In this document: one piece after another, positions 1 to 64,000 of the stretch
Numbering within the stretch: the first letter of the stretch is position 1
Layout of the letters: each line of letters starts with the position of its first letter
NCBI RefSeq assembly: GCF_035975855.1
Contig: NZ_CP109055.1
Span: 2,108,001 to 2,172,000, forward strand
Source of the DNA: Streptomyces sp. NBC_01304
GTDB taxonomy: Bacteria > Actinomycetota > Actinomycetes > Streptomycetales > Streptomycetaceae
Length of the DNA stretch: 64,000 bases
Direction of reading: 5' to 3'
The notes under the pieces: generated by a model
What the model saw: the letters and a program-made list of their open reading frames with translations, nothing else
Told to the model about the DNA's origin: nothing
Database searches by the model: none
Program-made: the position numbers and the translations under genes

Positions 1-590
1 GACCGGTAGTCGATCATCCAGCCGGCGTCGAGGGCCCGCCAGGCCAGATCGGTCTCCTCATGGGCGTAGAAGAAGTCGTCGGGCAGCCCGCCGACCTCTT
101 GGAACACCTTGGTGCGGACGGCGTTGGCGCCGCCCAGGAAGGTGGTGACGCGGGAGTTGCGCATCGGGTCGGAGGCCCGCAGCCGCGGCACGTGCCGGCG
201 CTGGGTCTCGCCGGTGTCCGGGTCGGCGATGCGGAAGCTGATGATGCCCAGCTTCGGGTCCGCCGTGAAGGCCTTGCGGCACAGCTCGGCGGTGTCGGTG
301 TTCGGGAGCAGGCCGTCGTCGTCCAGGAAGAGCAGGACGTCGACGTCCCGGCCCCTCTCGCCGAAGGCCTCGATGCCTATGTTGCGGCCGCCGGGGATGC
401 CCAGGTTCTCGGGCAGCTCGACGGTGCGTACGCCCGCGGGGACGTCCGGCACCGGGGAGCCGTTGCCGACCACGACCACCTCGACGCGGTCGCCGTCCTG
501 CTTGGCGACCGAGTCGAGGAGGGCGCGGAGCTCGTCGGGGCGGTTACCCATGGTGATGATCACCGCTCCGACCTTCAGCTGGTCGGTCAC
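1..590 (-). CDS. Family 2 glycosyltransferase (3' end outside window)
   Basis: About 196 N-terminal residues are visible. They show a GT-A fold start (VGAVIITMGNRPDELRALL), a conserved N-G-S/P turn, the nucleotide-sugar metal-binding run LLFLDDDGLLP and the downstream EETDLAWRALDAG region typical of rhamnosyl/galactofuranosyl-type GT2 enzymes. It would act at the inner face of the membrane, adding a sugar to a lipid or polymer acceptor. The GTG start at 588-590 overlaps the TGA of the upstream CDP-alcohol transferase (GTGA), so the two are translationally coupled and form the last visible step of a five-gene operon. The acceptor cannot be read from the sequence. An in-frame ATG some 16 codons later is a less likely start. 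Confidence 0.88.
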   Translation of the reverse strand, partial: MTDQLKVGAVIITMGNRPDELRALLDSVAKQDGDRVEVVVVGNGSPVPDVPAGVRTVELPENLGIPGGRNIGIEAFGERGRDVDVLLFLDDDGLLPNTDTAELCRKAFTADPKLGIISFRIADPDTGETQRRHVPRLRASDPMRNSRVTTFLGGANAVRTKVFQEVGGLPDDFFYAHEETDLAWRALDAGWMIDYR

Positions 591-1366
591 TTGAGCCTGC
601 TCGAGGCCAGGATGGACACGAGGTGCAGCAGGGTCTGCAGCAGGGCGATGCCGGCCAGTACGGCCACGCCGAGGCGCGAGAAGTACAGGTCTCCGCGGGC
701 CTGGTCCACGATCGCGAGGACGAGGATCAGCAGGGACGCCTCGATGCCGAGGATGAGCCGGTGGAACTTCAGGGCCGATGCGGCCCTGCGGGCCAGGGCC
801 ATGCCGGACGAGCTGATCTCGGCGGCGGACTCCTGGACCACGGGCTTGTTCGCCTGGTGCCGGGCCACTCCGACCAGGTCCGTCTCGGACTTGATCAGAA
901 TGGCGCCGAGCGCGGCGAGCGTCCCGAGGAACGCCCACAGCCAGTCGATGCGCCCCTCGCCCCAGATGTCGGCGGCGCGCAGGCCGAAGCCGACCAGGAC
1001 AGCGGCGTCGCAGATGTAGGCGGCGACGCGGTCCAGGTAGACACCGGCGAGCGAGTACTGCTTCTTGTAGCGGGCCAGCTCACCGTCGACGCAGTCGAAC
1101 AGCAGGTAGAGCTGGACCATCAGCACGCCGAGCACGGCGCCCCAGATGCCAGGCACGAGCAGGACCGGAGCGGCCAGGGCGGCCGCGACGGTCATCACGT
1201 AGGTCACCTGGTTCGGCGTGACCTTCGTGTTCACCAGGTGCCGGTCGATGCGCAGGGAGATCTCGCGCATGTAGAGCCGGCCGGCCCAGTGCTCACCACT
1301 GCGCCGGTCCTTCACACCCGGGGGGTGAACGACCGGGCGGAGCTCAGCTACCGATGGTTTTTGCAT
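587..1366 (-). CDS. CDP-alcohol phosphatidyltransferase family membrane protein, degenerate active site
   Basis: A 259-residue integral membrane protein starting at ATG 1364-1366. Residues 91-112 carry the CDP-alcohol phosphotransferase signature in order (D91, D94-G95, A98-R99, G108, D112). The eighth signature residue, the aspartate expected at 116 and regarded as the catalytic base in this family, is alanine (codon GCC at 1019-1021). Hydrophobic segments flank the motif, as usual for the six-helix fold. The start lies 23 bp inside the upstream dehydrogenase gene and the stop overlaps the glycosyltransferase start. The family moves a phospho-alcohol from a CDP-alcohol onto an acceptor alcohol. 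The missing aspartate suggests altered chemistry, or a subunit role beside the complete paralogue at 3133-4986. Confidence 0.9.
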   Translation of the reverse strand: MQKPSVAELRPVVHPPGVKDRRSGEHWAGRLYMREISLRIDRHLVNTKVTPNQVTYVMTVAAALAAPVLLVPGIWGAVLGVLMVQLYLLFDCVDGELARYKKQYSLAGVYLDRVAAYICDAAVLVGFGLRAADIWGEGRIDWLWAFLGTLAALGAILIKSETDLVGVARHQANKPVVQESAAEISSSGMALARRAASALKFHRLILGIEASLLILVLAIVDQARGDLYFSRLGVAVLAGIALLQTLLHLVSILASSRLK

Positions 1367-2411
1367 AGTCGGCGTATGCGTCCCTGATCTGATCGGCGTT
1401 GAGGTTGAGGTGCTCGAGGATCGTGTAGCGGCCGGGACGCGTCTGCGGGGCGAAGAGCACCGCGTCCACGAGGTCCTGGTCGCTGTAGCCCATCTCCTCC
1501 GCGAGGACCGGCAGCCCGTGCCGGCGCAGCGTCGCGACCATTTCCTTCGCGACGTCGTGGTCACCGCGCAGGAACGTGGCGAACGCTCCGCCGAACCCGC
1601 ACTGCTCTCCGTGCTGCGCGTTGCGCTTGGGGAAGAGCAGGTCGAAGGCGTGGCAGATCTCGTGGCAGGCGCCGGAGGCGGGCCTCGAGTCGCCGGCCAC
1701 GGACATCGCGAGACCGCACATCACCAGGGACTCGGCGAGCACGCTGAGGAATTCGTCGTCGCCGATGCCGCCCGGGTGCCGCAGCACCGCGTGCGCGGCC
1801 TGGCGGGCCATGGCGGCGGCCAGGCCGTCGACCTGCTCGCCGTTTACCTCGTGGGAAAGCTCCCAGTCGGCGACGGCGGAGATCTTGCAGATGACGTCGC
1901 CGATGCCGGCCCGGACGAACCGTGCCGGGGCGTCCCGGATGACGTCCAGGTCGATGACCACGCCGATCGGGTTCGGCACACCGTACGAACCACGGCCGGC
2001 GTCGTTGTCCAGCGTGGCCACCGGCGAGCACAGACCGTCGTGGGCGAGGTTCGTCGCCACGGCGACCAGCGGCAGACCGACCCGGGCCGCCGCGTACTTC
2101 GCACAGTCGACGACCTTGCCGCCGCCGAGCGAGACGACCGCGTCGTACCGGCCGGCCTTCTTTATCGAGTCGGCCAGCTTGACGGCGCCGTCGATGGTGC
2201 CGTCGGCGTCATCGAACCAGTCCGCGCCGGGGAAGGCAGGGGCGAAGCGCTCCTGCAGCATCTTGCCGGAACCACCGCTGCTGATCGCGAAGGCGAGCTT
2301 GCCGGTGGGGGCGATGCGCTGGTCGGTCAGGATCGTGGCCAGATCGTCCAGCGCGCCGGCCCGGATGTCGACGACAACCGGGGCCGGCATCAGCCGGGTC
2401 AGTACAGGCAC
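1344..2411 (-). CDS. Glycerol-1-phosphate dehydrogenase-like iron/zinc alcohol dehydrogenase (AraM/EgsA type)
   Basis: A 355-residue soluble enzyme. It has the hallmarks of the sn-glycerol-1-phosphate/2-deoxy-scyllo-inosose-like dehydrogenase fold: a Rossmann loop (VSLGGGKVVDCAKYAA), the TNLAHDGLCSPVA segment, a metal ligand in GIGDVICKISAVADWEL, and histidine ligands in SGACHEICHAFD and AQHGEQCG. These segments match the G1P dehydrogenase subgroup better than ordinary iron alcohol dehydrogenases. The expected reaction is NAD(P)H-dependent reduction of dihydroxyacetone phosphate, or a similar ketose phosphate, to a polyol phosphate. I chose GTG 2409-2411 (VPVLTRLMPAP), which overlaps the cytidylyltransferase gene by 13 bp; an ATG eight codons on is possible. 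Its place between a nucleotidyltransferase and CDP-alcohol transferases suggests it makes the polyol phosphate that is then activated. Confidence 0.85.
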   Translation of the reverse strand: MPVLTRLMPAPVVVDIRAGALDDLATILTDQRIAPTGKLAFAISSGGSGKMLQERFAPAFPGADWFDDADGTIDGAVKLADSIKKAGRYDAVVSLGGGKVVDCAKYAAARVGLPLVAVATNLAHDGLCSPVATLDNDAGRGSYGVPNPIGVVIDLDVIRDAPARFVRAGIGDVICKISAVADWELSHEVNGEQVDGLAAAMARQAAHAVLRHPGGIGDDEFLSVLAESLVMCGLAMSVAGDSRPASGACHEICHAFDLLFPKRNAQHGEQCGFGGAFATFLRGDHDVAKEMVATLRRHGLPVLAEEMGYSDQDLVDAVLFAPQTRPGRYTILEHLNLNADQIRDAYADYAKTIGS

Positions 2412-3136
2412 GCGATCTCCCGCCCCTTGGCGAGGTCGTCGTGGTTGTCGATCTCGACCCACTTGAGGTCGCCGATCGGCGCCACGTCGATCTTGAAGCC
2501 GCGGTTGACGAGCTCCTGGTAGCCGTCCTCGTAGTAGAGGTCGGGGTCGCGCTCGAAGGTGACCTTGAGGGCGTCGGCGAGCTCTTCGGCGGCGGAGCCC
2601 TCGATGAGGGTGACGCCGATGTACTCACCGGTGGCCTCGGACGGGTCCATCAGCTTGGTGATGCGCTGGACACCCTTCTCGGGGTCCACGACGACCTTCA
2701 TCTCCTCGTCGGCGAGCTGCTTCACCGTGTCGAGGGCGAGGATGATCTTCTTGCCGTCGCCGCGGGCGGCAAGGAGGGTCTTCTCGACGGAGACCGGGTG
2801 CACGGTGTCGCCGTTGGCGAGGATCACGTCGTGCTTGATCGCGTCACGGCCGCACCACAGGGAGTAGGCGTTGTTCCACTCCTCGGCCTTGTCGTTGTCG
2901 ATCAGGGTGATCTTGAGGCCGTACTTCGCCTCAAGAGCCTCCTTGCGCGCGTAGACGGCTTCCTTGCGGTAGCCGACGATGATCGCGACCTCGGAAAGAC
3001 CGATCTCGGCGAAGTTGCCGAGCGTCAGGTCGAGGATGGTGGTCTCACCATCGACGGGCACCAGGGCCTTGGGCAGGGTGTCCGTGTAGGGGCGAAGACG
3101 CCGTCCGGCGCCGGCCGCCAGCACGAGGCCGATCAT
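2399..3136 (-). CDS. Sugar/polyol-phosphate nucleotidyltransferase (LicC/IPCT-like)
   Basis: A 245-residue NTP-transferase-fold protein. The N-terminal LVLAAGAGRRLRPYT loop with TLPKALVPV is the nucleotide-binding signature. EEWNNAYSLWCGRD resembles the NN-x-YSL element of phosphocholine and inositol-1-phosphate cytidylyltransferases, and ILANGDTVHP supplies the metal-binding aspartate. It probably forms a CDP-polyol from CTP and a polyol phosphate; substrate and base are inferred from its neighbours. ATG 3134-3136 overlaps the upstream stop as ATGA, and the 3' end overlaps the dehydrogenase start, so expression is coupled. No membrane segment is visible. Confidence 0.88.
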   Translation of the reverse strand: MIGLVLAAGAGRRLRPYTDTLPKALVPVDGETTILDLTLGNFAEIGLSEVAIIVGYRKEAVYARKEALEAKYGLKITLIDNDKAEEWNNAYSLWCGRDAIKHDVILANGDTVHPVSVEKTLLAARGDGKKIILALDTVKQLADEEMKVVVDPEKGVQRITKLMDPSEATGEYIGVTLIEGSAAEELADALKVTFERDPDLYYEDGYQELVNRGFKIDVAPIGDLKWVEIDNHDDLAKGREIACLY

Positions 3137-4986
3137 GCGGGTTCTCCTTCATCGTGTACGGCGGGTGCTCCGGAGGACACCCAGAAGCGGATGCTCTCGC
3201 TGAGCACCACTAGTGCCACGAGCACGGCCAGGGCCGTGAGCGCGACGGTGAAATCTTGCGCGGACAGCAGGGCGGCAGCGACTGCGACAGCCAGCGTCCT
3301 GCCTTCTTGTCCGCCGATGGCCCGCACCAGCCAGTGCGGGGGCGCGCCGGTGCCACCGCGAATGCGGTACACCGTGTCGTAGTGATGGTAGGCGACGGCG
3401 GCCACCAGGCCGAAAGCCGCCGGCAAGGCCCCGTTCACATCCGCCTTGGCGGCGAGGATCAGGACCGTGCCGTACTCGGCGGCGCGGAAGATCGGCGGGA
3501 CCAGCCAGTCGAGGGGGCCCTTGAGGGGCGCGCAGACGGCGGTCGCCGAGAGGACGGCGTACATCGCGGCGGCGGCCACGAGGCCCCAGCCTGCGGGGTT
3601 CTCAAGGGCTGCCGTGATCAGCAGCGCCGTGCCGAGCAACGCCACGATGGGCGCCTCGAAGCCGCCGGTACGGCGCTTGCGGCGCGGGGAGCCCGCCGCG
3701 AACCACTCGCCCAGCGGCCCCGTGTCCGCGAGCTCCGACAGCGCCTGCGCCGCCCGGTCCGTCCGGGTCGCCTTGCGGGTCAGCGAGCGCAGCACCCGGC
3801 CCGAGGTGGTGTAGAGCGCCGCGAAGGCACAGCCGATCAGGAGTGCGTACAGCGTGATCCGGGGCGTGGTCAACGCGGTCAGTACGGCGATCATGGCCCA
3901 GCGTTCGCCGATCGGCAGAACTATCATCCGGCGCAGCCAGACCGTCCAGCCGATGCTGTCGAGCTTGTCCGAAAGGGCGGCGGTGGGGCTGCCAACTACA
4001 GATTTACCAGCGGCGGTCGCGTCGTGGTTCGCCTCGTTGAAGGAGAAGTCCACGACGTGCCGGCAGGTCTGCAGCACCATCGCGCCCAGGGCGAGCGCCC
4101 ACACGTCGTCGCCACTCGCGTTGGCCGCGCCGAGGGCGAGGCCCGCGTAGTAGGCGTACTCCTTGGCGCGGTCGAAGGTGGCGTCGAGCCAGGCGCCCAT
4201 CGTCGAGTACTGCAGCGAGTAGCGGGCGAGCTGCCCGTCGGTGCAGTCCAGGACGAAGGAGAAGAGGAGCAGCGCGCCGGCCGCGACGAAGCCCCAGCGC
4301 TCACCGGTCGCGGCGCAGCCGGCCGCGATCAGGGCGGTGATCAGCGAGGCCGTGGTGACCTGGTTCGGGGTCAGGCCCCGGCGGGCGCACCAGCGCGCGA
4401 GGTAGCGGGAGTACGGGCTGATGCAGTACGTGGTGAAGAAGCCGTCGCGGGACTTGACCGCGGTGCGCAGCCGCACGGCCTCCTCGTCGACCGCGGCGAC
4501 CGCCTGCCGGGCCTCGTTGCGGGCCTGCGGGCCGGCCGGCACCTGCGCGACGAGCGTGCCGAGCTCGGGCCGGTGCAGCTCGACGTCGTCGGCGTCGAGG
4601 GCCGTGGCGATGCGCTGCGTCAGGGGTACGTCCAGGACGTCGCCGGAGTTGCCGGGCACGGACCCCGCCGCGGCGGGCGCCCCGGAGGTGACCGCCTGGC
4701 GCACGGCCCGGGTCAGCTCGGCCCGGGCGCTCGGCAGTGCGGAGACGGCGCCGGGGATCGCGCTGGCGTGGAAGCGGGGGTCGGTCAGGCCGAGGCGCAG
4801 CGCGTGGACGTGGCCGACGAATGCGGCGTCGACGACGGCGACGCGCTCATCCGCGGGGACCGCGGCGAGCAGGGTCGCGATGTCCGCGGCACCCGAGGAG
4901 ACCTGCACCTCGAACCCCAGCTCCCGCAGGTCGCCCTCGAGCGACGATCCGGGGACCGGCGAACCGGTGAGGATGGCGGTCGACAG
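3133..4986 (-). CDS. CDP-alcohol phosphatidyltransferase with DUF5941 region, probable CTG start
   Basis: First gene of the operon, 617 residues. The N-terminal 170 residues are soluble. The complete CDP-alcohol phosphotransferase signature D-x2-D-G-x2-A-R-x8-G-x3-D-x3-D lies near residues 247-272 (LDCTDGQLARY through WLDATFD). A second membrane region (last 180 residues) corresponds to DUF5941. The frame stays open above GTG 4908 to a CTG at 4984-4986, with AAGGAG nine bases upstream and an in-frame TGA just beyond. The extra residues (STAILTGSPVPGSSLEG) look coding. No ATG or GTG gives this N terminus, so CTG is the likely start; GTG 4908 is the fallback. The stop overlaps the next ATG. It should join an activated alcohol to a lipid or polyol at the membrane. 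Confidence 0.88.
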   Translation of the reverse strand: MSTAILTGSPVPGSSLEGDLRELGFEVQVSSGAADIATLLAAVPADERVAVVDAAFVGHVHALRLGLTDPRFHASAIPGAVSALPSARAELTRAVRQAVTSGAPAAAGSVPGNSGDVLDVPLTQRIATALDADDVELHRPELGTLVAQVPAGPQARNEARQAVAAVDEEAVRLRTAVKSRDGFFTTYCISPYSRYLARWCARRGLTPNQVTTASLITALIAAGCAATGERWGFVAAGALLLFSFVLDCTDGQLARYSLQYSTMGAWLDATFDRAKEYAYYAGLALGAANASGDDVWALALGAMVLQTCRHVVDFSFNEANHDATAAGKSVVGSPTAALSDKLDSIGWTVWLRRMIVLPIGERWAMIAVLTALTTPRITLYALLIGCAFAALYTTSGRVLRSLTRKATRTDRAAQALSELADTGPLGEWFAAGSPRRKRRTGGFEAPIVALLGTALLITAALENPAGWGLVAAAAMYAVLSATAVCAPLKGPLDWLVPPIFRAAEYGTVLILAAKADVNGALPAAFGLVAAVAYHHYDTVYRIRGGTGAPPHWLVRAIGGQEGRTLAVAVAAALLSAQDFTVALTALAVLVALVVLSESIRFWVSSGAPAVHDEGEPA

Positions 4987-5232
4987 ACGAACTCACTCCT
5001 TGGGTGTCCGGCGCGGGAGGCACCGGGCGGCGTGCGAGGGGGACCCCCGGCCAGAGCCTGACCGGGCGTCGGCAGAGGCTATCGGATTAATGGAAGCGGC
5101 CGTTCACCGGCCGTTTACGGCCCGATAAGCGTGCTCTGCCAGGGCTGAGCCGCTTCGCCATCATCGTCGATCCGGACCTCAACCCACAAACCGCGTTTGA
5201 GTCGACCGCGGCTAGAAGCGATCTTCGCACCG
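4987..5232. promoter_or_regulatory. Intergenic promoter region of the CDP-alcohol operon
   Basis: Non-coding region between the divergent operon (minus) and the zinc exporter (plus). It contains the AAGGAG ribosome site for the CTG-started gene and, at 5097-5122, two interlocked inverted repeats (CGGCCG-TTCAC-CGGCCG, then GGCCGT-TT-ACGGCC). An AT-richer stretch near 5085-5092 (GGATTAATGG) is the best place for a minus-strand promoter. I cannot assign a regulator. Confidence 0.4.
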
Positions 5233-5266
5233 CTCTGACCTGCGATCATTTCCGCAGGTCAGAGCA
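5233..5266. promoter_or_regulatory. Perfect 13-bp inverted repeat, 8-nt loop
   Basis: Arms 5233-5245 (GCTCTGACCTGCG) and 5254-5266 are exact reverse complements around ATCATTTC. It lies four bases upstream of the Zur-like site and about 115 bp upstream of the exporter start. It could be a second operator or a hairpin ending transcription from either side. There is no U-run. Confidence 0.6.
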
Positions 5267-5269
5267 CAT

Positions 5270-5284
5270 GACAACGGTGTTCAG
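5270..5284. promoter_or_regulatory. Zur-box-like site upstream of the zinc exporter
   Basis: TGACAACGGTGTTCA follows the 7-1-7 layout of Streptomyces Zur boxes (consensus close to TGAAAATGATTTTCA), with TGA and TTCA ends conserved and an imperfect centre. In S. coelicolor, Zur is reported to activate the exporter gene zitB under zinc excess, which fits a Zur box ahead of this ZitB-like gene. The match is by eye only. Confidence 0.5.
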
Positions 5285-5380
5285 TGCAGTGTTGCTCCAT
5301 ACCCCTACCCCGTAGTTCACTGGCCTCTGCCGCAGCGGGCAGCACGGCCGCGGCGACGACCGAATCGACGAGGGGGACCC

Positions 5381-6319
5381 ATGGGGGCAGGGCACGACCA
5401 CGGGCATGCGCACGGCGGCCCGACTACCGGGACCGCGGCGGCCGCGTACCGCGGGCGGCTCCGGACAGCGCTCATGATCACGCTGACCGTGATGGTGGTG
5501 GAGATCGTCGGCGGCATCGTGGCGGACTCCCTCGCACTGGTCGCGGATGCCACCCACATGGCGACGGACGCGCTGGGGCTCGGCATGGCCCTGCTCGCGA
5601 TCCACTTCGCCAACCGCCCGCCGAGCGAGAACCGCACCTTCGGATACGCGCGGGCCGAGATCCTGGCCGCGCTCGCCAACTGTCTGCTGCTGCTCGGGGT
5701 GGGCGGCTATGTGCTGTACGAGGCGATCGAGCGGTTCGTCACGCCGGCCGAGACCCGGGGCGGTCTCGCGATCGTCTTCGGTGTCATCGGTCTCGTCGCG
5801 AACATGATCTCGCTGTCGCTCCTGGTCCGCGGCCAGAAGGAGAGCCTGAACGTGCGGGGCGCCTTCCTGGAAGTGCTCGCGGACGCGCTCGGCTCGGCGA
5901 CCGTGATCGTGTCGGCGCTGGTCATCGTCTTCACGGGCTGGCAGGCGGCGGACCCGATCGCCTCCCTCGCGATCGGCCTCATGATCGTGCCGCGCACCGT
6001 GAAGCTCCTGCGGGAGACCCTGAACGTCCTCCTCGAAGCGGCACCCAAGGGAGTCGACATGGCCGAGGTGCGGGCCCACATGGTGGAGCTGCCCGGCGTG
6101 GAGGACGTACACGATCTGCACGCCTGGACGATCACGTCCGGGATGCCGGTGCTCTCCGCACATGTGGTCGTCAGCCATGAAGTGCTCGACGCGGTGGGGC
6201 ACGAGAAGCTGCTGCACGAATTGCAGGGGTGCATCGGGGGCCACTTCGACGTGGAGCACTGCACCTTCCAGCTCGAGCCCAGCGGGCATGTGGTGCACGA
6301 GGCCAGGGTCTGTCACTGA
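5381..6319 (+). CDS. zitB: CDF-family cation (probably zinc) efflux protein, ZitB-like
   Basis: A 312-residue cation diffusion facilitator. A short His-rich N terminus (GHDHGHAHGG) precedes six hydrophobic helices. The transport-site motif of helix 2 is clear (DATHMATDA), and helix 5 carries LEVLADALGS, the usual H/D-x3-D position. The cytosolic C-terminal domain (HDLHAWTI, HFDVEHCTFQ) matches the metal-sensing domain. It exports Zn2+ or a related divalent ion in exchange for protons. ATG 5381 follows GAGGGGGACCC. The upstream Zur-like site and perfect hairpin suggest zinc-responsive control. A second, longer CDF protein is at 35099-36259. Confidence 0.92.
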   Translation: MGAGHDHGHAHGGPTTGTAAAAYRGRLRTALMITLTVMVVEIVGGIVADSLALVADATHMATDALGLGMALLAIHFANRPPSENRTFGYARAEILAALANCLLLLGVGGYVLYEAIERFVTPAETRGGLAIVFGVIGLVANMISLSLLVRGQKESLNVRGAFLEVLADALGSATVIVSALVIVFTGWQAADPIASLAIGLMIVPRTVKLLRETLNVLLEAAPKGVDMAEVRAHMVELPGVEDVHDLHAWTITSGMPVLSAHVVVSHEVLDAVGHEKLLHELQGCIGGHFDVEHCTFQLEPSGHVVHEARVCH

Positions 6320-6401
6320 GCACGGCCGAGCCCCCCGCTGCACGGGCCGGGGGCAGTGACTCAGGGTGATAAGGTGGCCAGCGAATCTTGGAGGTGGGTT
6401 G

Positions 6402-6470
6402 ATGACTGTCGTGACGAACGCTGCTGCGCGCGGCGACAAGGTCGTCCCCATTTCCCGGGCTCGCGGCTGA
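6402..6470 (+). CDS. Possible 22-residue leader peptide
   Basis: A very short frame, MTVVTNAAARGDKVVPISRA plus RG, starts at ATG 6402 seven bases after a perfect GGAGG (6390-6394), far better than average here. A small hairpin (CGGCG-AGAG-CGCCG, 6472-6485) follows the stop, and the TTG start of the methyltransferase fusion is 47 bp on. This layout fits an upstream ORF or leader peptide. It has no run of a regulatory amino acid, so classic attenuation is not evident. Confidence 0.4.
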   Translation: MTVVTNAAARGDKVVPISRARG

Positions 6471-6517
6471 CCGGCGAGAGCGCCGTCCCCGAGCCCTGAC
6501 CCCAAAGGGTTCCCACG

Positions 6518-7789
6518 TTGTCCGACAACGCCAACAACACTGAAAATTCAGCCTCCTATGAGGCCTTCTTCGCCCTGCACCACGCACTCCCCCGGCAGGG
6601 CCCCGGCTCCGACGCCACCACCCGGCACCTCCTCTCCCTCGCGGGCCCGCTGCCTGCGCGTCCGCGCGTGCTCGACCTGGGCTGCGGTCCGGGCCGTGCC
6701 GCACTGCTGCTCGCCGCGGAGGCAGGCGCCCAGGTGACGGCCGTCGATCTGCACGAGCCGTTCCTGGCCGAGCTGAACGCGGCCGCCGAGGCGCGCGGGC
6801 TCGCCGGGTCGATCACCACCCTCAGGGCCGACATGGCCGAGCTCGACTTCCCCGACGGGTCGTTCGACCTGGTGTGGGCCGAGAGCTCGGCCTACAGCAT
6901 CGGCTACGACAAGGCGCTGCGACGGTGGCGGCGCCTGCTCGCTCCGGGCGGCGCGCTGGTCGTCACCGAGTGCGAGTGGACCACCGCCGAACCCTCCCAG
7001 AAGGCGCGCGCCTTCTGGGAGCGGCACTATGCGTTGCGTACCACCGAGGCGAACACCAGGGCCGCCACTGCCGCCGGGTACCACGTGCTCGGCGTCCACC
7101 CGCAGCCCGAGTCCGACTGGGCCGAGTACTACGGGCCGCTCCAGGAGCGCGCCGACGCGGCGGATCCGGCCGCACCGGGCATGACCGAGGCGCTGGCCGC
7201 CACCCGCGAGGAGATCAGGATGCGCGACGAACACGGCGACGAGTACGGCTACACCGGCCGGGTGCTGCGCCCGGCAGGCGACGGCTGGCGGGTCCGGCCG
7301 GAGACCGGGGCGGACCGCGCGGCGGTGCACGCCGTCAACGCCGCCGCTTTCGAGACAGGTGCGGAGGCCGACCTGGTGGACGCGCTGCGCGCCGACACCG
7401 AGGCCTGGGTGCCGGGTCTGTCGTACGTCGCCGAGACACCCGACGGCGAGATCGCGGCGCACGCCCTGATCACCCGCTGCCGGGTCGACGGCGCACCGGC
7501 GCTCGCGCTGGCTCCCGTTGCGACATCGCCCCGCTTCCAGAACCAAGGAGCGGGCACGGCCGTCGTACAGGGTGTGCTCGAAGCGGCACGCGCGCGTGGC
7601 GACGAACGGCTGGTGATCGTGCTCGGACATCCCGAGTACTACCCGCGGTTCGGCTTCACGCGGGCGTCCGGCTTCGGCGTCGGAACGACGTTCGAGGTGC
7701 CGGACGAGGCGCTGATGGCCCTGGTGTTCGACGGTTCCGGTCCGGTGCCGCAGGGCACGATCATCTACCCGGCGGCTTTCGGCGTCTGA
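6518..7789 (+). CDS. SAM-dependent methyltransferase fused to GNAT N-acetyltransferase
   Basis: A 423-residue two-domain enzyme with a TTG start (MSDNANNTENSA) after AAAGGG. Residues 1-about 240 form a class I methyltransferase with motif I RVLDLGCGPGRAALLL, an acidic residue ending strand 2 (VTAVDLHEP) and SFDLVWAESSAYSIGYD. Residues about 260-423 form a GNAT domain with the acetyl-CoA loop FQNQGAGTAVVQGVL and the YYPRFGF motif common to YhbS-like acetyltransferases. Substrates are unknown. The domains may act on the same small molecule, or the GNAT part may be a detoxification add-on. A strong hairpin follows the stop. Confidence 0.88.
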   Translation: MSDNANNTENSASYEAFFALHHALPRQGPGSDATTRHLLSLAGPLPARPRVLDLGCGPGRAALLLAAEAGAQVTAVDLHEPFLAELNAAAEARGLAGSITTLRADMAELDFPDGSFDLVWAESSAYSIGYDKALRRWRRLLAPGGALVVTECEWTTAEPSQKARAFWERHYALRTTEANTRAATAAGYHVLGVHPQPESDWAEYYGPLQERADAADPAAPGMTEALAATREEIRMRDEHGDEYGYTGRVLRPAGDGWRVRPETGADRAAVHAVNAAAFETGAEADLVDALRADTEAWVPGLSYVAETPDGEIAAHALITRCRVDGAPALALAPVATSPRFQNQGAGTAVVQGVLEAARARGDERLVIVLGHPEYYPRFGFTRASGFGVGTTFEVPDEALMALVFDGSGPVPQGTIIYPAAFGV

Positions 7790-7808
7790 GGTCGGTAGAC
7801 GCTCTTTT

Positions 7809-7836
7809 CCCGGTCCCCGCTGAGGCGGGGACCGGG
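7809..7836 (+). terminator. Hairpin terminator after the methyltransferase fusion
   Basis: A 12-bp perfect stem (CCCGGTCCCCGC / GCGGGGACCGGG) with loop TGAG, 19 bp after the stop at 7789. High-GC stems without a U-tract are the normal terminator form in Streptomyces. Confidence 0.75.
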
Positions 7837-7926
7837 GACATGCGGGGCGCGTGTTAGGCCTGATAGTGCCGTTGGCACCGGTTTCGTACGGCAGACTTGA
7901 GGTTCGAACCGAAGCGAAGGATGGGC

Positions 7927-8523
7927 ATGCCGATCACACCAGCCACCGCGGCGAACAGTTCAGCGGGCGGCTCCGCCGCTGAAGAAATCTTGCTCGAACT
8001 GGTCGACGAGGACGGCAATACCATCGGCACGGCGGAGAAGCTCTCCGCCCATCAGGCGCCCGGGCAGCTGCACCGGGCGTTTTCCGTGTTCCTCTTCGAC
8101 GAGCAGGGTCGGCTGCTGCTGCAGCGCCGGGCGCTCGGCAAGTACCACTCGCCCGGTGTGTGGTCCAACACCTGTTGCGGGCACCCCTATCCGGACGAGT
8201 CGCCGTTCGCCGCGGCGGCCCGGCGTACGTACGAGGAGCTGGGTGTCTCGCCCTCGTTGCTCGCCGAGGCGGGCACGGTGCGCTACAACCACCCCGATCC
8301 CGCTTCGGGGTTGGTGGAGCAGGAGTTCAACCATCTCTTCGTCGGCATGGTGCAGGCACCGCTGCGGCCGGATCCGGAGGAGGTCGGCGAGACGGCCTTC
8401 GTGACGTCGGCCGAGCTGCTCGTGCGGCATGAAGAGGCGCCGTTCTCGGCGTGGTTCATGACGGTGCTCGACGCGGCGCGGCCGGCCATCAAGGAGCTGA
8501 CGGGACCGGCCGCGGACTGGTGA
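7927..8523 (+). CDS. idi: Isopentenyl-diphosphate delta-isomerase, type I
   Basis: A 198-residue Nudix-fold enzyme that interconverts isopentenyl and dimethylallyl diphosphate. Active-site elements are all present: metal-ligand histidines in AHQAPGQLHRAFSVF, the catalytic cysteine and histidine in WSNTCCGHPYP, and the acidic pair in EQEFNHLFVG. ATG 7927 follows GAAGG with good spacing; ATG 7921 and TTG 7897 also lie in frame but are less well placed. No isoprenoid genes adjoin it here. The convergent gene downstream ends 21 bp away. Confidence 0.96.
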   Translation: MPITPATAANSSAGGSAAEEILLELVDEDGNTIGTAEKLSAHQAPGQLHRAFSVFLFDEQGRLLLQRRALGKYHSPGVWSNTCCGHPYPDESPFAAAARRTYEELGVSPSLLAEAGTVRYNHPDPASGLVEQEFNHLFVGMVQAPLRPDPEEVGETAFVTSAELLVRHEEAPFSAWFMTVLDAARPAIKELTGPAADW

Positions 8524-8544
8524 CCCGGGGGGCGTAGACCGGCT

Positions 8545-9024
8545 TCAGAGCGGCGGCACATGGGACTTGAGCGGCAGGGCCGCCCAGATCACCTTGCCGC
8601 CGCTCGCCGTGTGTTCGGCGTCGCAGGCGCCGCCCGCTTCCTTGGTGATCTCCCGTACGAGGAGCAGCCCACGGCCGCCGGTCTGGCTCTCCTCGGCCTC
8701 CAGGGCGGTGGGCCGGTAGGGATGGTTGTCCTCGACGGAGACCCGCATCCATTCGGCGCCCACGGCCACCTCGAGCGCGATCATCGGGGAGAGCAGGGCC
8801 GCGTGCCGTACGGCGTTGGTGACGAGCTCCGAGACGATGAGCAGCAGCCCTTGAATGTTGTCGTCCGAGGCGGGCACGCCCTGGCGGGCGAGCAGATCGC
8901 GCACCGCGTGCCGGGCCTGTGGCACGGAACTGTCGACGGCGGGTGCGGTGAACCTCCACACACCCTCGTACGGCAGTGGTCCGGCCGAGGTTGAGCCCGG
9001 TGGCGCACTGCCCTGCTCACCCAT
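8545..9024 (-). CDS. ATP-binding protein, RsbW-type anti-sigma/serine kinase-like
   Basis: A single GHKL ATPase domain of about 159 residues with an N box (LLIVSELVTNAVRHAALL), an acidic G1-like region (VSVEDNHPYRP) and a glycine-rich lid (TGGRGLLLVREI). Streptomyces encode dozens of such free-standing domains, related to anti-sigma factor kinases such as RsbW/SpoIIAB. The partner is unknown; no sigma or anti-anti-sigma gene is adjacent. The start is uncertain: I chose ATG 9024 (MGEQGSAPPG), but in-frame GTGs near 9054-9057 and ATG 9096 are possible and none has a strong ribosome site. Confidence 0.82.
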   Translation of the reverse strand: MGEQGSAPPGSTSAGPLPYEGVWRFTAPAVDSSVPQARHAVRDLLARQGVPASDDNIQGLLLIVSELVTNAVRHAALLSPMIALEVAVGAEWMRVSVEDNHPYRPTALEAEESQTGGRGLLLVREITKEAGGACDAEHTASGGKVIWAALPLKSHVPPL

Positions 9025-9152
9025 CGTCCGGTCCCCGCCCTCGCGCTCGATTGTCACCACACATCGAGTTTGGGAAGGTTTTGGACCGTATCGCATCAGT
9101 GATCAGAACTCGGCGGCTATCGACGCCTTTTGATCACCTGCGTATGACAGCG

Positions 9153-9833
9153 TCAGGTGTGCGACTGGTCCTGTCCTTCTTGTTCTGCCTTCAAGTGCTC
9201 TTCGGTCGTGACGGCGTCAGAGGTGGCGTCGGCGTCCTTGGCCGGGGTCTCGCCGGTGTCGGACACGAGACTGACGATGCGTCGGCCGCCGACACCCATC
9301 GCGATCAGGCCGAGGCCGTCGAAGAGCAGCGCCAGGGAGATGAAGCAGCCGATCACATAGAGGCTGCTGCTGGGCCACTCGCCGAGCACCAGGAGGCCGA
9401 TCAGCACGCCGAAGGCGCCCTGGACGAGGGTCAGGCCGAACTGCGGTCCACGTACCACCAGACTGCCGACCAGACGGAAGACTCCGCCGGTCAGGAACAG
9501 CAGCGCGGCGAACATGGTCAGCGCCTCGGCCGTGCCCTCGGGGTGGCGGATGACGACGACGCCCGCGGCGAGGTTGAGGGCCGCGACCACGACGCCCAGC
9601 CAGAAGAAGTTGGTGCCGCGCAGCTGGACGGACTGCAGCAGGCCCACGATGCCGCCGGCCAGGAGCAGCCAGCCGAACAGGAGCATCGAGGTCAGAGTGG
9701 CGACGCCGGTGTAGATCAGGCCGATGAACCCGCCGAGCACCAGGATCGCGCCGAGCGCGGCGAGCCAGCCGAAACTGCGGCTGAGCTGCTTGCCGTGCTC
9801 CTCGGGGGTCGTGGGAGTGTTCGCCTTGGACAT
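9153..9833 (-). CDS. HdeD/DUF308-family membrane protein
   Basis: A 226-residue protein with six predicted membrane helices arranged as HdeD-like DUF308 repeats (for example LGAILVLGGFIGLIYTG and LFGWLLLAGGIVGLLQSV), then a soluble acidic tail of about 35 residues ending in QDQSHT. E. coli HdeD is linked to acid resistance; the actinobacterial role is unknown. ATG 9831-9833 starts MSKANTPTTPEEHG, and the divergent crotonase gene starts 88 bp away. Confidence 0.88.
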   Translation of the reverse strand: MSKANTPTTPEEHGKQLSRSFGWLAALGAILVLGGFIGLIYTGVATLTSMLLFGWLLLAGGIVGLLQSVQLRGTNFFWLGVVVAALNLAAGVVVIRHPEGTAEALTMFAALLFLTGGVFRLVGSLVVRGPQFGLTLVQGAFGVLIGLLVLGEWPSSSLYVIGCFISLALLFDGLGLIAMGVGGRRIVSLVSDTGETPAKDADATSDAVTTEEHLKAEQEGQDQSHT

Positions 9834-9921
9834 GGAGCGCCTCCTCGGAGCTGCCCCCTGCCAGTACCCAGCCGCCCCCTTCTTGATCGTACGTTCGTGG
9901 GCTACGGATAGCATCCGGCGC

Positions 9922-10713
9922 ATGGCGGACACCGAGGCAGAGCTGGTCCAGAGCATCGACGGGGGCGTGGCCACCGTCGTGATCCACCACCCGGCCAAGC
10001 GCAATGCGATGACCACCGGCATGTGGCGCGCGCTGCCCGCGCTGCTCGATCGGCTGGCCGCCGACACGGCCGTACGGGTGTTGGTCCTGACGGGTGAGGG
10101 CGCGACCTTCTGCGCCGGGGCGGACATCTCCGGGCTGCGGGCGTCGGCCGGCGAGGCGCAGGAGCTCGCGGTGCGGGCCGAGGAGGCCCTTGCCGCCTTT
10201 CCTAAGCCCACGATCGCAGCGGTGCGGGGATTCTGCGTGGGCGGTGGGTGCCAGCTGGCGGCGGCCTGTGATCTGCGGTTCGCGGAGGACGGTGCGTCGT
10301 TCGGGATCACCCCTTCCAAGCTCGGGATCGTGTACGCGGCCTCCTCGACGCGGCGCCTGGTGCGCCTGGTGGGGCCCGCGACCGCCAAGTACCTGCTGTT
10401 CTCGGGCGAGTTGATCGACACCGAGCGGGCGCTGCGCACGGGGCTCGTCGACGAGGTGCTGCCCGCCGGCGAACTGGACAAGCGGGTCGCGGAGTTCGCG
10501 AAGGTGCTGGTGTCGCGGTCGCAGCTGACGCAGGCGGCGGCCAAGGAGTTCGCGGACGGGCGCGAGGACCGGGACGAGCACTGGGCCCGGCAGGCACGCG
10601 AGAGCGGCGACACCGCGGAGGGTGTCGCCGCCTTCCTGGAGCGCAGGGAGCCGCGGTTCGGCTGGAGCCCCACCTCCTCGCCGACTACTTCTGCGCCGCC
10701 CCGCCTGCCCTGA
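9922..10713 (+). CDS. Enoyl-CoA hydratase/isomerase-family (crotonase) protein with atypical active site
   Basis: A 263-residue crotonase. The two oxyanion-hole segments are clear (FCAGADISGLR and GFCVGGGCQLAAACDLRF). At the usual catalytic Glu positions of enoyl-CoA hydratase the sequence reads ITPSKLGIV and AKYLLFSGE, so both glutamates seem absent. The reaction may not be hydration; decarboxylase, dehalogenase or thioesterase-like chemistry is possible. A -10-like TAGCAT ends seven bases before ATG 9922, so the transcript may be leaderless. The 3' end overlaps the convergent DJ-1 gene by 29 bp. Confidence 0.88.
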   Translation: MADTEAELVQSIDGGVATVVIHHPAKRNAMTTGMWRALPALLDRLAADTAVRVLVLTGEGATFCAGADISGLRASAGEAQELAVRAEEALAAFPKPTIAAVRGFCVGGGCQLAAACDLRFAEDGASFGITPSKLGIVYAASSTRRLVRLVGPATAKYLLFSGELIDTERALRTGLVDEVLPAGELDKRVAEFAKVLVSRSQLTQAAAKEFADGREDRDEHWARQARESGDTAEGVAAFLERREPRFGWSPTSSPTTSAPPRLP

Positions 10714-11323
10714 AGAACTCGACCAGTTCGGCCGGGGCCTTCTCCGGCGAACCCGCGTCGTACGGCGGCTGCGGGTCGTACTCGATCATGAGCTGGATGC
10801 CCTGGGCGTACTGATCGCCGGCGATCTTTCCGGCCAGGGTCAGGCCCATGTCGATGCCGGAGGAGACGCCCGCCGCGGTGACGTACTTGCCGTCGAACAC
10901 GACGCGGTCACCGGTCGGTTCGACGCCGTGCTTCCCGATGTCCTCACGGGACAGCCAGTGGGTCGTCGCACGGCGGCCGGCCAGCAGGCCCGCGGCGGCG
11001 AGCAGCAGGCTGCCGGTGCACACCGAGGTGGTCCAGGTGGTGGTGGCGTCGACCGCGCGCAGCCAGCCCGTGACGGCCTCGTTGTCCATCTGGACCTGCA
11101 CGTTCTCCGGCGGGCCGCCGGGGACGACCACGATGTCCGGGCCGCTCACCTCGGCGAGCGACTTCGCGGCGACGAGGCTGAGGGTGCGGTTGTCGTCCTG
11201 GACCGGCCCCGCCTGCTCGGCCACGAACACGACCTCGGTGTCCGGGAGCGGGCTGAGGGTCTGGTAGGGACCGATGGCGTCGAGGGCCGTGAAGCCGTCG
11301 TAGAGGAGTACTGCGATCTGCAT
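10685..11323 (-). CDS. DJ-1/PfpI-family protein, isonitrile-hydratase-like (copy A)
   Basis: A 212-residue class I glutamine amidotransferase-like protein. MQIAVLLYDGFTALDAIGPY opens the flavodoxin-like fold, IVVVPGGPPEN is strand 3, and WTTSVCTGSLLLAAAGLLAG contains the nucleophile-elbow cysteine, followed by ATTHW. This matches the DJ-1/PfpI branch that includes isonitrile hydratase and GlxA-type regulators. ATG 11323 follows GGAGGGG. It is a close paralogue of 11354-11989, 30 bp upstream on the same strand, so a tandem duplication in one operon is likely. The substrate is unknown. Confidence 0.92.
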   Translation of the reverse strand: MQIAVLLYDGFTALDAIGPYQTLSPLPDTEVVFVAEQAGPVQDDNRTLSLVAAKSLAEVSGPDIVVVPGGPPENVQVQMDNEAVTGWLRAVDATTTWTTSVCTGSLLLAAAGLLAGRRATTHWLSREDIGKHGVEPTGDRVVFDGKYVTAAGVSSGIDMGLTLAGKIAGDQYAQGIQLMIEYDPQPPYDAGSPEKAPAELVEFFRAGGAAQK

Positions 11324-11353
11324 GGGATCCCCTCCCTGGGGTGTGGGTGCTGT

Positions 11354-11989
11354 TCAGGCCTGCGGGTGGCGAGTGGTCGCGCGGTACTCCTCGACGAGAT
11401 CGGCCGGGGCCTTCTGCGGGGAGCCCGCGTCGTACGGCGGCTGGGGGTCGTACTCGGTGAGTAGCTGGAGGGACTGGGCGGTCCGGTCCCCGGCGATCCT
11501 TCCGGTGAGGGCGAGGGCCATGTCGATGCCGGAGGAGACGCCCGCGGCGGTGACGTACTTGCCGTCGAACACGACGCGTTCGCCGGTGGGTTCGACGTCG
11601 AAGCGCTTGAGGTAGGGCAGGGCCAGCCAGTGCGAGGTGGCGCGGCGGTCCTTGATCAGGCCGGCCGCGGCGAGCAGCAGCGAGCCGGTGCACACGGACG
11701 TGGTCCAGGTGGTGGTGGCGTCGACGGCCCGGAGCCAGTCGAGCAGCCGCTCGTTCTCCATCTGCGGGGTCTGGCCCGGGCCGCCGGGAACGATCACGAC
11801 GTCCGGGCGCGTCACCTCGTCCAGCGTCTTGTCGGCGACGAGGGCGAGGGTGCCGGTGTCGTTGCGGACGGGGCCCGTCCGCTCGGCGACGAAGACCGTT
11901 TCTGCGTCGGGGATCCGGCTGAGGATTTCATAGGGGCCCACCGCGTCCAAGGCGGTGAATCGGTCGAAGAGGACGATCGCGATCTGCAT
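11354..11989 (-). CDS. DJ-1/PfpI-family protein, isonitrile-hydratase-like (copy B)
   Basis: A 211-residue paralogue of copy A, sharing MQIA(I/V)(V/L)L, the cysteine elbow SVCTGSLLLAAAGL, ATSHW and the tail QPPYDAGSPQKAPADLVEEY. Differences cluster around residues 95-150, which may shape the substrate pocket. Its start follows GGAGCC. It lies between copy A and the GlxA-type regulator, with a 15-bp minisatellite separating it from the latter. Confidence 0.92.
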   Translation of the reverse strand: MQIAIVLFDRFTALDAVGPYEILSRIPDAETVFVAERTGPVRNDTGTLALVADKTLDEVTRPDVVIVPGGPGQTPQMENERLLDWLRAVDATTTWTTSVCTGSLLLAAAGLIKDRRATSHWLALPYLKRFDVEPTGERVVFDGKYVTAAGVSSGIDMALALTGRIAGDRTAQSLQLLTEYDPQPPYDAGSPQKAPADLVEEYRATTRHPQA

Positions 11990-12043
11990 GGCAGGGCTCC
12001 GGTTTCAGGGGTGTAGGAATGCACGGATGGCGAGTTCAGAGAC

Positions 12044-12194
12044 GTATGGATTGAGGGCGTATGGATTGAGGGCGTACGGATTGAGGGCGTACGGATTGAG
12101 GGCGTACGGATTCAGGGCGTACGGGTTCAGGGCGTACGGGTTCGGGGCGTACGGGTTCAGGGCGTACGGGTTCAGGGGCGTACGGGTTCAGGGG
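12044..12194. repeat. 15-bp minisatellite, 10 tandem units
   Basis: Ten head-to-tail copies of a unit close to GTACGGATTGAGGGC run from 12044 to 12194; one unit is 16 bp. The variants GTATGGATTGAGGGC, GTACGGATTCAGGGC and GTACGGGTTCAGGGC are ordered along the array, as expected from stepwise slippage. The array abuts the stop codon of the GlxA-type gene (12195-12197), so it forms that mRNA's 3' region and the spacer before the DJ-1 genes. One frame reads AYGLRAYGFRAYG, but no coding signal supports translation. Confidence 0.9.
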
Positions 12195-13154
12195 TCATGC
12201 GGGAGTGGGGCGGAAGCGGCGCCGGTACTCCGCGGGGGCCGCGCCGAGGGTTTTGACGAAGGCCCGGCGCATGGCCTCCGGGGTGCCGTAGCCGCAGGCC
12301 CGGGAGATGCCCTCGACGCCGTCGGTGCTGTCCTCCAGGAGGCGGCGCGCCTGCTCCAGGCGGACGCGCTCCACGTACTTGCCGGGGGTCATCCCGGTCT
12401 CGGACTGGAAGGCGCGGGCGAAGTGCCGGGGCGAGAGCCGGGCGCGGGCGGCCAGGGACTCGACGCTCAGGTCGTCGGCCGGGTGTTCCGTGATCCACTG
12501 CTGGACCTCGCGCAGGGGCTCGCGCTGTGCGGTCTGCGCGGCGAGCTGGGCGCTGAACTGGGCCTGGTTACCCGGGCGTCTGAGGAAGACGACCAGGTGG
12601 CGGGCGATGCCGAGCGCCATGTCACGGCCAAGGTCCTCCTCGACCAGGGCCAGCGCCAGATCGATGCCCGCGGTGACGCCGGCGGAGGTGGCGATGTGGC
12701 CGTCGCGCACGTAGATGGCGTCGGGGTCGACGTCGATCTGCGGGTAGTTGCGGGCGAGGGTGTCGCAGTACGCCCAGTGGGTGGTCGCGCGACGGCCCTC
12801 CAGGAGCCCGGCGGCCGCGAGCAGGATCGCGCCCGTGCACACCGAGACCAGCCGCTTCGCCCGCGGGGCGTTCGCGCGCAGCCAGTCGATCAGGCGCGGG
12901 TCGGGGTGCCGGGTGCCCTGGCCGCCCGGGAGGAGCAGGGTGTGCGGTACGGGGGCGTCGGCGAGGGAACTGTCCGGGACCAGGGTGAGGCCGCTCGAGG
13001 TGCGCACCGGGCCGCCGTCCAGGGACGCGGTGTGGATCCGGTAGCCGACGGCCTCCTCGGCGTACGCGGCGCCCGCGAAGACCTCCACGGGGCCGGTGAC
13101 GTCGAGGCTCTGGATGTCGTCGAAAAGGACGACCAGGACGGTGCGCTTCGTCAT
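12195..13154 (-). CDS. GlxA-family transcriptional regulator (DJ-1 domain plus AraC HTH)
   Basis: A 319-residue regulator. Residues 1-about 190 form a DJ-1/PfpI sensor domain (LVVLFDDIQSLDVTGPVEVF, LLLPGGQGTRH, VSVCTGAILLAAAGLL). Residues about 215-319 form two AraC-type helix-turn-helix motifs (LAARARLSPRHFARAFQSE and GISRACGYGTPEAMRRAF). It probably senses a small metabolite or oxidant and controls the two downstream DJ-1 genes and/or its own promoter. ATG 13154 follows GAGGG. It is transcribed away from the SCO6745-family gene, and a palindromic operator lies between them. Confidence 0.93.
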   Translation of the reverse strand: MTKRTVLVVLFDDIQSLDVTGPVEVFAGAAYAEEAVGYRIHTASLDGGPVRTSSGLTLVPDSSLADAPVPHTLLLPGGQGTRHPDPRLIDWLRANAPRAKRLVSVCTGAILLAAAGLLEGRRATTHWAYCDTLARNYPQIDVDPDAIYVRDGHIATSAGVTAGIDLALALVEEDLGRDMALGIARHLVVFLRRPGNQAQFSAQLAAQTAQREPLREVQQWITEHPADDLSVESLAARARLSPRHFARAFQSETGMTPGKYVERVRLEQARRLLEDSTDGVEGISRACGYGTPEAMRRAFVKTLGAAPAEYRRRFRPTPA

Positions 13155-13284
13155 GCCCTCGATCCTTCCGGCGGCCGGCGATGGCCGCAATGACGAAGAA
13201 CCCACCTATGCTGCCATCCCGGTCGGCCCTGCCGTGGTGTCACTCCCCACCCGCCTCAGCGTTGCGCCCCTGCCCTTCCAGACG

Positions 13285-13300
13285 TACCGACCAGTCGGTA
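13285..13300. promoter_or_regulatory. TetR-type palindromic operator at the SCO6745-family promoter
   Basis: TACCGACCAGTCGGTA is a palindrome with exact 7-bp arms and a CA centre, the form of many TetR-family operators. It abuts a -10-like TAACGT (13299-13304) that ends seven bases before ATG 13312, so a bound repressor would block the promoter. No TetR gene adjoins, so the regulator would act in trans. Confidence 0.65.
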
Positions 13301-13311
13301 ACGTGCTTGGC

Positions 13312-14184
13312 ATGACCTCTCTTGCCGCTCTGCCCGCACGCGCGGGACGTCGCTGCCACAACGTGATCAACCCGATGCACTCCACGGTGTACTTCTCGCC
13401 GGACGCCACCAGGGAATTCGCCGGAGTCGGCATCGAGGACCGACGGGCCGCCTATTTCGCGGGGCGGGCCGCGGCGATGGGGGCGGTGGGGCCCGGCGCG
13501 GTCGCCGCGACCTTCTACAACTTCAAGTACGAGCTGGTCGCCCGGCATCTGCCGGCCGTGTGGGAGATCGCGTCCCCCCAGGTGGTGCTGGCCGCACGCA
13601 CGCGTGCCGCCGACACGACGCTGCGCCGGCTGCTCGGCGACGAGGCCGTGGCCTCGGACGAGATGGCCGAGGCCGCACGCCTCGCGCTGCGGGCCGCGGA
13701 GGCCTGTACACGCCACGCACGGCCGCTGTACGCCGCGCACGCCGACCTGCCGGTGCCTGACGAGCCGCACCTCGCCTACTGGCATGCGGCGACGCTGCTG
13801 CGCGAGCACCGCGGCGACGGTCATCTGACGGCTCTCCTGGAGGCGGACCTCGACCCGCTGGAGGCGCTGGTCAGCCACACCGCGACCGGCAAGGGCATGA
13901 CACCCAAGTGGATCCTGGCCATGCGCGGCTGGACCCAGGAGGAGTGGGATGTGGCCGTGGCTCGCCTGACCGGGCGTGGACTCCTCGCCACCGACGGGGA
14001 GTTGACCCCGGCCGGCGTCGAACTGCGCAAGGACATCGAGGACCGTACGGACCGCCTCGACGCGGCTCCCTACGCGCATCTGGGCGCGGCCGGGGTGGAG
14101 CGGCTGACCGAGCTGGCGACCGGGTTCATCGCCACCGCGCTCGGCGCGGGGGCCTTCCCGGCGGATCTGATCGGCAAGGGCTGA
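13312..14184 (+). CDS. SCO6745-family protein
   Basis: A 290-residue cytosolic protein of the actinobacterial SCO6745 family. The N-terminal 100 residues are mostly helical (INPMHSTVYFSPDATREFAG, AVAATFYNFKYELVARHLP). The C-terminal part carries a winged-helix-like WTQEEWDVAVARLTGRGLL followed by LTPAGVELRKDIEDRTDRL, which resembles a MarR-type DNA-binding segment. Function is unknown; a regulator or an enzyme accessory are both open. It probably has a leaderless start at ATG 13312, directly downstream of a TetR-like operator. Confidence 0.88.
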   Translation: MTSLAALPARAGRRCHNVINPMHSTVYFSPDATREFAGVGIEDRRAAYFAGRAAAMGAVGPGAVAATFYNFKYELVARHLPAVWEIASPQVVLAARTRAADTTLRRLLGDEAVASDEMAEAARLALRAAEACTRHARPLYAAHADLPVPDEPHLAYWHAATLLREHRGDGHLTALLEADLDPLEALVSHTATGKGMTPKWILAMRGWTQEEWDVAVARLTGRGLLATDGELTPAGVELRKDIEDRTDRLDAAPYAHLGAAGVERLTELATGFIATALGAGAFPADLIGKG

Positions 14185-14290
14185 CCTCGCTCCCGGGCCT
14201 GCGGGACGGGCCGCGTTTGCGGTGCCTGCCTGCGGCTACCCGTTGGCCGTCCGGCCGGTTCGGCCGGGCGGCAACGAGGGGAGATATCTC

Positions 14291-14509
14291 ATGTTCCGTG
14301 CGATCGCAGACGCACTGCGCCAGATCGGCGCGGCCGTCACCGGCTTGGTGACGCTGCCGTTCCGTTTGCTGGCCCGGCTGTTCGGCGGGGCCTCGCGCTC
14401 CGGGCGCCGGGGCGGCCGGAGCGGACGCGGGGCCTCAGGCGCACGCCGGGCCGGGCGCGGGCGACCCACCGGCTGGGGCCGCAGGCCGGGACGCGCACGA
14501 CGGGCCTGA
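14291..14509 (+). CDS. Small LPFR-domain protein
   Basis: A 72-residue peptide with one amphipathic or membrane-associated helix ([20 protein letters not shown]), then [13 protein letters not shown] and a strongly basic Arg/Gly-rich tail. The LPFR core is a recognised short Streptomyces domain of unknown role. The basic tail suggests binding to nucleic acid or acidic lipid. ATG 14291 follows GAGGGGAG. It precedes tex by 89 bp. Confidence 0.75.
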
Positions 14510-14598
14510 GCCGACCGGGCCCCGCCTTGTCGGTGCCACCTGCCACAATGCTGACGCGCAAAGTTGCAGCAAGCTCAGCGAGAAGGCGGTACCGGAAC

Positions 14599-17016
14599 GT
14601 GACGACACAGCTGCCACCCACCGTGGGTTCCATCGAGGGCAGGATCGCCGAGGAACTCGGCGTGCGGGAGCGTCAGGTGCGGGCCGCGGTCGAACTGCTC
14701 GACGGCGGTTCGACCGTCCCGTTCATCGCGCGCTACCGCAAGGAAGCGACCGAGATGCTCGACGATGCGCAGCTGCGCACGCTCGAGGAGCGGCTGCGCT
14801 ATCTGCGGGAGCTGGAGGAGCGGCGTACCGCGATCCTGGAGTCGGTGAACGAGGGGGGCAAGCTCACCGATGAACTGCGGACCCAGATCCTCGCCGCCGA
14901 CACCAAGGCCCGCCTCGAAGACATCTATCTGCCCTTCAAGCCCAAGCGGCGCACCAAAGCGCAGATCGCCCGCGAGGCCGGCCTGGAGCCGCTCGCCGAG
15001 GGGCTGCTCGGGGACCCGTCGGTGGACCCACACGCGGCCGCCGCGGCGTTCGTGGACGCCGACAAGGGAGTTGCCGACGCGCAGGCCGCCCTCGACGGTG
15101 CCCGCGCCATCCTCACCGAGCGGTTCGGTGAGGACGCCGACCTGATCGGCGAGCTGCGTGAGCGCATGTGGACGCGCGGGCGGCTCGCCGCGAAGGTGCG
15201 CGACGGCAAGGAGACCGAAGGCGCCAAGTTCGCCGACTACTTCGACTTCGCGGAGCCCTTCAAGGACCTGCCCTCGCACCGCGTGCTCGCGATGCTGCGC
15301 GGCGAGAAGGAGGGCGTGCTCGACCTCGTCCTGGAGCCCGAGGAGGCGACCGAAGGGCCGTCCAGCTTCGAGGGCATCGTCGCCCACCGCTTCGGCATCT
15401 CCGACCGGGGCCGCCCGGCCGACAAGTGGCTTGTGGACACCGCCCGTTGGGCCTGGCGGACCCGCATCCTGGTGCACCTCGGCATCGATGTCCGGCTGAG
15501 GCTGCGTACCGCCGCCGAGGACGAGGCGGTCAAGGTCTTCGCGTCGAACCTCCGGGACCTGCTGCTCGCCGCCCCGGCGGGCACGCGCGCGACGCTGGGG
15601 CTCGACCCCGGCTTCCGTACCGGCGTGAAGGTCGCCGTGGTCGACGCGACGGGCAAGGTCGTCGCGATCGACACGATCTACCCGCACGTGCCGGCCAACA
15701 AGTGGGACGAGTCCCTCGCCAAGCTGGCCAAGCTCGCCAAGGAGCACCAGGTCGACCTCGTGGCGATCGGCAACGGCACGGCGTCCCGCGAGACCGACAA
15801 GCTCGCCGGTGAACTCATCACCAAGCACCCGGAGTTGAACCTCACCAAGGTCATGGTCTCGGAGGCCGGCGCCTCGGTGTACTCCGCCTCGGCCTTCGCC
15901 TCGCAGGAGCTGCCCGACCTCGATGTGTCCATCCGCGGCGCGGTCTCGATCGCGCGCCGGCTGCAGGACCCCCTCGCAGAGCTGGTGAAGATCGACCCCA
16001 AGTCGATCGGCGTCGGGCAGTACCAGCACGACCTTTCCGAGGTGAAGCTCTCGCGCTCGCTGGACGCGGTGGTCGAGGACTGTGTGAACGGCGTGGGTGT
16101 GGACGTGAACACCGCGTCCACGCCGCTGCTCGCCCGGGTGTCGGGCATCGGGGCGGGGCTCGCCGAGAACATCGTGGCGCACCGCGATGCGAACGGGCCG
16201 TTCCGGGCGCGTACGGCGCTCAAGGATGTGGCGCGGCTCGGGCCGAAGGCGTACGAGCAGTGCGCGGGGTTCCTGCGGATCCGTGGCGGGGACGACCCGT
16301 TGGACGCGTCATCCGTGCACCCGGAGGCGTATCCGGTGGTGCGCAAGATGGTGAAGTCCGTGGGGGGCGAGGTCGCCTCGCTGGTGGGCAACGGTGCGGC
16401 GCTGCGCTCGCTGAAGCCCGCCGAGTTCGTGGACGAGAAGTTCGGTCTGCCGACCGTGACGGACATTCTGCGCGAGCTGGAGAAGCCGGGGCGTGACCCG
16501 CGGCCCGCGTTCAAGACGGCTTCCTTCAAGGACGGCGTCGAGAAGATCTCCGACCTGGCGCCCTCGATGGTGCTCGAAGGGGTCGTCACGAACGTGGCGG
16601 CGTTCGGGGCCTTCGTGGATGTGGGTGTGCATCAGGACGGGCTTGTGCACGTGTCGGCCATGTCCAAGACCTTCGTGAAGGATCCTCGGGATGTGGTGAA
16701 GCCCGGGGACATCGTGAAGGTGAAGGTGCTTGAGGTCGATATTCCGCGTAAGCGGATTTCGCTGACGCTCCGGTTGGACGACGAAGCCGCGGCCTCGGAC
16801 GCCGGTTCTTCGCCCGGTGGGCGGCGGGAGCGTGGCCAGGCCAAGGGTCAGGGTGGTCGGCCTCCGCAGCAGCGAGGTGGCAGTGGCGGCCAGGGCCGGG
16901 ATCGCCGTACCGGCGGGGCCGGGGCGGGTGGGCGGCAGGCGCCGCCTCCGGCCAATAGTGCGATGGCGGATGCGCTGCGCAAGGCAGGGCTGGTGGATCG
17001 GAAGAAGCGGGGCTGA
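14599..17016 (+). CDS. tex: Tex-family RNA-binding transcription accessory protein
   Basis: An 805-residue cytosolic protein. In order: N-terminal Tex domain ([17 protein letters not shown]), YqgF/RNase H-like domain ([20 protein letters not shown]), helix-hairpin-helix pair ([20 protein letters not shown]), and a C-terminal S1 domain ([29 protein letters not shown]). The last 80 residues are a Gly/Arg/Gln-rich tail, longer than in Bordetella or Pseudomonas Tex, which may add RNA affinity. GTG 14599 is the chosen start; the frame extends upstream but the upstream residues look non-coding. Confidence 0.95.
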
Positions 17017-17076
17017 CCCGTTTCTTTTTCCCCACCCCGCCCCTTCCCGTAAGGCTGCCGCCGGCTTCAAAGACTG

Positions 17077-17126
17077 TCCTCAAACGCCGGACGGGCTGAT
17101 TTATCAGCCCGTCCGGCGTTTGAGGA
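17077..17126. terminator. Bidirectional hairpin terminator, perfect 23-bp stem
   Basis: Arms 17077-17099 and 17104-17126 are exact reverse complements around TTTA. The stem core is CTCAAACGCCGGACGGGCTG. It sits between convergent tex and the SpoU gene, whose stop is four bases away. Near-identical stems recur widely in Streptomyces genomes as far as I recall, so it may also be a mobile or repeated hairpin. Confidence 0.88.
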
Positions 17127-17129
17127 CCA

Positions 17130-17711
17130 TCACAGAAGTCCTGCCAGCTTGTACAGCGCCAACGACCCCGCCACCGCCACGTTCAGGCTTGCTCCCGTGC
17201 CCACCATCGGGATTTCCACGCAGGCGTCCAAGCGGTCCAGTGCCTCCGGCGGGATGCCGTGTTGTTCGTGGCCGAGGACCAGGACCGTGGGCTCGCGGGC
17301 CGTGGGGAGGTCGGCGAGGCGGACTGCCTCGTCGGCCAGTTCCACGCCGACTATGCGCAGGCCTCGGGCCCGTTGCTTGTCCAGCCAGCCCAGTGGGTCG
17401 CCGGTCCAGTGGACGCAAGGTGGCTTGCGGAGGGTGTTGCCGCGGGCCAGGGCCTCGGGAACCCAGGAGAAGCGCGGCACCGTGATGCAGGCGCCGACCG
17501 CGTCGCACGTACGTGCCAGGGTTCCGAGGTTGGCGCCGTGCAGGGGCCAGAGCGGGGCCGCGTACAGGTGGTCCCAGCAGGAGTGGGCTCGTGGTCGGCG
17601 GGAGCGGCGGAGCTCTGCCGGGGTGCGGGTGCGGATCGCGGGTGGAGGGCCGCCTCGGCCAGGAGTCGGTTCGCCTCGCCCGGAGGTCCGGCTGCCTCGG
17701 GCCGTGCTCAT
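17130..17711 (-). CDS. SpoU/TrmH-family RNA 2'-O-methyltransferase
   Basis: A protein of about 193 residues. The SPOUT-fold motifs are clear: an N-terminal NLGTLARTCDAVGA (motif 1), VLVLGHEQHGIPPEAL (motif 2) and VEIPMVGTGASLNVAVAGSLAL (motif 3). It uses S-adenosylmethionine to 2'-O-methylate rRNA or tRNA; the target is not predictable. The start is uncertain: ATG 17711 (MSTARGS) is chosen, and an in-frame TTG lies at 17735. The N-terminal 45 residues are basic and low in complexity. Confidence 0.87.
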   Translation of the reverse strand: MSTARGSRTSGRGEPTPGRGGPPPAIRTRTPAELRRSRRPRAHSCWDHLYAAPLWPLHGANLGTLARTCDAVGACITVPRFSWVPEALARGNTLRKPPCVHWTGDPLGWLDKQRARGLRIVGVELADEAVRLADLPTAREPTVLVLGHEQHGIPPEALDRLDACVEIPMVGTGASLNVAVAGSLALYKLAGLL

Positions 17712-17810
17712 CGGGCCGTGGAGGCGGGCCTCCAAGTCGTGGTGGTGCGGGTGGAGTTCAGCTTCATCTTCTGGTGGCGGAGTACGGCCCGCCTGGCCGG
17801 TGCGGCAGTG

Positions 17811-18854
17811 TCATCGCACCATCGGTGCGACCAGCACGCTCCCCGTGGTGCGTGCCACGATGAAGGATTCCCCCTTGGTGGCCTTGGCGTCCAGCGCAAT
17901 TCGGTGCTTGCCGGGCTCCAGTACGTCGTCGAAGACCTCGTGGGTGTGGGTGCGGTAGAGGCGGTCGAGGCGGTACGCGATCAGGCGCACCCGGCAGGTC
18001 GAGGTGACCTCCACGCCTGCTTCGCCCTCCGCGGCGACCAGGCGGACGAGGCGGCGCTGGGCCGGTGGGCTGCGGTCGAGGGCGCCCTCGATCTGGGCGA
18101 CCAGGAGCGGGGTGATGGGGGCGAGCCCGTCGACGTACGCCACGTCCACACCCGCGCGTACGAACGCGCCCTGCACCGTGGTGCGTTGGTCGTCCGTGAC
18201 CGCGCGGCCGAAGGCGACCGCGCCATAGGTGCGCAGCTCCTCGGGCGCCATGGCCGCGGCGTCCTGGACGTCCTGGGTGATCTCCGCGCCGATCCCGATG
18301 ATGCGCAGGGCCGCCGCGAGCTTGCCGAGGACCGCCGCGCGGGCGCCGATGAGCAGGACGCGGCGGCGGGCGGGGGGTTCGGTGGACGTGTCGAGCAGGC
18401 GGCCGAGTTCGGTGCGGTACTGGTCGCCGGCGAAGCGAAAGGGGCCGATTCCGTGGTAGCCGTTGCGCTCCAGGTCAGCGTGTTCGCTGGTCTGCCAGGC
18501 GAAGTCCCGCCAGACCACGTCGTCCGAGCTGTCGTCGGCCCGCTCGATCCGTGCGGTGACCGCGCCGCATTCGAGGCCCTCGCACTCGGGGCAGCCGTAG
18601 ATGACGTACCGGCCGTCGGCCAGTGGTGGTTCGGCCTCCAGGAGGAGGCGGCGTACATGCGCGGTGAAGATGGCGGGCGGCACGTCGGCCGCGAGCGGGG
18701 AGACGGCGTCGAGGTCGGAGAGCTGGAACAGCAGCGGGCGGCCGTCCACGATGAAGTCCAGGAAATCGCGGTGCACTTGGTAGTCACCGTTGGCCAGGAC
18801 CCCACCGGCACGTGTCGCCGGCGCGAGGCCGAAGGTCATGTATTCGGCAGACAT
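17811..18854 (-). CDS. Hypothetical protein with a Rossmann-like middle segment
   Basis: A 347-residue protein I do not recognise. Residues 1-170 contain a CPEC motif (YVIYGCPECEGLECGAV) that could bind a metal. Residues about 180-260 have a nucleotide-binding-like start (RRRVLLIGARAAVLGKLAAA), and the end is a beta-rich stretch. There is no signal peptide or membrane segment. ATG 18854 (MSAEYMTFGLAP) starts it. It is divergent from the D-amino-acid oxidase gene, 95 bp apart, but nothing else links them. Confidence 0.8.
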   Translation of the reverse strand: MSAEYMTFGLAPATRAGGVLANGDYQVHRDFLDFIVDGRPLLFQLSDLDAVSPLAADVPPAIFTAHVRRLLLEAEPPLADGRYVIYGCPECEGLECGAVTARIERADDSSDDVVWRDFAWQTSEHADLERNGYHGIGPFRFAGDQYRTELGRLLDTSTEPPARRRVLLIGARAAVLGKLAAALRIIGIGAEITQDVQDAAAMAPEELRTYGAVAFGRAVTDDQRTTVQGAFVRAGVDVAYVDGLAPITPLLVAQIEGALDRSPPAQRRLVRLVAAEGEAGVEVTSTCRVRLIAYRLDRLYRTHTHEVFDDVLEPGKHRIALDAKATKGESFIVARTTGSVLVAPMVR

Positions 18855-18949
18855 GCCCTGAGTATCCCCAGCGGGAGACTGATGTGAGCACGGCATCACA
18901 GATTCCACAAAGGCACATTCGGTGAATCACGGCGGTCTAGGGTCCGGGC

Positions 18950-19909
18950 ATGAGTACTGATGCGTACGAGGCCGATGTGGTCGTGGTGGGCGGTGGGGTC
19001 ATCGGGCTGACGACGGCGATCGTCCTCGCCGAGCGGGGCCGCCGGGTCCGGGTGTGGGCCAAGGAGCCCTCGGAGCAGACGACTTCGGCGGTGGCGGGGG
19101 CCCTGTGCTGGCCGTATCACATCGAGCCCGCGGAGTTGGTGGGCGCGTGGGCGGTGCGCTCACTGCAGGAGTACGAGGCGCTGGCGGGCGATCCGGGGGC
19201 GACCGGGGTGCGGCGCGTCGCCGGGGTGCAGGCCGACACTCCGCTGGACTTCATGCCGGTGTGGACCGAGGCGCTGCCCGGGGCGCGCGAGGCGACGGCG
19301 GACGAGCTGCCGGAGGGGTACGGGCAGGGGCTGCGGGCGACGGTGCCGCTGATCGACATGCGGGCCCATCTGGGCTATCTGACGCGGCGGTTGCTCGCTG
19401 CGGGCGGGGCGGTCGAGGCGCGCGCGGTGTCCGGGTTCGACGAGGCGGCGCGGGTGGCGCCCGTCGTGGTCAACTGCTCGGGGCTCGGGGCGCGTGAGCT
19501 GGTGCCCGACGCGTCGGTGGAGCCGGTGCGCGGGCAGCTGGTGGTCGTGGAGAACCCGGGGATCGAGGAGTGGTTCGCGGCGCCCAACTCCCCCACGGAG
19601 ATCACGTACATGCTGCCGCAGCCGTTCGGTGTCGTTCTCGGCGGCACCTCGCAGCCGGGTTCCTGGGACCGTACGGCGGACCCGGCGACGGCTCGGGCGA
19701 TCGTCGAGCGCTGTGCACGCGTGCATCCCGCTCTCGCGAAGGCCCGGGTCCTGGAGCACCGGGTGGGGCTGCGGCCGGTGCGGCCCGCGGTGCGGATCGA
19801 ACGCGAAGTGCTGGTGGGTGGTGGGGTGTTGGTGCACAACTATGGGCACGGGGGTGCGGGAGTGACCGTGGCGTGGGGGTGTGCGGAGGCTGCGGCGGAG
19901 CTTGCCTGA
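18950..19909 (+). CDS. FAD-dependent D-amino-acid oxidase
   Basis: A 319-residue flavoenzyme oxidising D-amino acids to 2-oxo acids with release of H2O2 and ammonia. The dinucleotide fold starts at residue 9 (DVVVVGGGVIGLTTAIVLAE). AGALCWPYH, VVNCSGLGARELV and the C-terminal GLRPVRPAVRIE and HNYGHGGAGVTVAWG match the DAO signature, including the HxYGHGGxG FAD loop. TAGGGT ends six bases before ATG 18950, suggesting a leaderless mRNA. It could salvage or remove D-amino acids from cell wall turnover; the substrate is not defined. Confidence 0.94.
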   Translation: MSTDAYEADVVVVGGGVIGLTTAIVLAERGRRVRVWAKEPSEQTTSAVAGALCWPYHIEPAELVGAWAVRSLQEYEALAGDPGATGVRRVAGVQADTPLDFMPVWTEALPGAREATADELPEGYGQGLRATVPLIDMRAHLGYLTRRLLAAGGAVEARAVSGFDEAARVAPVVVNCSGLGARELVPDASVEPVRGQLVVVENPGIEEWFAAPNSPTEITYMLPQPFGVVLGGTSQPGSWDRTADPATARAIVERCARVHPALAKARVLEHRVGLRPVRPAVRIEREVLVGGGVLVHNYGHGGAGVTVAWGCAEAAAELA

Positions 19910-19985
19910 GCTGATGGGGGGGCGATCGACGGGGCCCGCCGCCCTGAGGCCCGCTTCAACCGCGTCCGGCACCTTCGCCTGCGCC

Positions 19986-20012
19986 CACCCGTGCCGCCCT
20001 GCGGCACGGGTG
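19986..20012. terminator. Hairpin terminator between convergent genes
   Basis: A 12-bp perfect stem (CACCCGTGCCGC / GCGGCACGGGTG) with a 3-nt loop, between the stop of the oxidase gene (19909) and the stop of the BCCT gene (20052). Confidence 0.75.
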
Positions 20013-20051
20013 CCCGCAGGGTCGGCAGGGGTGGGCGCAGGGCGGCGTCCC

Positions 20052-21779
20052 CTAATCCGAACGCGAACCCGCTTCGGACTCGGTCGGCGCCGGCCCGATC
20101 TGGATCTCGAAGTCGCCGTCGTACTGCTCGTGTCCGGCGATGACCGCCATCTCGATGGCCTCCTCGCCCTTCTCGCCCCGCACGATCAGCGGGTCCTGGC
20201 GCAGGTCGCGCATCATGGCCACGCACATGCCGATCATCACCACGGCGAATGGCGCCGCGGCCAGGATGGTCAGGTTCTGCAGGCCCTGCAGCGCGTTGTC
20301 CTTGCCGTTGCCGATGAGCAGCATGACGGCCGCGACGCCTCCGGTGACCACGCCCCAGAAGACGACCACGAACTTCGACGGCTCGAAGGTGCCCTTCTGG
20401 GAGAGCGTGCCCATCACGATGGAGGCGGCGTCGGCGCCGGACACGAAGAAGATGCCGACCAGAATCATCACCAGGAGGCTCATCGCGGTGGCGATGGGGA
20501 ACTCCCGGAGCACGGCGAAGAGTTGACCCTCCGACGTGGCCTCGTCGGCCAGGCGCTTCGACTCCGCCAGCTTCATCGACGTACCGCCGAAGATCGCGAA
20601 CCAGAGGAGGCTCACGGTGGACGGCACGAGAATCACGCCGCCGATGAACTGACGGATCGTACGGCCGCGGCTGATGCGTGCGATGAACATGCCGACGAAG
20701 GGCGTCCAGGAGATCCACCACGCCCAGTAGAAGACCGTCCAGCCGCTCAGCCAGTCGGCGACGCCCTCGCCGCTGGAGGCTTCGGTGCGGCCGATCATCT
20801 GCGGCAGATCACCGAGGTACGAGGCGATCGAGGTCGGCAGCAGGTCCAGGACGATGATCGTCGGTCCGGCGACGAACACGAACACCGCGAGGATCAGGGC
20901 GAGCACCATGTTGATGTTGGACAGCCACTGGATGCCCTTCTCCACACCGGAGACCGCCGAGGCCACGAACGCCACGGTCAGGACCGCGATGATGGAGACG
21001 AGCACGCCGGTGCCGACCTTCTCGGCCCAGTTCAGCTCCTCCATGCCGCTGCCGATCTGCAGCGCGCCGAGCCCGAGGGAGGCGGCCGAGCCGAAGAGCG
21101 TGGCGAAGATGGCGAGGATGTCGATGACCCGGCCCGGGGTGCCGTTCGCGTGCTTCTTGCCGATGAGCGGCGTGAAGACGGCACTGATGGTCTGCCTGCG
21201 GCCGCGCCGGAAGCTGCTGTAGGCGATGGCGAGGCCGACGACCGCGTAGATCGCCCACGGGTGCAGCGTCCAGTGGAAGAGCGTCGTCGCCATCGAGGTC
21301 TGCATGGCCGCCGCGGCGTCCGCCGGATCGGTGCCGGGCGGGGGCGTCTTGAAGTGCGAGAGCGGCTCGCTCACGCCGTAGAACATCAGGCCGATGCCCA
21401 TGCCGGCGCTGAACATCATGGCGACCCACGAAACCGTACGGAACTCCGGCGCCTCGCCCTCCGCACCGAGGGTGATCTTCCCGTAGCGGCTGATGGCCAG
21501 CCACAGCGCGAAGACCACGAAGCCGGAGGCGGCGAGCACGAAGGCCCAGCCGCCGTTGTGGATCAGCCCCGTGAGCATCTTGCTGGACACGCTCTCGAGG
21601 GACTTGGTGGAGACGGCCCCCCAGACCACGAACGCGAGGGTGAGGACGGCGGTGACGCCGAACACCACGCGGTCGGTCTGGGGTGGCCGTTCACTGTGTT
21701 TCGGCAGTGACAGGTGTGGTGGCTGCTGGTGGGGTGGTGGTTGCTTGTGAGGCGGTTGCTGTGGTGCGTCTTGCGACAC
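20052..21779 (-). CDS. BCCT-family betaine/choline/carnitine transporter
   Basis: A 575-residue transporter with twelve predicted helices. The family glycine motif is FSAGMGIGLMFYGVSEPL. The substrate-binding tryptophan box is SGWTVFYWAWWISWTPFVG followed by IARISRGRTIRQF. It imports an osmoprotectant such as glycine betaine with Na+ or H+. The N terminus has an unusual Pro/Gln/His-rich repeat (QQPPHKQPPPHQQPP), and the C terminus is acidic and may sense osmotic state. GTG 21779 follows GAGAGG. Choline/betaine enzymes are not adjacent. Confidence 0.95.
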   Translation of the reverse strand: MSQDAPQQPPHKQPPPHQQPPHLSLPKHSERPPQTDRVVFGVTAVLTLAFVVWGAVSTKSLESVSSKMLTGLIHNGGWAFVLAASGFVVFALWLAISRYGKITLGAEGEAPEFRTVSWVAMMFSAGMGIGLMFYGVSEPLSHFKTPPPGTDPADAAAAMQTSMATTLFHWTLHPWAIYAVVGLAIAYSSFRRGRRQTISAVFTPLIGKKHANGTPGRVIDILAIFATLFGSAASLGLGALQIGSGMEELNWAEKVGTGVLVSIIAVLTVAFVASAVSGVEKGIQWLSNINMVLALILAVFVFVAGPTIIVLDLLPTSIASYLGDLPQMIGRTEASSGEGVADWLSGWTVFYWAWWISWTPFVGMFIARISRGRTIRQFIGGVILVPSTVSLLWFAIFGGTSMKLAESKRLADEATSEGQLFAVLREFPIATAMSLLVMILVGIFFVSGADAASIVMGTLSQKGTFEPSKFVVVFWGVVTGGVAAVMLLIGNGKDNALQGLQNLTILAAAPFAVVMIGMCVAMMRDLRQDPLIVRGEKGEEAIEMAVIAGHEQYDGDFEIQIGPAPTESEAGSRSD

Positions 21780-21864
21780 TGGGCGACCTCTCGGGGGGTG
21801 ACGGATTTGTGTCTCCGCTACCCCCTACCACAGGTGCCACACAGAACTCGCAGCTCACACGCCC

Positions 21865-23169
21865 TCAGCAGGCTTCTACTGGTGCTCCCTTGGCCAGGTG
21901 GTACGGCGCCCGCTCGTCGAGCAGCAGCGGGACGAGCGCGCGTTGCGACTGTCGTACGGGGACGAGCGCGCCCGTGCCGTCGGTCTTCACTCGGACGCCG
22001 TGCAGGGCGAGTTCGTCCTTGAGGTCCGCGTACTGGGCGGCGTCCAGGCGGTAGCCGCAGGGCGGGTCCTGGATGATCTCGGCGGGTTCGGCGGGGTCGT
22101 TGTCGGCGCCGCCCAGATAGACCGGGCCGCGGTCCGCGAGGCCCTTGTACCGGGAGGCGGTCGTCGCGGCGTGGACGCGGCGGCCGCGCTCGTCCGTGAA
22201 CTCGAACAGGCCGCCCAGGGCGGAGGTTTGGGACGCGACCCGGCGCCGGTGGTTGAGCGACTCGTCGGCCTTCTCGGCGTCGCTGAGCGCGTCGACCCTG
22301 CTCTCGATGAGCAGCCCGACCGCGTGCTTGATGCCGGACGCGTTGCGCAGGATGCGCTCCTGGCCGTCGCCGGCGGTCTGCTTGATCGGGTCGCCGGTGA
22401 CCGGGTCGGTCCAGATGCCGTACGTCCCCGTCGAGTGGCCGGCCTCGTTGGCGGCGGGCCGGACGTAGTCGTCCGAGAGGGTCTGGGCCTCCTCGTGGAC
22501 GTGCGCGTCGGTGTTGAGGTTGCGCGGCCACAGGTCGAACAGGTCCTTGTCGTAGTACGGCGGGGTCGCGCCGTACTCGTGCAGGTCATAGATGACGTCG
22601 GGGCGTTCGTCGCGGATGACGGCGGCCATGGCGCGGCCCTCGGCGGTCTGCAGGGCTATGTGGTCGCGGTTGATGTCGACGCCGTCGGAGTTGCCGCGGG
22701 TGTCGGCGTTGCGGCCGTCCGGGTTGGCGGTGGGGACGACCAGGAGGCGCGTGCGCTCCAGGAACTTCTTGGTCCGCTTGTCCTTGGCGAAGGCCAGGTC
22801 GCGGACCTTGGTGAGGCAGGCCTCGCGCCCGGACGGCTCGTCGCCGTGCTGGCTGCAGATCAGCAGGACGGTGGCGGTGGGGCGGTGGCCGCCGCCGATG
22901 CGGACGAGCTGGAGCGGGCGGTTCTGCTTGGTGGAGCCGATCCGGTCGATGCCGACGCGGTCGCTGCCCCGGTCGACGGCGGCGAGGAAGTCCCACTCCT
23001 CGGGCTGGGTGGTCCAGTTCTTGCCGTTGCTGAGCTCGAATCCGGTGCGGGGCAAGGTGGTGGCCGTGTCTGTCGCCCCGGCACTGGCGTTCGCGGGGGC
23101 GGTGAGCAGGGGGGCGGCGAGGGCGGTCGCGGCGGCGGTCAGGGCGAGGGCGGCGAGGCGGGGTCTCAC
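21865..23169 (-). CDS. Secreted M14-family zinc carboxypeptidase
   Basis: A 434-residue exported metallopeptidase. The signal peptide is MRPRLAALALTAAATALAAP plus LLTAPANA. Zinc ligands appear as H-x-x-E in CSQHGDEPSGREA and a later His in VIYDLHEYGATPPYYD; the catalytic Glu is in AVGLLIESR. NPDGRNADTRGNSDGVDINR matches the substrate-binding segment of the family. It removes C-terminal residues from peptides outside the cell. GTG 23169 follows AGGAGA. It is 92 bp downstream of the S15 peptidase gene on the same strand and may be co-transcribed. Confidence 0.94.
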   Translation of the reverse strand: MRPRLAALALTAAATALAAPLLTAPANASAGATDTATTLPRTGFELSNGKNWTTQPEEWDFLAAVDRGSDRVGIDRIGSTKQNRPLQLVRIGGGHRPTATVLLICSQHGDEPSGREACLTKVRDLAFAKDKRTKKFLERTRLLVVPTANPDGRNADTRGNSDGVDINRDHIALQTAEGRAMAAVIRDERPDVIYDLHEYGATPPYYDKDLFDLWPRNLNTDAHVHEEAQTLSDDYVRPAANEAGHSTGTYGIWTDPVTGDPIKQTAGDGQERILRNASGIKHAVGLLIESRVDALSDAEKADESLNHRRRVASQTSALGGLFEFTDERGRRVHAATTASRYKGLADRGPVYLGGADNDPAEPAEIIQDPPCGYRLDAAQYADLKDELALHGVRVKTDGTGALVPVRQSQRALVPLLLDERAPYHLAKGAPVEAC

Positions 23170-23261
23170 GGGGTGCGGTCTCCTGAGGTAGGTCGTACAC
23201 CTGCTGTACGTCGGCCCGCAGGCGGCCCGCTGGACATCACGGGCCGCCTGCGGCACGGGTG

Positions 23262-25256
23262 TTACGGCAGCGGCGGAACCCGGCTCGCGGCCGGCGCCTC
23301 GGTCAGGCCTTCGTAGCGGGCCTCGCGGGGCGCGGCCGCCTGTGCGTTGCCGCTGGTGGCGGCGGCGAAGGCGCGGGTGCCGCCGACGATCGGCAGCTTG
23401 GCGTAGGTACGGGACAGGTCCAGGGTCAGCTTCGGGGTGCTGGCCGGCGGGTCGATGAGGTCGATGTCGGTGCCGCCCACGATCAGGGCGAGGCGATGCC
23501 CGGCCGGGACGACGTGGTCGCTGGCGGCGACGTCGATGGTGAGCGTGTAGGGCTTGCCCGGGGTGAGTTCGCGGCCCTTCTCGGGGTCGGCCCAGGTGTT
23601 CAGGTCGGCCCAGCCGCGGCTGAAGACGTTGTAGTCGACGGCCTTCTTGTTGGCGGCGGTCTCCTTGAAGCAGGGGCTGTCCCCGGTCCTGGTCGCGCCC
23701 CAGCAGGTGCGTTCGGTGAGGGTCGTGATGCCCTCGCCGGCCGCGGTGTAGTCGCGGATGGTGTCCGGGCCGATGTCGACCAGGACGGCCGACAGGTGGG
23801 CGCTGCTCGTCGACGGCGTGGCCGTGACGGTGACCTTCGAGGAGCCGGACAGGCGCAGGTCCTTGGAGAGCGGCTTGGTGACGAAGCCGGCCTTCTCGGG
23901 GGTGCCGGTGTCGATGGCGGCCGCCCAGTCGAACTCGCCCTTCTTGGGGTCGTCCGTGAAGGACTCGGTGGCTCCGGCGGGCGCGGACTTCAGGCCCAGG
24001 GTGCCGACGCCGGCCTGACTGCCCTTGCCGGGACGGACCTTGACACCGTCGGTCGGGCGCGGCGGCCACTGGGTGCTGGTGGCCCAGGTGTCGGGGGCGC
24101 GCTCGATGTCGGCCATCGGCTCGTCGTCGATGCCGTTGTCGTAGCCGAGCAGCTCATGGTCGAACCAGCGGTGCAGGGTGCGTACCCAGTCGGCGCGGCG
24201 GAAGTCGAAGGGGTCGACGTGGCCGGTCTGGCTCAGCCAGATCTTGCGGTCCACGCCCTGCTTCGCGAGGGCGTCCCACCACTGGCCGAAGTGCTTGGCG
24301 CGGACGTTGAGGTCCTGCATGCCGTGTACGACGAAGACGCTGGCCTCGACGTTGTCGGCGTCCGGCACGTGGTTGCGCTCGTCCCAGAGGCCGGTCCAGT
24401 CGCCGTTACGGGGTGCCTCGTCGACGAGGCGCTTCTGCACGGCTGCGCAGCGCAGCCGTGCCTCGGGGCTCTCCACGTAGTCGGACAGCCACTCCGGGCC
24501 GCTGTCGTAGAGCGGGGCGCCCTGCTGGAAGTAGTAGTCGTACCAGGAGGAGATCGCGCCGATCGGCACGATCGTCTCCAGGCCGTCGACGCCGGTCGCG
24601 GCCACGCCGTTGGCGATGGTGCCGTCGTAGCTCTTGCCGATCATGCCGGTCTTGCCGTTGGTCCAGCCGGCCCGGGTGCGTTCGGTACCGGTGCGGGTGG
24701 TGTAGGCGCGGGCGTCGCCGTTCAGCCATTCGACGACGGCCTTGGCGGACTGGACGTCGGAGCGGCCGCCGACGTCGACACAGCCGTCGGAGCGGTTGGT
24801 TCCGGCGAGGTCGACGGCGACGAAGGCATAGCCGCGCGGGACGAAGTAGTTGTCGTAGAAGAGCGGGAACTGGACGACGTTGCCGTCCGCGTCGTACGTC
24901 TTCTTCTGGCTCTCGTTGCCGCGCCCGCAGCAGGAGTAGTACGGGCTGGCGTCCATGATGACCGGTATCTTCCGCCCCTGCTGGGCCGGTTCACGCGGCC
25001 TGATGATGTCGGCCGCGACCCGGTCGTTCTTCCCGTCGCCATCGCCGTCGATCTTCGTGTCGACCCAGACGGACTCGCGTATGGCATCGGCGTACGAATA
25101 GACCGGCTTACTCTCCCGGCCTCCGGAGCTCTGGGTTCCGGAGCTCTGCGCCCCCGAGCCCTGAGACCCGGAGCCCTGAGCACTGGCTGAGGTCACCGGG
25201 GAAAGCGTCACTGCTATCAGGGCGGCCACCAGGAGCACCGCACGTATGAAGCGCAT
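23262..25256 (-). CDS. Secreted Xaa-Pro dipeptidyl-peptidase (S15/CocE-like)
   Basis: About 664 residues with a clear export signal (RFIRAVLLVAALIAVTL then SPVTSASA) and a Ser/Gly linker. The alpha/beta-hydrolase domain has the nucleophile elbow MIGKSYDGTIANG, a later aspartate (HVPDADNVEA, FVVHGMQDLNV) and a histidine near LSQTGHVDPFDF. The C-terminal jelly-roll typical of X-Pro peptidases follows (HLSAVLVDIG, HRLALIVGG). It cleaves X-Pro dipeptides from peptide N termini outside the cell. ATG 25256 is chosen; ATG 25277, seven codons upstream, is equally possible. It is divergent from the M1 gene. Confidence 0.93.
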   Translation of the reverse strand: MRFIRAVLLVAALIAVTLSPVTSASAQGSGSQGSGAQSSGTQSSGGRESKPVYSYADAIRESVWVDTKIDGDGDGKNDRVAADIIRPREPAQQGRKIPVIMDASPYYSCCGRGNESQKKTYDADGNVVQFPLFYDNYFVPRGYAFVAVDLAGTNRSDGCVDVGGRSDVQSAKAVVEWLNGDARAYTTRTGTERTRAGWTNGKTGMIGKSYDGTIANGVAATGVDGLETIVPIGAISSWYDYYFQQGAPLYDSGPEWLSDYVESPEARLRCAAVQKRLVDEAPRNGDWTGLWDERNHVPDADNVEASVFVVHGMQDLNVRAKHFGQWWDALAKQGVDRKIWLSQTGHVDPFDFRRADWVRTLHRWFDHELLGYDNGIDDEPMADIERAPDTWATSTQWPPRPTDGVKVRPGKGSQAGVGTLGLKSAPAGATESFTDDPKKGEFDWAAAIDTGTPEKAGFVTKPLSKDLRLSGSSKVTVTATPSTSSAHLSAVLVDIGPDTIRDYTAAGEGITTLTERTCWGATRTGDSPCFKETAANKKAVDYNVFSRGWADLNTWADPEKGRELTPGKPYTLTIDVAASDHVVPAGHRLALIVGGTDIDLIDPPASTPKLTLDLSRTYAKLPIVGGTRAFAAATSGNAQAAAPREARYEGLTEAPAASRVPPLP

Positions 25257-25436
25257 GTCCCGCGCACATATCGGCATGCGCGGAAGCTACTCCAGTCAAC
25301 TCCCGTACAAAAGAGGGCAGTAGAGGTGAGCAGTTGGACAAATGTCAGGCGTATCGACCGGAGTGGCACATGTCGGCCGAATGGCGATCGTGTGACAGAT
25401 GCGGCCATGGACATGACTGGGGCGACGGGTGCTGAA

Positions 25437-25464
25437 TAGGGTCACATCAGATCTTGTGACCCTA
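25437..25464. promoter_or_regulatory. Perfect 10-bp inverted repeat ahead of the M1 peptidase
   Basis: Arms TAGGGTCACA (25437-25446) and TGTGACCCTA (25455-25464) flank TCAGATCT. The right arm ends six bases before the GGAG ribosome site of the M1 gene, so it lies in its 5' leader or on the promoter. It could be an operator shared with the divergent S15 gene, or a leader hairpin. Confidence 0.65.
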
Positions 25465-25479
25465 CGACTTGGAGTTGAC

Positions 25480-26991
25480 GTGCACCGCAGACTCATCGTC
25501 CCGAGCGCGCTCGCGGCCGCCTTCTTGCTGGCGATCCCGGCATCGGCCGCAGATTTCTCGCCGGGCGCGCCGGGGATCGGCGACCCCTACTACCCGGCCA
25601 GTGGCAACGGCGGTTACGACGTCTCCCACTACGACCTGCGCCTCAAGTACCAGCCCAAGACCGACCTGTTGGAGGGCACGGCGACCCTTATCGCCACCGC
25701 CAAGCAGGACCTGTCGCGCTTCAACCTCGACTTCGGCCTGAAGGTCAGCGAGGTCCGGGTCAACGGCAAGAAGGCCACGTTCAAGGCCTCCGGCACCCAG
25801 GAGCTGGAGATCACCCCGGCGACCCCGCTGCCCAAGGGCGCGCCGGCCGCGATCGTCGTGAAGTACGCGGGCAAGCCGTCCGAGCTGAAGATCAACGACT
25901 GGACCGCGTGGGCCCGTACGCCCGACGGCGCCGTGGCGGCGCAGGAGCCCGACTCGGCCGTGTGGTGGTTCCCGTCCAACGACCACCCGCTCGACAAGGC
26001 GACGTACGACGTCTCCGTGCAGGTCCCCAACGACGTCCAGGCGATCAGCAACGGCGTCCTGCAGTCCACCCGCCCGGTCGGCAAGGACTGGACCCGCTAC
26101 AGCTGGCGCTCCAACAAGCCGCAGGCCTCTTACCTGACCACGCTCGCCGTCGGCAAGTTCGACATCACGACGGACAAGACGGCGGACGGCCTGCCGGTCC
26201 TCAACGCGTACAGCAAGGACCTCGGCGACAACGCGGGTTCGGCGCGCGCCAGCATCGAGCGGACCACCGAGGTCGCCGAGTGGCTGACCGAGCTGTACGG
26301 GCCGTACCCCTTCAACGCCCTTGGCGGGTACGTCCCGAACGTGACCTCCGGCTTCGCGCTGGAGACCCAGACCCGGCCGTTCTACAGCCCGCGCCAGTTC
26401 GCGAACGGCTCGAACGTGTCCGTGGTCGTGCACGAGCTGGCCCACCAGTGGTACGGCGACAGCGTGTCCGTGCACGGCTGGAAGGACATCTGGGTCAACG
26501 AGGGCTTCGCGCGCTACAGCCAGTGGCTGTGGTCCGAGAAGGAGGGCGAGGCCTCGGCGCAGGAGCTCGCGGACTACGTGTATGCCTCGCACCCCGCGGA
26601 CGACCCGTTCTGGACCGTCAAGCCGGGCGACCCGGGCGCGGAGAACCAGTTCGACATCGCGGTCTACGACCGGGGCGCGCTGGCCCTGCAGGCGCTGCGC
26701 AACGAGGTCGGCGACGACGTGTTCTTCGAGCTCCTCAAGGGCTGGCCGGCCAAGTACAAGTACGGCAACGCGAAGGTGGGTGACTTCGTCCGGTACGCCG
26801 AGGAGGTCTCCGGCAAGCCCCTCGCGTCGCTCTTCGACACCTGGCTCTACCAGCCGACCCGGCCGGGCGCGCCCGCGGCGGCCAAGGCCGAGGTGCTGCG
26901 GGCGCCCGGCGCCGGCAAGCTCGCTCAGCCCAAGGGCTGGAAGAAGATCGCGGCGACCAACTCGATCCACGAGCACGGTCACGATCACTGA
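25480..26991 (+). CDS. Secreted M1-family zinc aminopeptidase
   Basis: A 503-residue exported gluzincin. A signal peptide (HRRLIVPSALAAAFLLAI, cleavage near ASAADF) precedes the M1 beta-sandwich. Zinc ligands are H318 and H322 in VVHELAHQWYGD and E341 in WVNEGFARY, with the exact HExxH-x18-E spacing. The usual GAMEN exopeptidase motif is replaced by GFALETQ, common in this short Streptomyces group that lacks domain IV. It removes N-terminal residues from extracellular peptides. GTG 25480 follows GGAG by five bases. It ends with a His-rich tail (HEHGHDH) that may bind metal. Confidence 0.95.
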   Translation: MHRRLIVPSALAAAFLLAIPASAADFSPGAPGIGDPYYPASGNGGYDVSHYDLRLKYQPKTDLLEGTATLIATAKQDLSRFNLDFGLKVSEVRVNGKKATFKASGTQELEITPATPLPKGAPAAIVVKYAGKPSELKINDWTAWARTPDGAVAAQEPDSAVWWFPSNDHPLDKATYDVSVQVPNDVQAISNGVLQSTRPVGKDWTRYSWRSNKPQASYLTTLAVGKFDITTDKTADGLPVLNAYSKDLGDNAGSARASIERTTEVAEWLTELYGPYPFNALGGYVPNVTSGFALETQTRPFYSPRQFANGSNVSVVVHELAHQWYGDSVSVHGWKDIWVNEGFARYSQWLWSEKEGEASAQELADYVYASHPADDPFWTVKPGDPGAENQFDIAVYDRGALALQALRNEVGDDVFFELLKGWPAKYKYGNAKVGDFVRYAEEVSGKPLASLFDTWLYQPTRPGAPAAAKAEVLRAPGAGKLAQPKGWKKIAATNSIHEHGHDH

Positions 26992-27028
26992 GTGGGCGAC
27001 TGCCGAATCAGCTGCCGCTGAGTAATTC

Positions 27029-27062
27029 CCGCCCCGCTGCCCCCTGTTGGGCGGCGGGGCGG
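27029..27062. terminator. Bidirectional hairpin terminator
   Basis: A 14-bp stem with one mismatch (27029-27042 CCGCCCCGCTGCCC against 27049-27062) between convergent M1 and VOC genes. Confidence 0.75.
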
Positions 27063-27069
27063 AACCGGC

Positions 27070-27483
27070 TCACTTCGCGGGCAGCTGGTTGAAGCGCAGC
27101 ATGTTGCCCGCCGGATCGCGGAAGGCGCAGTCCCGGACGCCGTACGGCTGGTCGAACGGCTCCTGCAGCACCTCGGCGCCCGACGCCTGGATGCGCTCGA
27201 AGACGGCGTCGACGTCCTGGGTCCGGAAGATCACGCCACGCAGCATGCCCTTGGCGAGCAGTTCCTCCATGGCCTGCTTGTCCGCCGGGGAGGCGTTCGG
27301 GTCCGCGGCCGGCGGTTCGAGGACGATCTCCACGTCCTGCGTGGGCGAGCCGAGGGTCACCCAGCGCATGCCCTCGAACCCGACGTCGTTGCGCACCTCG
27401 AAGCCGAGCACGTCGCGGTAGAACTCGAGGGCCTTGTCGTGGTCGTCGACGGCGATGAAGCACTGCTGAAGTTTGATGTCCAT
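27070..27483 (-). CDS. VOC-superfamily (glyoxalase/bleomycin-resistance-like) protein
   Basis: A 137-residue protein with two beta-alpha-beta3 units. QQCFIAVDDHDKALEFYRDV opens the first, and ECVIFRTQD-like GVIFRTQDVDAVFERI opens the second; the final FRDPAGNMLRFNQL is the conserved VOC C terminus. Possible metal ligands include the glutamate in VEIVLE. Such proteins act as dioxygenases, isomerases or resistance binders; the role is not assignable. ATG 27483 lies 11 bp after the stop of the AraC-type gene, so the two form an operon. Confidence 0.9.
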   Translation of the reverse strand: MDIKLQQCFIAVDDHDKALEFYRDVLGFEVRNDVGFEGMRWVTLGSPTQDVEIVLEPPAADPNASPADKQAMEELLAKGMLRGVIFRTQDVDAVFERIQASGAEVLQEPFDQPYGVRDCAFRDPAGNMLRFNQLPAK

Positions 27484-27493
27484 GCGGCCCACG

Positions 27494-27976
27494 CTACGGG
27501 GACGGCTCGCCCTTGGCTTCTTGATTCCTGACCCGTTCGGCGATCCTCGCCTGCTCGGCCTTTTCCGCCTTCTCGGGGTTGCGGACCGGGCGCGTGAAGA
27601 TCTTGGCGACGCAGGCCGGGATGGCCTCGCCCTGCTCGTGCGGGCGCGCCCGGTAGGCGCTCGGGCTCTCCCCGACCAGCTCGGTGAAGCGGGTGCTGAA
27701 CGTCCCCAGCGACGTACAGCCGACAGCGAAGCAGACGTCCGTCACTGACAGGTCACCGCGCCGCAGCAGGGCCTTGGCCCGCTCGATCCTGCGGGTCATC
27801 AGATAGCTGTACGGAGTCTCGCCGAACGCGGCACGGAAGCTGCGCGAGAAGTGGCCGGCCGACATGAGGGCCGAGGCCGCAAGGGCCGGGACGTCGATCG
27901 GCTCCGCGTAGTCGCGGTCCATCTTGTCGCGGGCCCGACGCAGCCGCACCAGGTCCGAGAGATCCGTTGGCGTCAC
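27494..27976 (-). CDS. AraC-family transcriptional regulator, HTH domain only
   Basis: A 160-residue protein. Two helix-turn-helix motifs span residues about 25-115 (LAASALMSAGHFSRSFRAAF and VTDVCFAVGCTSLGTFSTRF, then GESPSAYR). There is no sensor domain, so it resembles the small SoxS-like type; a charged tail rich in Glu/Lys/Ala ends it. GTG 27976 is the start. It is co-directional with and just upstream of the VOC gene, which it probably controls. Confidence 0.9.
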   Translation of the reverse strand: MTPTDLSDLVRLRRARDKMDRDYAEPIDVPALAASALMSAGHFSRSFRAAFGETPYSYLMTRRIERAKALLRRGDLSVTDVCFAVGCTSLGTFSTRFTELVGESPSAYRARPHEQGEAIPACVAKIFTRPVRNPEKAEKAEQARIAERVRNQEAKGEPSP

Positions 27977-27985
27977 ACGGCCAGC

Positions 27986-28846
27986 TTAGCCCCGCCCCCC
28001 ACGACCGACCCGGGCCTTCGCCCGTGCCTCCCGCGCCAGCGGCAGGTACCGCAGCCGCTCGGGGAGCAGCGGCACCACGGTCCGCACCACCCGCCCGAAC
28101 CGTCGCAGCCTGCGCTCCTGCGCCTCGGTCCACGGCAGCCCTATCGCCTCTCGCGCGTCCGGCGGCATGAGCCCGATGGTGATGAAGCGCCGGAAGCGCG
28201 CCAGCGGCGGGAACACCAGCGGCCAGGCCGCCCGCAGCGCGACCCTGAGCAGCCAAGGCCCCCGGTCCGGCGCCGGGACCGGGCGGTCGACGGCCACGAG
28301 CTCGCGGACGACCGCGGTGGCCTCGATCTCGGTCTCCAGGACCTTGCGGTAGTAGGGCCAGAACTCCTCGATCGTCTGCGGCATGTCCCGGTCGTGGATG
28401 CCGAGGATGCGTCCGACCTGCAGCCACTCCGCGTACAGCTGCCGCTCCTGGGCCTCGGTGTAGGGGCGCCGCTGCAGGTACTTCGCGGTGTGCCGGAAGA
28501 CGGGGAAGCCGGTGGCGTGCACCCACGCGTAGTAGTCGGGCATCAGCGCGTGGTAGCGGCGGCCCCGGGTGTCCGTGCCCTGGATCGTCTTGTGCAGGGC
28601 GCGCAGCCGGCGCCCCTCCTCGGCGGCCCGCTCTCCCCCGTACACCCACAGCTGCACCGACCGGAGCGAGCGCTCGCCGCGTCCCCAGGGGTCGGTGCGG
28701 AACACCGAGTGCTCGTCGACGCCCGCGCCGACGGCCGGGTGGGCGACCTGCATGGTGAGCGCCGGGGGCAGGGTGAGCAGCATGCGTACGTCCCCGGCGA
28801 CGGTCCACAGGATGCCGCCGGGTGGTGGTGGTGGGGGTCCGCTCAT
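27986..28846 (-). CDS. MpaB-type oxygenase (DUF2236), copy 1
   Basis: A 286-residue helical protein of the DUF2236/MpaB family, related to latex-clearing protein, which uses a b-type haem to oxidise lipids or polyisoprenoids. Key segments are TMQVAHPAVGAGVDEHS, YHALMPDYYAWVHATGF (candidate haem-ligand histidine) and FRHTAKYLQRRPYTEAQ. A Pro-rich N terminus (SGPPPPPPGG) precedes a hydrophobic stretch. It ends nine bases before the AraC-type gene on the same strand. It is divergent from a second family member at 29037, with a shared 190-bp promoter region. Confidence 0.87.
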   Translation of the reverse strand: MSGPPPPPPGGILWTVAGDVRMLLTLPPALTMQVAHPAVGAGVDEHSVFRTDPWGRGERSLRSVQLWVYGGERAAEEGRRLRALHKTIQGTDTRGRRYHALMPDYYAWVHATGFPVFRHTAKYLQRRPYTEAQERQLYAEWLQVGRILGIHDRDMPQTIEEFWPYYRKVLETEIEATAVVRELVAVDRPVPAPDRGPWLLRVALRAAWPLVFPPLARFRRFITIGLMPPDAREAIGLPWTEAQERRLRRFGRVVRTVVPLLPERLRYLPLAREARAKARVGRGGRG

Positions 28847-29036
28847 GGGGGGCTCCCGTGCTCGAATCTGCGTCAGCAGTGTTGACGCGACTGATGAGAC
28901 AAGTCAATAGTCATTGTAACTTTGACTCTCGGGGGCGAGGGGGGCCGTCAAGTTGCGCTGGAGCAGGACGAGTTGGCGCTTTCCGGCTCACCATGGAACC
29001 AGGCAGCAGCCCGCCCACCGCCCTTAAGGAGCCCCG
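28847..29036. promoter_or_regulatory. Divergent promoter region between the two MpaB-type genes
   Basis: An AT-rich island at 28880-28926 inside high-GC DNA marks the promoter pair. It contains CAATAGTCATTG (28905-28916), a palindrome around AGTC, continuing to GTAACTTTGAC. TTGACG at 28882 is a candidate -35 reading right. GTTACAA on the complement recurs ahead of the acyl-CoA dehydrogenase gene, so the same TetR protein (31457-32152) may act at both. Confidence 0.45.
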
Positions 29037-29942
29037 ATGGGCCGCTACACGCGACTGCGCGAGATCCGCCGCTTGGACCCGGCGCGCGACTTCGAGCGCA
29101 TCCACAAACTGATCTCGCAGTACGAGTTCCCCTGGGACTACACACAGGGGATCGGCATCGCCTTCATCCGCGACTACGGCGTGCCCCGCATCTCCCAACT
29201 CCTCGACCGGACCCAGGAGTTCGAGAAGGCGGGCCAGAAGCGGTACGACGACACCATTCTGTTCGGCCACGAGATGGCGCAGGACGGCTTCGACTCGGAT
29301 CGCGGCCGGGCCGCGGCGCGCCACCTGAACAGGATTCACGGCAAGTACGACATCGCCAACGAGGACTTCCTGTACGTCCTCGCCACCACGGTCGTCGGCC
29401 CCAAGCGCTGGATCGACCGCTTCGGCTGGCGCCCGCTGTGCGCCAACGAGGCGGAGGCGCTCGCCCTGGTCGGACACAAGATGGCGCAGATGATGCACAT
29501 CGAGGGCGCCCCGTCGACGTACGACGCCTTCGAGAAGCTCCTTGACGACTACGAGCGCGAGATGTTCGCGTACCACCCGGCCAACCGGCGCGTCGCGACC
29601 GCCACCTTCCGCGTCAGCTCCTCCTGGTATCCGGCACTCCTGCGACCCGTCATGGCGCGCTTCTCGCTGGCGCTGCTCGACGAACCGCTGCTGCGCGCCC
29701 TCGGCTTCCGGCCGCAGCCGCGGTGGGTGCAGCGGCTCGCGGTGGGCGCCGTTCGGGGGCGTTCGCAGTTCGTCCGGCTGCTGCCGGCGCGGCCGCGCTG
29801 GTGGCCGAAGCTCCCCAAGCCCCTTACGTATCCCTTCGGTTACACCCTCGACGACCTCGGCCCGCACTGGGCCCACGCCCGGCCGCTCAAGCCGGTGCCC
29901 GGCGATCCGGCCCATCCCCTGATGAACGGACGGGAGTCCTGA
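29037..29942 (+). CDS. MpaB-type oxygenase (DUF2236), copy 2
   Basis: A 301-residue protein of the other DUF2236 branch. Recognisable elements are FPWDYTQGIGIAFIRDYG, the histidine-bearing DTILFGHEMAQDGFDSDRG and LNRIHGKYDIANEDFLYVLA, and GHKMAQMMHIEGAPSTY. The repeated histidines are candidate haem ligands. ATG 29037 follows AAGGAG. Its stop overlaps the aldehyde dehydrogenase start (TGATG), so the two enzymes are co-translated. That suggests the oxygenase yields an aldehyde oxidised by its partner, as in lipid or isoprenoid cleavage. Confidence 0.9.
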   Translation: MGRYTRLREIRRLDPARDFERIHKLISQYEFPWDYTQGIGIAFIRDYGVPRISQLLDRTQEFEKAGQKRYDDTILFGHEMAQDGFDSDRGRAAARHLNRIHGKYDIANEDFLYVLATTVVGPKRWIDRFGWRPLCANEAEALALVGHKMAQMMHIEGAPSTYDAFEKLLDDYEREMFAYHPANRRVATATFRVSSSWYPALLRPVMARFSLALLDEPLLRALGFRPQPRWVQRLAVGAVRGRSQFVRLLPARPRWWPKLPKPLTYPFGYTLDDLGPHWAHARPLKPVPGDPAHPLMNGRES

Positions 29943-31411
29943 TGAGCACTTTCGCCGTACGTTCCCCCGTCAGCGGTGACGTGCTGTCGGAGCACCCGGT
30001 GCACGGGCCCGAGGAGGTGCGGGACACGGTCGTACGCGGCCGGGGCGCGGCCGCCGTGTGGGCGGGGCTCGGCTGGGCGGGGCGCAGGGACCGGCTGCTC
30101 GCCTGGAAGCGGGCGCTGGCCCGGCGCATGGACGAGCTCGCCGCGCTGGTCGCGCGCGAGACGGGCAAGCCGGAGCACGACGCGCGGGCCGAGGTGCTGC
30201 TCGCGCTGGTGCATCTGGACTGGGCGGCGCGCCATGCCCGGCGGGTGCTGCGGATGCGGCAGGTCTCCTCGGGGCTGCTCTCCGTTCATCAGCGGGCCCT
30301 GCTCGGATATCGGCCGCTGGGTGTGATCGGGGTGATCGGGCCGTGGAACTACCCGGTCTATACGCCGATGGGGTCGATCGGGTACGCGCTCGCGGCCGGG
30401 AACGCCGTGGTGTTCAAGCCGTCCGAACTCACGCCGGGCGTCGGTGAGTTCCTTGCCTCGTCGTTCGGCGAGGCGGTGCCGGACTGCGCCGATCTGCTGC
30501 AGTGCGTGACGGGGCCCGGATCGACGGGGCAGGCGCTCGCCCTGTCCGGTGTGGACAAGGTGGCGTTCACCGGGTCGCCGGGCACCGCCCGCAAGGTGGC
30601 GGCGGCCTGCGCGGGGACGCTGACGCCGCTGCTCGCGGAGTGCGGGGGCAAGGACGCGGTGATCGTGGGCGCGGACGCGGATCTGGACGCGGTCGCCGAG
30701 GCGGTGGTGTGGGGCGCGATGTCCAACGCGGGGCAGACCTGCGCGGGCGTGGAGCGCGTGTATGCCGTGGCCTCGGTGCACGAGGAGCTGTGCGGGCGGG
30801 TGGTGCGGGCCGCGCGGGCGCTGTCGCCGGGGACGCCCGACGGGGAGTACGGGCCGATGACGCTGCCCGGTCAACTCGGTGTCGTGGAACGGCACATGAA
30901 GGAGGCCCTCGCCGGTGGGGCGCGGGCCCCGTTGGGCGGTCCCGAGTCGGTGCGGGGGCCCTATGTGCATCCGGTCGTACTCGTCGACGTACCGGAGGAT
31001 TCGCCCGCGATGACCGAGGAGACCTTCGGGCCCGTGGTGGCGGTCAACCGGGTGGCGGACCTGGACGAGGCGGTGGCGCGGGCCAATGCGTCGGCGTACG
31101 GGCTCGGTGCCGCGGTGTTCACGGGGTCGCGGGCGGCGGGGCTGCGGGTGGCGCGGCGGCTCGACTCGGGCGCGGTGTCGGTGAATTCGGTGCTCGGGTT
31201 CGCCGGGGTGCCGTCGTTGCCGTTCGGCGGGACGGGCGAGTCGGGGTTCGGGCGGATCCATGGGGCGGAGGGGCTGCGGGCGTTCGCCGCGGCGCGGTCG
31301 GTGACCGTGCGGCGGTTCGCTCCGGCGGTCGACCTGACCTCGTTCGCGACGCCGCGCGAGAAGGCGGCGAAGGCGGTGGAGCTGGGGCGGAGGCTGCACG
31401 CCCGGTTCTGA
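29942..31411 (+). CDS. NAD(P)-dependent aldehyde dehydrogenase
   Basis: A 489-residue enzyme with an intact catalytic core: cofactor-binding GVIGPWNYPVYTPMG and KPSELTPGVGEF, FTGSPGTARKVAA, the general-base Glu in LAECGGKDAVIVG (family usual ELGGK) and the nucleophile Cys in NAGQTCAGVERV. It oxidises an aldehyde to the acid. It is translationally coupled to the MpaB-type gene, so it likely handles that enzyme's product. A short hairpin follows the stop. Confidence 0.95.
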   Translation: MSTFAVRSPVSGDVLSEHPVHGPEEVRDTVVRGRGAAAVWAGLGWAGRRDRLLAWKRALARRMDELAALVARETGKPEHDARAEVLLALVHLDWAARHARRVLRMRQVSSGLLSVHQRALLGYRPLGVIGVIGPWNYPVYTPMGSIGYALAAGNAVVFKPSELTPGVGEFLASSFGEAVPDCADLLQCVTGPGSTGQALALSGVDKVAFTGSPGTARKVAAACAGTLTPLLAECGGKDAVIVGADADLDAVAEAVVWGAMSNAGQTCAGVERVYAVASVHEELCGRVVRAARALSPGTPDGEYGPMTLPGQLGVVERHMKEALAGGARAPLGGPESVRGPYVHPVVLVDVPEDSPAMTEETFGPVVAVNRVADLDEAVARANASAYGLGAAVFTGSRAAGLRVARRLDSGAVSVNSVLGFAGVPSLPFGGTGESGFGRIHGAEGLRAFAAARSVTVRRFAPAVDLTSFATPREKAAKAVELGRRLHARF

Positions 31412-31429
31412 CCTCTCCTTGCGGAGAGG
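31412..31429. terminator. Small hairpin between convergent genes
   Basis: CCTCTCC-TTGC-GGAGAGG starts one base after the aldehyde dehydrogenase stop. The stem is only 7 bp, so termination may be partial. Confidence 0.5.
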
Positions 31430-31456
31430 GCCTTACGGGGGCTTTTGCGGAGGGGG

Positions 31457-32152
31457 CTACGCCTGCAGCAGTGGGACCAGGTAGCGGCGGGCGAACTCGC
31501 GCGCCTGGTCGTCCTCGTCGATCTCGAAGCAGCTGACCGGGTTGAGCAGGAAGGAGACCGTGATCCGCACCATCAGCTCGGCGACGGGCGTGGGATCGCG
31601 CTCCGGCCTGCCCTCGGCGCGCTGCGCCCGCCGCAGCCGGTCGGCGAGGTACTCCCGCATGGCCAGGAAGGCGGGCCCGCTCTCCAGGGTGAGGAACGGC
31701 AGCATCGTCTCGGGCTCCAGCCGCATCAGGCCGCCGACCAGCGGATGGTCCCGGATGTGCCGCAGCACGGCGGCGAAGCCCTCGACGAGGCGGTCCTCCA
31801 TGGCCGGCAGGGCCGCCACCGCCGCGTCGACCTCGGTGACGAAGCGCTGGTACTCGCGCAGCAGACAGGCCGATACGAGGGCGTCCTTGCCGCCGATCCG
31901 CCGGTACACGGTGACCCGCGAGACGCCGGCCCGCTTGGCCACGTCGTCGACGGTCGAGCGGCGCAGCCCGAAGGTCGTGAACTGCTCGCGGGCCGCGTCG
32001 AGTATCTGCTCGGAGAGGGCGTCGCCGGGGGGCCGCGGGGAGCCCAGGGCGCCGGCCAGCATCGACTGGTCCAGCGCGCTCGCTGCCGCGCCTTCTGCCG
32101 CGCCTTCCGCCTTGCTCTCCACCGCGCTCTCTACCGTGCTCTCTGCGGCCAT
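31457..32152 (-). CDS. TetR-family transcriptional regulator
   Basis: A 231-residue repressor-type protein. After a low-complexity N terminus (Glu/Ser/Ala repeats) comes the TetR HTH (FTTFGLRRSTVDDVAKRAGV, SRVTVYRRIGGKDALVSA) at about residues 55-100. A helical ligand domain follows. ATG 32152 has GGGAGGGG just upstream. It is divergent from the acyl-CoA dehydrogenase gene (93 bp) and convergent with the aldehyde dehydrogenase gene, so it probably controls the local oxidation genes. A lipid or acyl-CoA ligand is inferred from context only. Confidence 0.92.
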   Translation of the reverse strand: MAAESTVESAVESKAEGAAEGAAASALDQSMLAGALGSPRPPGDALSEQILDAAREQFTTFGLRRSTVDDVAKRAGVSRVTVYRRIGGKDALVSACLLREYQRFVTEVDAAVAALPAMEDRLVEGFAAVLRHIRDHPLVGGLMRLEPETMLPFLTLESGPAFLAMREYLADRLRRAQRAEGRPERDPTPVAELMVRITVSFLLNPVSCFEIDEDDQAREFARRYLVPLLQA

Positions 32153-32206
32153 GGCCCCTCCCTGGTGTTCGTCACTCACTCAACCACAGCTACACAGAGA
32201 CCGGCT

Positions 32207-32225
32207 CCATAACTTTGTAACTCAG
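32207..32225. promoter_or_regulatory. Candidate TetR site at the acyl-CoA dehydrogenase promoter
   Basis: CTCCATAACTTTGTAACTC, in an AT-rich patch 20 bp upstream of the start, contains GTTA-CAAA-GTTA on the complement. The GTTACAA word is shared with the divergent MpaB promoter. The site could bind the adjacent TetR protein. Confidence 0.35.
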
Positions 32226-32244
32226 CGCACTTCAGGAGGCGTTC

Positions 32245-33384
32245 ATGGCCCTGACGGCCGAGCAGCAGGACTTCGTCACCGCGCTCCGTGACTTCGCGCG
32301 CCGGGAGTGCGGAACCCGTGAGCAGCGGGATGCGCTGACCGCCGAGCCGGGCGGACCGCACTCCCCCGCGCTGTACGCGAAGTTGGCGGAGCTCGGCTGG
32401 CTCGGGGTGTGTCTGCCGGCGGAGTACGGCGGGGCGGGCGGGGGCATGACCGACGCCTGCCTGTTCCTGCGGGAGACCGCGCGCGGCCTGGTGCCGTGCG
32501 GCGGTTTCGTGACGTCCGTGATCACGGCGAAGGCGTACGAAAGGTTCGGCAGCCCGGCGCAGCGCAAGGCGGCGGTGGGTGGCGCGGTCGGGGGCCAGGT
32601 GCTCGCGATCGCGATGTCGGAGCCGGAAGCGGGCTCGGACGTGGCGGCGCTGCGCTGCAAGGCCGAACTGCGCCCGGACGGCGGGTGGTTGGTGAACGGA
32701 CACAAGACCTGGATATCCAACGCTCATCTCGCCGAGTACATCCTGCTCGTCGCCCGCACCGACGCCTCCGGGGACAAGCACCAGGGGCTGACCATGTTCC
32801 ACGTTCCGGCGGCGACCGCGGGCATCGAGGTGCGGGGCATCGAGACGATGGGCGGGCGCGAGGTCAACGACGTCCACTTCACGGACGTACGGCTGCCCGC
32901 CGACGCGGTGGTGGGCACGGTGGGCGAGGCGTGGCCGCAGCTGATGGCGGGGCTGAACGCGGAGCGTCTCTTCCTCGCCGCGAACATGCTCGGCCGGGCC
33001 GAGCGGATCTTCGAGGACACGGTGGCGTACGTCGGTGCGCGGGTGCAGTTCGGGCGGCCGGTCGGCACGTTCCAGGCACTGCGGCACCGGCTCGCGGATC
33101 TGGCCACGGAGATCGAGTGCGCGCGGCTGCTCGTCTTCGACCTGGCGGCGCGGTGCGACGCGGAGCCGGAGCGGCTGTTCCCGCGCGAGGCGTCGATGGC
33201 CAAGCTGAAGGCCACGGAGACCGCCAAGAGGGCCGCACTTGAGGGCATGCAGATGATGGGCGGGTACGGCTACGCCACCGAGTACGACATGGAGCGGCAC
33301 CTGCGGGCCACGGTGGTGTCGACGGTGTACGGCGGCACTAGCGAGATTCAGCGGGACATCATCGGCAGGAGTTACGGGTTGTAG
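32245..33384 (+). CDS. Acyl-CoA dehydrogenase family protein
   Basis: A 379-residue flavoenzyme. Signatures are AIAMSEPEAGSDVAAL (FAD binding), WLVNGHKTWISNA, GRPVGTFQALRHRLADLA and the C-terminal GYGYATEYDMERHLR with YGGTSEIQRDIIG. The catalytic glutamate is expected in VVSTVYGGTSEIQ. It introduces an alpha-beta double bond into an acyl-CoA with electron transfer to ETF. ATG 32245 follows AGGAGG. The 3' end overlaps the convergent b-like gene by 13 bp. Confidence 0.95.
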   Translation: MALTAEQQDFVTALRDFARRECGTREQRDALTAEPGGPHSPALYAKLAELGWLGVCLPAEYGGAGGGMTDACLFLRETARGLVPCGGFVTSVITAKAYERFGSPAQRKAAVGGAVGGQVLAIAMSEPEAGSDVAALRCKAELRPDGGWLVNGHKTWISNAHLAEYILLVARTDASGDKHQGLTMFHVPAATAGIEVRGIETMGGREVNDVHFTDVRLPADAVVGTVGEAWPQLMAGLNAERLFLAANMLGRAERIFEDTVAYVGARVQFGRPVGTFQALRHRLADLATEIECARLLVFDLAARCDAEPERLFPREASMAKLKATETAKRAALEGMQMMGGYGYATEYDMERHLRATVVSTVYGGTSEIQRDIIGRSYGL

Positions 33385-33860
33385 CGTGCGTCGCCGTGGC
33401 CCGCCCCCGCGGGGATCGGCTCGCCGACTATGCGGGCCGCGAGTTCTGATGCCAACTCGGCCACATGGAGGCGCAGTTCGGCCTCGGCCGCGGCGCGGTC
33501 CGCCTCGATGCGGGCCTGGCCGGAGGCGAGGATCCGGTCGCGCTCCTGGATCCCGTCCTCACGGGCGGCGACCAGGAGGGAGGCGCCTTCCTCCAGGGCG
33601 TCCTGGCGGATGCGGGCGGCCTCATGGCGGCTTCCGGAGCGCAGCGCGGCGAGCTCCTGCTCGGCGAGGTAGATGTCGTGGTAGATGCCGCCCTCGGGAA
33701 TCGTCGACAGTTCCTCACGGACCTGGAGGACGCGATTCATGCGCAGCACCATCGCCCGGATGAAGGCGAAGGCGGCACCGAAGGCGACGGCGCCGAGGGC
33801 GAGGTCCTCCACCCTCATGTTCAACGGGCCGATGGGCAGGCTTTCGGGCAGCAAGTACAT
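33372..33860 (-). CDS. Orphan ATP-synthase-subunit-b-like coiled-coil membrane protein
   Basis: A 162-residue protein with one membrane helix near residues 18-38 (LALGAVAFGAAFAFIRAMVL) followed by an almost continuous charged helix (LAEQELAALRSGSRHEAARI, EAELRLHVAELASELAARIV). This layout and the closing helix resemble subunit b/AtpF of F-type ATP synthase, but no other synthase gene is near. It may be a peripheral-stalk paralogue, or a membrane-anchored coiled coil of other use. ATG 33860 is the start. Confidence 0.7.
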   Translation of the reverse strand: MYLLPESLPIGPLNMRVEDLALGAVAFGAAFAFIRAMVLRMNRVLQVREELSTIPEGGIYHDIYLAEQELAALRSGSRHEAARIRQDALEEGASLLVAAREDGIQERDRILASGQARIEADRAAAEAELRLHVAELASELAARIVGEPIPAGAGHGDARYNP

Positions 33861-34004
33861 GCGGATGATCTACCCCGCCGACCCCGTGATCGAACATGCA
33901 TTCAGGACGCCAACTTGCCGCCACCCAAAGGCTACCCAGAAGTAACCACCGCTGCTTTGATGTGGGACGCCACCCCGTACCCCCCACTCACCGCAGGAGT
34001 CCCT

Positions 34005-34985
34005 GTGTCCCTTTCCGTACGCCGCCGCATGTCCGGTGCGGCTCTCGCCACCGCAGTCGCGGGGGCCACACTCGTCGCCGTCGCCCCGGCGGCGGACGCC
34101 GCGGCGACCCCCGGCCTGAAGGTGCTGACGTACAACACCTTCCTGTTCAGCAAGTCGCTCTACCCGAACTGGGGCCAGGACCACCGGGCCGCCGAGATCC
34201 CCAAGACCGCCTTCTTCAAGGGCCAGGACGTCGTCGTGCTCCAGGAGGCCTTCGACAACTCCTCGTCGGACGCCCTGAAGCGGAACGCGGCGGCGCAGTA
34301 CCCGCATCAGACCCCGGTGGTCGGCCGCAGCAAGGACGGCTGGGACGCGACCGGGGGCAACTACTCCACGACGACGCCCGAGGACGGCGGGGTCACCGTG
34401 CTCAGCAAGTGGCCGATCGTGCGCAAGGAGCAGTACGTCTACCCGGACGCCTGCGGCTCCGACTGGTACTCCAACAAGGGCTTCGCCTATGTGGTGTTGG
34501 ACGTGAACGGCACGCGCGTGCATGTGGTCGGCACCCATGCGCAGTCCACCGACCCGGGGTGCGACGCGGGTGAGGCGGCAGCGATGCGCAGCAAGCAGTT
34601 CAAGACGATCGACGCGTTCCTGGACGCCAAGAACATCCCCGCCTCCGAGCAGGTCCTGGTCGCCGGGGACATGAACGTCGACTCGCACAGCGCCGAGTAC
34701 GCCTCCATGCTCGCCGACGGCGGCCTGGTGGGCGCGGACTCCCGGACCGGGCACCCGTACTCCTTCGACACCCAGGACAACTCGATCGCGAAGGACCGCT
34801 ACCCGGACGACCCGCGCGAGGACCTGGACTACGTCCTGCACCGCGCGGGCCACGCCCGCCCGGCGGGCTGGAACAACACGGTCGTCAAGGAGCAGAGCGC
34901 GCCCTGGACCGTCTCCAGCTGGGGCAAGGACTACACGTACACCAACCTGTCCGACCACTACCCGGTGACCGCGTCCGGGCAGTAG
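34005..34985 (+). CDS. Secreted neutral sphingomyelinase-like phosphodiesterase
   Basis: A 326-residue exported enzyme of the endonuclease/exonuclease/phosphatase fold. A signal peptide (RRRMSGAALATAVAGATLVA, cleavage near ADAAATP) precedes LKVLTYNTFLFS (metal-binding Asn), VVVLQEAFDN (metal-binding Glu), the GTHAQSTDPG histidine, LVAGDMNVDSHSAEY and the terminal LSDHYPVTASG Asp-His pair. The order matches Bacillus-type sphingomyelin phosphodiesterase, which releases phosphocholine. GTG 34005 follows AGGAG. The true substrate could be another phospholipid. Confidence 0.92.
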   Translation: MSLSVRRRMSGAALATAVAGATLVAVAPAADAAATPGLKVLTYNTFLFSKSLYPNWGQDHRAAEIPKTAFFKGQDVVVLQEAFDNSSSDALKRNAAAQYPHQTPVVGRSKDGWDATGGNYSTTTPEDGGVTVLSKWPIVRKEQYVYPDACGSDWYSNKGFAYVVLDVNGTRVHVVGTHAQSTDPGCDAGEAAAMRSKQFKTIDAFLDAKNIPASEQVLVAGDMNVDSHSAEYASMLADGGLVGADSRTGHPYSFDTQDNSIAKDRYPDDPREDLDYVLHRAGHARPAGWNNTVVKEQSAPWTVSSWGKDYTYTNLSDHYPVTASGQ

Positions 34986-35098
34986 CCGCACCCCGGCTGC
35001 CGGGCGGCCCCGAACTGGCATCTGCGAGTGCTTCGCAGCTGGTCAGGGGCCGCTTTTCGGCAGTGGCTGCAAGGGAGTTGGTGTGCCACGGTGGGTGC

Positions 35099-36259
35099 AT
35101 GACAGGTCAGGGACACGGTCACGATCACGGTCATGCACCCCACTCCGGGCACGCTCATGGACACGGGCATGGGGACGCTCATGGACAGGGGAACGGGCAC
35201 GGGAACGGGCATGAGCACGGGAACGGGCACGGAGACGGGCATGGTCACGCCCATGCGGCCTCCCGGTGGGCGAAGCTTCGGCATCGGGTCGCGCATGCCG
35301 TGACGCCGCACAGCCATGACCCCGCCGACAAGGTCGACGCGGCCCTGGAGAGCTCGGCGGCCGGGCTGCGCACGCTGTGGTTCTCGCTCGCCGTCCTCGC
35401 CGCGACCACCGTCGTCCAGGCGGTGATTGCCGCGCTGTCGGGCTCCGTGGCGCTGCTCGGCGACACGGTGCACAACGCGGCGGACGCCCTGACCGCACTG
35501 CCCCTGGCCCTCGCTTTCGTGCTGGGCCGCCGGGCCGCGACCCGGCGCTATACGTACGGCTTCGGCCGGGCCGAGGATCTGGCGGGCGTCTTCGTGGTCC
35601 TGGTGATCGCGGCCTCGGCGCTCTTCGCCGGGTACGCGGCCGTGCGCCGGCTGGTCGAGCCCCAGGACGTCAGTCACCTCCCGGCCGTCGCGGCGGCGGG
35701 CCTGGTCGGCTTCCTCGGCAACGAGTGGGTGGCGCGCGCCCGGATCCGCACGGGGCGGCGGATCGGTTCGGCCGCGCTGGTCGCCGACGGACTGCACGCC
35801 CGCACGGACGGTTTCACCTCTCTCGCCGTGCTCCTCGGGGCGGGCGGCTCGGCGCTCGGTTGGCGCCTCGCGGACCCGCTGATCGGTCTGGCGATCACGG
35901 TCGCGATCGCGCTGGTGCTGCGTACGGCGGCCCGCGAGGTCTGGCACCGGCTGATGGACGCGGTGGACCCGACCCTGGTCGACGCCGCCGAGCGGGCCCT
36001 GGCCGGGGTTTCGGGCGTACGCGGGGTGGGCGACGTCCGACTTCGGTGGCTGGGCCATGCGTTGCGGGCCGAGACCTCGATCGTGGTGGACCCGCACCTC
36101 ACGGTGGTCGAGGCACACGCCCGCGCGGTGGCGGCGGAGCATGCCCTGCTGCACGCGGTGCCGAAGCTGACGGCGGCGACGGTGCACGTCGACCATGCGG
36201 CACCGGACCCGACGGTCGGGCCGGACCCGCACGGGGCGCTGGCCCACCACTTCGCATAG
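35099..36259 (+). CDS. CDF-family cation transporter with His-rich N terminus
   Basis: A 386-residue transporter. Residues 1-55 are dominated by Gly-His and His-Asp/Glu/Asn repeats (for example GHGHDHGHAPHSGHAHGHGH), a probable metal-binding tail. Six helices follow, with both transport-site motifs (LLGDTVHNAADAL and VADGLHARTDGFTS) and a short cytosolic domain. It exports a divalent ion such as Zn2+, Ni2+ or Co2+. The repeat DNA (about 35104-35255) is itself a GGGCACGG-type tandem array. ATG 35099 is chosen; no Zur-like box was seen. Confidence 0.93.
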   Translation: MTGQGHGHDHGHAPHSGHAHGHGHGDAHGQGNGHGNGHEHGNGHGDGHGHAHAASRWAKLRHRVAHAVTPHSHDPADKVDAALESSAAGLRTLWFSLAVLAATTVVQAVIAALSGSVALLGDTVHNAADALTALPLALAFVLGRRAATRRYTYGFGRAEDLAGVFVVLVIAASALFAGYAAVRRLVEPQDVSHLPAVAAAGLVGFLGNEWVARARIRTGRRIGSAALVADGLHARTDGFTSLAVLLGAGGSALGWRLADPLIGLAITVAIALVLRTAAREVWHRLMDAVDPTLVDAAERALAGVSGVRGVGDVRLRWLGHALRAETSIVVDPHLTVVEAHARAVAAEHALLHAVPKLTAATVHVDHAAPDPTVGPDPHGALAHHFA

Positions 36260-36270
36260 CGGGCCTCAGG

Positions 36271-36415
36271 GGTGTCGGTTCTCGTGTCGGCCCTCCCGCT
36301 GTCAGGTTCGCGTGCGGGCCCTCACGGTGTCGGGTTCGCGCGTCGGCCCTCCCGGTGTCAGGTTCGCGCGTCGGCCCTCAGGTTCGCGTGCGGGCCCTCC
36401 CGGTGTCGGGTGCTC
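36271..36415. repeat. Degenerate ~28-bp minisatellite
   Basis: About five imperfect copies of a unit like GTGTCAGGTTCGCG-CGTCGGCCCTCCCG, some shortened to 22-26 bp, fill the space between the convergent CDF and DUF4235 genes. No hairpin terminator is obvious apart from CCCCTCGGGG just after the array. Confidence 0.8.
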
Positions 36416-36482
36416 GTAACCCCCTCGGGGGTGTCGAGGTCACGCAGCATCGTGAGGGTGCCGCGGGCCGGCGGCCTCGGGG

Positions 36483-36749
36483 TCAGGCCGGCCATTTCCC
36501 CGTGGTGCGCCGAAAGGCGGTGGCGCCGCCACGCTCGACCGCCGCTCTCACCACGGCGAAGGTGGCACCTTCCAGTGCGGCCGCGGGCAGCACCTCCCGC
36601 CAACTCCGCTCCTCGTCAAGGGGTTTGGGCGCCTCCCTCGTGTCGTCGACCTTGGCCCAGATCCAGCGGAAGGCCATCCCTGCGAGGGCGCCGCCGAGAA
36701 CGCCCACCACCATGCCGACGGGCTTGTACATCAGCTTCGCCGGATCCAT
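36483..36749 (-). CDS. DUF4235 small membrane protein
   Basis: An 88-residue protein. KLMYKPVGMVVGVLGGALAG MAFRWIWAKV is a hydrophobic hairpin, then a conserved WREVLPAAALEGATFAVVRA and a basic GGATAFRRTTGKWPA end, matching DUF4235. Role unknown. It is three bases after the DUF3618 stop, last of a three-gene operon found widely in actinobacteria. Confidence 0.9.
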   Translation of the reverse strand: MDPAKLMYKPVGMVVGVLGGALAGMAFRWIWAKVDDTREAPKPLDEERSWREVLPAAALEGATFAVVRAAVERGGATAFRRTTGKWPA

Positions 36750-36752
36750 CGC

Positions 36753-37148
36753 TCACCCCTTGCGGGCGCGACGCCGGCGCACCACCACCACGGCGGTCGC
36801 CGCTGCCGCACCGGCCACGAGCAGGGGACCCGGGCGGGCCCGGCCTGCCGAGGCGGCCTTGGCTGCCGCCTGCCGGACCGGCTCCGGAGTGTGCTCCTGT
36901 ACCGCGTGGGCCGTCCTGACCGCGGCCTCTCGCACCGGTTCCGGTGTGTGGTCCTGCACCGCGTGCGCCGTCCTGGCCGCCGCCTGCTGGACGTTGGTGG
37001 TGATCTCCGCCGTCTTCTCCTGCGCCCGGCCCTTGAGGTCGGCCTTGTCGGCCAGCTGCCCGACGGTTTCGCCGAGGCGTTCCCTGGCCTGCTCGACACG
37101 TGCCCGCGCGGCAGCCACTGTCTCGTTCTCCTTCTCTCCACCGGTCAT
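36753..37148 (-). CDS. DUF3618 protein with internal duplication
   Basis: A 131-residue protein. The N terminus ARARVEQARERLGETVGQLA is the DUF3618 core, an amphipathic helix. Two tandem 20-residue repeats follow (ARTAHAVQDHTPEPVREAAV and VRTAHAVQEHTPEPVRQAAA), then one membrane helix and an Arg/Lys end. ATG 37148 overlaps the upstream stop as ATGA. It is thought to act at the membrane with its operon partners; function unknown. Confidence 0.9.
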   Translation of the reverse strand: MTGGEKENETVAAARARVEQARERLGETVGQLADKADLKGRAQEKTAEITTNVQQAAARTAHAVQDHTPEPVREAAVRTAHAVQEHTPEPVRQAAAKAASAGRARPGPLLVAGAAAATAVVVVRRRRARKG

Positions 37149-37672
37149 CGTCGTGCCCTCTCCTTGATCTCCTGGATGTCGCTGCGCACACTGTCGACCG
37201 CTCGCTCCGGCGCCAGCGGCGTCGCGCGTCGGCCCTGTCGCCGGCCGAGCAGCAGCAGTACGCCGCCGCCGACGGTCAGTACTCCGGCCACCACCAACGC
37301 GGCGCCCCAGAGCGGAAGTCGCAGGGCGAGGCCCGCGACGGCGGCGCCGAGCAGAACCTGGAACAGGAAGAGGCCCACGACGCCGGCAGCGCCGTACAGC
37401 CCTCCGCTGATACCCGTCCTGCGCCCCTTCTCCCGCATCTCCGCACGGGCCAGGGCCAGTTCCTCCCGCGCCAGTTCCGAGAACTGCGCCGAGGCCAGCT
37501 TCACCAACTCCGCGGTCGAGGGGACGCCCTCGGCCGCTTCGGTCCGCTGCGCCACACCCGTCACCTCCCGATCGGGTTCGGTCCGCTGTGCCACGCCCGT
37601 CACTGCTCGATCGGGTTCGGTCCGCTGTGCCACACCCATCAGTTCTCGATCCGGTTCGGTCCGCTGTGCCAC
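37145..37672 (-). CDS. Phage-holin-family (DUF1469-like) membrane protein with repeated N terminus
   Basis: Up to 175 residues. The core (STAELVKLASAQFSELAREE onward) has an amphipathic helix, two long membrane segments and a basic tail, as in actinobacterial holin-like stress proteins; it is not evidence of a prophage. Three 13-residue copies of (V/M)AQRTEPDRExxG precede the core, encoded by a 39-bp repeat. GTG 37672 and GTG 37555 both follow GGGAGGTG, so translation may start at either. The shorter form (about 136 residues) matches the family's usual length. Confidence 0.85.
   Translation of the reverse strand: MAQRTEPDRELMGVAQRTEPDRAVTGVAQRTEPDREVTGVAQRTEAAEGVPSTAELVKLASAQFSELAREELALARAEMREKGRRTGISGGLYGAAGVVGLFLFQVLLGAAVAGLALRLPLWGAALVVAGVLTVGGGVLLLLGRRQGRRATPLAPERAVDSVRSDIQEIKERARR
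37556..37672 (-). repeat. 39-bp tandem repeat duplicating a gene start
   Basis: Three full units and a partial fourth repeat the start region of the holin-like gene, each beginning GTGGCACAGCGGACCGA. Units differ at the site that would be the ribosome-binding sequence; the first and last have GGGAGGTG. Confidence 0.85.
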
Positions 37673-37695
37673 GCTCGTTCACCTCCCGATCGGTT

Positions 37696-37875
37696 TCAGT
37701 CCTCGCCTCGGACGATGTGCGGCTCCCTGTCACAACTGCCGCTCTCGCCCGGCGCTGCGAAGCCGGGCACGCCGGGGATGCACGTCCGCAGGCTCTTGTC
37801 CCGCACGAGCAGCCGTTCCGCCGGGCCGGGGGCGGTCCTGAGCGGGGTCGGGTCCTTGCGCGTCTGGGTCTTCAT
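37696..37875 (-). CDS. Small hypothetical protein, 59 residues
   Basis: A short frame from ATG 37875 (after GAAGGACC) to TGA 37696-37698, between the ABC permease (62 bp upstream) and the holin-like gene (23 bp downstream). It begins MKTQTRKDPTPLRTAPGPAE and contains two cysteines (LRTCIPGVPGF and GSCDREPH). No signal peptide or membrane helix. Support is its ribosome-like site, strong third-position GC and fit in the operon. Homology is unknown. Confidence 0.4.
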   Translation of the reverse strand: MKTQTRKDPTPLRTAPGPAERLLVRDKSLRTCIPGVPGFAAPGESGSCDREPHIVRGED

Positions 37876-37937
37876 GGTCCTTCGCGTTTCCCCTCAGTGG
37901 GCTGTGCTTCGGCCCCGGGTACCCACTGCGGCCCCAG

Positions 37938-40457
37938 TCAGACGCCCCCTCTGCGCATCGCCCGCCGAGCGGGCAGCACACTTGCCGCCAGCGCCAGCAC
38001 GAGGCACCCGCCGACCGCCCCGAGCACCGGCGCCCAGGGCACGACCAGTTCGACGGGTATCCCGAGCGTCCCGCTGAGCCCGGCCCTGATACCCAGGAGC
38101 GAGGGCAGCGCGACGAGACCGCCGAGCAGGGTGCCGAGGCCGACCACGAAGGCCGTCTCACCCGCGACCGTCCGCAGGACCTGGCGGGGCAGCGCTCCGG
38201 AGCGGCGCAGCACCTGGAAGTCACCGGCGCGGCCGGCGGTGGCCATCAGCAAGGTGTTGCCCACGGCCAGGCCCGTGTACCCGGCGGACAGGGCGACCAG
38301 GAGCAGGGTGAACACCCACACCAGTCGGTCCTCCTCCGCGTCCTCCTGCCCGGCGTACGCGGCGACGGATATCTCCTGTGCACCGACCGGGAGTTGAGAC
38401 TCTGCCGGGCCCGTGCGGTGGACGACCTCGGTGAGCGCCGAAGGGTCGTGGGCCCGCACCGTCTGCCGGGCGAAGAGCGCGCCGTACGGCGCGGATCGGT
38501 CGTCCAGGACGGCCACGATCCGCAGCCGTGCGGTCCGTCCGTCCTCGAAGGTGAACTCCGCCGTGCCGCCCGGCTTCGCATCGAGCGTGGTGAGCAGGGA
38601 ACGGGTCACGGCCACCGTGTCCGGGGCTTCGAGTCCGTCCAGGGCTCCGGCCGTCACCTCCACCCGGTTGTGGACGGCGCGGAAGGTGCGCGGGTCGATC
38701 CCGGCGCCCTCGAACGCCTGGTGTCCGGCACCTCCGTACACGGTGGTGGGCAGCAGCGCGGTCCCCTCGACCCGGGCGACGGCCGCGTCGGTGAGCCCCG
38801 GTGTGCCGTCGGGGACCACGGAGGCCTCGGCATGGACACTCGCCTGCCCTTCCGCGGCATAGGAGTTGGCGCTCGTCTGGGTGTTGCCGGTGATCAGGAC
38901 GACGAAGGCGACGGTGGCGAGTACGGGTGCGATCGTGGCGGCGGTGCGCCGTACGGCGGTGAGCATGCCCTCGCGCACCAGGACGGCCGCGGCTCCCGAA
39001 CTCCTCGACAGGGGCCAGGACACCAGGCGCACGAGCGGTGGCGCGATCGCCGGGACGAGCAGGGTCACGCCGGTGATCAGGCCGACGGCCGTGACCAGGG
39101 ACAGCGTGATCATGTCGGCGGGGTCGGCGGAGGCCGAGGCCACCGCCGTGCACAGCCCGAGGCCGGTGAAGGCCAGGCCTGTGATCAGCCGGGACCGGGT
39201 CAGCGGCCGGTCGTCGACGGCCGCCTCGCGCAGTGCCTCCAGCGGAGCGATCCCGGCGGCCTTGCGGGACGCCGACCAAACTCCGGCGAGGGCCACACCG
39301 ACGCCGACCGCGAAGGCTGCCGCCAACGCCCAGGGCGGCGTGCGGACTTCGAAGCCCCGTGGCAGGAAGCCGGCGTCCACGAGGAGTCCACCGAGCCATG
39401 GCGCGGCGATCGCACCGAGCAGCACACCGGTGGCCGATCCGGCCGTGCCGATCGCCAGTGCCTCGCCGTGCAGCATGCGCCGCAGTTGCCTGGGGGTGGC
39501 GCCGATGGTGCGGAGCATCCCGAACTCGCGGCGGCGCTGGGCGACGGTGAAGGCGAAGGTGGAGGCGATCACGAAGACGGTGACGAACGCGGAGAGCGCG
39601 GCCATCGCGGCGACGACCTGCCCGCCGATCCAGCGGGTCTGCTCGTCCCGCGGCGGGGCGAGGGCCTCGCGGGCCTGTCCGCCGAGAACCGTGCCCGAGT
39701 CCCCCACGAGGGACTTCGCGTCCGCCCCGACACGGGCCTGATCGGCGCCCTTGCCCGTGAGGAGGCCTATCACCCTTGTGCCGCCGGAGAGTTGGGCCGC
39801 ACGGGTGTCGGTGAGGTAGTAGCCCGGTCCGTCGACCGTGCCGGACACGGTGAACTTCGCGGGCCCCTCGGCCGTGAGCAGCGTGACCGGGGCACCCGGC
39901 GCGAGGCCCAGGGACCGGTCGAGGGCGACCTCGTCCGGCTGCCGCGGGGCCTGGCCCGCCGCGAGGCGGTAGGGGGCGAGGGCGGCGCTGGACCAGCCGT
40001 GGCCGAGGCGGTCGCCCTTGGTCTGCTCACCGGCCGGCTTGCCGTCGATGAGCGCCTGGGCGTAGAAGGCGTGGTCGGGGATGGCCCTGGACACGCCGGG
40101 CAGGGCGGCGAGTTCACGCTTCAGTTCGTCGGCACGCTCGGGCGAGAACGGGTACTTCTCCAGGAACACACCGCTGCCCGCGCTGCCTTGGCCGCTCTGG
40201 ACCACGAGCGGCGTACCCGCGAAGCGCTCCGGTACTCCGCTGCCGCCGGACAGCAGCACCAGCGCGCTCATGGTGAGGATGGCGACGCCCAGGCAGAGCG
40301 CGACGAACGACCCCGCGAAGGTGACGGGCCGCTCCCGGAGACTGGCGAAGCTCCGCGGGCCCACCCGGTCGAGGAACGCGGCAAGGCGCTTGCTTCCCCG
40401 GATCGGTCCTCCTCGCATTTCCCTCGGCCTTCCCGCGATCTTCCTCTGCCCGCTCAT
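37938..40457 (-). CDS. FtsX-family ABC transporter permease
   Basis: An 839-residue permease with ten predicted membrane helices: one near residue 50, extracytoplasmic domain, three FtsX helices (residues about 285-400), a central pair, a second extracytoplasmic domain, and a final FtsX triplet. The motif RRREFGMLRTIGATPRQLRR is the cytoplasmic coupling loop; DFQVLRRSGALPRQVLR is its counterpart. This MacB/LolCE-like layout moves lipids, lipoproteins or peptides outward, or does mechanotransmission. Its start overlaps the ATPase stop (ATGA). Confidence 0.94.
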   Translation of the reverse strand: MSGQRKIAGRPREMRGGPIRGSKRLAAFLDRVGPRSFASLRERPVTFAGSFVALCLGVAILTMSALVLLSGGSGVPERFAGTPLVVQSGQGSAGSGVFLEKYPFSPERADELKRELAALPGVSRAIPDHAFYAQALIDGKPAGEQTKGDRLGHGWSSAALAPYRLAAGQAPRQPDEVALDRSLGLAPGAPVTLLTAEGPAKFTVSGTVDGPGYYLTDTRAAQLSGGTRVIGLLTGKGADQARVGADAKSLVGDSGTVLGGQAREALAPPRDEQTRWIGGQVVAAMAALSAFVTVFVIASTFAFTVAQRRREFGMLRTIGATPRQLRRMLHGEALAIGTAGSATGVLLGAIAAPWLGGLLVDAGFLPRGFEVRTPPWALAAAFAVGVGVALAGVWSASRKAAGIAPLEALREAAVDDRPLTRSRLITGLAFTGLGLCTAVASASADPADMITLSLVTAVGLITGVTLLVPAIAPPLVRLVSWPLSRSSGAAAVLVREGMLTAVRRTAATIAPVLATVAFVVLITGNTQTSANSYAAEGQASVHAEASVVPDGTPGLTDAAVARVEGTALLPTTVYGGAGHQAFEGAGIDPRTFRAVHNRVEVTAGALDGLEAPDTVAVTRSLLTTLDAKPGGTAEFTFEDGRTARLRIVAVLDDRSAPYGALFARQTVRAHDPSALTEVVHRTGPAESQLPVGAQEISVAAYAGQEDAEEDRLVWVFTLLLVALSAGYTGLAVGNTLLMATAGRAGDFQVLRRSGALPRQVLRTVAGETAFVVGLGTLLGGLVALPSLLGIRAGLSGTLGIPVELVVPWAPVLGAVGGCLVLALAASVLPARRAMRRGGV

Positions 40458-41212
40458 GCCTGCCCCTCCAGTACCGCCATGCGCGAGGCGATGGCCTCGG
40501 CGCCGCTGCGGCCGGTGAGTTCACCGGCGATCCGGCCGTCGGCGAGGAACACCACACGGTCCGCGTACGACGCCGCGGCCGGGTCGTGCGTGACCATGAC
40601 GACGGTCTGTCCGTGCCGGTCGACCAGGCCGCGCAGCAGCCCGAGCACCGTGCGCGAGGTCTTGGTGTCGAGCGCCCCGGTCGGCTCGTCCGCGAAGAGC
40701 ACGGCGGGCCGCGCGATCAGGGCGCGGGCTATCGCCACCCGCTGCTGCTGCCCGCCGGACAGCTGGCTCGGCCGGTGCCCGGCCCGGTCGGCGAGGCCCA
40801 CCTCGGCCAGGGCGGCGGTGACGGCGGCCGGGTCGGGGCGGCGGCCGGCGAGGCGGCCCGGCAGGGCGACGTTCTGCTCGGCGGTCAGCGCCGAGACGAG
40901 GTTGAAGGCCTGGAAGACGAAGCCTGTGCGATCTCGGCGCAGCAGGGTGAGCGCCGTCTCGTCCAGGTCCGCGGTGTCCGTGCCCGCGAGGACGACGTGG
41001 CCCTCGGCGGGCCGGTCCAGTCCGGCCGCGCAGTGCAGCAGCGTGGACTTGCCGGAGCCTGAGGGCCCCATCACGGCGGTCATGGTGGCGGCGGCGAAGC
41101 TCAGCGACACGGCGTCCAACGCGGTCACCGTCTGCTCTCCCGCGCCGTAGCGCTGAGTGACGGCCCGCAGCTCGACGGGGTGTGTGGTGGTCACGGTCTG
41201 TGTCATCGACAT
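40454..41212 (-). CDS. ABC transporter ATP-binding protein (LolD/MacB type)
   Basis: A 252-residue ATPase with Walker A (GPSGSGKSTLLHC), Q-loop (FVFQAFNLVSAL), signature (LSGGQQQRVAIARAL), Walker B (PAVLFADEPTGALD) and H-loop (VMVTHDPAAA). It powers the adjoining FtsX-type permease. ATG 41212 (MSMTQT) is chosen over ATG 41206. It is divergent from a NarL-type sensor kinase gene, with palindromes between, so it is a probable target of that two-component system. Confidence 0.95.
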   Translation of the reverse strand: MSMTQTVTTTHPVELRAVTQRYGAGEQTVTALDAVSLSFAAATMTAVMGPSGSGKSTLLHCAAGLDRPAEGHVVLAGTDTADLDETALTLLRRDRTGFVFQAFNLVSALTAEQNVALPGRLAGRRPDPAAVTAALAEVGLADRAGHRPSQLSGGQQQRVAIARALIARPAVLFADEPTGALDTKTSRTVLGLLRGLVDRHGQTVVMVTHDPAAASYADRVVFLADGRIAGELTGRSGAEAIASRMAVLEGQA

Positions 41213-41260
41213 GCGTCGAGTCAACCGGTGCCGCCCTCGTCGGCACACGGGCACCTGCGC

Positions 41261-41290
41261 TAGTCCTCGGACTACACCTAGCACTAGTGC
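41261..41290. promoter_or_regulatory. Two palindromes between the ABC exporter and its two-component system
   Basis: TAGTCCTCGGACTA (41261-41274) and GCACTAGTGC (41281-41290) are perfect palindromes six bases apart, and both contain CTAG or TAGTC words. Their spacing of about two helical turns suits a dimeric NarL/LuxR-type response regulator. They lie 49-78 bp upstream of the ATPase start and about 100 bp upstream of the kinase start. Confidence 0.6.
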
Positions 41291-41390
41291 CCGGCGCCCG
41301 GCAGCGGGCTACGGTCGAGGAATGATCTCTCGCGACGGCGACTCTCGCGATGGCACGACGACACGACGACACGACGACAAAGGGGGCCGG

Positions 41391-42554
41391 ATGTCCTCGC
41401 GCAATGTGATGGAGGCGCTGACGCGTGAGCCGCTCGGCCTGCTCCGCACCTCCTGGACCTGGCGGTCCGCCTTCTATCTGCTGGCGGGCGGCGTGCTCGG
41501 GGTGGGCGGCTGCGTGTCCGTGGGCGGGATCGTCGCCTCGTGGCAGCGGATCGGCTTGGCGACCGCCGCGATCGCCGTCCTCGGGGTGCTCGCCTTTGTC
41601 GCAGCCGTCGCGGGCCCGGTCGAGCAGTGGCGGCTGCGCCTCGTCGACCGCGAGGCCCACCCGGTGCCCAACTGGCCGCGGGCGACGGGCTGGGGCACGG
41701 TCTCGATACTCGCGCTCGGCTGGGCGGACCTCGCGGTGGTCCTGCTCGCCGCCGGCATCCCGGGCGCGCTGATCACCGCTCCGCTGCAGCCGACGGCCGG
41801 CCCCTTCGCCTCGATAGCGGGACCCGTCGCGGGGATATTGCTGCTGCCGGTGGCCGCGTATCCCGTCGTGATCTGGGCGGGTGTGCGGTCCACCGCGGCC
41901 CGGCTCTATCTGCTGCCGCGCGACGGCGAGTTGCGCGAGGTGCGGCGCTCGCGCGCGCGTCTGGTCGATGCGTACGAGGCCGAGCGCCGGCGCATAGAGC
42001 GCGATCTGCACGACGGGGCGCAGCAGCGCCTGGTCGCGCTGAGCGTGAAGCTGGGCCTCGCCGGGCTCGACCTGCCGGCCGGCTCGCGCGCCGCGCAGGA
42101 GGTCGAGGAGGCGCACCAGATGGCCAAGGCCGCGCTGGTCGAGCTGCGCGAGCTGATCCAGGGGGTGCATCCGCACGTGCTCACCGAGCGCGGGCTGCCT
42201 GCCGCGATCCGCGATGTGGCGGGCCGCTCCCCGATACCCGTCGACCTCGAGGTCGACGTCGGCGACCGGCTCTCGCCGTCCGTCGAGGTGGCCGCGTACT
42301 ACGCGGTGTGCGAGGCCCTCGCCAACGCCGCCAAGCACAGCGAGGCCGAGCGCTGCCTGGTGCGGGCCTGGCGGGAGCGCGATCTGCTGGTGGTGGAGGT
42401 GAGCGACGACGGGCGCGGCGGGGCGGTCGCCGAGGCGGGGACCGGGCTCACCGGCCTGGCCGACCGGGTGTCGGCGGTGGACGGCAGAATGCTCCTGGCC
42501 AGCCCGATCGGCGGGCCGACCCGGCTCAGAGTGGAGATTCCGTGCGGCAGTTGA
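41391..42554 (+). CDS. Two-component sensor histidine kinase (NarL-partner type)
   Basis: About 387 residues. Four membrane helices fill the first 160 residues. The HisKA_3 box is RRIERDLHDGAQQRLVALSV with the phospho-accepting His. The HATPase has an N box (YYAVCEALANAAKHS) and G1 (VEVSDDGRGG). ATG 41391 follows AGGGGG. ATG 41322 is in frame and lies six bases after TACGGT, as for a leaderless start, but the codons between have unusually low third-position GC. It signals to the overlapping response regulator. Confidence 0.92.
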   Translation: MSSRNVMEALTREPLGLLRTSWTWRSAFYLLAGGVLGVGGCVSVGGIVASWQRIGLATAAIAVLGVLAFVAAVAGPVEQWRLRLVDREAHPVPNWPRATGWGTVSILALGWADLAVVLLAAGIPGALITAPLQPTAGPFASIAGPVAGILLLPVAAYPVVIWAGVRSTAARLYLLPRDGELREVRRSRARLVDAYEAERRRIERDLHDGAQQRLVALSVKLGLAGLDLPAGSRAAQEVEEAHQMAKAALVELRELIQGVHPHVLTERGLPAAIRDVAGRSPIPVDLEVDVGDRLSPSVEVAAYYAVCEALANAAKHSEAERCLVRAWRERDLLVVEVSDDGRGGAVAEAGTGLTGLADRVSAVDGRMLLASPIGGPTRLRVEIPCGS

Positions 42555-43192
42555 CCGTGGTGATCGGCGAGGACGCGGTATTGCTGCGGGCGGGACTGGT
42601 GAGCCTCCTCGAGCGCTTCGGGCACACCGTGCCCGCAGCCGTGGGAGACGGCCCCTCCCTGGTCGCGGCGGCGCAGAAGTACGAGCCGGACGTGGTGATC
42701 GCCGACGTCCGGATGCCGCCGGACTTCACCGACGAGGGCCTGCACGCGGTGCGCGAACTCCAGTCGCTGCAGCCCTCCTTGGCGGTCCTGGTGCTCAGCC
42801 AGTACGTGGAGCAGACCTTCGCCGAGGAGCTCATCGAAGGGCGGCACGGCGCGGGTACCGGCTATCTCCTGAAGGAACGCATCGGGGATGTCACGGAGTT
42901 CACGGACGCGCTGCTGCGGGTCGCCGAGGGCGGAATGGTCGTCGACCCCGAGGTCGTACGCCAGCTCCTGGCCCGTCGCCGCGACCCCCTGACCCGGCTC
43001 ACCGCACGCGAACGCGAGGTCCTCGGCCTGATGGCGGAGGGCAGGTCGAACGCGGCGATCGCCCGCGCCCTGGTCATCACGGAGGCGGCAGTGGCCAAGC
43101 ACATCGCGAACATCCTGCTGAAGCTGGACCTGCCGCCGGCGTCGGACGACCATCGGCGGGTGCTGGCGGTGCTGGCGTACTTGCAGGGGTGA
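42542..43192 (+). CDS. LuxR/NarL-family response regulator
   Basis: A 216-residue protein. The receiver has the acidic pair in VVIGEDAVLLRAG, the phospho-acceptor Asp in DVVIADVRMPPDF and the conserved Lys in GYLLKERIGD. The LuxR HTH is LTAREREVLGLMAEGRSNAA followed by IARALVITEAAVAKHIANIL. GTG 42542 lies inside the kinase gene (13-bp overlap), so kinase and regulator are made together. It probably binds the palindromes at 41261-41290. Confidence 0.95.
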   Translation: MRQLTVVIGEDAVLLRAGLVSLLERFGHTVPAAVGDGPSLVAAAQKYEPDVVIADVRMPPDFTDEGLHAVRELQSLQPSLAVLVLSQYVEQTFAEELIEGRHGAGTGYLLKERIGDVTEFTDALLRVAEGGMVVDPEVVRQLLARRRDPLTRLTAREREVLGLMAEGRSNAAIARALVITEAAVAKHIANILLKLDLPPASDDHRRVLAVLAYLQG

Positions 43193-43613
43193 GGTGGGGG
43201 CGGGGAGGGAGGGCGCGGGGAGGGACGGGCGCAGGGCCGGGAGGGGGCGGGGCTGGGAGGGCGCGGGCGGAGCGGGGCTGGGAGGGCGCCGGCCGGGGCC
43301 GGGCCGGGCGGAGTCGGAGGGCGCCGGGCGGAGCGGACGCCGGGCGGAGGACGCGGCGGCGGGAGCGGAGCGGGCAGCGCGGGCCAAGTGGGGTGAAAGG
43401 GGCTCCAGGAGGCCCGATTTGGGTGGATTCGCGCGCCCCATTCGCCCCACTTAGGCGGTGGCCCCGGTGCCGCGCCGCTCCCGACCGCCGCCCGGGGCAC
43501 GCCGCTCCCGACTACCGCCCGGCGCTCCCCCGACCGCCCCGGGGCCAACCGCCCCCGCCCGGCCCCGGCCTCCCTCCGGCCGTCGACCCCCGGCCCCCGA
43601 CCTCCAGCCCCCG
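43193..43613. other. Non-coding, strongly strand-skewed G-rich/C-rich region
   Basis: From 43193 to about 43370 the plus strand is almost all purine-type G tracts (for example GGGGGCGGGGAGGGAGGG near 43195), with many potential G-quadruplexes; from 43455 to 43612 it becomes C-rich. A long imperfect hairpin pairs 43386-43403 (AAGTGGGGTGAAAGGGGC) with 43435-43452 and may end transcription from the response regulator or macro-domain gene. No coding frame has a start signal. Several frames are open only because of GC bias. Confidence 0.6.
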
Positions 43614-44108
43614 TCAGTCGTGGTCGTACACCGTCACCGCCACCCCCCGGCCCGCCAACCGCGCCGCGACCAGGGGCTCTACCCGTCCCCACTTCCCGCC
43701 GGCGAGCCCGCAGCCGATGCGGGGCATGTGGACGGACGCTCCGAGCTCCAGCGCCCGGTCGCCCAGCGTCGCGAGTGCCGTGTCGATCGCCTCGTACCGG
43801 ACCGGCACTCCCTTGCTGCCTGTTCGGATTCCGCGCTGGCCGATCAGGTTCGCCACCCAGAGGTAGCGGTCGACCCGGACGAGCTGGAGGGCGCCGAGGC
43901 CGAAGTCGTTCGTCGCGCGCTCCCGGTGCCAGCGGCGGTAGGCCGCCTCGGGCTCGGGCCAGCGGCGCGACAGGGCGAGGACGAAGCCCTTGCCCCAGCC
44001 CCCGAGGTCGTTGCAGACATGGGCTATCACCTTGACGCCCTTGCCGAAAGGAACGGTGGCGTCACCCCGGACGTACGTGATCTCGGCAAGATCCGTGTTC
44101 TCCGACAT
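43614..44108 (-). CDS. Macro-domain (ADP-ribose-binding) protein
   Basis: A 164-residue single macro domain. ITYVRGDATVPFGKGVKVIA HVCNDLGGWGKGFV holds the adenine-binding Asp and the NDLGGWGKG phosphate loop; HMPRIGCGLAGGKWGRVEPL is the second loop. This resembles the OARD1/TARG1-like or YmdB-like type that removes ADP-ribose or deacylates O-acyl-ADP-ribose. No ADP-ribosyltransferase gene is nearby. The palindrome CCCACTGACAGTGGG (44127-44141) lies just upstream. Confidence 0.9.
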   Translation of the reverse strand: MSENTDLAEITYVRGDATVPFGKGVKVIAHVCNDLGGWGKGFVLALSRRWPEPEAAYRRWHRERATNDFGLGALQLVRVDRYLWVANLIGQRGIRTGSKGVPVRYEAIDTALATLGDRALELGASVHMPRIGCGLAGGKWGRVEPLVAARLAGRGVAVTVYDHD

Positions 44109-44126
44109 GACGCCACCGTAGAGGCC

Positions 44127-44141
44127 CCCACTGACAGTGGG
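44127..44141. promoter_or_regulatory. Perfect 15-bp palindrome upstream of the macro-domain gene
   Basis: CCCACTG-A-CAGTGGG, 19 bp before the ATG. It may be an operator or a terminator for the permease transcript arriving from upstream. There is no U-tract. Confidence 0.5.
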
Positions 44142-44151
44142 CTTTTCAGTT

Positions 44152-44232
44152 TTCGTGCGGGCTCCGGGAAGCCGAGTTCCGTACGGGCTCCGGGAAGCCC
44201 CGAGTTCCGTACGGGCTCCGGTAAGTCCCGGG
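44152..44232. repeat. ~28-bp minisatellite, three units
   Basis: Three imperfect copies of TTCCGTACGGGCTCCGGGAA followed by GCCCCGAG lie between the permease stop (44239) and the macro-domain gene. The first unit is 26 bp and starts TTTCGTGCGG. As with the arrays at 12044 and 36271, it sits directly 3' of a gene. Confidence 0.8.
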
Positions 44233-44238
44233 CGGGAG

Positions 44239-45717
44239 CTACTGCTTGATGCCCAGTTCCTGGTCCGCCCGCTCCGCCTCGTTCCGCGCGACCTTGCCGC
44301 GGACCCCGAACCAGCCGATGACCAGCGCCACGGCGATCACCGGGATCAGGAAGAGCGTGCGGCGGCCGATCTCCGGGTCCTGCCACATCAGGCCGAGGAC
44401 GGTCAGCAGGAAGGCGATCGTCACGATCTCCGTGACGGGGCTGCCCGGGAGGCGGAACTTGGGCCGTTCGAGCAGACCCTGCTTGGCCCGGCGCACGAAC
44501 ACCAGGTGGCAGACCATGATCGTGACCCAGGTGGTGATGATGCCGAGCGACGCGACGTTCAGGACGATCTCGAAGGCCTTCTCCGGCATCAGGAAGTTGA
44601 GGCCGACACCGAGGACGCAGATGCCCGAGGTGAGCAGGATGCCGCCGTAGGGCACCTTGTTGCGGCTCATCTTCGCGGTGAAGGAGGGCGCGGAGCCCGC
44701 CATCGCCATGGAGCGCAGGATGCGGCCCGTGGAGTAGAGGCCGGAGTTGAGGGACGACATGGCGGCCGTGAGCACGACCAGGTTCATGACGTCGCCGGCC
44801 GCCGGGACGCCGACGTTCGAGAGGACCGTGACGAAGGGGCTCTCGTCGCTGGAGTACATCGAGCCGGGCATGAGGAGGGCGAGGAGGACGACCGAGCCGA
44901 CGTAGAAGAGGCCTACGCGCCACATGATCGAGTTCACCGCACGCGGGACGATCTTCTGCGGCTCGGCGGTCTCGCCCGCCGCGACGCCGACCAGTTCGAG
45001 GGAGGCGTACGCGAAGACGACACCCTGCATCACGATCACCACGGGCATCAGGCCGGCCGGGAAGAGGCCGCCGTTGTCGGTGACGACGTGCAGGCCCGGC
45101 GTCTGGCCGCCGACCTCGTGCGACGTGACGAGCAGGAAGATGCCGATCAGCATGAAGGCGACCAGGGCGGCGACCTTCACGATCGAGAACCAGAACTCCA
45201 TCTCGCCGAAGATCTTCACCGAGATCAGGTTCACGACGAGGACGATGGCGAGGGCTATCAGTGCGAGCACCCACTGGGGGATGTCGGTGAAGAAGCTCCA
45301 GTAGTGCGTGTACATCGCGATCGCGGTGATGTCCGCGATGCCGGTGGTCGACCAGTTGAGGAAGTACGCCCAGCCGGCGACGTACGCGCCCTTCTCGCCG
45401 AGGAACTCACGCGCGTAAGAGACGAACGAGCCGGAGGAGGGTCGGTAGACGACCAGCTCACCGAGGGCTCTGACGACGAAGAACGCGAAGATGCCGCACA
45501 CCAGGTAGGCGAGGGCAAGGCCAGGTCCGGCCGAGTTGAGGCGGCCGCCCGCACCGAGGAACAGACCGGTGCCGATCGCTCCGCCGATCGCGATCATGTT
45601 GATGTGGCGGGCCTTGAGGTCCTTGCTGTAACCGGCGTCGCCCGCGTCCGCGGGCGGCTGGGGGGCGGCACCTGTGCGGGGTGCGGCCGAGGCCGTGGTG
45701 ACGGCTTCCTTGCTCAC
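44239..45717 (-). CDS. APC-family amino-acid permease (AnsP/AroP-like)
   Basis: A 492-residue permease with twelve helices. The first helix has [19 protein letters not shown], the substrate-binding glycine motif of the amino-acid transporter subfamily. [20 protein letters not shown] and [20 protein letters not shown] are further family hallmarks. It imports an amino acid, perhaps asparagine or an aromatic one, with protons. GTG 45717 follows a weak ribosome site. GGGTTAACCC (45804-45813) in the upstream region is a perfect palindrome that may be regulatory. Confidence 0.94.
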
Positions 45718-45868
45718 GGGTCGTTCTACTCTCTGTGGACCAGGGGGTGCTCGGGCCCGTGCCACCCCTGACGCGGCACGAACCAACGGCACACCTTTAC
45801 CCAGGGTTAACCCGCGGCGCGGTGGCGCAGTTCACATAGCGGAACATCTCACATGTTGATCAAGGCCT

Positions 45869-47701
45869 TTACGGAATATCGCTGTCCGGGTTGTACAGAT
45901 CCGCAATGACGTCTTCGTACTTCTCACCAATTATCCGGCGGCGCAGCTTGAGGGAGGGCGTGAGTTCGCCGGTCTCCGGTCCCCATTCCTCGGCGAGCAG
46001 GCGGTAACGCTTGATCTGCTCGGTGCGGTTGAGGCGCGCGTTGGCCGCCTCGACGGCTCGCGCGATCTCGGCGATGACCTCGGTGTGGTCGACCAGCGAG
46101 ATTCCCTCGGGCTCGATCCCGTGGGCCTTCGCCCAGACCGGTGCCATCTCCGCGTCGAGGACAAGGAGGGCCACCAGATAGGAGCGGCCGTCCCCGTGGG
46201 CCAGGGCCTGGCCGATCAGCGGGTGTTCCTTGAGGGTGTTCTCGACGAGTGCGGGCGAGACGTTCTTGCCCGTCGACGTAATGATCATTTCCTTCTTGCG
46301 GTCGGTGAGCCAGAGGAAACCGTCCGCGTCGATCCGGCCGATGTCGCCGGTCGGGAACCAGCCGCCGGTGTCGCAGGCGCTCGCCACCGTGCCGTCGGCC
46401 CGCAGATAGCCGTCGAAGACGGTCTCGCCGCGTACGAAGATCTCGCCGTCCTCGGCCGTCCGTATCTCCACGCCGTCGAGGGGCCGCCCGACCGAGCCGA
46501 GCCGGAAGGCGGCCGGGGTGTTGGTGGTGGCCACCCCGATGGTCTCGGTCAGCCCCCAGGCGTCCATGATCGCGATGCCGAACCCGGCCCAGAACCGCAC
46601 CACGTCGAGCGGCATCGGCGCGGAGGCGCTCGCCGTCCACACCAGGCGCTCGAAGCCGGCCATCGCGAGCAGCGGGTCGAGGATCCCCTCCTTGGCCTGC
46701 TGGTACGCGGCTTCCAGTGGGGCCGGCGGTTCCTCGCCCTTCTCGCGGTACGCGAGGTGCGCGCGGGCAGTGTCGCCCGCGGCGGCGATGGCCTGCTGCT
46801 GCTCCGCGGGCAGCACGGCGAGCGCGGACCGTACGGAGGCGGCGAGCTTCTCCCAGACCCTCGGCACCCCGAAGAACTGGGCCGGGTGCAGCTCCCGGGC
46901 CGTCGCCGCGACCTGCGCCGGTTCGGCGCACAGGTGGACGTGCGAGGCGCGGAACACCGGCAGATAGATGCCGAGCATGCGCTCCGCGATGTGGGCGAAG
47001 GGGAGGTAGCAGATGTGCTCGACGTGGTCGGGCAGCTCGACCATCCGGTCGAGGGCGACGCCGTTGAGGACGACGTTGCGGTGAGTGATCCGTACGCCCT
47101 TGGGGTCGCCGGTGGTGCCCGAGGTGTAGACGACGGTCAGCGGGTCGGTCGGGCGGGTCTCCTGCCAGGCCTTCTCGAAGGCGTCCGCGGTGAAGCGGGC
47201 GGCCCCGGTGGAGCGCACCGACTCATACGTCGCGTGGTCGGCGGCGTCGGCCTCCTCCAGCACGATCAGCCGGGCCAGCGGAACCGATTCGTCCGCCAAC
47301 AGGGGCTCCCAGCGCGCCAGTTCCCGGGCCCCCTCGAGAACGGCGAGGCGGGCGCGGCTGTGCCGGGCGATGTGGGCGACCTGCTCGGGCGCGGCCGTGC
47401 TGTACACCGTGACGGGGACGGCGCCGAGGTGGGTGAGGGCCAGGTCGGTCAGCCAGTGCTCGGCGCGGTTGCCCATCATCATCAGGACGTGCTCGCCGCG
47501 CTCCACGCCCAGTGCGGCGTACCCGGCGGCGAGGACGCCGACCTCGTGGCGGGCCTCGGCCCAGGTAAGGGTGGTCCAGGAGCCTTCGGCGTCGCGCCAG
47601 GACAGGGCCGGCAGGTCGCCGTGGTCCTGGGCATTGCGCAGGAGCAGTGCGGGCAGGGTCAGCTCGGCGGGATCTCCGGGAAGGCGCAGGATCGTGGTCA
47701 A
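45869..47701 (-). CDS. Long-chain fatty-acid-CoA ligase (FadD-like)
   Basis: A 610-residue AMP-forming ligase. The phosphate loop is VVYTSGTTGDPKGVRITHRN; the adenylate motif is IMDAWGLTETIGVATTN; the hinge is FLWLTDRKKEMIITSTGKNV. It forms acyl-CoA from fatty acid, ATP and CoA at the membrane. TTG 47701 follows GGAGG. It is divergent from a MerR-type gene whose promoter carries palindromes, so fatty-acid-responsive control by that regulator is likely. Confidence 0.95.
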   Translation of the reverse strand: MTTILRLPGDPAELTLPALLLRNAQDHGDLPALSWRDAEGSWTTLTWAEARHEVGVLAAGYAALGVERGEHVLMMMGNRAEHWLTDLALTHLGAVPVTVYSTAAPEQVAHIARHSRARLAVLEGARELARWEPLLADESVPLARLIVLEEADAADHATYESVRSTGAARFTADAFEKAWQETRPTDPLTVVYTSGTTGDPKGVRITHRNVVLNGVALDRMVELPDHVEHICYLPFAHIAERMLGIYLPVFRASHVHLCAEPAQVAATARELHPAQFFGVPRVWEKLAASVRSALAVLPAEQQQAIAAAGDTARAHLAYREKGEEPPAPLEAAYQQAKEGILDPLLAMAGFERLVWTASASAPMPLDVVRFWAGFGIAIMDAWGLTETIGVATTNTPAAFRLGSVGRPLDGVEIRTAEDGEIFVRGETVFDGYLRADGTVASACDTGGWFPTGDIGRIDADGFLWLTDRKKEMIITSTGKNVSPALVENTLKEHPLIGQALAHGDGRSYLVALLVLDAEMAPVWAKAHGIEPEGISLVDHTEVIAEIARAVEAANARLNRTEQIKRYRLLAEEWGPETGELTPSLKLRRRIIGEKYEDVIADLYNPDSDIP

Positions 47702-47788
47702 GACCGCCTCCAGGCGTCGTCATCGACGGATGGGACCTCAATGCGCAGGCGAGATGCCCCGCCACTCTTGGGCAATTTCAGTGAGACA

Positions 47789-47815
47789 GCAATACTGTTG
47801 CACTGCATTGATGCA
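47789..47815. promoter_or_regulatory. Tandem palindromes in the fadD/MerR divergent promoter
   Basis: GCAATACTGTTGC (47789-47801) and TGCATTGATGCA (47804-47815) lie side by side in an AT-richer patch midway between the two starts. They suit a dimeric regulator; the adjacent MerR protein is the obvious candidate. Confidence 0.5.
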
Positions 47816-47840
47816 CACGGCGGGGAGATGGAGCGCAGGC

Positions 47841-48620
47841 ATGACGACCGAGCCAGATACAGAGGCGGCGCCGACGCTGACGGTCGACGAACTGGCCGCG
47901 CGCGCCGGCGTCACCGTCCGCACCGTCCGCTTCTACAGCACGCGCGGACTGCTGCCGCCGCCCGTCATCGGCCCCCGCCGCGTCGGCCGCTACGGCCCCG
48001 AGCATCTGTCCCGGCTCGCCCTCATCGAGGAGCTGCAGCACCACGGTCTGACGCTGGCCGCGATCGAGCGCTATCTGGAGCAGCTGCCGCCGGACATGAG
48101 CGAGCACGATCTCGCCATCCACCGCGCCCTGGTGGCCAGTTGGATCCCGGAGGGCGCCGAGGAGACGAGCCGCGAGCAGTTGGAGCGGCGGGCCGGGCGC
48201 GCACTGACCGAGAGCGACCTGGACCGGCTCGCCGCGATGAACGTCCTGGAGCGCACCGCCGCCCCCGACACCTTCCGGATCGACCCGGGCATCCTGCACC
48301 TCGGGGTCCGACTCCTCGACGTACCCATCGCGTTGGAGACGATCCTGGCCGCCCGCACGGTGATGCTGGAGCACTCGCGCGAGGCGGCGAAGGAGCTGAC
48401 GCGGCTGTTCCAGGACGAGGTGTGGGGTCCGTACAGCGAGAAGGAGCGCAACCCGGAGGCGGTGGAGGCGATGAAGTCCCTGTCCGCCCACATGCAGCCG
48501 ATGGTGATGCAGGCGCTGGTCACGGCCTTCCAGCGGTCCCTCAAGGAGGAGCTGCGAGCCCGCTATCCGGGGTCCGCAGCACCCTCCCGCGCAGAGCGCG
48601 GAGCGGTCAAGGGAGCTTGA
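47841..48620 (+). CDS. MerR-family transcriptional regulator
   Basis: A 259-residue regulator. The winged HTH is at residues about 13-80 (LTVDELAARAGVTVRTVRFY STRGLLPPP, then YGPEHLSRLALIEELQHHGL). A long C-terminal helical domain of about 150 residues replaces the short metal-binding tail, so it is not a metal sensor and may bind acyl-CoA or another lipid. ATG 47841 follows GGAG. It is divergent from fadD and overlaps the convergent lipoprotein gene by 14 bp. Confidence 0.93.
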   Translation: MTTEPDTEAAPTLTVDELAARAGVTVRTVRFYSTRGLLPPPVIGPRRVGRYGPEHLSRLALIEELQHHGLTLAAIERYLEQLPPDMSEHDLAIHRALVASWIPEGAEETSREQLERRAGRALTESDLDRLAAMNVLERTAAPDTFRIDPGILHLGVRLLDVPIALETILAARTVMLEHSREAAKELTRLFQDEVWGPYSEKERNPEAVEAMKSLSAHMQPMVMQALVTAFQRSLKEELRARYPGSAAPSRAERGAVKGA

Positions 48621-49314
48621 CCGCTGCCGCGTTCGCGGTGATGTCCTGGCCCGTGGCGCTCTGCAGCAACCGCTCGGCGAACATCTTCGACAGCTCGGCG
48701 AGGGCGCTGGGCCGGTCGGCGAGGTCGGTCGCACCCTTGCTCTTGACGATGCCGATGAACTTGCCCTGCTGGAGCAGGACCGTCTGGTCGCTCGCGTCGG
48801 AGCGGTACTGCGGGTTGTAGCCGTAGGCGTACGTCTGCTCGGCGACGTTGGCCGTCGGCGCGGCCTTGTACTGGTCGGGCTTGTTGGTCGCCTCGTACTT
48901 CCAGTCGGCGAAGGCCCGGGTGGCCTGGCTCGCGTTCTTGAAGACGATCACCTTGAAGTCGGCGCTGTCCTTGTTGTCGGCGCTCTGCCAGCCGACGAAG
49001 CCACTGGCCACGGAGCCCTTGCACTTGCCGGCGGGGACACAGCCCTTGACCGCCTTGCCCGAGCGGGCTTCCTCCGTCTTCACCGTACGCAGGGTCGGCG
49101 GCATGGCGTCGGCGGGCGGCAGCACCTCGTCCACCGTGAGCAGACCGGTGCGGGACACCGCGCCGGCGCCGGGCACGGCCGGGGCCGCGTGGCCCGAACG
49201 GCCGTTGCGGTTCTTCTTCTTGTTCTTCTTGCCCCCGCAGCCCGTGAGTGCGAGCGACAGGGCGAGAACCCCGATGCCGACACCCTGGACGGCGCGATGC
49301 GATGCGAACCGCAT
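48607..49314 (-). CDS. Hypothetical lipoprotein
   Basis: A 235-residue exported protein. The N terminus is a lipoprotein signal ending in the lipobox LTGC at about residue 26, followed by a Lys/Asn-rich linker (GGKKNKKKNRNGRSGH). The mature domain has two further cysteines close together (VKGCVPAGKCKGS), likely a disulfide, and no recognisable family motif. It would be anchored on the outer face of the membrane. The TAT- or Sec-dependence is not resolved. ATG 49314 is the start. Confidence 0.85.
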   Translation of the reverse strand: MRFASHRAVQGVGIGVLALSLALTGCGGKKNKKKNRNGRSGHAAPAVPGAGAVSRTGLLTVDEVLPPADAMPPTLRTVKTEEARSGKAVKGCVPAGKCKGSVASGFVGWQSADNKDSADFKVIVFKNASQATRAFADWKYEATNKPDQYKAAPTANVAEQTYAYGYNPQYRSDASDQTVLLQQGKFIGIVKSKGATDLADRPSALAELSKMFAERLLQSATGQDITANAAAVKLP

Positions 49315-49414
49315 GGTGCGGCTCCTCCCCGTTGTTTCCTTGCGTGTTTCCTTGCGAGTTGAACGGCTGCAGGGCGGTCCGCCCCGCAACTCCCCGTTTG
49401 TATCAAAGACATAA

Positions 49415-49445
49415 GTGCGCCCGGAGTGCGGGGCTCCGGGCGCAC
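49415..49445 (-). terminator. Hairpin terminator of the DivIVA-domain gene
   Basis: A perfect 12-bp stem (GTGCGCCCGGAG / CTCCGGGCGCAC), 7-nt loop, 21 bp after the stop at 49467 in the direction of transcription. Confidence 0.78.
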
Positions 49446-49466
49446 ACCGCCTTCACGTCGCGGTCA

Positions 49467-50243
49467 TCAATGGCTCATGAAAGGGCCCGGCGGAGGCGGG
49501 GACGCCGCCCCCAGATAGGCGTCGGCACGGCGGTCGACCGCGTCCAGGCCGTCGGCGACAGTGACCGTCAGGCCGCTGCGGTATTCGGCCACCAGGCCGC
49601 GCAGACCGGCGAGTTGCCGCTCGAGGGAGAGCCGGGAGCTGTTGAGCGCCGCCAGCTCCGAGCGTCTGGCGTGCAGTTGGCGGTCGAGGTCGGCGGCCTC
49701 CGCGGCGACCTGCGCGCGACCGCGCTCCACCGCCTCCTGCCCGGTACGCCGCGCCGCCTCCACCGCCTCCTGCCCTGTGCGCCGCGCCGCCTCCGCCGCC
49801 TCCTGCTCGATCCGGGCCGCCCGCTCCTGCGCCTCGCTCAGGATCCTGGTCGCCTCGGTGCACGCGGAGGCCAGCGTCTGCTCGGCGGTCCGGTCGGCCA
49901 GGGCCAGCACTCGTGCCGCGAACTCGCCGTCCGCCGGGGCGGGTTGCGCGGGGGCCTGGTCCAGCCGGCCGCGCAGGGCCGCGTTGTCCCGGTAGAGCCG
50001 GTCGAGGGTGACCTCGACGTCGTGCAGGAAGCTGTCGACCTGCCCCAGGTCGTACCCCTCCCGCAGCCGGGCCGTGGTGAACCACTTGTGGTGTACGTCG
50101 TCCGGGGTGAGCAACGGCCGGTCCTGGCCCGGGAATTCCGGGTGCCGGTCGTGGTGGCCGGCGGCGTCCGGCCCCATGTGGCGCGCGGTGCTGACGTGCG
50201 CAGCGGTGGGCTCCTCGGCGGAGCGGGTATCCCCCACGGCCAT
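49467..50243 (-). CDS. DivIVA-domain coiled-coil protein
   Basis: A 258-residue protein. After a disordered 50-residue start comes the DivIVA N domain (FTTARLREGYDLGQVDSFLH DVEVTLDRL) near residues 57-90. Long coiled coils follow, with an internal duplication (AARRTGQEAVEAARRTGQEA). A Pro-rich C terminus (PPPPGPFMSH) ends it. DivIVA domains bind curved membrane; in Streptomyces, relatives (DivIVA, Scy, FilP) act in polar growth. This is a smaller paralogue of unknown place. ATG 50243 follows AAAGG. Confidence 0.88.
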   Translation of the reverse strand: MAVGDTRSAEEPTAAHVSTARHMGPDAAGHHDRHPEFPGQDRPLLTPDDVHHKWFTTARLREGYDLGQVDSFLHDVEVTLDRLYRDNAALRGRLDQAPAQPAPADGEFAARVLALADRTAEQTLASACTEATRILSEAQERAARIEQEAAEAARRTGQEAVEAARRTGQEAVERGRAQVAAEAADLDRQLHARRSELAALNSSRLSLERQLAGLRGLVAEYRSGLTVTVADGLDAVDRRADAYLGAASPPPPGPFMSH

Positions 50244-50311
50244 CTGCCTTTCTGTACGGTCGGGCGGCGTCCTTCGGGCGAGACGGCGGCCTCGCGGAAA
50301 CCGGTGCGGCG

Positions 50312-51130
50312 TCAGTGCGCGGCGATCAGCAGCGCCCCCGTCGCCAGGGCCGCCGCGGCCACCGTGGTCAGGTGCCAGCGTGCGAGGAGGCCCTGGGCCG
50401 CCCGCTTCCGTGCCGCGACCCGGAACCCGATGACCGCGAGCCGCACCACGATCCCGGCGACGAGCGCGAGCCCCAACGGAAGCGCGGTCTGCGACAGATG
50501 GAGGGCGAGCGCGGCGAGGACGCCGGCCGCCGGACTCAGACAGGCGAGCAGCAGCCACGGCCCGAGGGGTTGGCGTGCGTCGTGCAGCATCGCCCCGAGG
50601 GCGAGGCCGTTGCCCGCCGAGGTCACGAGCAGCGCCAGACAGACCGGCACGGAGAAGACGAGGGCCAGCGTGGTCCCCTCGACCACGCGGTGCACGGCCA
50701 GGGCGGTCGCGGCGCCGAGCCCGGCGGACAGCACGCCGGCGGCCTCTTCGATGCGGCGGTGCCGGCCCGGTGCGTGGGCACCGCGGCTGCGCGCGGCCAC
50801 CCGTCGTGGGTGTGCGCCTTCGTGCCGGGTGAGGCAGGAGACGAGGACGTACGAGAGTGTCGCGGCCGCGAACGGCAGCCAGCCGGGGACTCCGGTCAGA
50901 ACGCTCTCGTGCCAGGTCTCCGGCACCAGGTCGACCACGACGGTGGTGAGCATGGTGCCCGAGGCGAGCAGCAGGACGAGCGCCGCATGGCGTGCGGTGC
51001 GGCCCGCGAGGAGGATCCCGGCGGCGGTGGCGGCCGCCATCACGGCGACGGCGATCCAGGCGCGGTCCTCGAAGAGCAGGGCGAGAGCGGCGAGCAGGGA
51101 CAGGAAGGGGTGGGGTTCCGCCAGTGGCAT
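50312..51130 (-). CDS. ZIP-like divalent metal permease
   Basis: A 272-residue protein with about eight membrane helices. The fourth-fifth helix region has LAVHRVVEGTTLALVF and TSAGNGLALGAMLHDARQP, echoing HNxPEG metal-site motifs of ZIP transporters, and TMLTTVVVDLVPETWHES resembles helix 2. The usual His of helix 5 is replaced by Asn. A basic loop (RRVAARSRGAHAPGRHRR) fits the variable cytoplasmic loop. Metal import or a divergent function is possible. It is 68 bp upstream of the DivIVA-domain gene. Confidence 0.65.
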   Translation of the reverse strand: MPLAEPHPFLSLLAALALLFEDRAWIAVAVMAAATAAGILLAGRTARHAALVLLLASGTMLTTVVVDLVPETWHESVLTGVPGWLPFAAATLSYVLVSCLTRHEGAHPRRVAARSRGAHAPGRHRRIEEAAGVLSAGLGAATALAVHRVVEGTTLALVFSVPVCLALLVTSAGNGLALGAMLHDARQPLGPWLLLACLSPAAGVLAALALHLSQTALPLGLALVAGIVVRLAVIGFRVAARKRAAQGLLARWHLTTVAAAALATGALLIAAH

Positions 51131-51277
51131 CGTGCTTCCTCTCGCGCCGTTCCCCGATCACACGCACCGGAGGACCCAGCCCGGTCACACGTACGGGATG
51201 AATCAGACTCTCCGGACTATTCGTTCATCGCTTTCGAGCGTGCCCACCCGTTCCGCGCGTCAATCCCGTGAAACGCG

Positions 51278-51321
51278 TCGTCGGCGACCGCGAGGCCCGA
51301 AGGGCCCGCAGCCGCCGACGA
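51278..51321. terminator. Hairpin downstream of the FadB/FadJ gene
   Basis: Outer arms TCGTCGGCG (51278-51286) and CGCCGACGA (51313-51321) enclose an inner GGCCC-GAA-GGGCC-like stem. It lies 22 bp after the stop at 51343 in the direction of transcription. Confidence 0.6.
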
Positions 51322-51342
51322 AGTGTCAGCCGCGGCGCACGG

Positions 51343-53526
51343 TCACGCGTCCGTGAACTTCTCGCCCTTCTCGGCCTTTTCGACGAGCAGCGCGGGCGGC
51401 AGGAACCGGTCGCCGTACCGCTCGGCCAGCTCACGGGCGCGCGCCACGAATCCGGCGAGCCCGCCCTCGTACCCGTTCATGTACTGCACGACACCACCGG
51501 TCCAGCCCGGGAATCCGATGCCGAAGATGGAGCCGATGTTGGCGTCGGCGACCGACGTGAGGACGCCTTCCTCGAAGAGCCGGACGGTGTCGAGGGCCTC
51601 CGAGAAGAGCATGCGCTCCTGCATGTCCTCGAAGGGGATCTCGGCGCCCTCGCGGGTGAAGTGCTCGCGCAGGCCCGGCCAGAGGCCCGCGCGCTTGCCG
51701 TCGACGTACTCGTAGAAGCCCGCCCCGGCCGCGCGTCCCTTGCGGTCGAAGTCGTCGATCATGCGGTCGATGACGCCCTCGGCGGGGTGCGAGGGCCAGG
51801 TGCCGCCCTCGTCCTCGATGGCCTTCTTCGACTCGTTGCGGATCTTGCGCGGGAGGGTGAGGGTCAGCTCGTCCATCAGGGAGAGGACCTTCGCCGGGTA
51901 GCCGGCCTGGGCCGCGGCCTGCTCGACGGAGGCGGGCTCGATGCCCTCGCCGACCATCGCGACGCCCTCGTTGATGAAGTGGCCGATGACGCGCGAGGTG
52001 AAGAAGCCGCGCGAGTCGTTGACGACGATCGGCGTCTTGTTGATCTGCCGTACGAGGTCGAAGGCGCGCGCCAGGGCCTCGTCTCCGGTGCCCGCGCCCT
52101 TGATGATCTCGACCAGCGGCATCTTGTCGACGGGCGAGAAGAAGTGCAGGCCGATGAAGTCGACCGGACGCGAAACCCCCTCTGCCAGGGCGGTGATCGG
52201 CAGGGTGGAGGTGTTGGAGCAGAGCAGCGCGTCGGGCTCGACGATGTCCTGGATCTCCTGGAAGACCTTGTGCTTGAGCGCCGGGTCCTCGAAGACCGCC
52301 TCGATCACCGCGTCGCAGCCCGCTACACCCTGTGGGTCGGCGGTCGGTGTGATCAGGGCGAGCAGCGCGTCGGCCTTCTCCTGAGTGGTACGGCCACGGG
52401 AGACGGCCTTCTCGCACAGCTTGACCGAGTAGCCCTTGCCCTTGTCCGCGGCCTCCTGGGACACGTCTTTGAGGACGACCTCGATGCCGGCGCGGGCGCA
52501 CGAGTAGGCGATGCCCGCGCCCATCATCCCGGCGCCGAGGACGGCGACCTTGCGGGCCTTGCGCTGCTCGATGCCCTTGGGGCGGTTGGCACCGGAGTTG
52601 ACGGCGCTCAGGTCGAAGAAGAACGCCTGGATCATGTTCTTCGCGACCTGGCCCGTGACCAGCTCGGTGAAGTAGCGCGCCTCGATGATCAGCGCGGTCT
52701 CGAAGTCGACCTGGGAGCCCTCGACGGCGGCCGCGAGGATGTTGCGCGGGGCCGGGTAGTTGGCGCCGTTGGTCTGCTTCTTGAGGTTGGCCGGGAAGGC
52801 CGGCAGGTTGGCGGCGAACTTCGGGTTGGCCGGGGTGCCGCCGGGGATCTTGTAGCCGGGCTTGTCCCAGGGCTGGACCGACTCCGGGTTGGCCTCGATG
52901 AAGGCGCGGGCCTTCTCGATCATCTCCTCGGGGGTGGCGGCCACTTCGTGGACCAGGCCGTTCTCCAGGGCGCGCTGCGGCGAGTACTGGGTGCCCTGCA
53001 GCAGGACCTTGAGGAGCGCGTCGGCGATGCCCATGAGGCGGACGGTGCGGGTGACGCCGCCGCCCGCGGGGAGCAGGCCGAGGGTGACCTCGGGCAGGCC
53101 GATCTTGGAGCCCTTGGCGTCGAGGGCGACGCGGTGGTGCGAGGCGAGCGCGATCTCGTAACCGCCGCCCAGGGCCGCGCCGTTGATCGCGGCGACGACC
53201 GGCTTGCCGAGGGTCTCGATGCGGCGCAGCGAGGACTTGATGGCGGTGCCCGCGTCGAACGCCAGCTGGGCGTTCTCCGGGCCGATCTGGATCATGTCCT
53301 TGAGGTCGCCGCCCGCGAAGAAGGTCTTCTTCGCGGAGGTGTAGATGATGCCGCGGATGGAGTCCGGGTTCTCGGCGAGGGCGGCCTCCGCGCGGTCGGC
53401 GATCGCCGCGATGGAGTCCTTGAACGCCTGATTCATGGTGTTCGCGGACTGGTTCGGGTCGTCCAGGACGAGGGTGACGATGCCCGTGTCGTCCTGTTCC
53501 CAGCGGATGGTGGTGCTCTCGGTCAT
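51343..53526 (-). CDS. fadB: Fatty-acid beta-oxidation multifunctional enzyme (enoyl-CoA hydratase / 3-hydroxyacyl-CoA dehydrogenase)
   Basis: A 727-residue fusion. Residues 1-about 220 are a crotonase domain (TFFAGGDLKDMIQI, AALGGGYEIALASH, IGLPEVTLGLLPAGGG). Residues about 335-520 are an NAD-binding dehydrogenase (KVAVLGAGMMGAGIAYSCAR) with the catalytic FIGLHFFSPVDKMPLVEII. Two helical C-terminal domains follow. It hydrates enoyl-CoA and oxidises the hydroxyacyl-CoA. It is 94 bp downstream of the thiolase gene on the same strand; together they form the trifunctional beta-oxidation unit. ATG 53526 is the start. Confidence 0.96.
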   Translation of the reverse strand: MTESTTIRWEQDDTGIVTLVLDDPNQSANTMNQAFKDSIAAIADRAEAALAENPDSIRGIIYTSAKKTFFAGGDLKDMIQIGPENAQLAFDAGTAIKSSLRRIETLGKPVVAAINGAALGGGYEIALASHHRVALDAKGSKIGLPEVTLGLLPAGGGVTRTVRLMGIADALLKVLLQGTQYSPQRALENGLVHEVAATPEEMIEKARAFIEANPESVQPWDKPGYKIPGGTPANPKFAANLPAFPANLKKQTNGANYPAPRNILAAAVEGSQVDFETALIIEARYFTELVTGQVAKNMIQAFFFDLSAVNSGANRPKGIEQRKARKVAVLGAGMMGAGIAYSCARAGIEVVLKDVSQEAADKGKGYSVKLCEKAVSRGRTTQEKADALLALITPTADPQGVAGCDAVIEAVFEDPALKHKVFQEIQDIVEPDALLCSNTSTLPITALAEGVSRPVDFIGLHFFSPVDKMPLVEIIKGAGTGDEALARAFDLVRQINKTPIVVNDSRGFFTSRVIGHFINEGVAMVGEGIEPASVEQAAAQAGYPAKVLSLMDELTLTLPRKIRNESKKAIEDEGGTWPSHPAEGVIDRMIDDFDRKGRAAGAGFYEYVDGKRAGLWPGLREHFTREGAEIPFEDMQERMLFSEALDTVRLFEEGVLTSVADANIGSIFGIGFPGWTGGVVQYMNGYEGGLAGFVARARELAERYGDRFLPPALLVEKAEKGEKFTDA

Positions 53527-53620
53527 TTCTACGTCTCCGTATGAAAGCTCAAGGAAGCTTCCGCAAAGAGCTCGGGGGAGCTCAAGGAAGCTGGGGAAGT
53601 GGGCTGGATCCGCTGGGGAG

Positions 53621-54835
<1,215 letters not shown>

Positions 54836-54893
54836 GGTCTCAAGCCTTTCAGGGGTGCGGAATGAGGGTGGCTGTGCAAGGCGGCCGGGAGGG

Positions 54894-56069
54894 CTAGGGC
54901 AGCAGGGAACGCCCGATGATCTCCTTCATGATCTCGGTCGTACCGCCGTAGATGGTCTGGATACGGCCGTCCGTGAAGGCCCTGGCCACGCGGTATTCGG
55001 TCATATAGCCGTAGCCGCCGTGCAGTTGCAGACAGCGGTCGGCGACGCGTTTCTGCAGTTCCGTGGCCCACCACTTGGCCATGGAGGCGTGCACGGCGTC
55101 GAGTTCCCCGTTCGAGTGATCGACGATGCAGCGGTCGAGGAACGTACGGGTGACGGCGCACTCGGTGGCCATCTCGGCGATCTCGAACCGGATGTGCTGG
55201 AGCTTGGCCAGCTTGCGGCCGAAGGCCTCGCGCTCCTGCACGTACTGCATGGTGATTTCGAGGAGGTACTCGGCGGCGGCGATCGCGGCGACCGCGATGC
55301 CCATGCGCTCCTGCGCGAGGTTGGTCATCAGGTGGATGAAGGCGCCGTCGAGCTCGCCCAGGAGATTCTCCTTGGGGACCTTCACCTCGTTGAAGAACAA
55401 CTCGGCGGTGTCCTGGGCCTTCTGGCCGATCTTGTCCAGGTTCCGGCCGCGCTCGAAGCCCTCCATGCCGCGCTCGACGACGAGGAGCGACAGGCCCTTC
55501 GCGCCACCTTCCGGCGTCGTCTTGGCGACGACGATCACCAGGTCGGAGATGATGCCGTTGGAGATGAAGGTCTTGGAGCCGTTGAGCAGCCAGTGGTCGC
55601 CCTTGTCCTCGGCGGTCGTACGGATGCCCTGGAGGTCGGAGCCCGCGCCCGGCTCGGTCATGGCGATCGCGGTGACGATCTCGCCGCTGCAGAACTTGGG
55701 CAGCCAGCGCCGTTTCTGCTCGTCGGTGCCGAGGCCGGTCAGGTAGGGCCCGATGATGTCGTTGTGCAGGCCGACCGCGAGCCCGGCCGCGCCCGCGCGG
55801 GTGAACTCCTCGGCGAGGACCGCGCTGTAGCGGAAGTCGGTGTTCCCGCCGCCCCCGTACTCCTCGGGCACGGCAAGCCCGAGCAGCCCCTGCTTGCCGG
55901 CCGCGAGCCAGGCCTCGCGGGAGACGATGCCGTCCTTCTCCCACTGCTCGTAGTGCGGGGTGACCTCCTTGGTGAGGAAGGTCCGCACGGCCTCCCGGAA
56001 GGCCTCGTGCTCGGCGGTGTAGAGCTGCCGCTTCATGCCCGAGGGCGTCTGTGGCGTCTGTGACGTCAT
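54894..56069 (-). CDS. Acyl-CoA dehydrogenase
   Basis: A 391-residue flavoenzyme: [20 protein letters not shown] (FAD), [40 protein letters not shown] and [20 protein letters not shown] with [17 protein letters not shown], where the catalytic Glu lies. It starts the beta-oxidation cycle served by the downstream thiolase and FadB/FadJ genes. ATG 56069 begins [13 protein letters not shown] 56036 is an alternative. A palindromic element separates it from the upstream LLM gene and may weaken or replace readthrough. Confidence 0.95.
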
Positions 56070-56091
56070 GGAACTCGATGCCTCCTTGGGC

Positions 56092-56270
56092 CTAGGTCCT
56101 GTCGTCAAATTCCCGTCGTTGCCCGAAGGGCGGCCGTGCGGCGTCCGGTGCGTGCTCTCGGCGTGCCGCCCGGAAGGTCTCGTACTGGACGTACTTGGCC
56201 TTTCGGGTGGTGCGGCGAGAGTGCGTGCCGGGCGTCGCACGGCAGACGGGAATTTGACGACAGGGCCTAG
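56092..56270. mobile_element. MITE-like palindromic element, 179 bp, with 26-bp terminal inverted repeats
   Basis: Terminal arms 56092-56117 and 56245-56270 are reverse complements with one mismatch (core GTCGTCAAATTCCCGTC). The element starts and ends with CTAG, which could be the target or its duplication. The inside is also palindromic: CCGTGCGGCG...CTCTCG on the left mirrors CGAGAG...CGTCGCACGG on the right, meeting at GTAC-TGGAC-GTAC (56182-56194). It encodes nothing and its right end supplies the stop codon of the LLM gene. This is typical of a non-autonomous insertion-sequence derivative; CTAG targets are known for some IS5-family elements. Confidence 0.72.
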
Positions 56271-57283
56271 AGCCAGCTCTTGACGGTTTCGACCAACTTG
56301 GCCGGCTCGGGGCCGACCGGAATGACGTTGAGCATGGTGACGCCCGCCGCGCGGAAGGCCTCGACGCGCTCGCGTACGTAACTCTCCGGTCCGCACAGGG
56401 AGATGAGCTCGCAGAACTCGTCGGGGACAGCCGCTTCGGCTTCCTTCTTCTTGCCGGAGAGGTAGAGCTCCTGGATGCGCTTGGCTTCCTTCTCGTAGCC
56501 GTACGCGACCGCCAGGTCGTTGTAGAAGTTCTTGCCCGGCGCGCCCATGCCGCCTACATAGAGCGCGATTTGGGGCCGTGCGAAGTCCCGGATCGCGGCG
56601 GCGTCCTCGCCGATGGCGAGCAGACCGCCCGCGACCGTCTGCAGCGGGCCCAGCTCCGGGGAGCGCTTGGCGCCGCCCTCGGCGAGCGGCGCGCCCCACA
56701 CCTGGTGGGCCTTCTCCGGGATGAAGAGCGTGGGCAGCCAGCCGTCGGCGATCTCGGCCGTCATCCGCACGTTCGCCGGGCCCAAGGAGGCGACGTAGAG
56801 CGGGACTTCGGAACGCACCGGCCTGGTGAGGATCTTCAGCGGCTTGCCCAGACCACCGGGCCGGGGCATGTCCGTGATGCCGTGGTGGTCGATGACCTCG
56901 CGGCGCAGGATGCGGCGGGTCAGCTCGATGGCCTCGCGGGTGCGGCCGAGCGGCTTGTCGTACGCCATCCCGTGCCAGCCCTCGATCACCTGCGGTCCTG
57001 AGGCGCCGAGGCCCATGATCGCCCGGCCGCCGGAGATCGCGTCGAGGCCGGCGGCGGTCTGGGCGATGAGGGCGGGGGTGCGGGAGTAGACGTTGAGGAT
57101 GCCGGCGCCGATCTTCATGCGCTCGGTCTTCGCCGCCAAGTAGCCCATGATCGTGGGCGAGTCGAAGCCGTAGGCCTCGGCGACCCACACCGCGTCGAGG
57201 CCCGCCGCTTCAAGGGCGGCGGCCTGGTCGCAGGCCTCGCGCGGATCTCCGCCGGAGTAGGCGAGCGGAATCGAGAGCTCCAT
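56267..57283 (-). CDS. LLM-class (F420-dependent) oxidoreductase
   Basis: A 338-residue luciferase-like TIM barrel. Hallmarks are LDAVWVAEAYGFDSPTIMGY, KIGAGILNVYSRTPALIAQT AAGLD, and ISGGRAIMGLGASGPQVIEG. Actinobacterial members use F420. The substrate is probably an acyl-CoA or ketone-related intermediate given the operon. ATG 57283 overlaps the upstream stop (TGATG). Its own TAG stop (56267-56269) lies in the end of the palindromic element, so the insertion may have changed the C terminus (ETVKSWL). Confidence 0.92.
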   Translation of the reverse strand: MELSIPLAYSGGDPREACDQAAALEAAGLDAVWVAEAYGFDSPTIMGYLAAKTERMKIGAGILNVYSRTPALIAQTAAGLDAISGGRAIMGLGASGPQVIEGWHGMAYDKPLGRTREAIELTRRILRREVIDHHGITDMPRPGGLGKPLKILTRPVRSEVPLYVASLGPANVRMTAEIADGWLPTLFIPEKAHQVWGAPLAEGGAKRSPELGPLQTVAGGLLAIGEDAAAIRDFARPQIALYVGGMGAPGKNFYNDLAVAYGYEKEAKRIQELYLSGKKKEAEAAVPDEFCELISLCGPESYVRERVEAFRAAGVTMLNVIPVGPEPAKLVETVKSWL

Positions 57284-58530
57284 CAGGCGTCGTCCTTCTT
57301 CCGGTCCTCGGTCTTCGTCCGGTCCTGGGTCTTCGTCCGGTCCTGGGTCTTCGTCCGGTCCTGGGCCAGGCTCGGGACGTCCCAGTCGTCGGCCACCTCC
57401 GCGGTGTCCGCGCCGGGCTGGGCGGGTGCCGTACGTACGCTGCCGGGCGTCGCCGAGAAGCGGGGCGCGGGTGCCGGCTGGGTGATGCCGCTGTGCTCGA
57501 CGAAGGTGCCGCGGGCCGCGAGGTGCGGGTGGCCGGGGGCCTCGCGCAGCGAGAGGACGGGCGCCACACAGGCGTCGGAGCCCTCGAAGAGCCGCGTCCA
57601 TTCGTCGCGCGTACGTGTCTTGAACTGCGCCGCGATCGCCGCCTTCAGGTCGCCCCACGCGGCCAGGTCCTTGCGGGCCGGGGCCTGGTCCTTGATGCCG
57701 AGCATCTCGACGAACTCGTCGTAGAACTGCTGCTCCAGGGCGCCGACCGCCATGTAGCCGCCGTCAGCCGTCTCGTAGGTGCCGTAGAAGGGGCAGCCGC
57801 CGTCCAGCAGGTTGGCGCCGCGCCGGTCCTGCCAGCCGCCGGCCGCCATCATGCCGTGGATCATCGCGGACAGATGCGCCGTTCCGTCGACGATCGCGGC
57901 GTCCACGACCTGTCCTTCTCCCGTCACGCGCGCGTGCTGCAGTGCGGCCAGCACGCCGACGACGAGGTAGAGGGAGCCGCCCGCGTAGTCCCCCACGAGG
58001 TTCGCGGGGATCGCCGGGGGCTCGTCCGGGTTGCCGATCATGCCGAGCGTCCCGGTGATCGCGATGTACGCGATGTCGTGCCCGGCGCTCTGGGCGAGCG
58101 GGCCCTGTTGCCCCCAGCCGGTCATCCGGCCGTACACCAGGCGGGGGTTGCGGGCCTTGCAGGCGTCCGGGCCGACACCGAGGCGCTCGGCGACGCCGGG
58201 TCGGTAGCCCTCGATGAGGATGTCGGCGCGCTCGACCAGGTCGAGGACCCGGTCCGGGCCGTCCGGGGACTTCAGGTCGACCAGGACGGAGCGCTTGTTG
58301 CGGTTGGTGATGTCGTACTGCGGGTTCACCGCGAGCCCGCCGCCGCCGGGGCGGTCCACCCGCACGACATCAGCGCCGAGGTCGGCCAGCAGCATCGCGG
58401 CGAACGGGCCCGGCCCGATGCCGGCCAGCTCGACCACCTTGACGCCGGTGAGCGGGCCCTGGCGCCCGGTCGGTGTGCCTGCCGTCCCTGCCGTCCCTGT
58501 CGTCCGTGACGTCCCTGCCGTGCCTGTCAT
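57283..58530 (-). CDS. CoA-transferase family III / alpha-methylacyl-CoA racemase-like
   Basis: A 415-residue CaiB/BaiF-type protein. VKVVELAGIGPGPFAAMLLA DLGADVVRVD, YDITNRNKRSVLVDLKSPDG and NLVGDYAGGSLYLVVGVLAA (with the catalytic Asp and the racemase-type GGS) match alpha-methylacyl-CoA racemase. It would set the stereochemistry of methyl-branched acyl-CoAs for beta-oxidation. The N terminus (GTAGTSRTTGTAGTAGTPTG) and C terminus (AQDRTKTQDRTKTQDRTKTE) are low-complexity repeats encoded by short tandem DNA repeats. ATG 58530 follows GGGGG. First gene of the operon. Confidence 0.92.
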   Translation of the reverse strand: MTGTAGTSRTTGTAGTAGTPTGRQGPLTGVKVVELAGIGPGPFAAMLLADLGADVVRVDRPGGGGLAVNPQYDITNRNKRSVLVDLKSPDGPDRVLDLVERADILIEGYRPGVAERLGVGPDACKARNPRLVYGRMTGWGQQGPLAQSAGHDIAYIAITGTLGMIGNPDEPPAIPANLVGDYAGGSLYLVVGVLAALQHARVTGEGQVVDAAIVDGTAHLSAMIHGMMAAGGWQDRRGANLLDGGCPFYGTYETADGGYMAVGALEQQFYDEFVEMLGIKDQAPARKDLAAWGDLKAAIAAQFKTRTRDEWTRLFEGSDACVAPVLSLREAPGHPHLAARGTFVEHSGITQPAPAPRFSATPGSVRTAPAQPGADTAEVADDWDVPSLAQDRTKTQDRTKTQDRTKTEDRKKDDA

Positions 58531-58554
58531 CAAGCCCCCAGCACTGTGACACAA

Positions 58555-58588
58555 CTGATGTAACATCAGCGATGTTAAGAACGCGTTC
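58555..58588. promoter_or_regulatory. Stacked palindromes at the beta-oxidation operon promoter
   Basis: CTGATGTAACATCAG (58555-58569), TAACATC-AGC-GATGTTA (58561-58577) and GAACGCGTTC (58579-58588) overlap or adjoin 25-58 bp upstream of the first gene. The last resembles the AGAACG(N)GTTCT core of KstR-type TetR operators of mycobacteria. It is AT-rich for this genome, so the promoter is probably here. Confidence 0.65.
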
Positions 58589-58659
58589 CACTCCGCACAA
58601 GACCTGGCGAGCAAGCGCTTAGAAATCTCCTGGCGCAGCCTGCCGCACGCGGCCCGGAT

Positions 58660-59112
58660 TCACCGCGCGTCCAGCTCCGCGACCTGCTTCTTCGGTGCGA
58701 TCGCCCGATAGCTCTCCTCCACCCAGTCGCACAGCAGCTCCGCCGCGGGTGCCCCCTTCTCCGCCAGCGCGATGCGCACCCAGCCCGCCTTGCCCAGGCC
58801 GTACCCGGCGGGCTCGACCCCGGGAAAGGACAGGGCGTGGGCATGCGCCTCGGGGTCGGTGAGCTTGACCGTCATGCCCATCGGGTAGCTGCCGTCGGCC
58901 ATGCCGAGGAAGACGAACACCTTCTTGCTGACCTTGGCGGCGGACTCGCCCCAGGGGAATTCCTCGACGGCGCCCGGCATCCCGAGGGCGCAGGCGCGGG
59001 CCTTCTCCCAGCGCGCGACGGCGGCCTTGGGCGGCTTCGCGGCTGAGGCCTTGGGCGGCTTCGCGGTTGAATGTCCGGCCGGCTTTTCAGCCGGTTTGCG
59101 GTCGGTGGCCAT
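58660..59112 (-). CDS. MmcQ/YjbR-family DNA-binding-like protein
   Basis: A 150-residue protein. After a Lys/Pro/Ala-rich start (KPAGHSTAKPPKASAAKPPK), the YjbR fold begins: CALGMPGAVEEFPWGESAAK VSKKVFVFLG, VKLTDPEAHAHALSFPG and CDWVEESYRAIAP. The family has a double wing with weak DNA-binding similarity; the role is unknown. ATG 59112 is the start. It is just upstream of the CoA-transferase operon on the same strand, but promoter-like palindromes separate them. Confidence 0.88.
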   Translation of the reverse strand: MATDRKPAEKPAGHSTAKPPKASAAKPPKAAVARWEKARACALGMPGAVEEFPWGESAAKVSKKVFVFLGMADGSYPMGMTVKLTDPEAHAHALSFPGVEPAGYGLGKAGWVRIALAEKGAPAAELLCDWVEESYRAIAPKKQVAELDAR

Positions 59113-59207
59113 GGCACTCCTCCGGGGTCCTCGGACTGCTCTGCACCACGCACGCTAGCCTCGGCCACCGACAACGGCGCGAGAGCTGAACCGAGGGGTG
59201 CGAGGAC

Positions 59208-60407
59208 ATGGCCGACCAGGACAAGTCAGGGCGTACGGAGCGTACGTACGACATCGTGCTCTTCGGTGCCACGGGATTCGTCGGGGTGCTCACCGCCGAG
59301 TACCTGGCCGAGCACGCACCCGAGGGACTGCGCTGGGCCCTCGCCGGGCGCAGCGAGGCCAAGCTGGAGAGCCTGCGGGAGCGGCTGGCCGGGATCGACA
59401 AGCGGTGGGGCGACCTTCCGCTGATCCGGGCCGAGGCCGACGACCCGGCCGCGCTGCGGGAGATCGCCCAGAGCGCGCGCGTGGTGGCCAGCACGGTCGG
59501 CCCGTACATCACCTACGGGCAGGATCTGGTCGCGGCCTGCGCGGACACGGGCACGGACTATCTGGACCTCACCGGTGAGCCGGAGTTCGTCGACCTCATG
59601 TACGTGCGGCACGACGCACGCGCGCGGGAGACCGGTGCGCGCCTGGTGCACGCGTGCGGCTTCGACTCGATTCCGCACGACCTGGGGGTGCACTTCACGG
59701 TGCAGCAGCTCCCCGAGGACGTGCCGCTGCGGGTCGACGGTTTCGTACGGTCCAACGCCACGTTCTCCGGCGGTACGTTCGCCTCCGCGCTGACCGCGTT
59801 CGCGCGCGGCCGGCAGACCCTGGCGGCCGCGCAGGACCGGCGCCGGTACGAGCCGCGCGTGGTGGGCCGGCGCGCGTACGCCCCGGTGAGCGCGCCGCGG
59901 TACGCCAAGGAGGTCGGCGCCTGGGCGGTGCCGCTGCCGACGATCGACCCGCAGATCGTGCAGCGCTCGGCCCGGGCCCTCGCCCGGTACGGCCCCGACT
60001 TCCGCTACCGGCACTACGCCGCCGTCAAGCACCTGTCCGTCGCGCTCGGCGGCGCCGCCGCGATGGGCGCGCTGGTCGCCGCGGCCCAACTGCCGCCCGC
60101 GCGGCGCTGGTTGTCGGGCCGGGTCAAGCCGGGCGAGGGCCCGAGCGAGGCGCGGCGCGCCAAGAGCTGGTTCTCGGTGCGCTTCGTCGGCGAGGGCGGC
60201 GGGCGCCGGGTGTACACCGAGGTCTCGGGCGGCGACCCGGGCTACGACGAGACGGCGAAGATGTTCGCCGAGTCGGCGCTCTGCCTCGCCTTCGACGAGC
60301 TGCCCGAGACGTCCGGGCAGGTCACGACCGCGGTCGCGATGGGCGATGCGCTGATCGACCGGCTGCGCGACGCGGGGATCAGGTTCCGGGTCGTCGCGGT
60401 TCGCTAG
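59208..60407 (+). CDS. Saccharopine-dehydrogenase-like reductase (trans-acting enoyl reductase family)
   Basis: A 399-residue NAD(P)-binding protein. The Rossmann start YDIVLFGATGFVGVLTAEYL is clear; VVASTVGPYITYGQDLVAAC ADTGTDYLDLTGEPEF and HACGFDSIPHDLGVHF are hallmarks of the family that includes the mycobacterial trans-acting enoyl reductase Rv2953. The likely role is reduction of a lipid intermediate; the substrate is unknown. A hydrophobic helix near residue 285 suggests membrane association. ATG 59208 follows GAGGAC. Its stop shares CTAG with the convergent nfi stop. Confidence 0.9.
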   Translation: MADQDKSGRTERTYDIVLFGATGFVGVLTAEYLAEHAPEGLRWALAGRSEAKLESLRERLAGIDKRWGDLPLIRAEADDPAALREIAQSARVVASTVGPYITYGQDLVAACADTGTDYLDLTGEPEFVDLMYVRHDARARETGARLVHACGFDSIPHDLGVHFTVQQLPEDVPLRVDGFVRSNATFSGGTFASALTAFARGRQTLAAAQDRRRYEPRVVGRRAYAPVSAPRYAKEVGAWAVPLPTIDPQIVQRSARALARYGPDFRYRHYAAVKHLSVALGGAAAMGALVAAAQLPPARRWLSGRVKPGEGPSEARRAKSWFSVRFVGEGGGRRVYTEVSGGDPGYDETAKMFAESALCLAFDELPETSGQVTTAVAMGDALIDRLRDAGIRFRVVAVR

Positions 60408-61114
60408 GGGGTGTCCCGCCCCTGGCCCGCCAGGGCCTCTGCCAGGGCGCGTCGGCACAGTGAGTCGGCGCGCCTGGTGGTCTCCGGGAGGCGGTAGCGG
60501 GGCGCCAGGTGGAGGGTGTGCGCGACCGCCGTGTCCAGGCCGACGCGATGGCCGACCGACACATAGACCGGCTTCACCCCGGCTTGCGTACGGACGGCCC
60601 GGCCGACCTCCTGCGCACCGTCGAGCAGGGCGGCCGCGCTCCCGCGCGGGTCGTCGATTTCGGCGTGCGTGAAGCCGAAGGGGTTCTTGGCGACGCCGAT
60701 CGTGGCGTATCCGCCGAGCACCCCTAGATGACTGGCGAGTCCGAAGCGGCGCGGGTGCGCGAGGCCGTACCCGTCGCACACGACGAGGCCGGGCTCGGCC
60801 GTGAGCTCCTCGAGCGCGGCGAGGACGGTGGGTATCTCGCGGAAGGCCAGGAGCCCGGGAACGTACGGGAACGAGATCCGCCCGACCGCGGTGGCCTCCT
60901 CGACGACCTCCAGGGTCGCGGCGTCCAGCACCACGGCCGCCGCGACGACCACGTCACGCTCGTCGTCGTACGCGACATCGACGCCGGTGACATGCCCCGT
61001 GCCCGGCGGTGGTCCGGGTTCGCCGAGCACGACGCGGGTGCGCAAGTCGTCCTGGACGGCGCGGGCTTCGGCCTCTGTGGTGGGCCAGTCGGCCGGGATG
61101 CGTACGTTGATCAT
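60404..61114 (-). CDS. nfi: Endonuclease V (deoxyinosine repair)
   Basis: A 236-residue nuclease. VTGVDVAYDDERDVVVAAAV has the first metal-binding Asp; PYVPGLLAFREIPTVLAALE has the PYxPG-L-x-FRE inosine-recognition wedge; VVCDGYGLAHPRRFGLASHL GVL carries further acidic and His residues. It nicks DNA 3' of deoxyinosine, initiating repair of deaminated adenine. ATG 61114 is the start. The stop overlaps the convergent reductase stop. Confidence 0.95.
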   Translation of the reverse strand: MINVRIPADWPTTEAEARAVQDDLRTRVVLGEPGPPPGTGHVTGVDVAYDDERDVVVAAAVVLDAATLEVVEEATAVGRISFPYVPGLLAFREIPTVLAALEELTAEPGLVVCDGYGLAHPRRFGLASHLGVLGGYATIGVAKNPFGFTHAEIDDPRGSAAALLDGAQEVGRAVRTQAGVKPVYVSVGHRVGLDTAVAHTLHLAPRYRLPETTRRADSLCRRALAEALAGQGRDTP

Positions 61115-61213
61115 GATGTGCCAGAGCGTACGCGGCGGCGGGATTCGGGCGCACGGAATATCGCGTCCGGAATCGGGGCCCGATCCGCCTGCCCTTCGGG
61201 ACCGCCGCTGTCG

Positions 61214-61867
61214 TCACCCCGTCCCGCGCGGCCGCGCAAGCCCGGTGTCGTACGCGAAGATCGTGGCCTGCACCCGGTCGCGCAGGCCCAACTTGGCGAG
61301 CAGCGCGTTGACATGGGACTTGACCGTGCCGACCGTCACGCCCAGCGACTCGGCGATCTCGGCGTTGGCCAGGCCCGCCGCGACCAGGGAGAGCACCTCG
61401 CGCTCGCGCGGGGTGAGGGACTCCAGCGGGGCGGTGTCCGGCGCGGTGGGGGCGGCCGTACGCGCGAAGGTGTCGATCAGGCGGCGGGTGACGGTGGGGG
61501 CGAGCATGCCGTCGCCACAGGCCACGACCCTGATGCCGGTGAGGAGTTCGTCCGGCTCGGCGTCCTTCAGCAGGAAGCCGGAGGCGCCTGCGCGCAGGGC
61601 GTCGTGCACGTAGGCGTCCTGGTCGAAGGTGGTCAGGACGAGGACCCGCGGAGCGTCCGCCCGGCCGGTGAGCAGGCGGGTCGCGGTGAGGCCGTCCATG
61701 CCGGGCATCCGGATGTCCATGAGGACGACATCGGGGGCGAGTTCGGCGGCAAGCTCCACGGCACGGGCGCCGTCCGCGGCCTCGGCCACGACGTCCAGAT
61801 CGGGTTCGGCGCCGACGATGGCCGCGAATCCGGCGCGGACCACGGCCTGGTCGTCGACGATCAGCAC
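61214..61867 (-). CDS. LuxR/NarL-family response regulator
   Basis: A 217-residue protein. VLIVDDQAVVRAGFAAIV holds the acidic pair, DVVLMDIRMPGMDGL the phospho-acceptor Asp, and GFLLKDAEPDELL the Lys. The HTH is LTPREREVLSLVAAGLANAE IAESLGVTVGTVKSHVNAL. GTG 61867 lies inside the kinase gene (7-bp overlap), so the pair is co-translated. The target genes are unknown; no ABC or efflux genes adjoin within the window. Confidence 0.95.
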   Translation of the reverse strand: MLIVDDQAVVRAGFAAIVGAEPDLDVVAEAADGARAVELAAELAPDVVLMDIRMPGMDGLTATRLLTGRADAPRVLVLTTFDQDAYVHDALRAGASGFLLKDAEPDELLTGIRVVACGDGMLAPTVTRRLIDTFARTAAPTAPDTAPLESLTPREREVLSLVAAGLANAEIAESLGVTVGTVKSHVNALLAKLGLRDRVQATIFAYDTGLARPRGTG

Positions 61868-63933
61868 TCGGACAGTGATGGTGACGTCTCCTTGAGGTCG
61901 GAAGGATGGGTGGGCCGGGTCATGGTGACTGTGGGGGCGGCAGGGCCCATCGGAGGCGCGGCCAGCTCCCGCAGCGCGGCGAGGAGTTCGCGCATCGCGG
62001 ACAGGCCCGCCCGGGCCTGCTCGGCGCAGCCGTCGAGGTCGCCCGTGCCGGCCCGCTGCACCAGCGCCTCCGCCCTGCGCAGGACCGCGCCGCGCAGCTC
62101 GGCGGCGATGCGCTGCCGCTCCTCGTACGCCTCGACGACCGCGCCCTGGACCGTCGCCGCGAGCGCGCTGTGCTCGCGGCCCCTGATCCGCTCCCGGCGG
62201 GCCCGGACGGCCGCGCCGAGGGCCCAGACCGGGGCGAGGAGAACGACCAGCAGGGCCGTGACGAGGACCGTCATGAACGTCAGGAATCCGGCCGGGTCGG
62301 ACACGTCGCCGGAGAATTCGGAGAAGTCGGAGAGCTCACCGAGGACGACCAGCGCCGCCGCCAGGCCGGACGCCGTCATCAAGATCGCCGACCACGTATC
62401 CCGTGCGCGCCCCGCATGGGCGGCGACCGAGTACAGCGCCACGCCGTCCGCGAAGGCGCCCCCGATCCCCAGCGCCCAGGCCGCCTCCCACTCCACCACC
62501 CCGAGGGCGAGTGCCGCAGGGGCGAGCCACGCGGCGGCGAGGACCCCGAGCAGCACCCGCCACGGCTGCTGACGGCGCCACAGCAGGGGCAGCGCGTGCA
62601 GGGCCGCGGGCAGCACGGCCACGGCGAACGGCACGACCCCCAAGGTGAGGACGACGAAGAGGGGGATCGCGGCGAGGGCGAGGACGATCGCCAGGTCGGC
62701 CGACCGCTCCGGCCGCAGTGTGTGCAGGTGGTGGGCAGCAGCAGGGGTGCGCGGCAGGCTCGCCCGCACCGACCAGCCCGCCGCGCCCTTGCGGGGGCCG
62801 ACCGTCAGGGTGCCGCCGAGCGCGGCCGCGCGTTCCCGCATGCCGGTGGTGCCGCGGCCCGAGCCCAACCCATCCGGTCCGGATCCCAGCCCGTCCCGTC
62901 GCGGTCCCGGGGCCGACCCACCCGGTCCGTCGTCGTCGACCGTGAGTTGCAGGGTTCCGTCGCGTTCGCTCACCTCGACGCGGACGGCGGCCGAGGGGGC
63001 GTACCGCAAGGCATTGGTGAGGGCCTCGCGCACGATCCCGAAGGCCGCCTCGGCGACCGGCCCGGTCAGTCCGGCGAGTGGTGGCGCCACCCGGACGGCC
63101 GGGCGGAGCCCCAACCGGGCGAACCCGGCGGCGAGTTCGGCGATCCGGTCCTCGAGCGCGCTCTCCTCGTCCGTCGCCGAGGTCCGCATCGCCGTGACCA
63201 GGCGGTGCAGCGCGGCCATCGTCTCGCGGCCGCCCTCCGCGGCGAACCGCAGCGCCTCCTCGGCCAGTTCGGGCCTGCGGTCCCCAAGGCGGCGGGCGGC
63301 GTCGACGGTGACCACCACGGAGGTGAGGTGATGGGCGCTGACGTCGTGGAGTTCGCGGGCGAGGCGCGTACGTTCGCTCGTGGCCGCGGTCGCCCGTGCG
63401 GCCTCCGCCCTCCGCAGGTCCTGGGCCGCGGCAAGGCGGCCCTCGTACCACCGGGCGCGGCCGCGGCCCAGGCCCACGGCGGTGGCGTACAGCGCGAAGT
63501 TGACCAGCGCCTCGCCACCCGCCTCGAGCAGCGAGTCGTACCGCACCACGCACCTGAGCCCGGCGGAGACGAGGAGGACGGACGTCACCAGGACCGCCGT
63601 CCCGAGCGGGCGGTGCACCGCGACCGAGTAGAGGGCGACCACAACGGCCAGCGAACACATCAGGGTTGCGTCCTCGGCGGCCGGCAGCCCGACGAGCAGC
63701 CCTGCCTCGACGGCGAGTGCCGAGGCGACCGGACGGCGGCGGCGCAGTCCGAGCGCCACGGAGGTCACCGCGGCGACGGCAAGGCAGACCACGAGGTCCG
63801 GCGCCGCGGGCGTCTCACCGGCGCGCAGTTTCAGACCGGGCCAGAAGGCCAGCTGGAAGGCGGCGACGAGTGCGGGCAGCAGCCAGTCCCGCAGGCACTC
63901 CCGCGCGCGCTTCCCTATGTGCTCCGGCTCCAT
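61861..63933 (-). CDS. Tandem-fused sensor histidine kinase with degenerate second module
   Basis: A 690-residue NarL-partner kinase, about twice the usual length. Module 1: four helices (residues 15-155), HisKA_3 box LARELHDVSAHHLTSVVV with His196, N box (VREALTNALRYA) and G1 VDDDGPGGS. Module 2: more helices (about 420-585) and a second dimerisation-like box EERQRIAAELRGAVLRRAEA where Arg614 stands at the phospho-His place, with no ATPase domain after it. Module 2 may be a sensory or dimerising remnant. ATG 63933 follows GGGGAA, but the frame has no stop up to the window edge, so the true start may lie beyond 64000. Confidence 0.92.
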   Translation of the reverse strand: MEPEHIGKRARECLRDWLLPALVAAFQLAFWPGLKLRAGETPAAPDLVVCLAVAAVTSVALGLRRRRPVASALAVEAGLLVGLPAAEDATLMCSLAVVVALYSVAVHRPLGTAVLVTSVLLVSAGLRCVVRYDSLLEAGGEALVNFALYATAVGLGRGRARWYEGRLAAAQDLRRAEAARATAATSERTRLARELHDVSAHHLTSVVVTVDAARRLGDRRPELAEEALRFAAEGGRETMAALHRLVTAMRTSATDEESALEDRIAELAAGFARLGLRPAVRVAPPLAGLTGPVAEAAFGIVREALTNALRYAPSAAVRVEVSERDGTLQLTVDDDGPGGSAPGPRRDGLGSGPDGLGSGRGTTGMRERAAALGGTLTVGPRKGAAGWSVRASLPRTPAAAHHLHTLRPERSADLAIVLALAAIPLFVVLTLGVVPFAVAVLPAALHALPLLWRRQQPWRVLLGVLAAAWLAPAALALGVVEWEAAWALGIGGAFADGVALYSVAAHAGRARDTWSAILMTASGLAAALVVLGELSDFSEFSGDVSDPAGFLTFMTVLVTALLVVLLAPVWALGAAVRARRERIRGREHSALAATVQGAVVEAYEERQRIAAELRGAVLRRAEALVQRAGTGDLDGCAEQARAGLSAMRELLAALRELAAPPMGPAAPTVTMTRPTHPSDLKETSPSLSEC

Positions 63934-64000
63934 GCGTTCCCCGTGTTCACTGTGTTCCTCGTGCTCCCCGTGTGCCTCGTGCGCCTCGTGTGCCTCGTAC
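63934..64000 (-). repeat. GAGGCACAC-type repeat, in frame with the kinase gene
   Basis: Reading into the kinase, nine-base units close to GAGGCACAC encode EAHEAHEAHGEHEEHSEHGE before the ATG at 63933. There is no stop and no ATG/GTG/TTG in frame. It could be an upstream coding part of the kinase, or a minisatellite in its leader. The window ends here. Confidence 0.6.

Follow-up and report, generated by a model that had tools for sequence, protein, structure and literature searches.

Gene content and limits of the locus

The first 4,986 positions of the window, the whole 64,000-nucleotide stretch of Streptomyces sp. NBC_01304 DNA that was analysed, hold five overlapping open reading frames on the minus strand. 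Pfam matches agree with the five families named for these genes in an earlier note: PF00535 (GT2), PF01066 (CDP-OH_P_transf), PF13685 (Fe-ADH_2), PF00483 (NTP_transferase), and PF01066 joined to DUF5941 (PF19365).

1..590, minus strand: C-terminal part of a GT2 glycosyltransferase, cut by the window edge (PF00535, E 2e-13)
587..1366, minus strand: second CDP-alcohol phosphotransferase, 259 aa, last motif Asp changed to Ala (PF01066; nearest solved structure AF2299)
1344..2411, minus strand: sn-glycerol-1-phosphate-dehydrogenase (G1PDH)-type enzyme (PF13685; G1PDH 4rgq/4rfl, 148 bits; motifs; tree)
2399..3136, minus strand: LicC/IPCT-like cytidylyltransferase, 245 aa (PF00483; best PDB match LicC 1jyk)
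3133..4986, minus strand: CDP-alcohol phosphotransferase carrying DUF5941 at its C terminus, its N-terminal domain being of uncertain relationship (PF01066 and PF19365; full four-Asp motif)

With the starts chosen earlier, the overlaps are 4, 4, 23, and 4 bp, within the 4 to 23 bp originally described. For the dehydrogenase, GTG 2411 is a more likely start than the CTG 2402 of the earlier note, on the evidence of the frame and of the S. fungicidicus annotation; it gives a 13 bp overlap instead of 23 bp. The proposed start of the DUF5941 gene at 4986 is CTG, an unusual codon, with TTG at the same place in S. fungicidicus; the first common start codon is GTG 4908.

The limit of five genes was rejected, as the unit continues past the window edge. 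The GT2 gene reaches its full length beyond position 1 (294 aa at G000:C1:2107706-2108590, equivalent to L005:17706-18590) and is followed by genes for a TagG-type permease (PF01061) and a TagH-type ATPase (PF00005), and then by hopanoid genes. Both isoprenoid and hopanoid genes lie beside this cluster.

Enzymes encoded by the cluster

The dehydrogenase contains all three motifs previously listed for it (TNLAHDGLCSPVA, GIGDVICKISAVADWEL, and AQHGEQCG), and its likeness to glycerol-1-phosphate dehydrogenases is upheld by structure matches, motifs, and phylogeny. Its best solved-structure matches are the G1PDHs 4rgq/4rfl (148 bits), and in a phylogenetic tree it falls in a separate clade next to EgsA and AraM and distant from GldA; the branch separating the two GldA rows from the 40 other rows measures 4.38, with 100/100 support. 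The enzyme thus stands apart from the two glycerol dehydrogenases included. Cyclitol synthases were not among the rows of the tree; the enzyme reaches 27 bits with the aroB model, compared with 231 bits with the G1PDH model. Asp169, His247, and His264, which we take to be metal ligands, align with 4rgq and 5fb3; the same positions are kept in GldA and are therefore non-discriminating. At the Asp position, a relative in genome G045 has Glu. The motifs [HN]DG..SP and RPxRYTIL, in contrast, are common to the dehydrogenase and the solved G1PDHs and are altered in GldA. The 231 bits against the NCBIfam G1PDH model NF002022 fall under its 413-bit cut-off, which is reached by none of 296 Actinomycetota and by three control genomes. 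Identity as a glycerol dehydrogenase was rejected, since the genome's GldA is a separate gene (L032) that branches far away. We assign the enzyme to the G1PDH type, with a putative activity converting DHAP to sn-glycerol-1-phosphate (sn-G1P).

The best PDB match of the cytidylyltransferase is LicC 1jyk, with which its LAAGxGxRLRP and NNxYSL stretches align (NNAYSL to NNFYSL); both presumably have a role in CTP binding. In f9, a distant family, the protein paired with the dehydrogenase matches PF12804, which makes its use of CTP less sure.

The two CDP-alcohol transferases differ in their active-site motif. The DUF5941 protein has the complete four-Asp motif in all 62 aligned rows (some loci counted twice). 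The second transferase has D-x2-D-G-x2-A-R-x8-G-x3-D-x3-D with the last Asp replaced by Ala in the window's copy, and this Asp is absent from 49 of 49 readable copies (Ala in 43, His in 6); the enzyme may be inactive. The nearest solved relatives of the CDP-alcohol transferases are AF2299 and AfDIPPS, and they include an inositol-phosphate enzyme. Their AlphaFold models are poor (mean pLDDT 52 and 55) and were used for fold matching only. In these searches the second transferase retrieved AF2299 first (E 1e-4), and the DUF5941 protein retrieved AF2299 and IPCT-DIPPS first, none at E 0.001 or better. Using hhalign, the N-terminal domains of non-Streptomyces DUF5941 proteins matched cytidylyltransferases (E 1.9e-4, probability 48%); those of Streptomyces matched the non-Streptomyces domains and gave no match to cytidylyltransferases (E 0.11). 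These matches hint that the domain might be a degenerate cytidylyltransferase.

Conservation and links to teichoic acid genes

The five genes are conserved together, in a set that extends to seven. The full seven-gene order is kept at 41 of the 44 Streptomyces loci, the exceptions being two contig ends and one locus without a detected TagH. Both the DUF5941 and the dehydrogenase gene are present in all 101 same-genus genomes sampled, and they lie no more than 2.5 kb apart in 100 of them. Outside Streptomyces, Nonomuraea and G183 have the first five genes, G086 has all seven with TagG/TagH about 5 kb further along, and G045 has the set without DUF5941. These partial sets in other Actinomycetota, together with the order kept in Streptomyces, suggest a layout beyond chance. 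In the phylum sample, every DUF5941-bearing genome (13/13) has a strong G1PDH match. Of 23 testable strong-G1PDH loci outside Streptomyces, 20 have a nucleotidyltransferase gene next to the dehydrogenase gene. The seven genes are not inseparable, since about 0.9 Mb lies between the DUF5941 locus and the dehydrogenase-cytidylyltransferase pair in G204. The unit often has a divergent galE-like gene next to it. In Streptomyces the neighbors of the unit include hpnC-E, shc, and other hopanoid genes, with hpnC present in 38 of 44 loci and the remaining six being short loci.

Several associations connect the unit to teichoic acid synthesis. Its TagG shares 69% and its TagH 76% identity with the pair in the TagF-rich locus of the same genome (6.64-6.69 Mb), and in G108 and G204 the DUF5941 and TagGH genes stand beside PF04464 proteins. 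The genus sample (101 genomes) includes five second copies of the dehydrogenase; three are within about 10 kb of GT2-PF04464-type (TagF-like) genes, two of these three beside a cytidylyltransferase, and those in G298 and G372 have no TagF-like gene within the fetched stretch. TagF-like (PF04464) polymerases are encoded elsewhere in 96 of the 101 same-genus genomes. There is none in the window's cluster, all nine matches of its genome lying elsewhere, and the cluster is kept in five same-genus genomes and G086 that have no PF04464 match at all, so its role goes beyond supplying TagF with precursor.

TagD (TIGR01518) was found over the cut-off in none of the 101 same-genus genomes, with two of 14 controls reaching it. 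Matches below the cut-off occur in 70 of the 101, the window's own genome among them; by subtraction, 28 genomes have PF04464 and no TIGR01518 match. A second full-length IspD-type gene (PF01128 search) is present in 7 of 13 genomes. Other sources of CDP-glycerol may thus exist beside this locus.

Proposed function, alternatives, and known systems

We infer substrate, stereochemistry, and product from enzyme family and genomic context, and consider it somewhat better than even (about 55%) that the five genes together with tagG/tagH are a core locus of Streptomyces for making a teichoic-acid-like surface polymer that contains glycerol phosphate, or the lipid-linked precursor of such a polymer; the TagG/TagH exporter beyond the window edge is what points to such a polymer. 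In this scheme the dehydrogenase would reduce DHAP to sn-G1P, which the LicC-like enzyme would join with CTP to give CDP-glycerol with the G1P enantiomer. The DUF5941 transferase would then pass glycerol phosphate to a membrane acceptor, and the second transferase would carry out a further transfer, possibly onto a phosphate-ended acceptor given its missing Asp. The GT2 enzyme would add a sugar, possibly galactose in view of the galE-like neighbor, and TagG/TagH would carry the product out of the cell. TagF-like polymerases encoded elsewhere may draw on this CDP-glycerol as well. The earlier note had read the genes as reduction of a ketose phosphate, CDP activation, transfer, and glycosylation; that logic is sustained by the deep dehydrogenase-nucleotidyltransferase linkage; the exporter, lying beyond the window edge, had been missed. 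Of the polyols it offered, sn-G1P is favored, and an inositol-like alcohol finds its one backing in the nearest solved transferases.

The same architecture might act on a different polyol, with another ketose phosphate reduced and a CDP-polyol other than CDP-glycerol as donor. The separate dehydrogenase clade, its sub-cut-off G1PDH score, and the inositol-phosphate enzyme among the transferases' nearest solved relatives give this reading some weight, but the motifs common to solved G1PDHs and changed in GldA, and the three of five duplicate dehydrogenases near TagF-like glycerophosphotransferase genes, leave it a possible but rather unlikely one. The nearest solved transferases, AF2299 and AfDIPPS, and the DIPP-like pairing of a cytidylyltransferase with a CDP-alcohol transferase also fit a soluble phosphodiester solute, such as that made by bifunctional IPCT-DIPPS enzymes or by diglycerol phosphate producers; the GT2 and TagG/TagH-type exporter within the unit and the association with TagF make this improbable.

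Adjacent hopanoid genes might suggest that the locus modifies or glycosylates hopanoids, but the sequence fetched to either side of the unit has no hopanoid-protein match in G086 or G183, and we disfavor this role as quite improbable. Those neighbors, together with isoprenoid genes, could also be taken to point to an archaeal-type isoprenoid ether lipid, the fate of AraM-type G1P in Bacillus subtilis according to the portion of PMC4244643 consulted. The partner of the dehydrogenase is a nucleotidyltransferase, however, and GGGP synthase (PF01884) was over the cut-off in none of 30 G1PDH-bearing genomes, with three weak stretches below it; 7 of 14 control genomes match, including B. subtilis and four archaea. 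On its absence we reject the ether lipid, which would be very surprising here.

Returning to the teichoic-acid-like polymer, an unlikely but far-reaching extension is that Streptomyces and other Actinomycetota build such polymers from sn-G1P via the CDP-glycerol enantiomer, using a dedicated G1PDH-cytidylyltransferase pair, and that the second transferase represents a new subclass without the last motif Asp that hands a phospho-alcohol on to a lipid carrier ending in phosphate, undecaprenyl phosphate for example. The repeating unit would then be the mirror image of that in Bacillus wall teichoic acid, placing the archaeal stereoisomer in ordinary bacterial walls and giving bacterial G1PDHs a use other than the ether lipid of B. 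subtilis, and the transfer would be a new start for a lipid-linked polymer. The dehydrogenase and cytidylyltransferase belong to soluble enzyme families, so these two steps are directly assayable.

Actinobacteria are said to be without clear LtaS orthologues, which leaves their route to lipoteichoic acid open. In the text available of Cot et al. (PMC3196553), the lipoteichoic acid of Streptomyces hygroscopicus is nearly identical to its own wall teichoic acid, and a shared route is favored. Present in 101 of 101 same-genus genomes, the locus could encode part of that route, and would help explain how Streptomyces makes teichoic-acid-like polymers when some of the usual enzymes are missing. In S. 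coelicolor, SCO6754 and six further SCO numbers, SCO6753 among them, presumably represent this locus. Among open-licence PMC papers we found none on DUF5941, on SCO6754, on G1P in connection with teichoic acid, CDP-glycerol, and Streptomyces, or on a CDP-alcohol phosphotransferase in connection with teichoic acid; of the six further SCO numbers, SCO6753 alone led to a paper, one on network inference.

The suggestion that the system is undescribed stands in part: no published pathway was found in the open-licence PMC papers, but the accessible text of PMC13118837 already reports a Streptomyces syntenic region of crtB, tagH, tagG, and araM, listed under teichoic acid and secondary metabolism and noted among conserved orphan clusters. 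By gene list this is the same locus, there without an enzyme-by-enzyme pathway in the text available. With the wall teichoic acid pathway (TagD, TagB/TagF, TagGH) the unit shares a putative CDP-activated polyol phosphate and a TagG/TagH-type exporter, and some relatives and duplicate copies likewise adjoin PF04464 polymerases. It differs in that its precursor would come from a G1PDH-type enzyme and a LicC-like transferase rather than TagD, and in having two membrane CDP-alcohol transferases and no TagF. Conserved nucleotide-binding stretches are common to its cytidylyltransferase and LicC, a CTP:phosphocholine cytidylyltransferase, but only residues 3-106 of the Streptomyces query align and its putative substrate is glycerol phosphate. 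Both sequence and the poor-model folds place AF2299 and the bifunctional IPCT-DIPPS enzymes nearest among solved CDP-alcohol transferases; the unit is set apart from them by its DUF5941 extension, separate cytidylyltransferase gene, and second transferase without the last Asp. Family and motifs are common to the dehydrogenase and archaeal EgsA and bacterial AraM, yet it forms a separate clade whose partner is a nucleotidyltransferase and not GGGP synthase.

Gene cluster and its conservation

The claim of an earlier note that five minus-strand genes of named families occupy positions 1-4986 is borne out by family matches. Beyond position 1, the rest of the GT2 gene is followed by an ABC-2 permease (PF01061; tagG), an ATPase (PF00005; tagH), and then by genes read as belonging to hopanoid/isoprenoid synthesis (hpnC, hpnD, hpnE, polyprenyl synthase, shc, hpnG-like, hpnH, ispG, and dxs). 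The annotation of S. fungicidicus shows identical gene order. The DUF5941 gene apparently starts with CTG at window position 4986; S. fungicidicus has TTG at that place.

G000:C1:2108001-2172000, the window, within the 11 Mb genome
Window 1-4986, minus strand, DUF5941 CDP-alcohol transferase, LicC/IPCT-like cytidylyltransferase, glycerol-1-phosphate dehydrogenase (G1PDH)-type enzyme, second CDP-alcohol transferase, and GT2
G000:C1:6641735-6691517, eight TagF-like PF04464 matches in 50 kb of the same chromosome

All seven genes lie on a single strand and in fixed order in 41 of 44 Streptomyces loci (same-genus loci L020-L027 plus L033-L068, with two strains giving two loci each); of the other three, two are cut short by the end of a contig and one (L063) gave no TagH match. 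Both DUF5941 and the dehydrogenase are present in 101 of 101 genus genomes, the window's own included, and their starts are at most 2.5 kb apart in 100 of these, the one exception being G314, in which they are on separate contigs. Relatives of the dehydrogenase on named contigs are from Streptomyces in 36 of 37 cases (best identity 96%), and the remaining one is from a Hamadaea MAG (49%).

DUF5941 is rare elsewhere in the phylum (13 of 296 genomes, nine of them from the window's genus), and all 13 genomes that bear it also have a strong G1PDH match. The first five cluster genes recur in Nonomuraea and in genome G183, and all seven in G086, where sulfotransferase genes and a GT4 gene intervene between GT2 and TagG. 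Genome G045 lacks DUF5941 and has the GT2, second transferase, dehydrogenase, cytidylyltransferase, and TagH/TagG genes. About 0.9 Mb separates the DUF5941-TagGH locus of G204 from its cytidylyltransferase-dehydrogenase pair. Since the CDP-alcohol transferase and DUF5941 parts match in different reading frames in loci L029 (G183) and L030 (G108), they may be separate genes there.

The dehydrogenase, its partner, and the transferases

The dehydrogenase matches PF13685 (E 3.5e-25); the solved structures closest to it in sequence are those of two G1P dehydrogenases, 4rgq and 4rfl (148 bits). Structure 3ce9, deposited as a glycerol dehydrogenase, scores 144 bits and branches on the side of the G1PDHs; 1kq3, next among chains of that name, scores 61 bits. 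In the 42-row tree, the window enzyme falls within a 14-row clade (support 100/100) that stands apart from EgsA (4rgq, 5fb3) and AraM-type rows, with the two GldA rows distant from it (branch 4.38). The stretches [HN]DG..SP and RPxRYTIL are common to the window enzyme and the solved G1PDHs and are altered in GldA. The positions that we take to be metal ligands are kept in G1PDHs and GldA alike, with Glu replacing Asp in the G045 relative. The enzyme scores 231 of the 413 bits set as the NCBIfam G1PDH cut-off, which it thus does not reach. Yokobori et al. 2016 (PMC5059525), in the parts consulted, count bacterial EgsA/AraM among the G1PDHs; the legend of one of their supplementary alignments mentions a Streptomyces sequence, which may or may not correspond to the window's gene.

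Strong G1PDH matches (E < 1e-55) mark 24 loci outside Streptomyces, of which that of G058 begins at a contig edge and was left out. A nucleotidyltransferase gene adjoins the G1PDH gene in 20 of the remaining 23 (17 of 20 loci fetched together, plus G086, G183, and G242). The distance is ~3 kb in G003 and ~15 kb, on the same contig, in G108; the second G1PDH copy of G114 has a CDP-alcohol transferase alongside and no nucleotidyltransferase gene. In f9, a more distant Actinomycetota family, some of the partner genes were recovered only with queries drawn from f9 itself; the one scanned matches PF12804, not PF00483. Some neighbours of the pair are common to several f9 loci (L164-L173), and in the one representative scanned its companions encode DUF4012, PF01663 (phosphodiesterase), and PF02397 (sugar transferase) proteins. 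In four plasmid records, the stretch examined around G1PDH-like genes showed no nucleotidyltransferase neighbour. On one Rubrobacter indicoceani plasmid (L152), two annotated sn-glycerol-1-phosphate dehydrogenases lie amid sugar kinases and glycerol-3-phosphate dehydrogenases.

Second dehydrogenase copies, found in five of the 101 genus genomes, are adjoined by a cytidylyltransferase in four (that of G314 being cut by the contig edge), and G382 has the dehydrogenase alone. Genes of the GT2-PF04464 type lie within ~10 kb of the second copies of G362, G314, and G382, and were not found within the stretches fetched for G298 and G372. The second copies (L181, L182, L183, and L184, and the dehydrogenase-only L180) are near genes that we take to be rne and obg, which looks as if the two genes had moved together.

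In every row of its alignment, the DUF5941 protein retains all four Asp of the CDP-alcohol transferase motif. For the second transferase, four of 50 rows were dropped (two partial copies and two matches to the G108 DUF5941 protein), and the last motif position is Ala in 42 and His in four of the 46 readable rows; further copies have His (L160, L159) and Ala (Nonomuraea). Pooled, the readable copies comprise 43 Ala and six His, with Asp in none. This Asp, retained in the transferase adjoining the pair in Hamadaea and G204, is presumably the family's catalytic base, which a phosphate acceptor would not require. The nearest solved relatives of the transferases are AF2299 and AfDIPPS, with which the fold of the predicted models, of poor quality, is consistent.

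Proposed relation to teichoic acid synthesis

Eight of the window genome's nine PF04464 matches lie at 6.64-6.69 Mb and none within the cluster. A Pfam scan of one PF04464 protein from this stretch showed a fusion with a GT2 domain; the locus carries its own TagG and TagH (69% and 76% identity to those of the cluster). In G108 and G204, DUF5941 occurs together with TagGH and PF04464 proteins. Among the 101 genus genomes, PF04464 is found in 96; TIGR01518 (TagD) reaches its cut-off in none, with weak matches in 70. Subtraction leaves 28 genomes with PF04464 and without any TIGR01518 match. Searches of G161 recovered no TIGR01518 match and no second full-length match to PF01128, so the only CDP-glycerol candidate found there is the enzyme of the cluster. 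In the window's genome, a frame of 215 aa resembles TagD at a score below the cut-off, so the argument for a sole CDP-glycerol source is weaker for it. Since the cluster is kept without PF04464 in five same-genus genomes and in G086, it must also function on its own.

Thirty of the 44 Streptomyces loci proved to have a galE-like gene, in 29 of them divergent from the DUF5941 gene with starts <600 bp apart, as it is in the S. fungicidicus annotation. The window lacks such a gene at that place, and a galE-like sequence (judged by sequence) adjoins the TagG/TagH pair of its genome's TagF locus; a galactose-type donor is therefore a guess.

Comparison with known systems

No published pathway of the proposed kind, from dihydroxyacetone phosphate through sn-glycerol-1-phosphate and CDP-glycerol to an exported polymer, was found in the literature searched, most matches being judged from listings. 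This syntenic region is named in the portion consulted of a study of 929 Streptomyces genomes (PMC13118837), where it comes under teichoic acid and secondary metabolism. According to Cot et al. 2011 (PMC3196553), Streptomyces LTA is a polyglycerolphosphate similar to the wall teichoic acid, and they remark on the missing LtaS; words beginning "stereo" or "sn-glycero" are absent from that text, so no indication of chirality was found in it. The cluster is classed here as a putative variant of teichoic-acid-type synthesis whose substrate, stereochemistry, acceptor, and product are all predicted.
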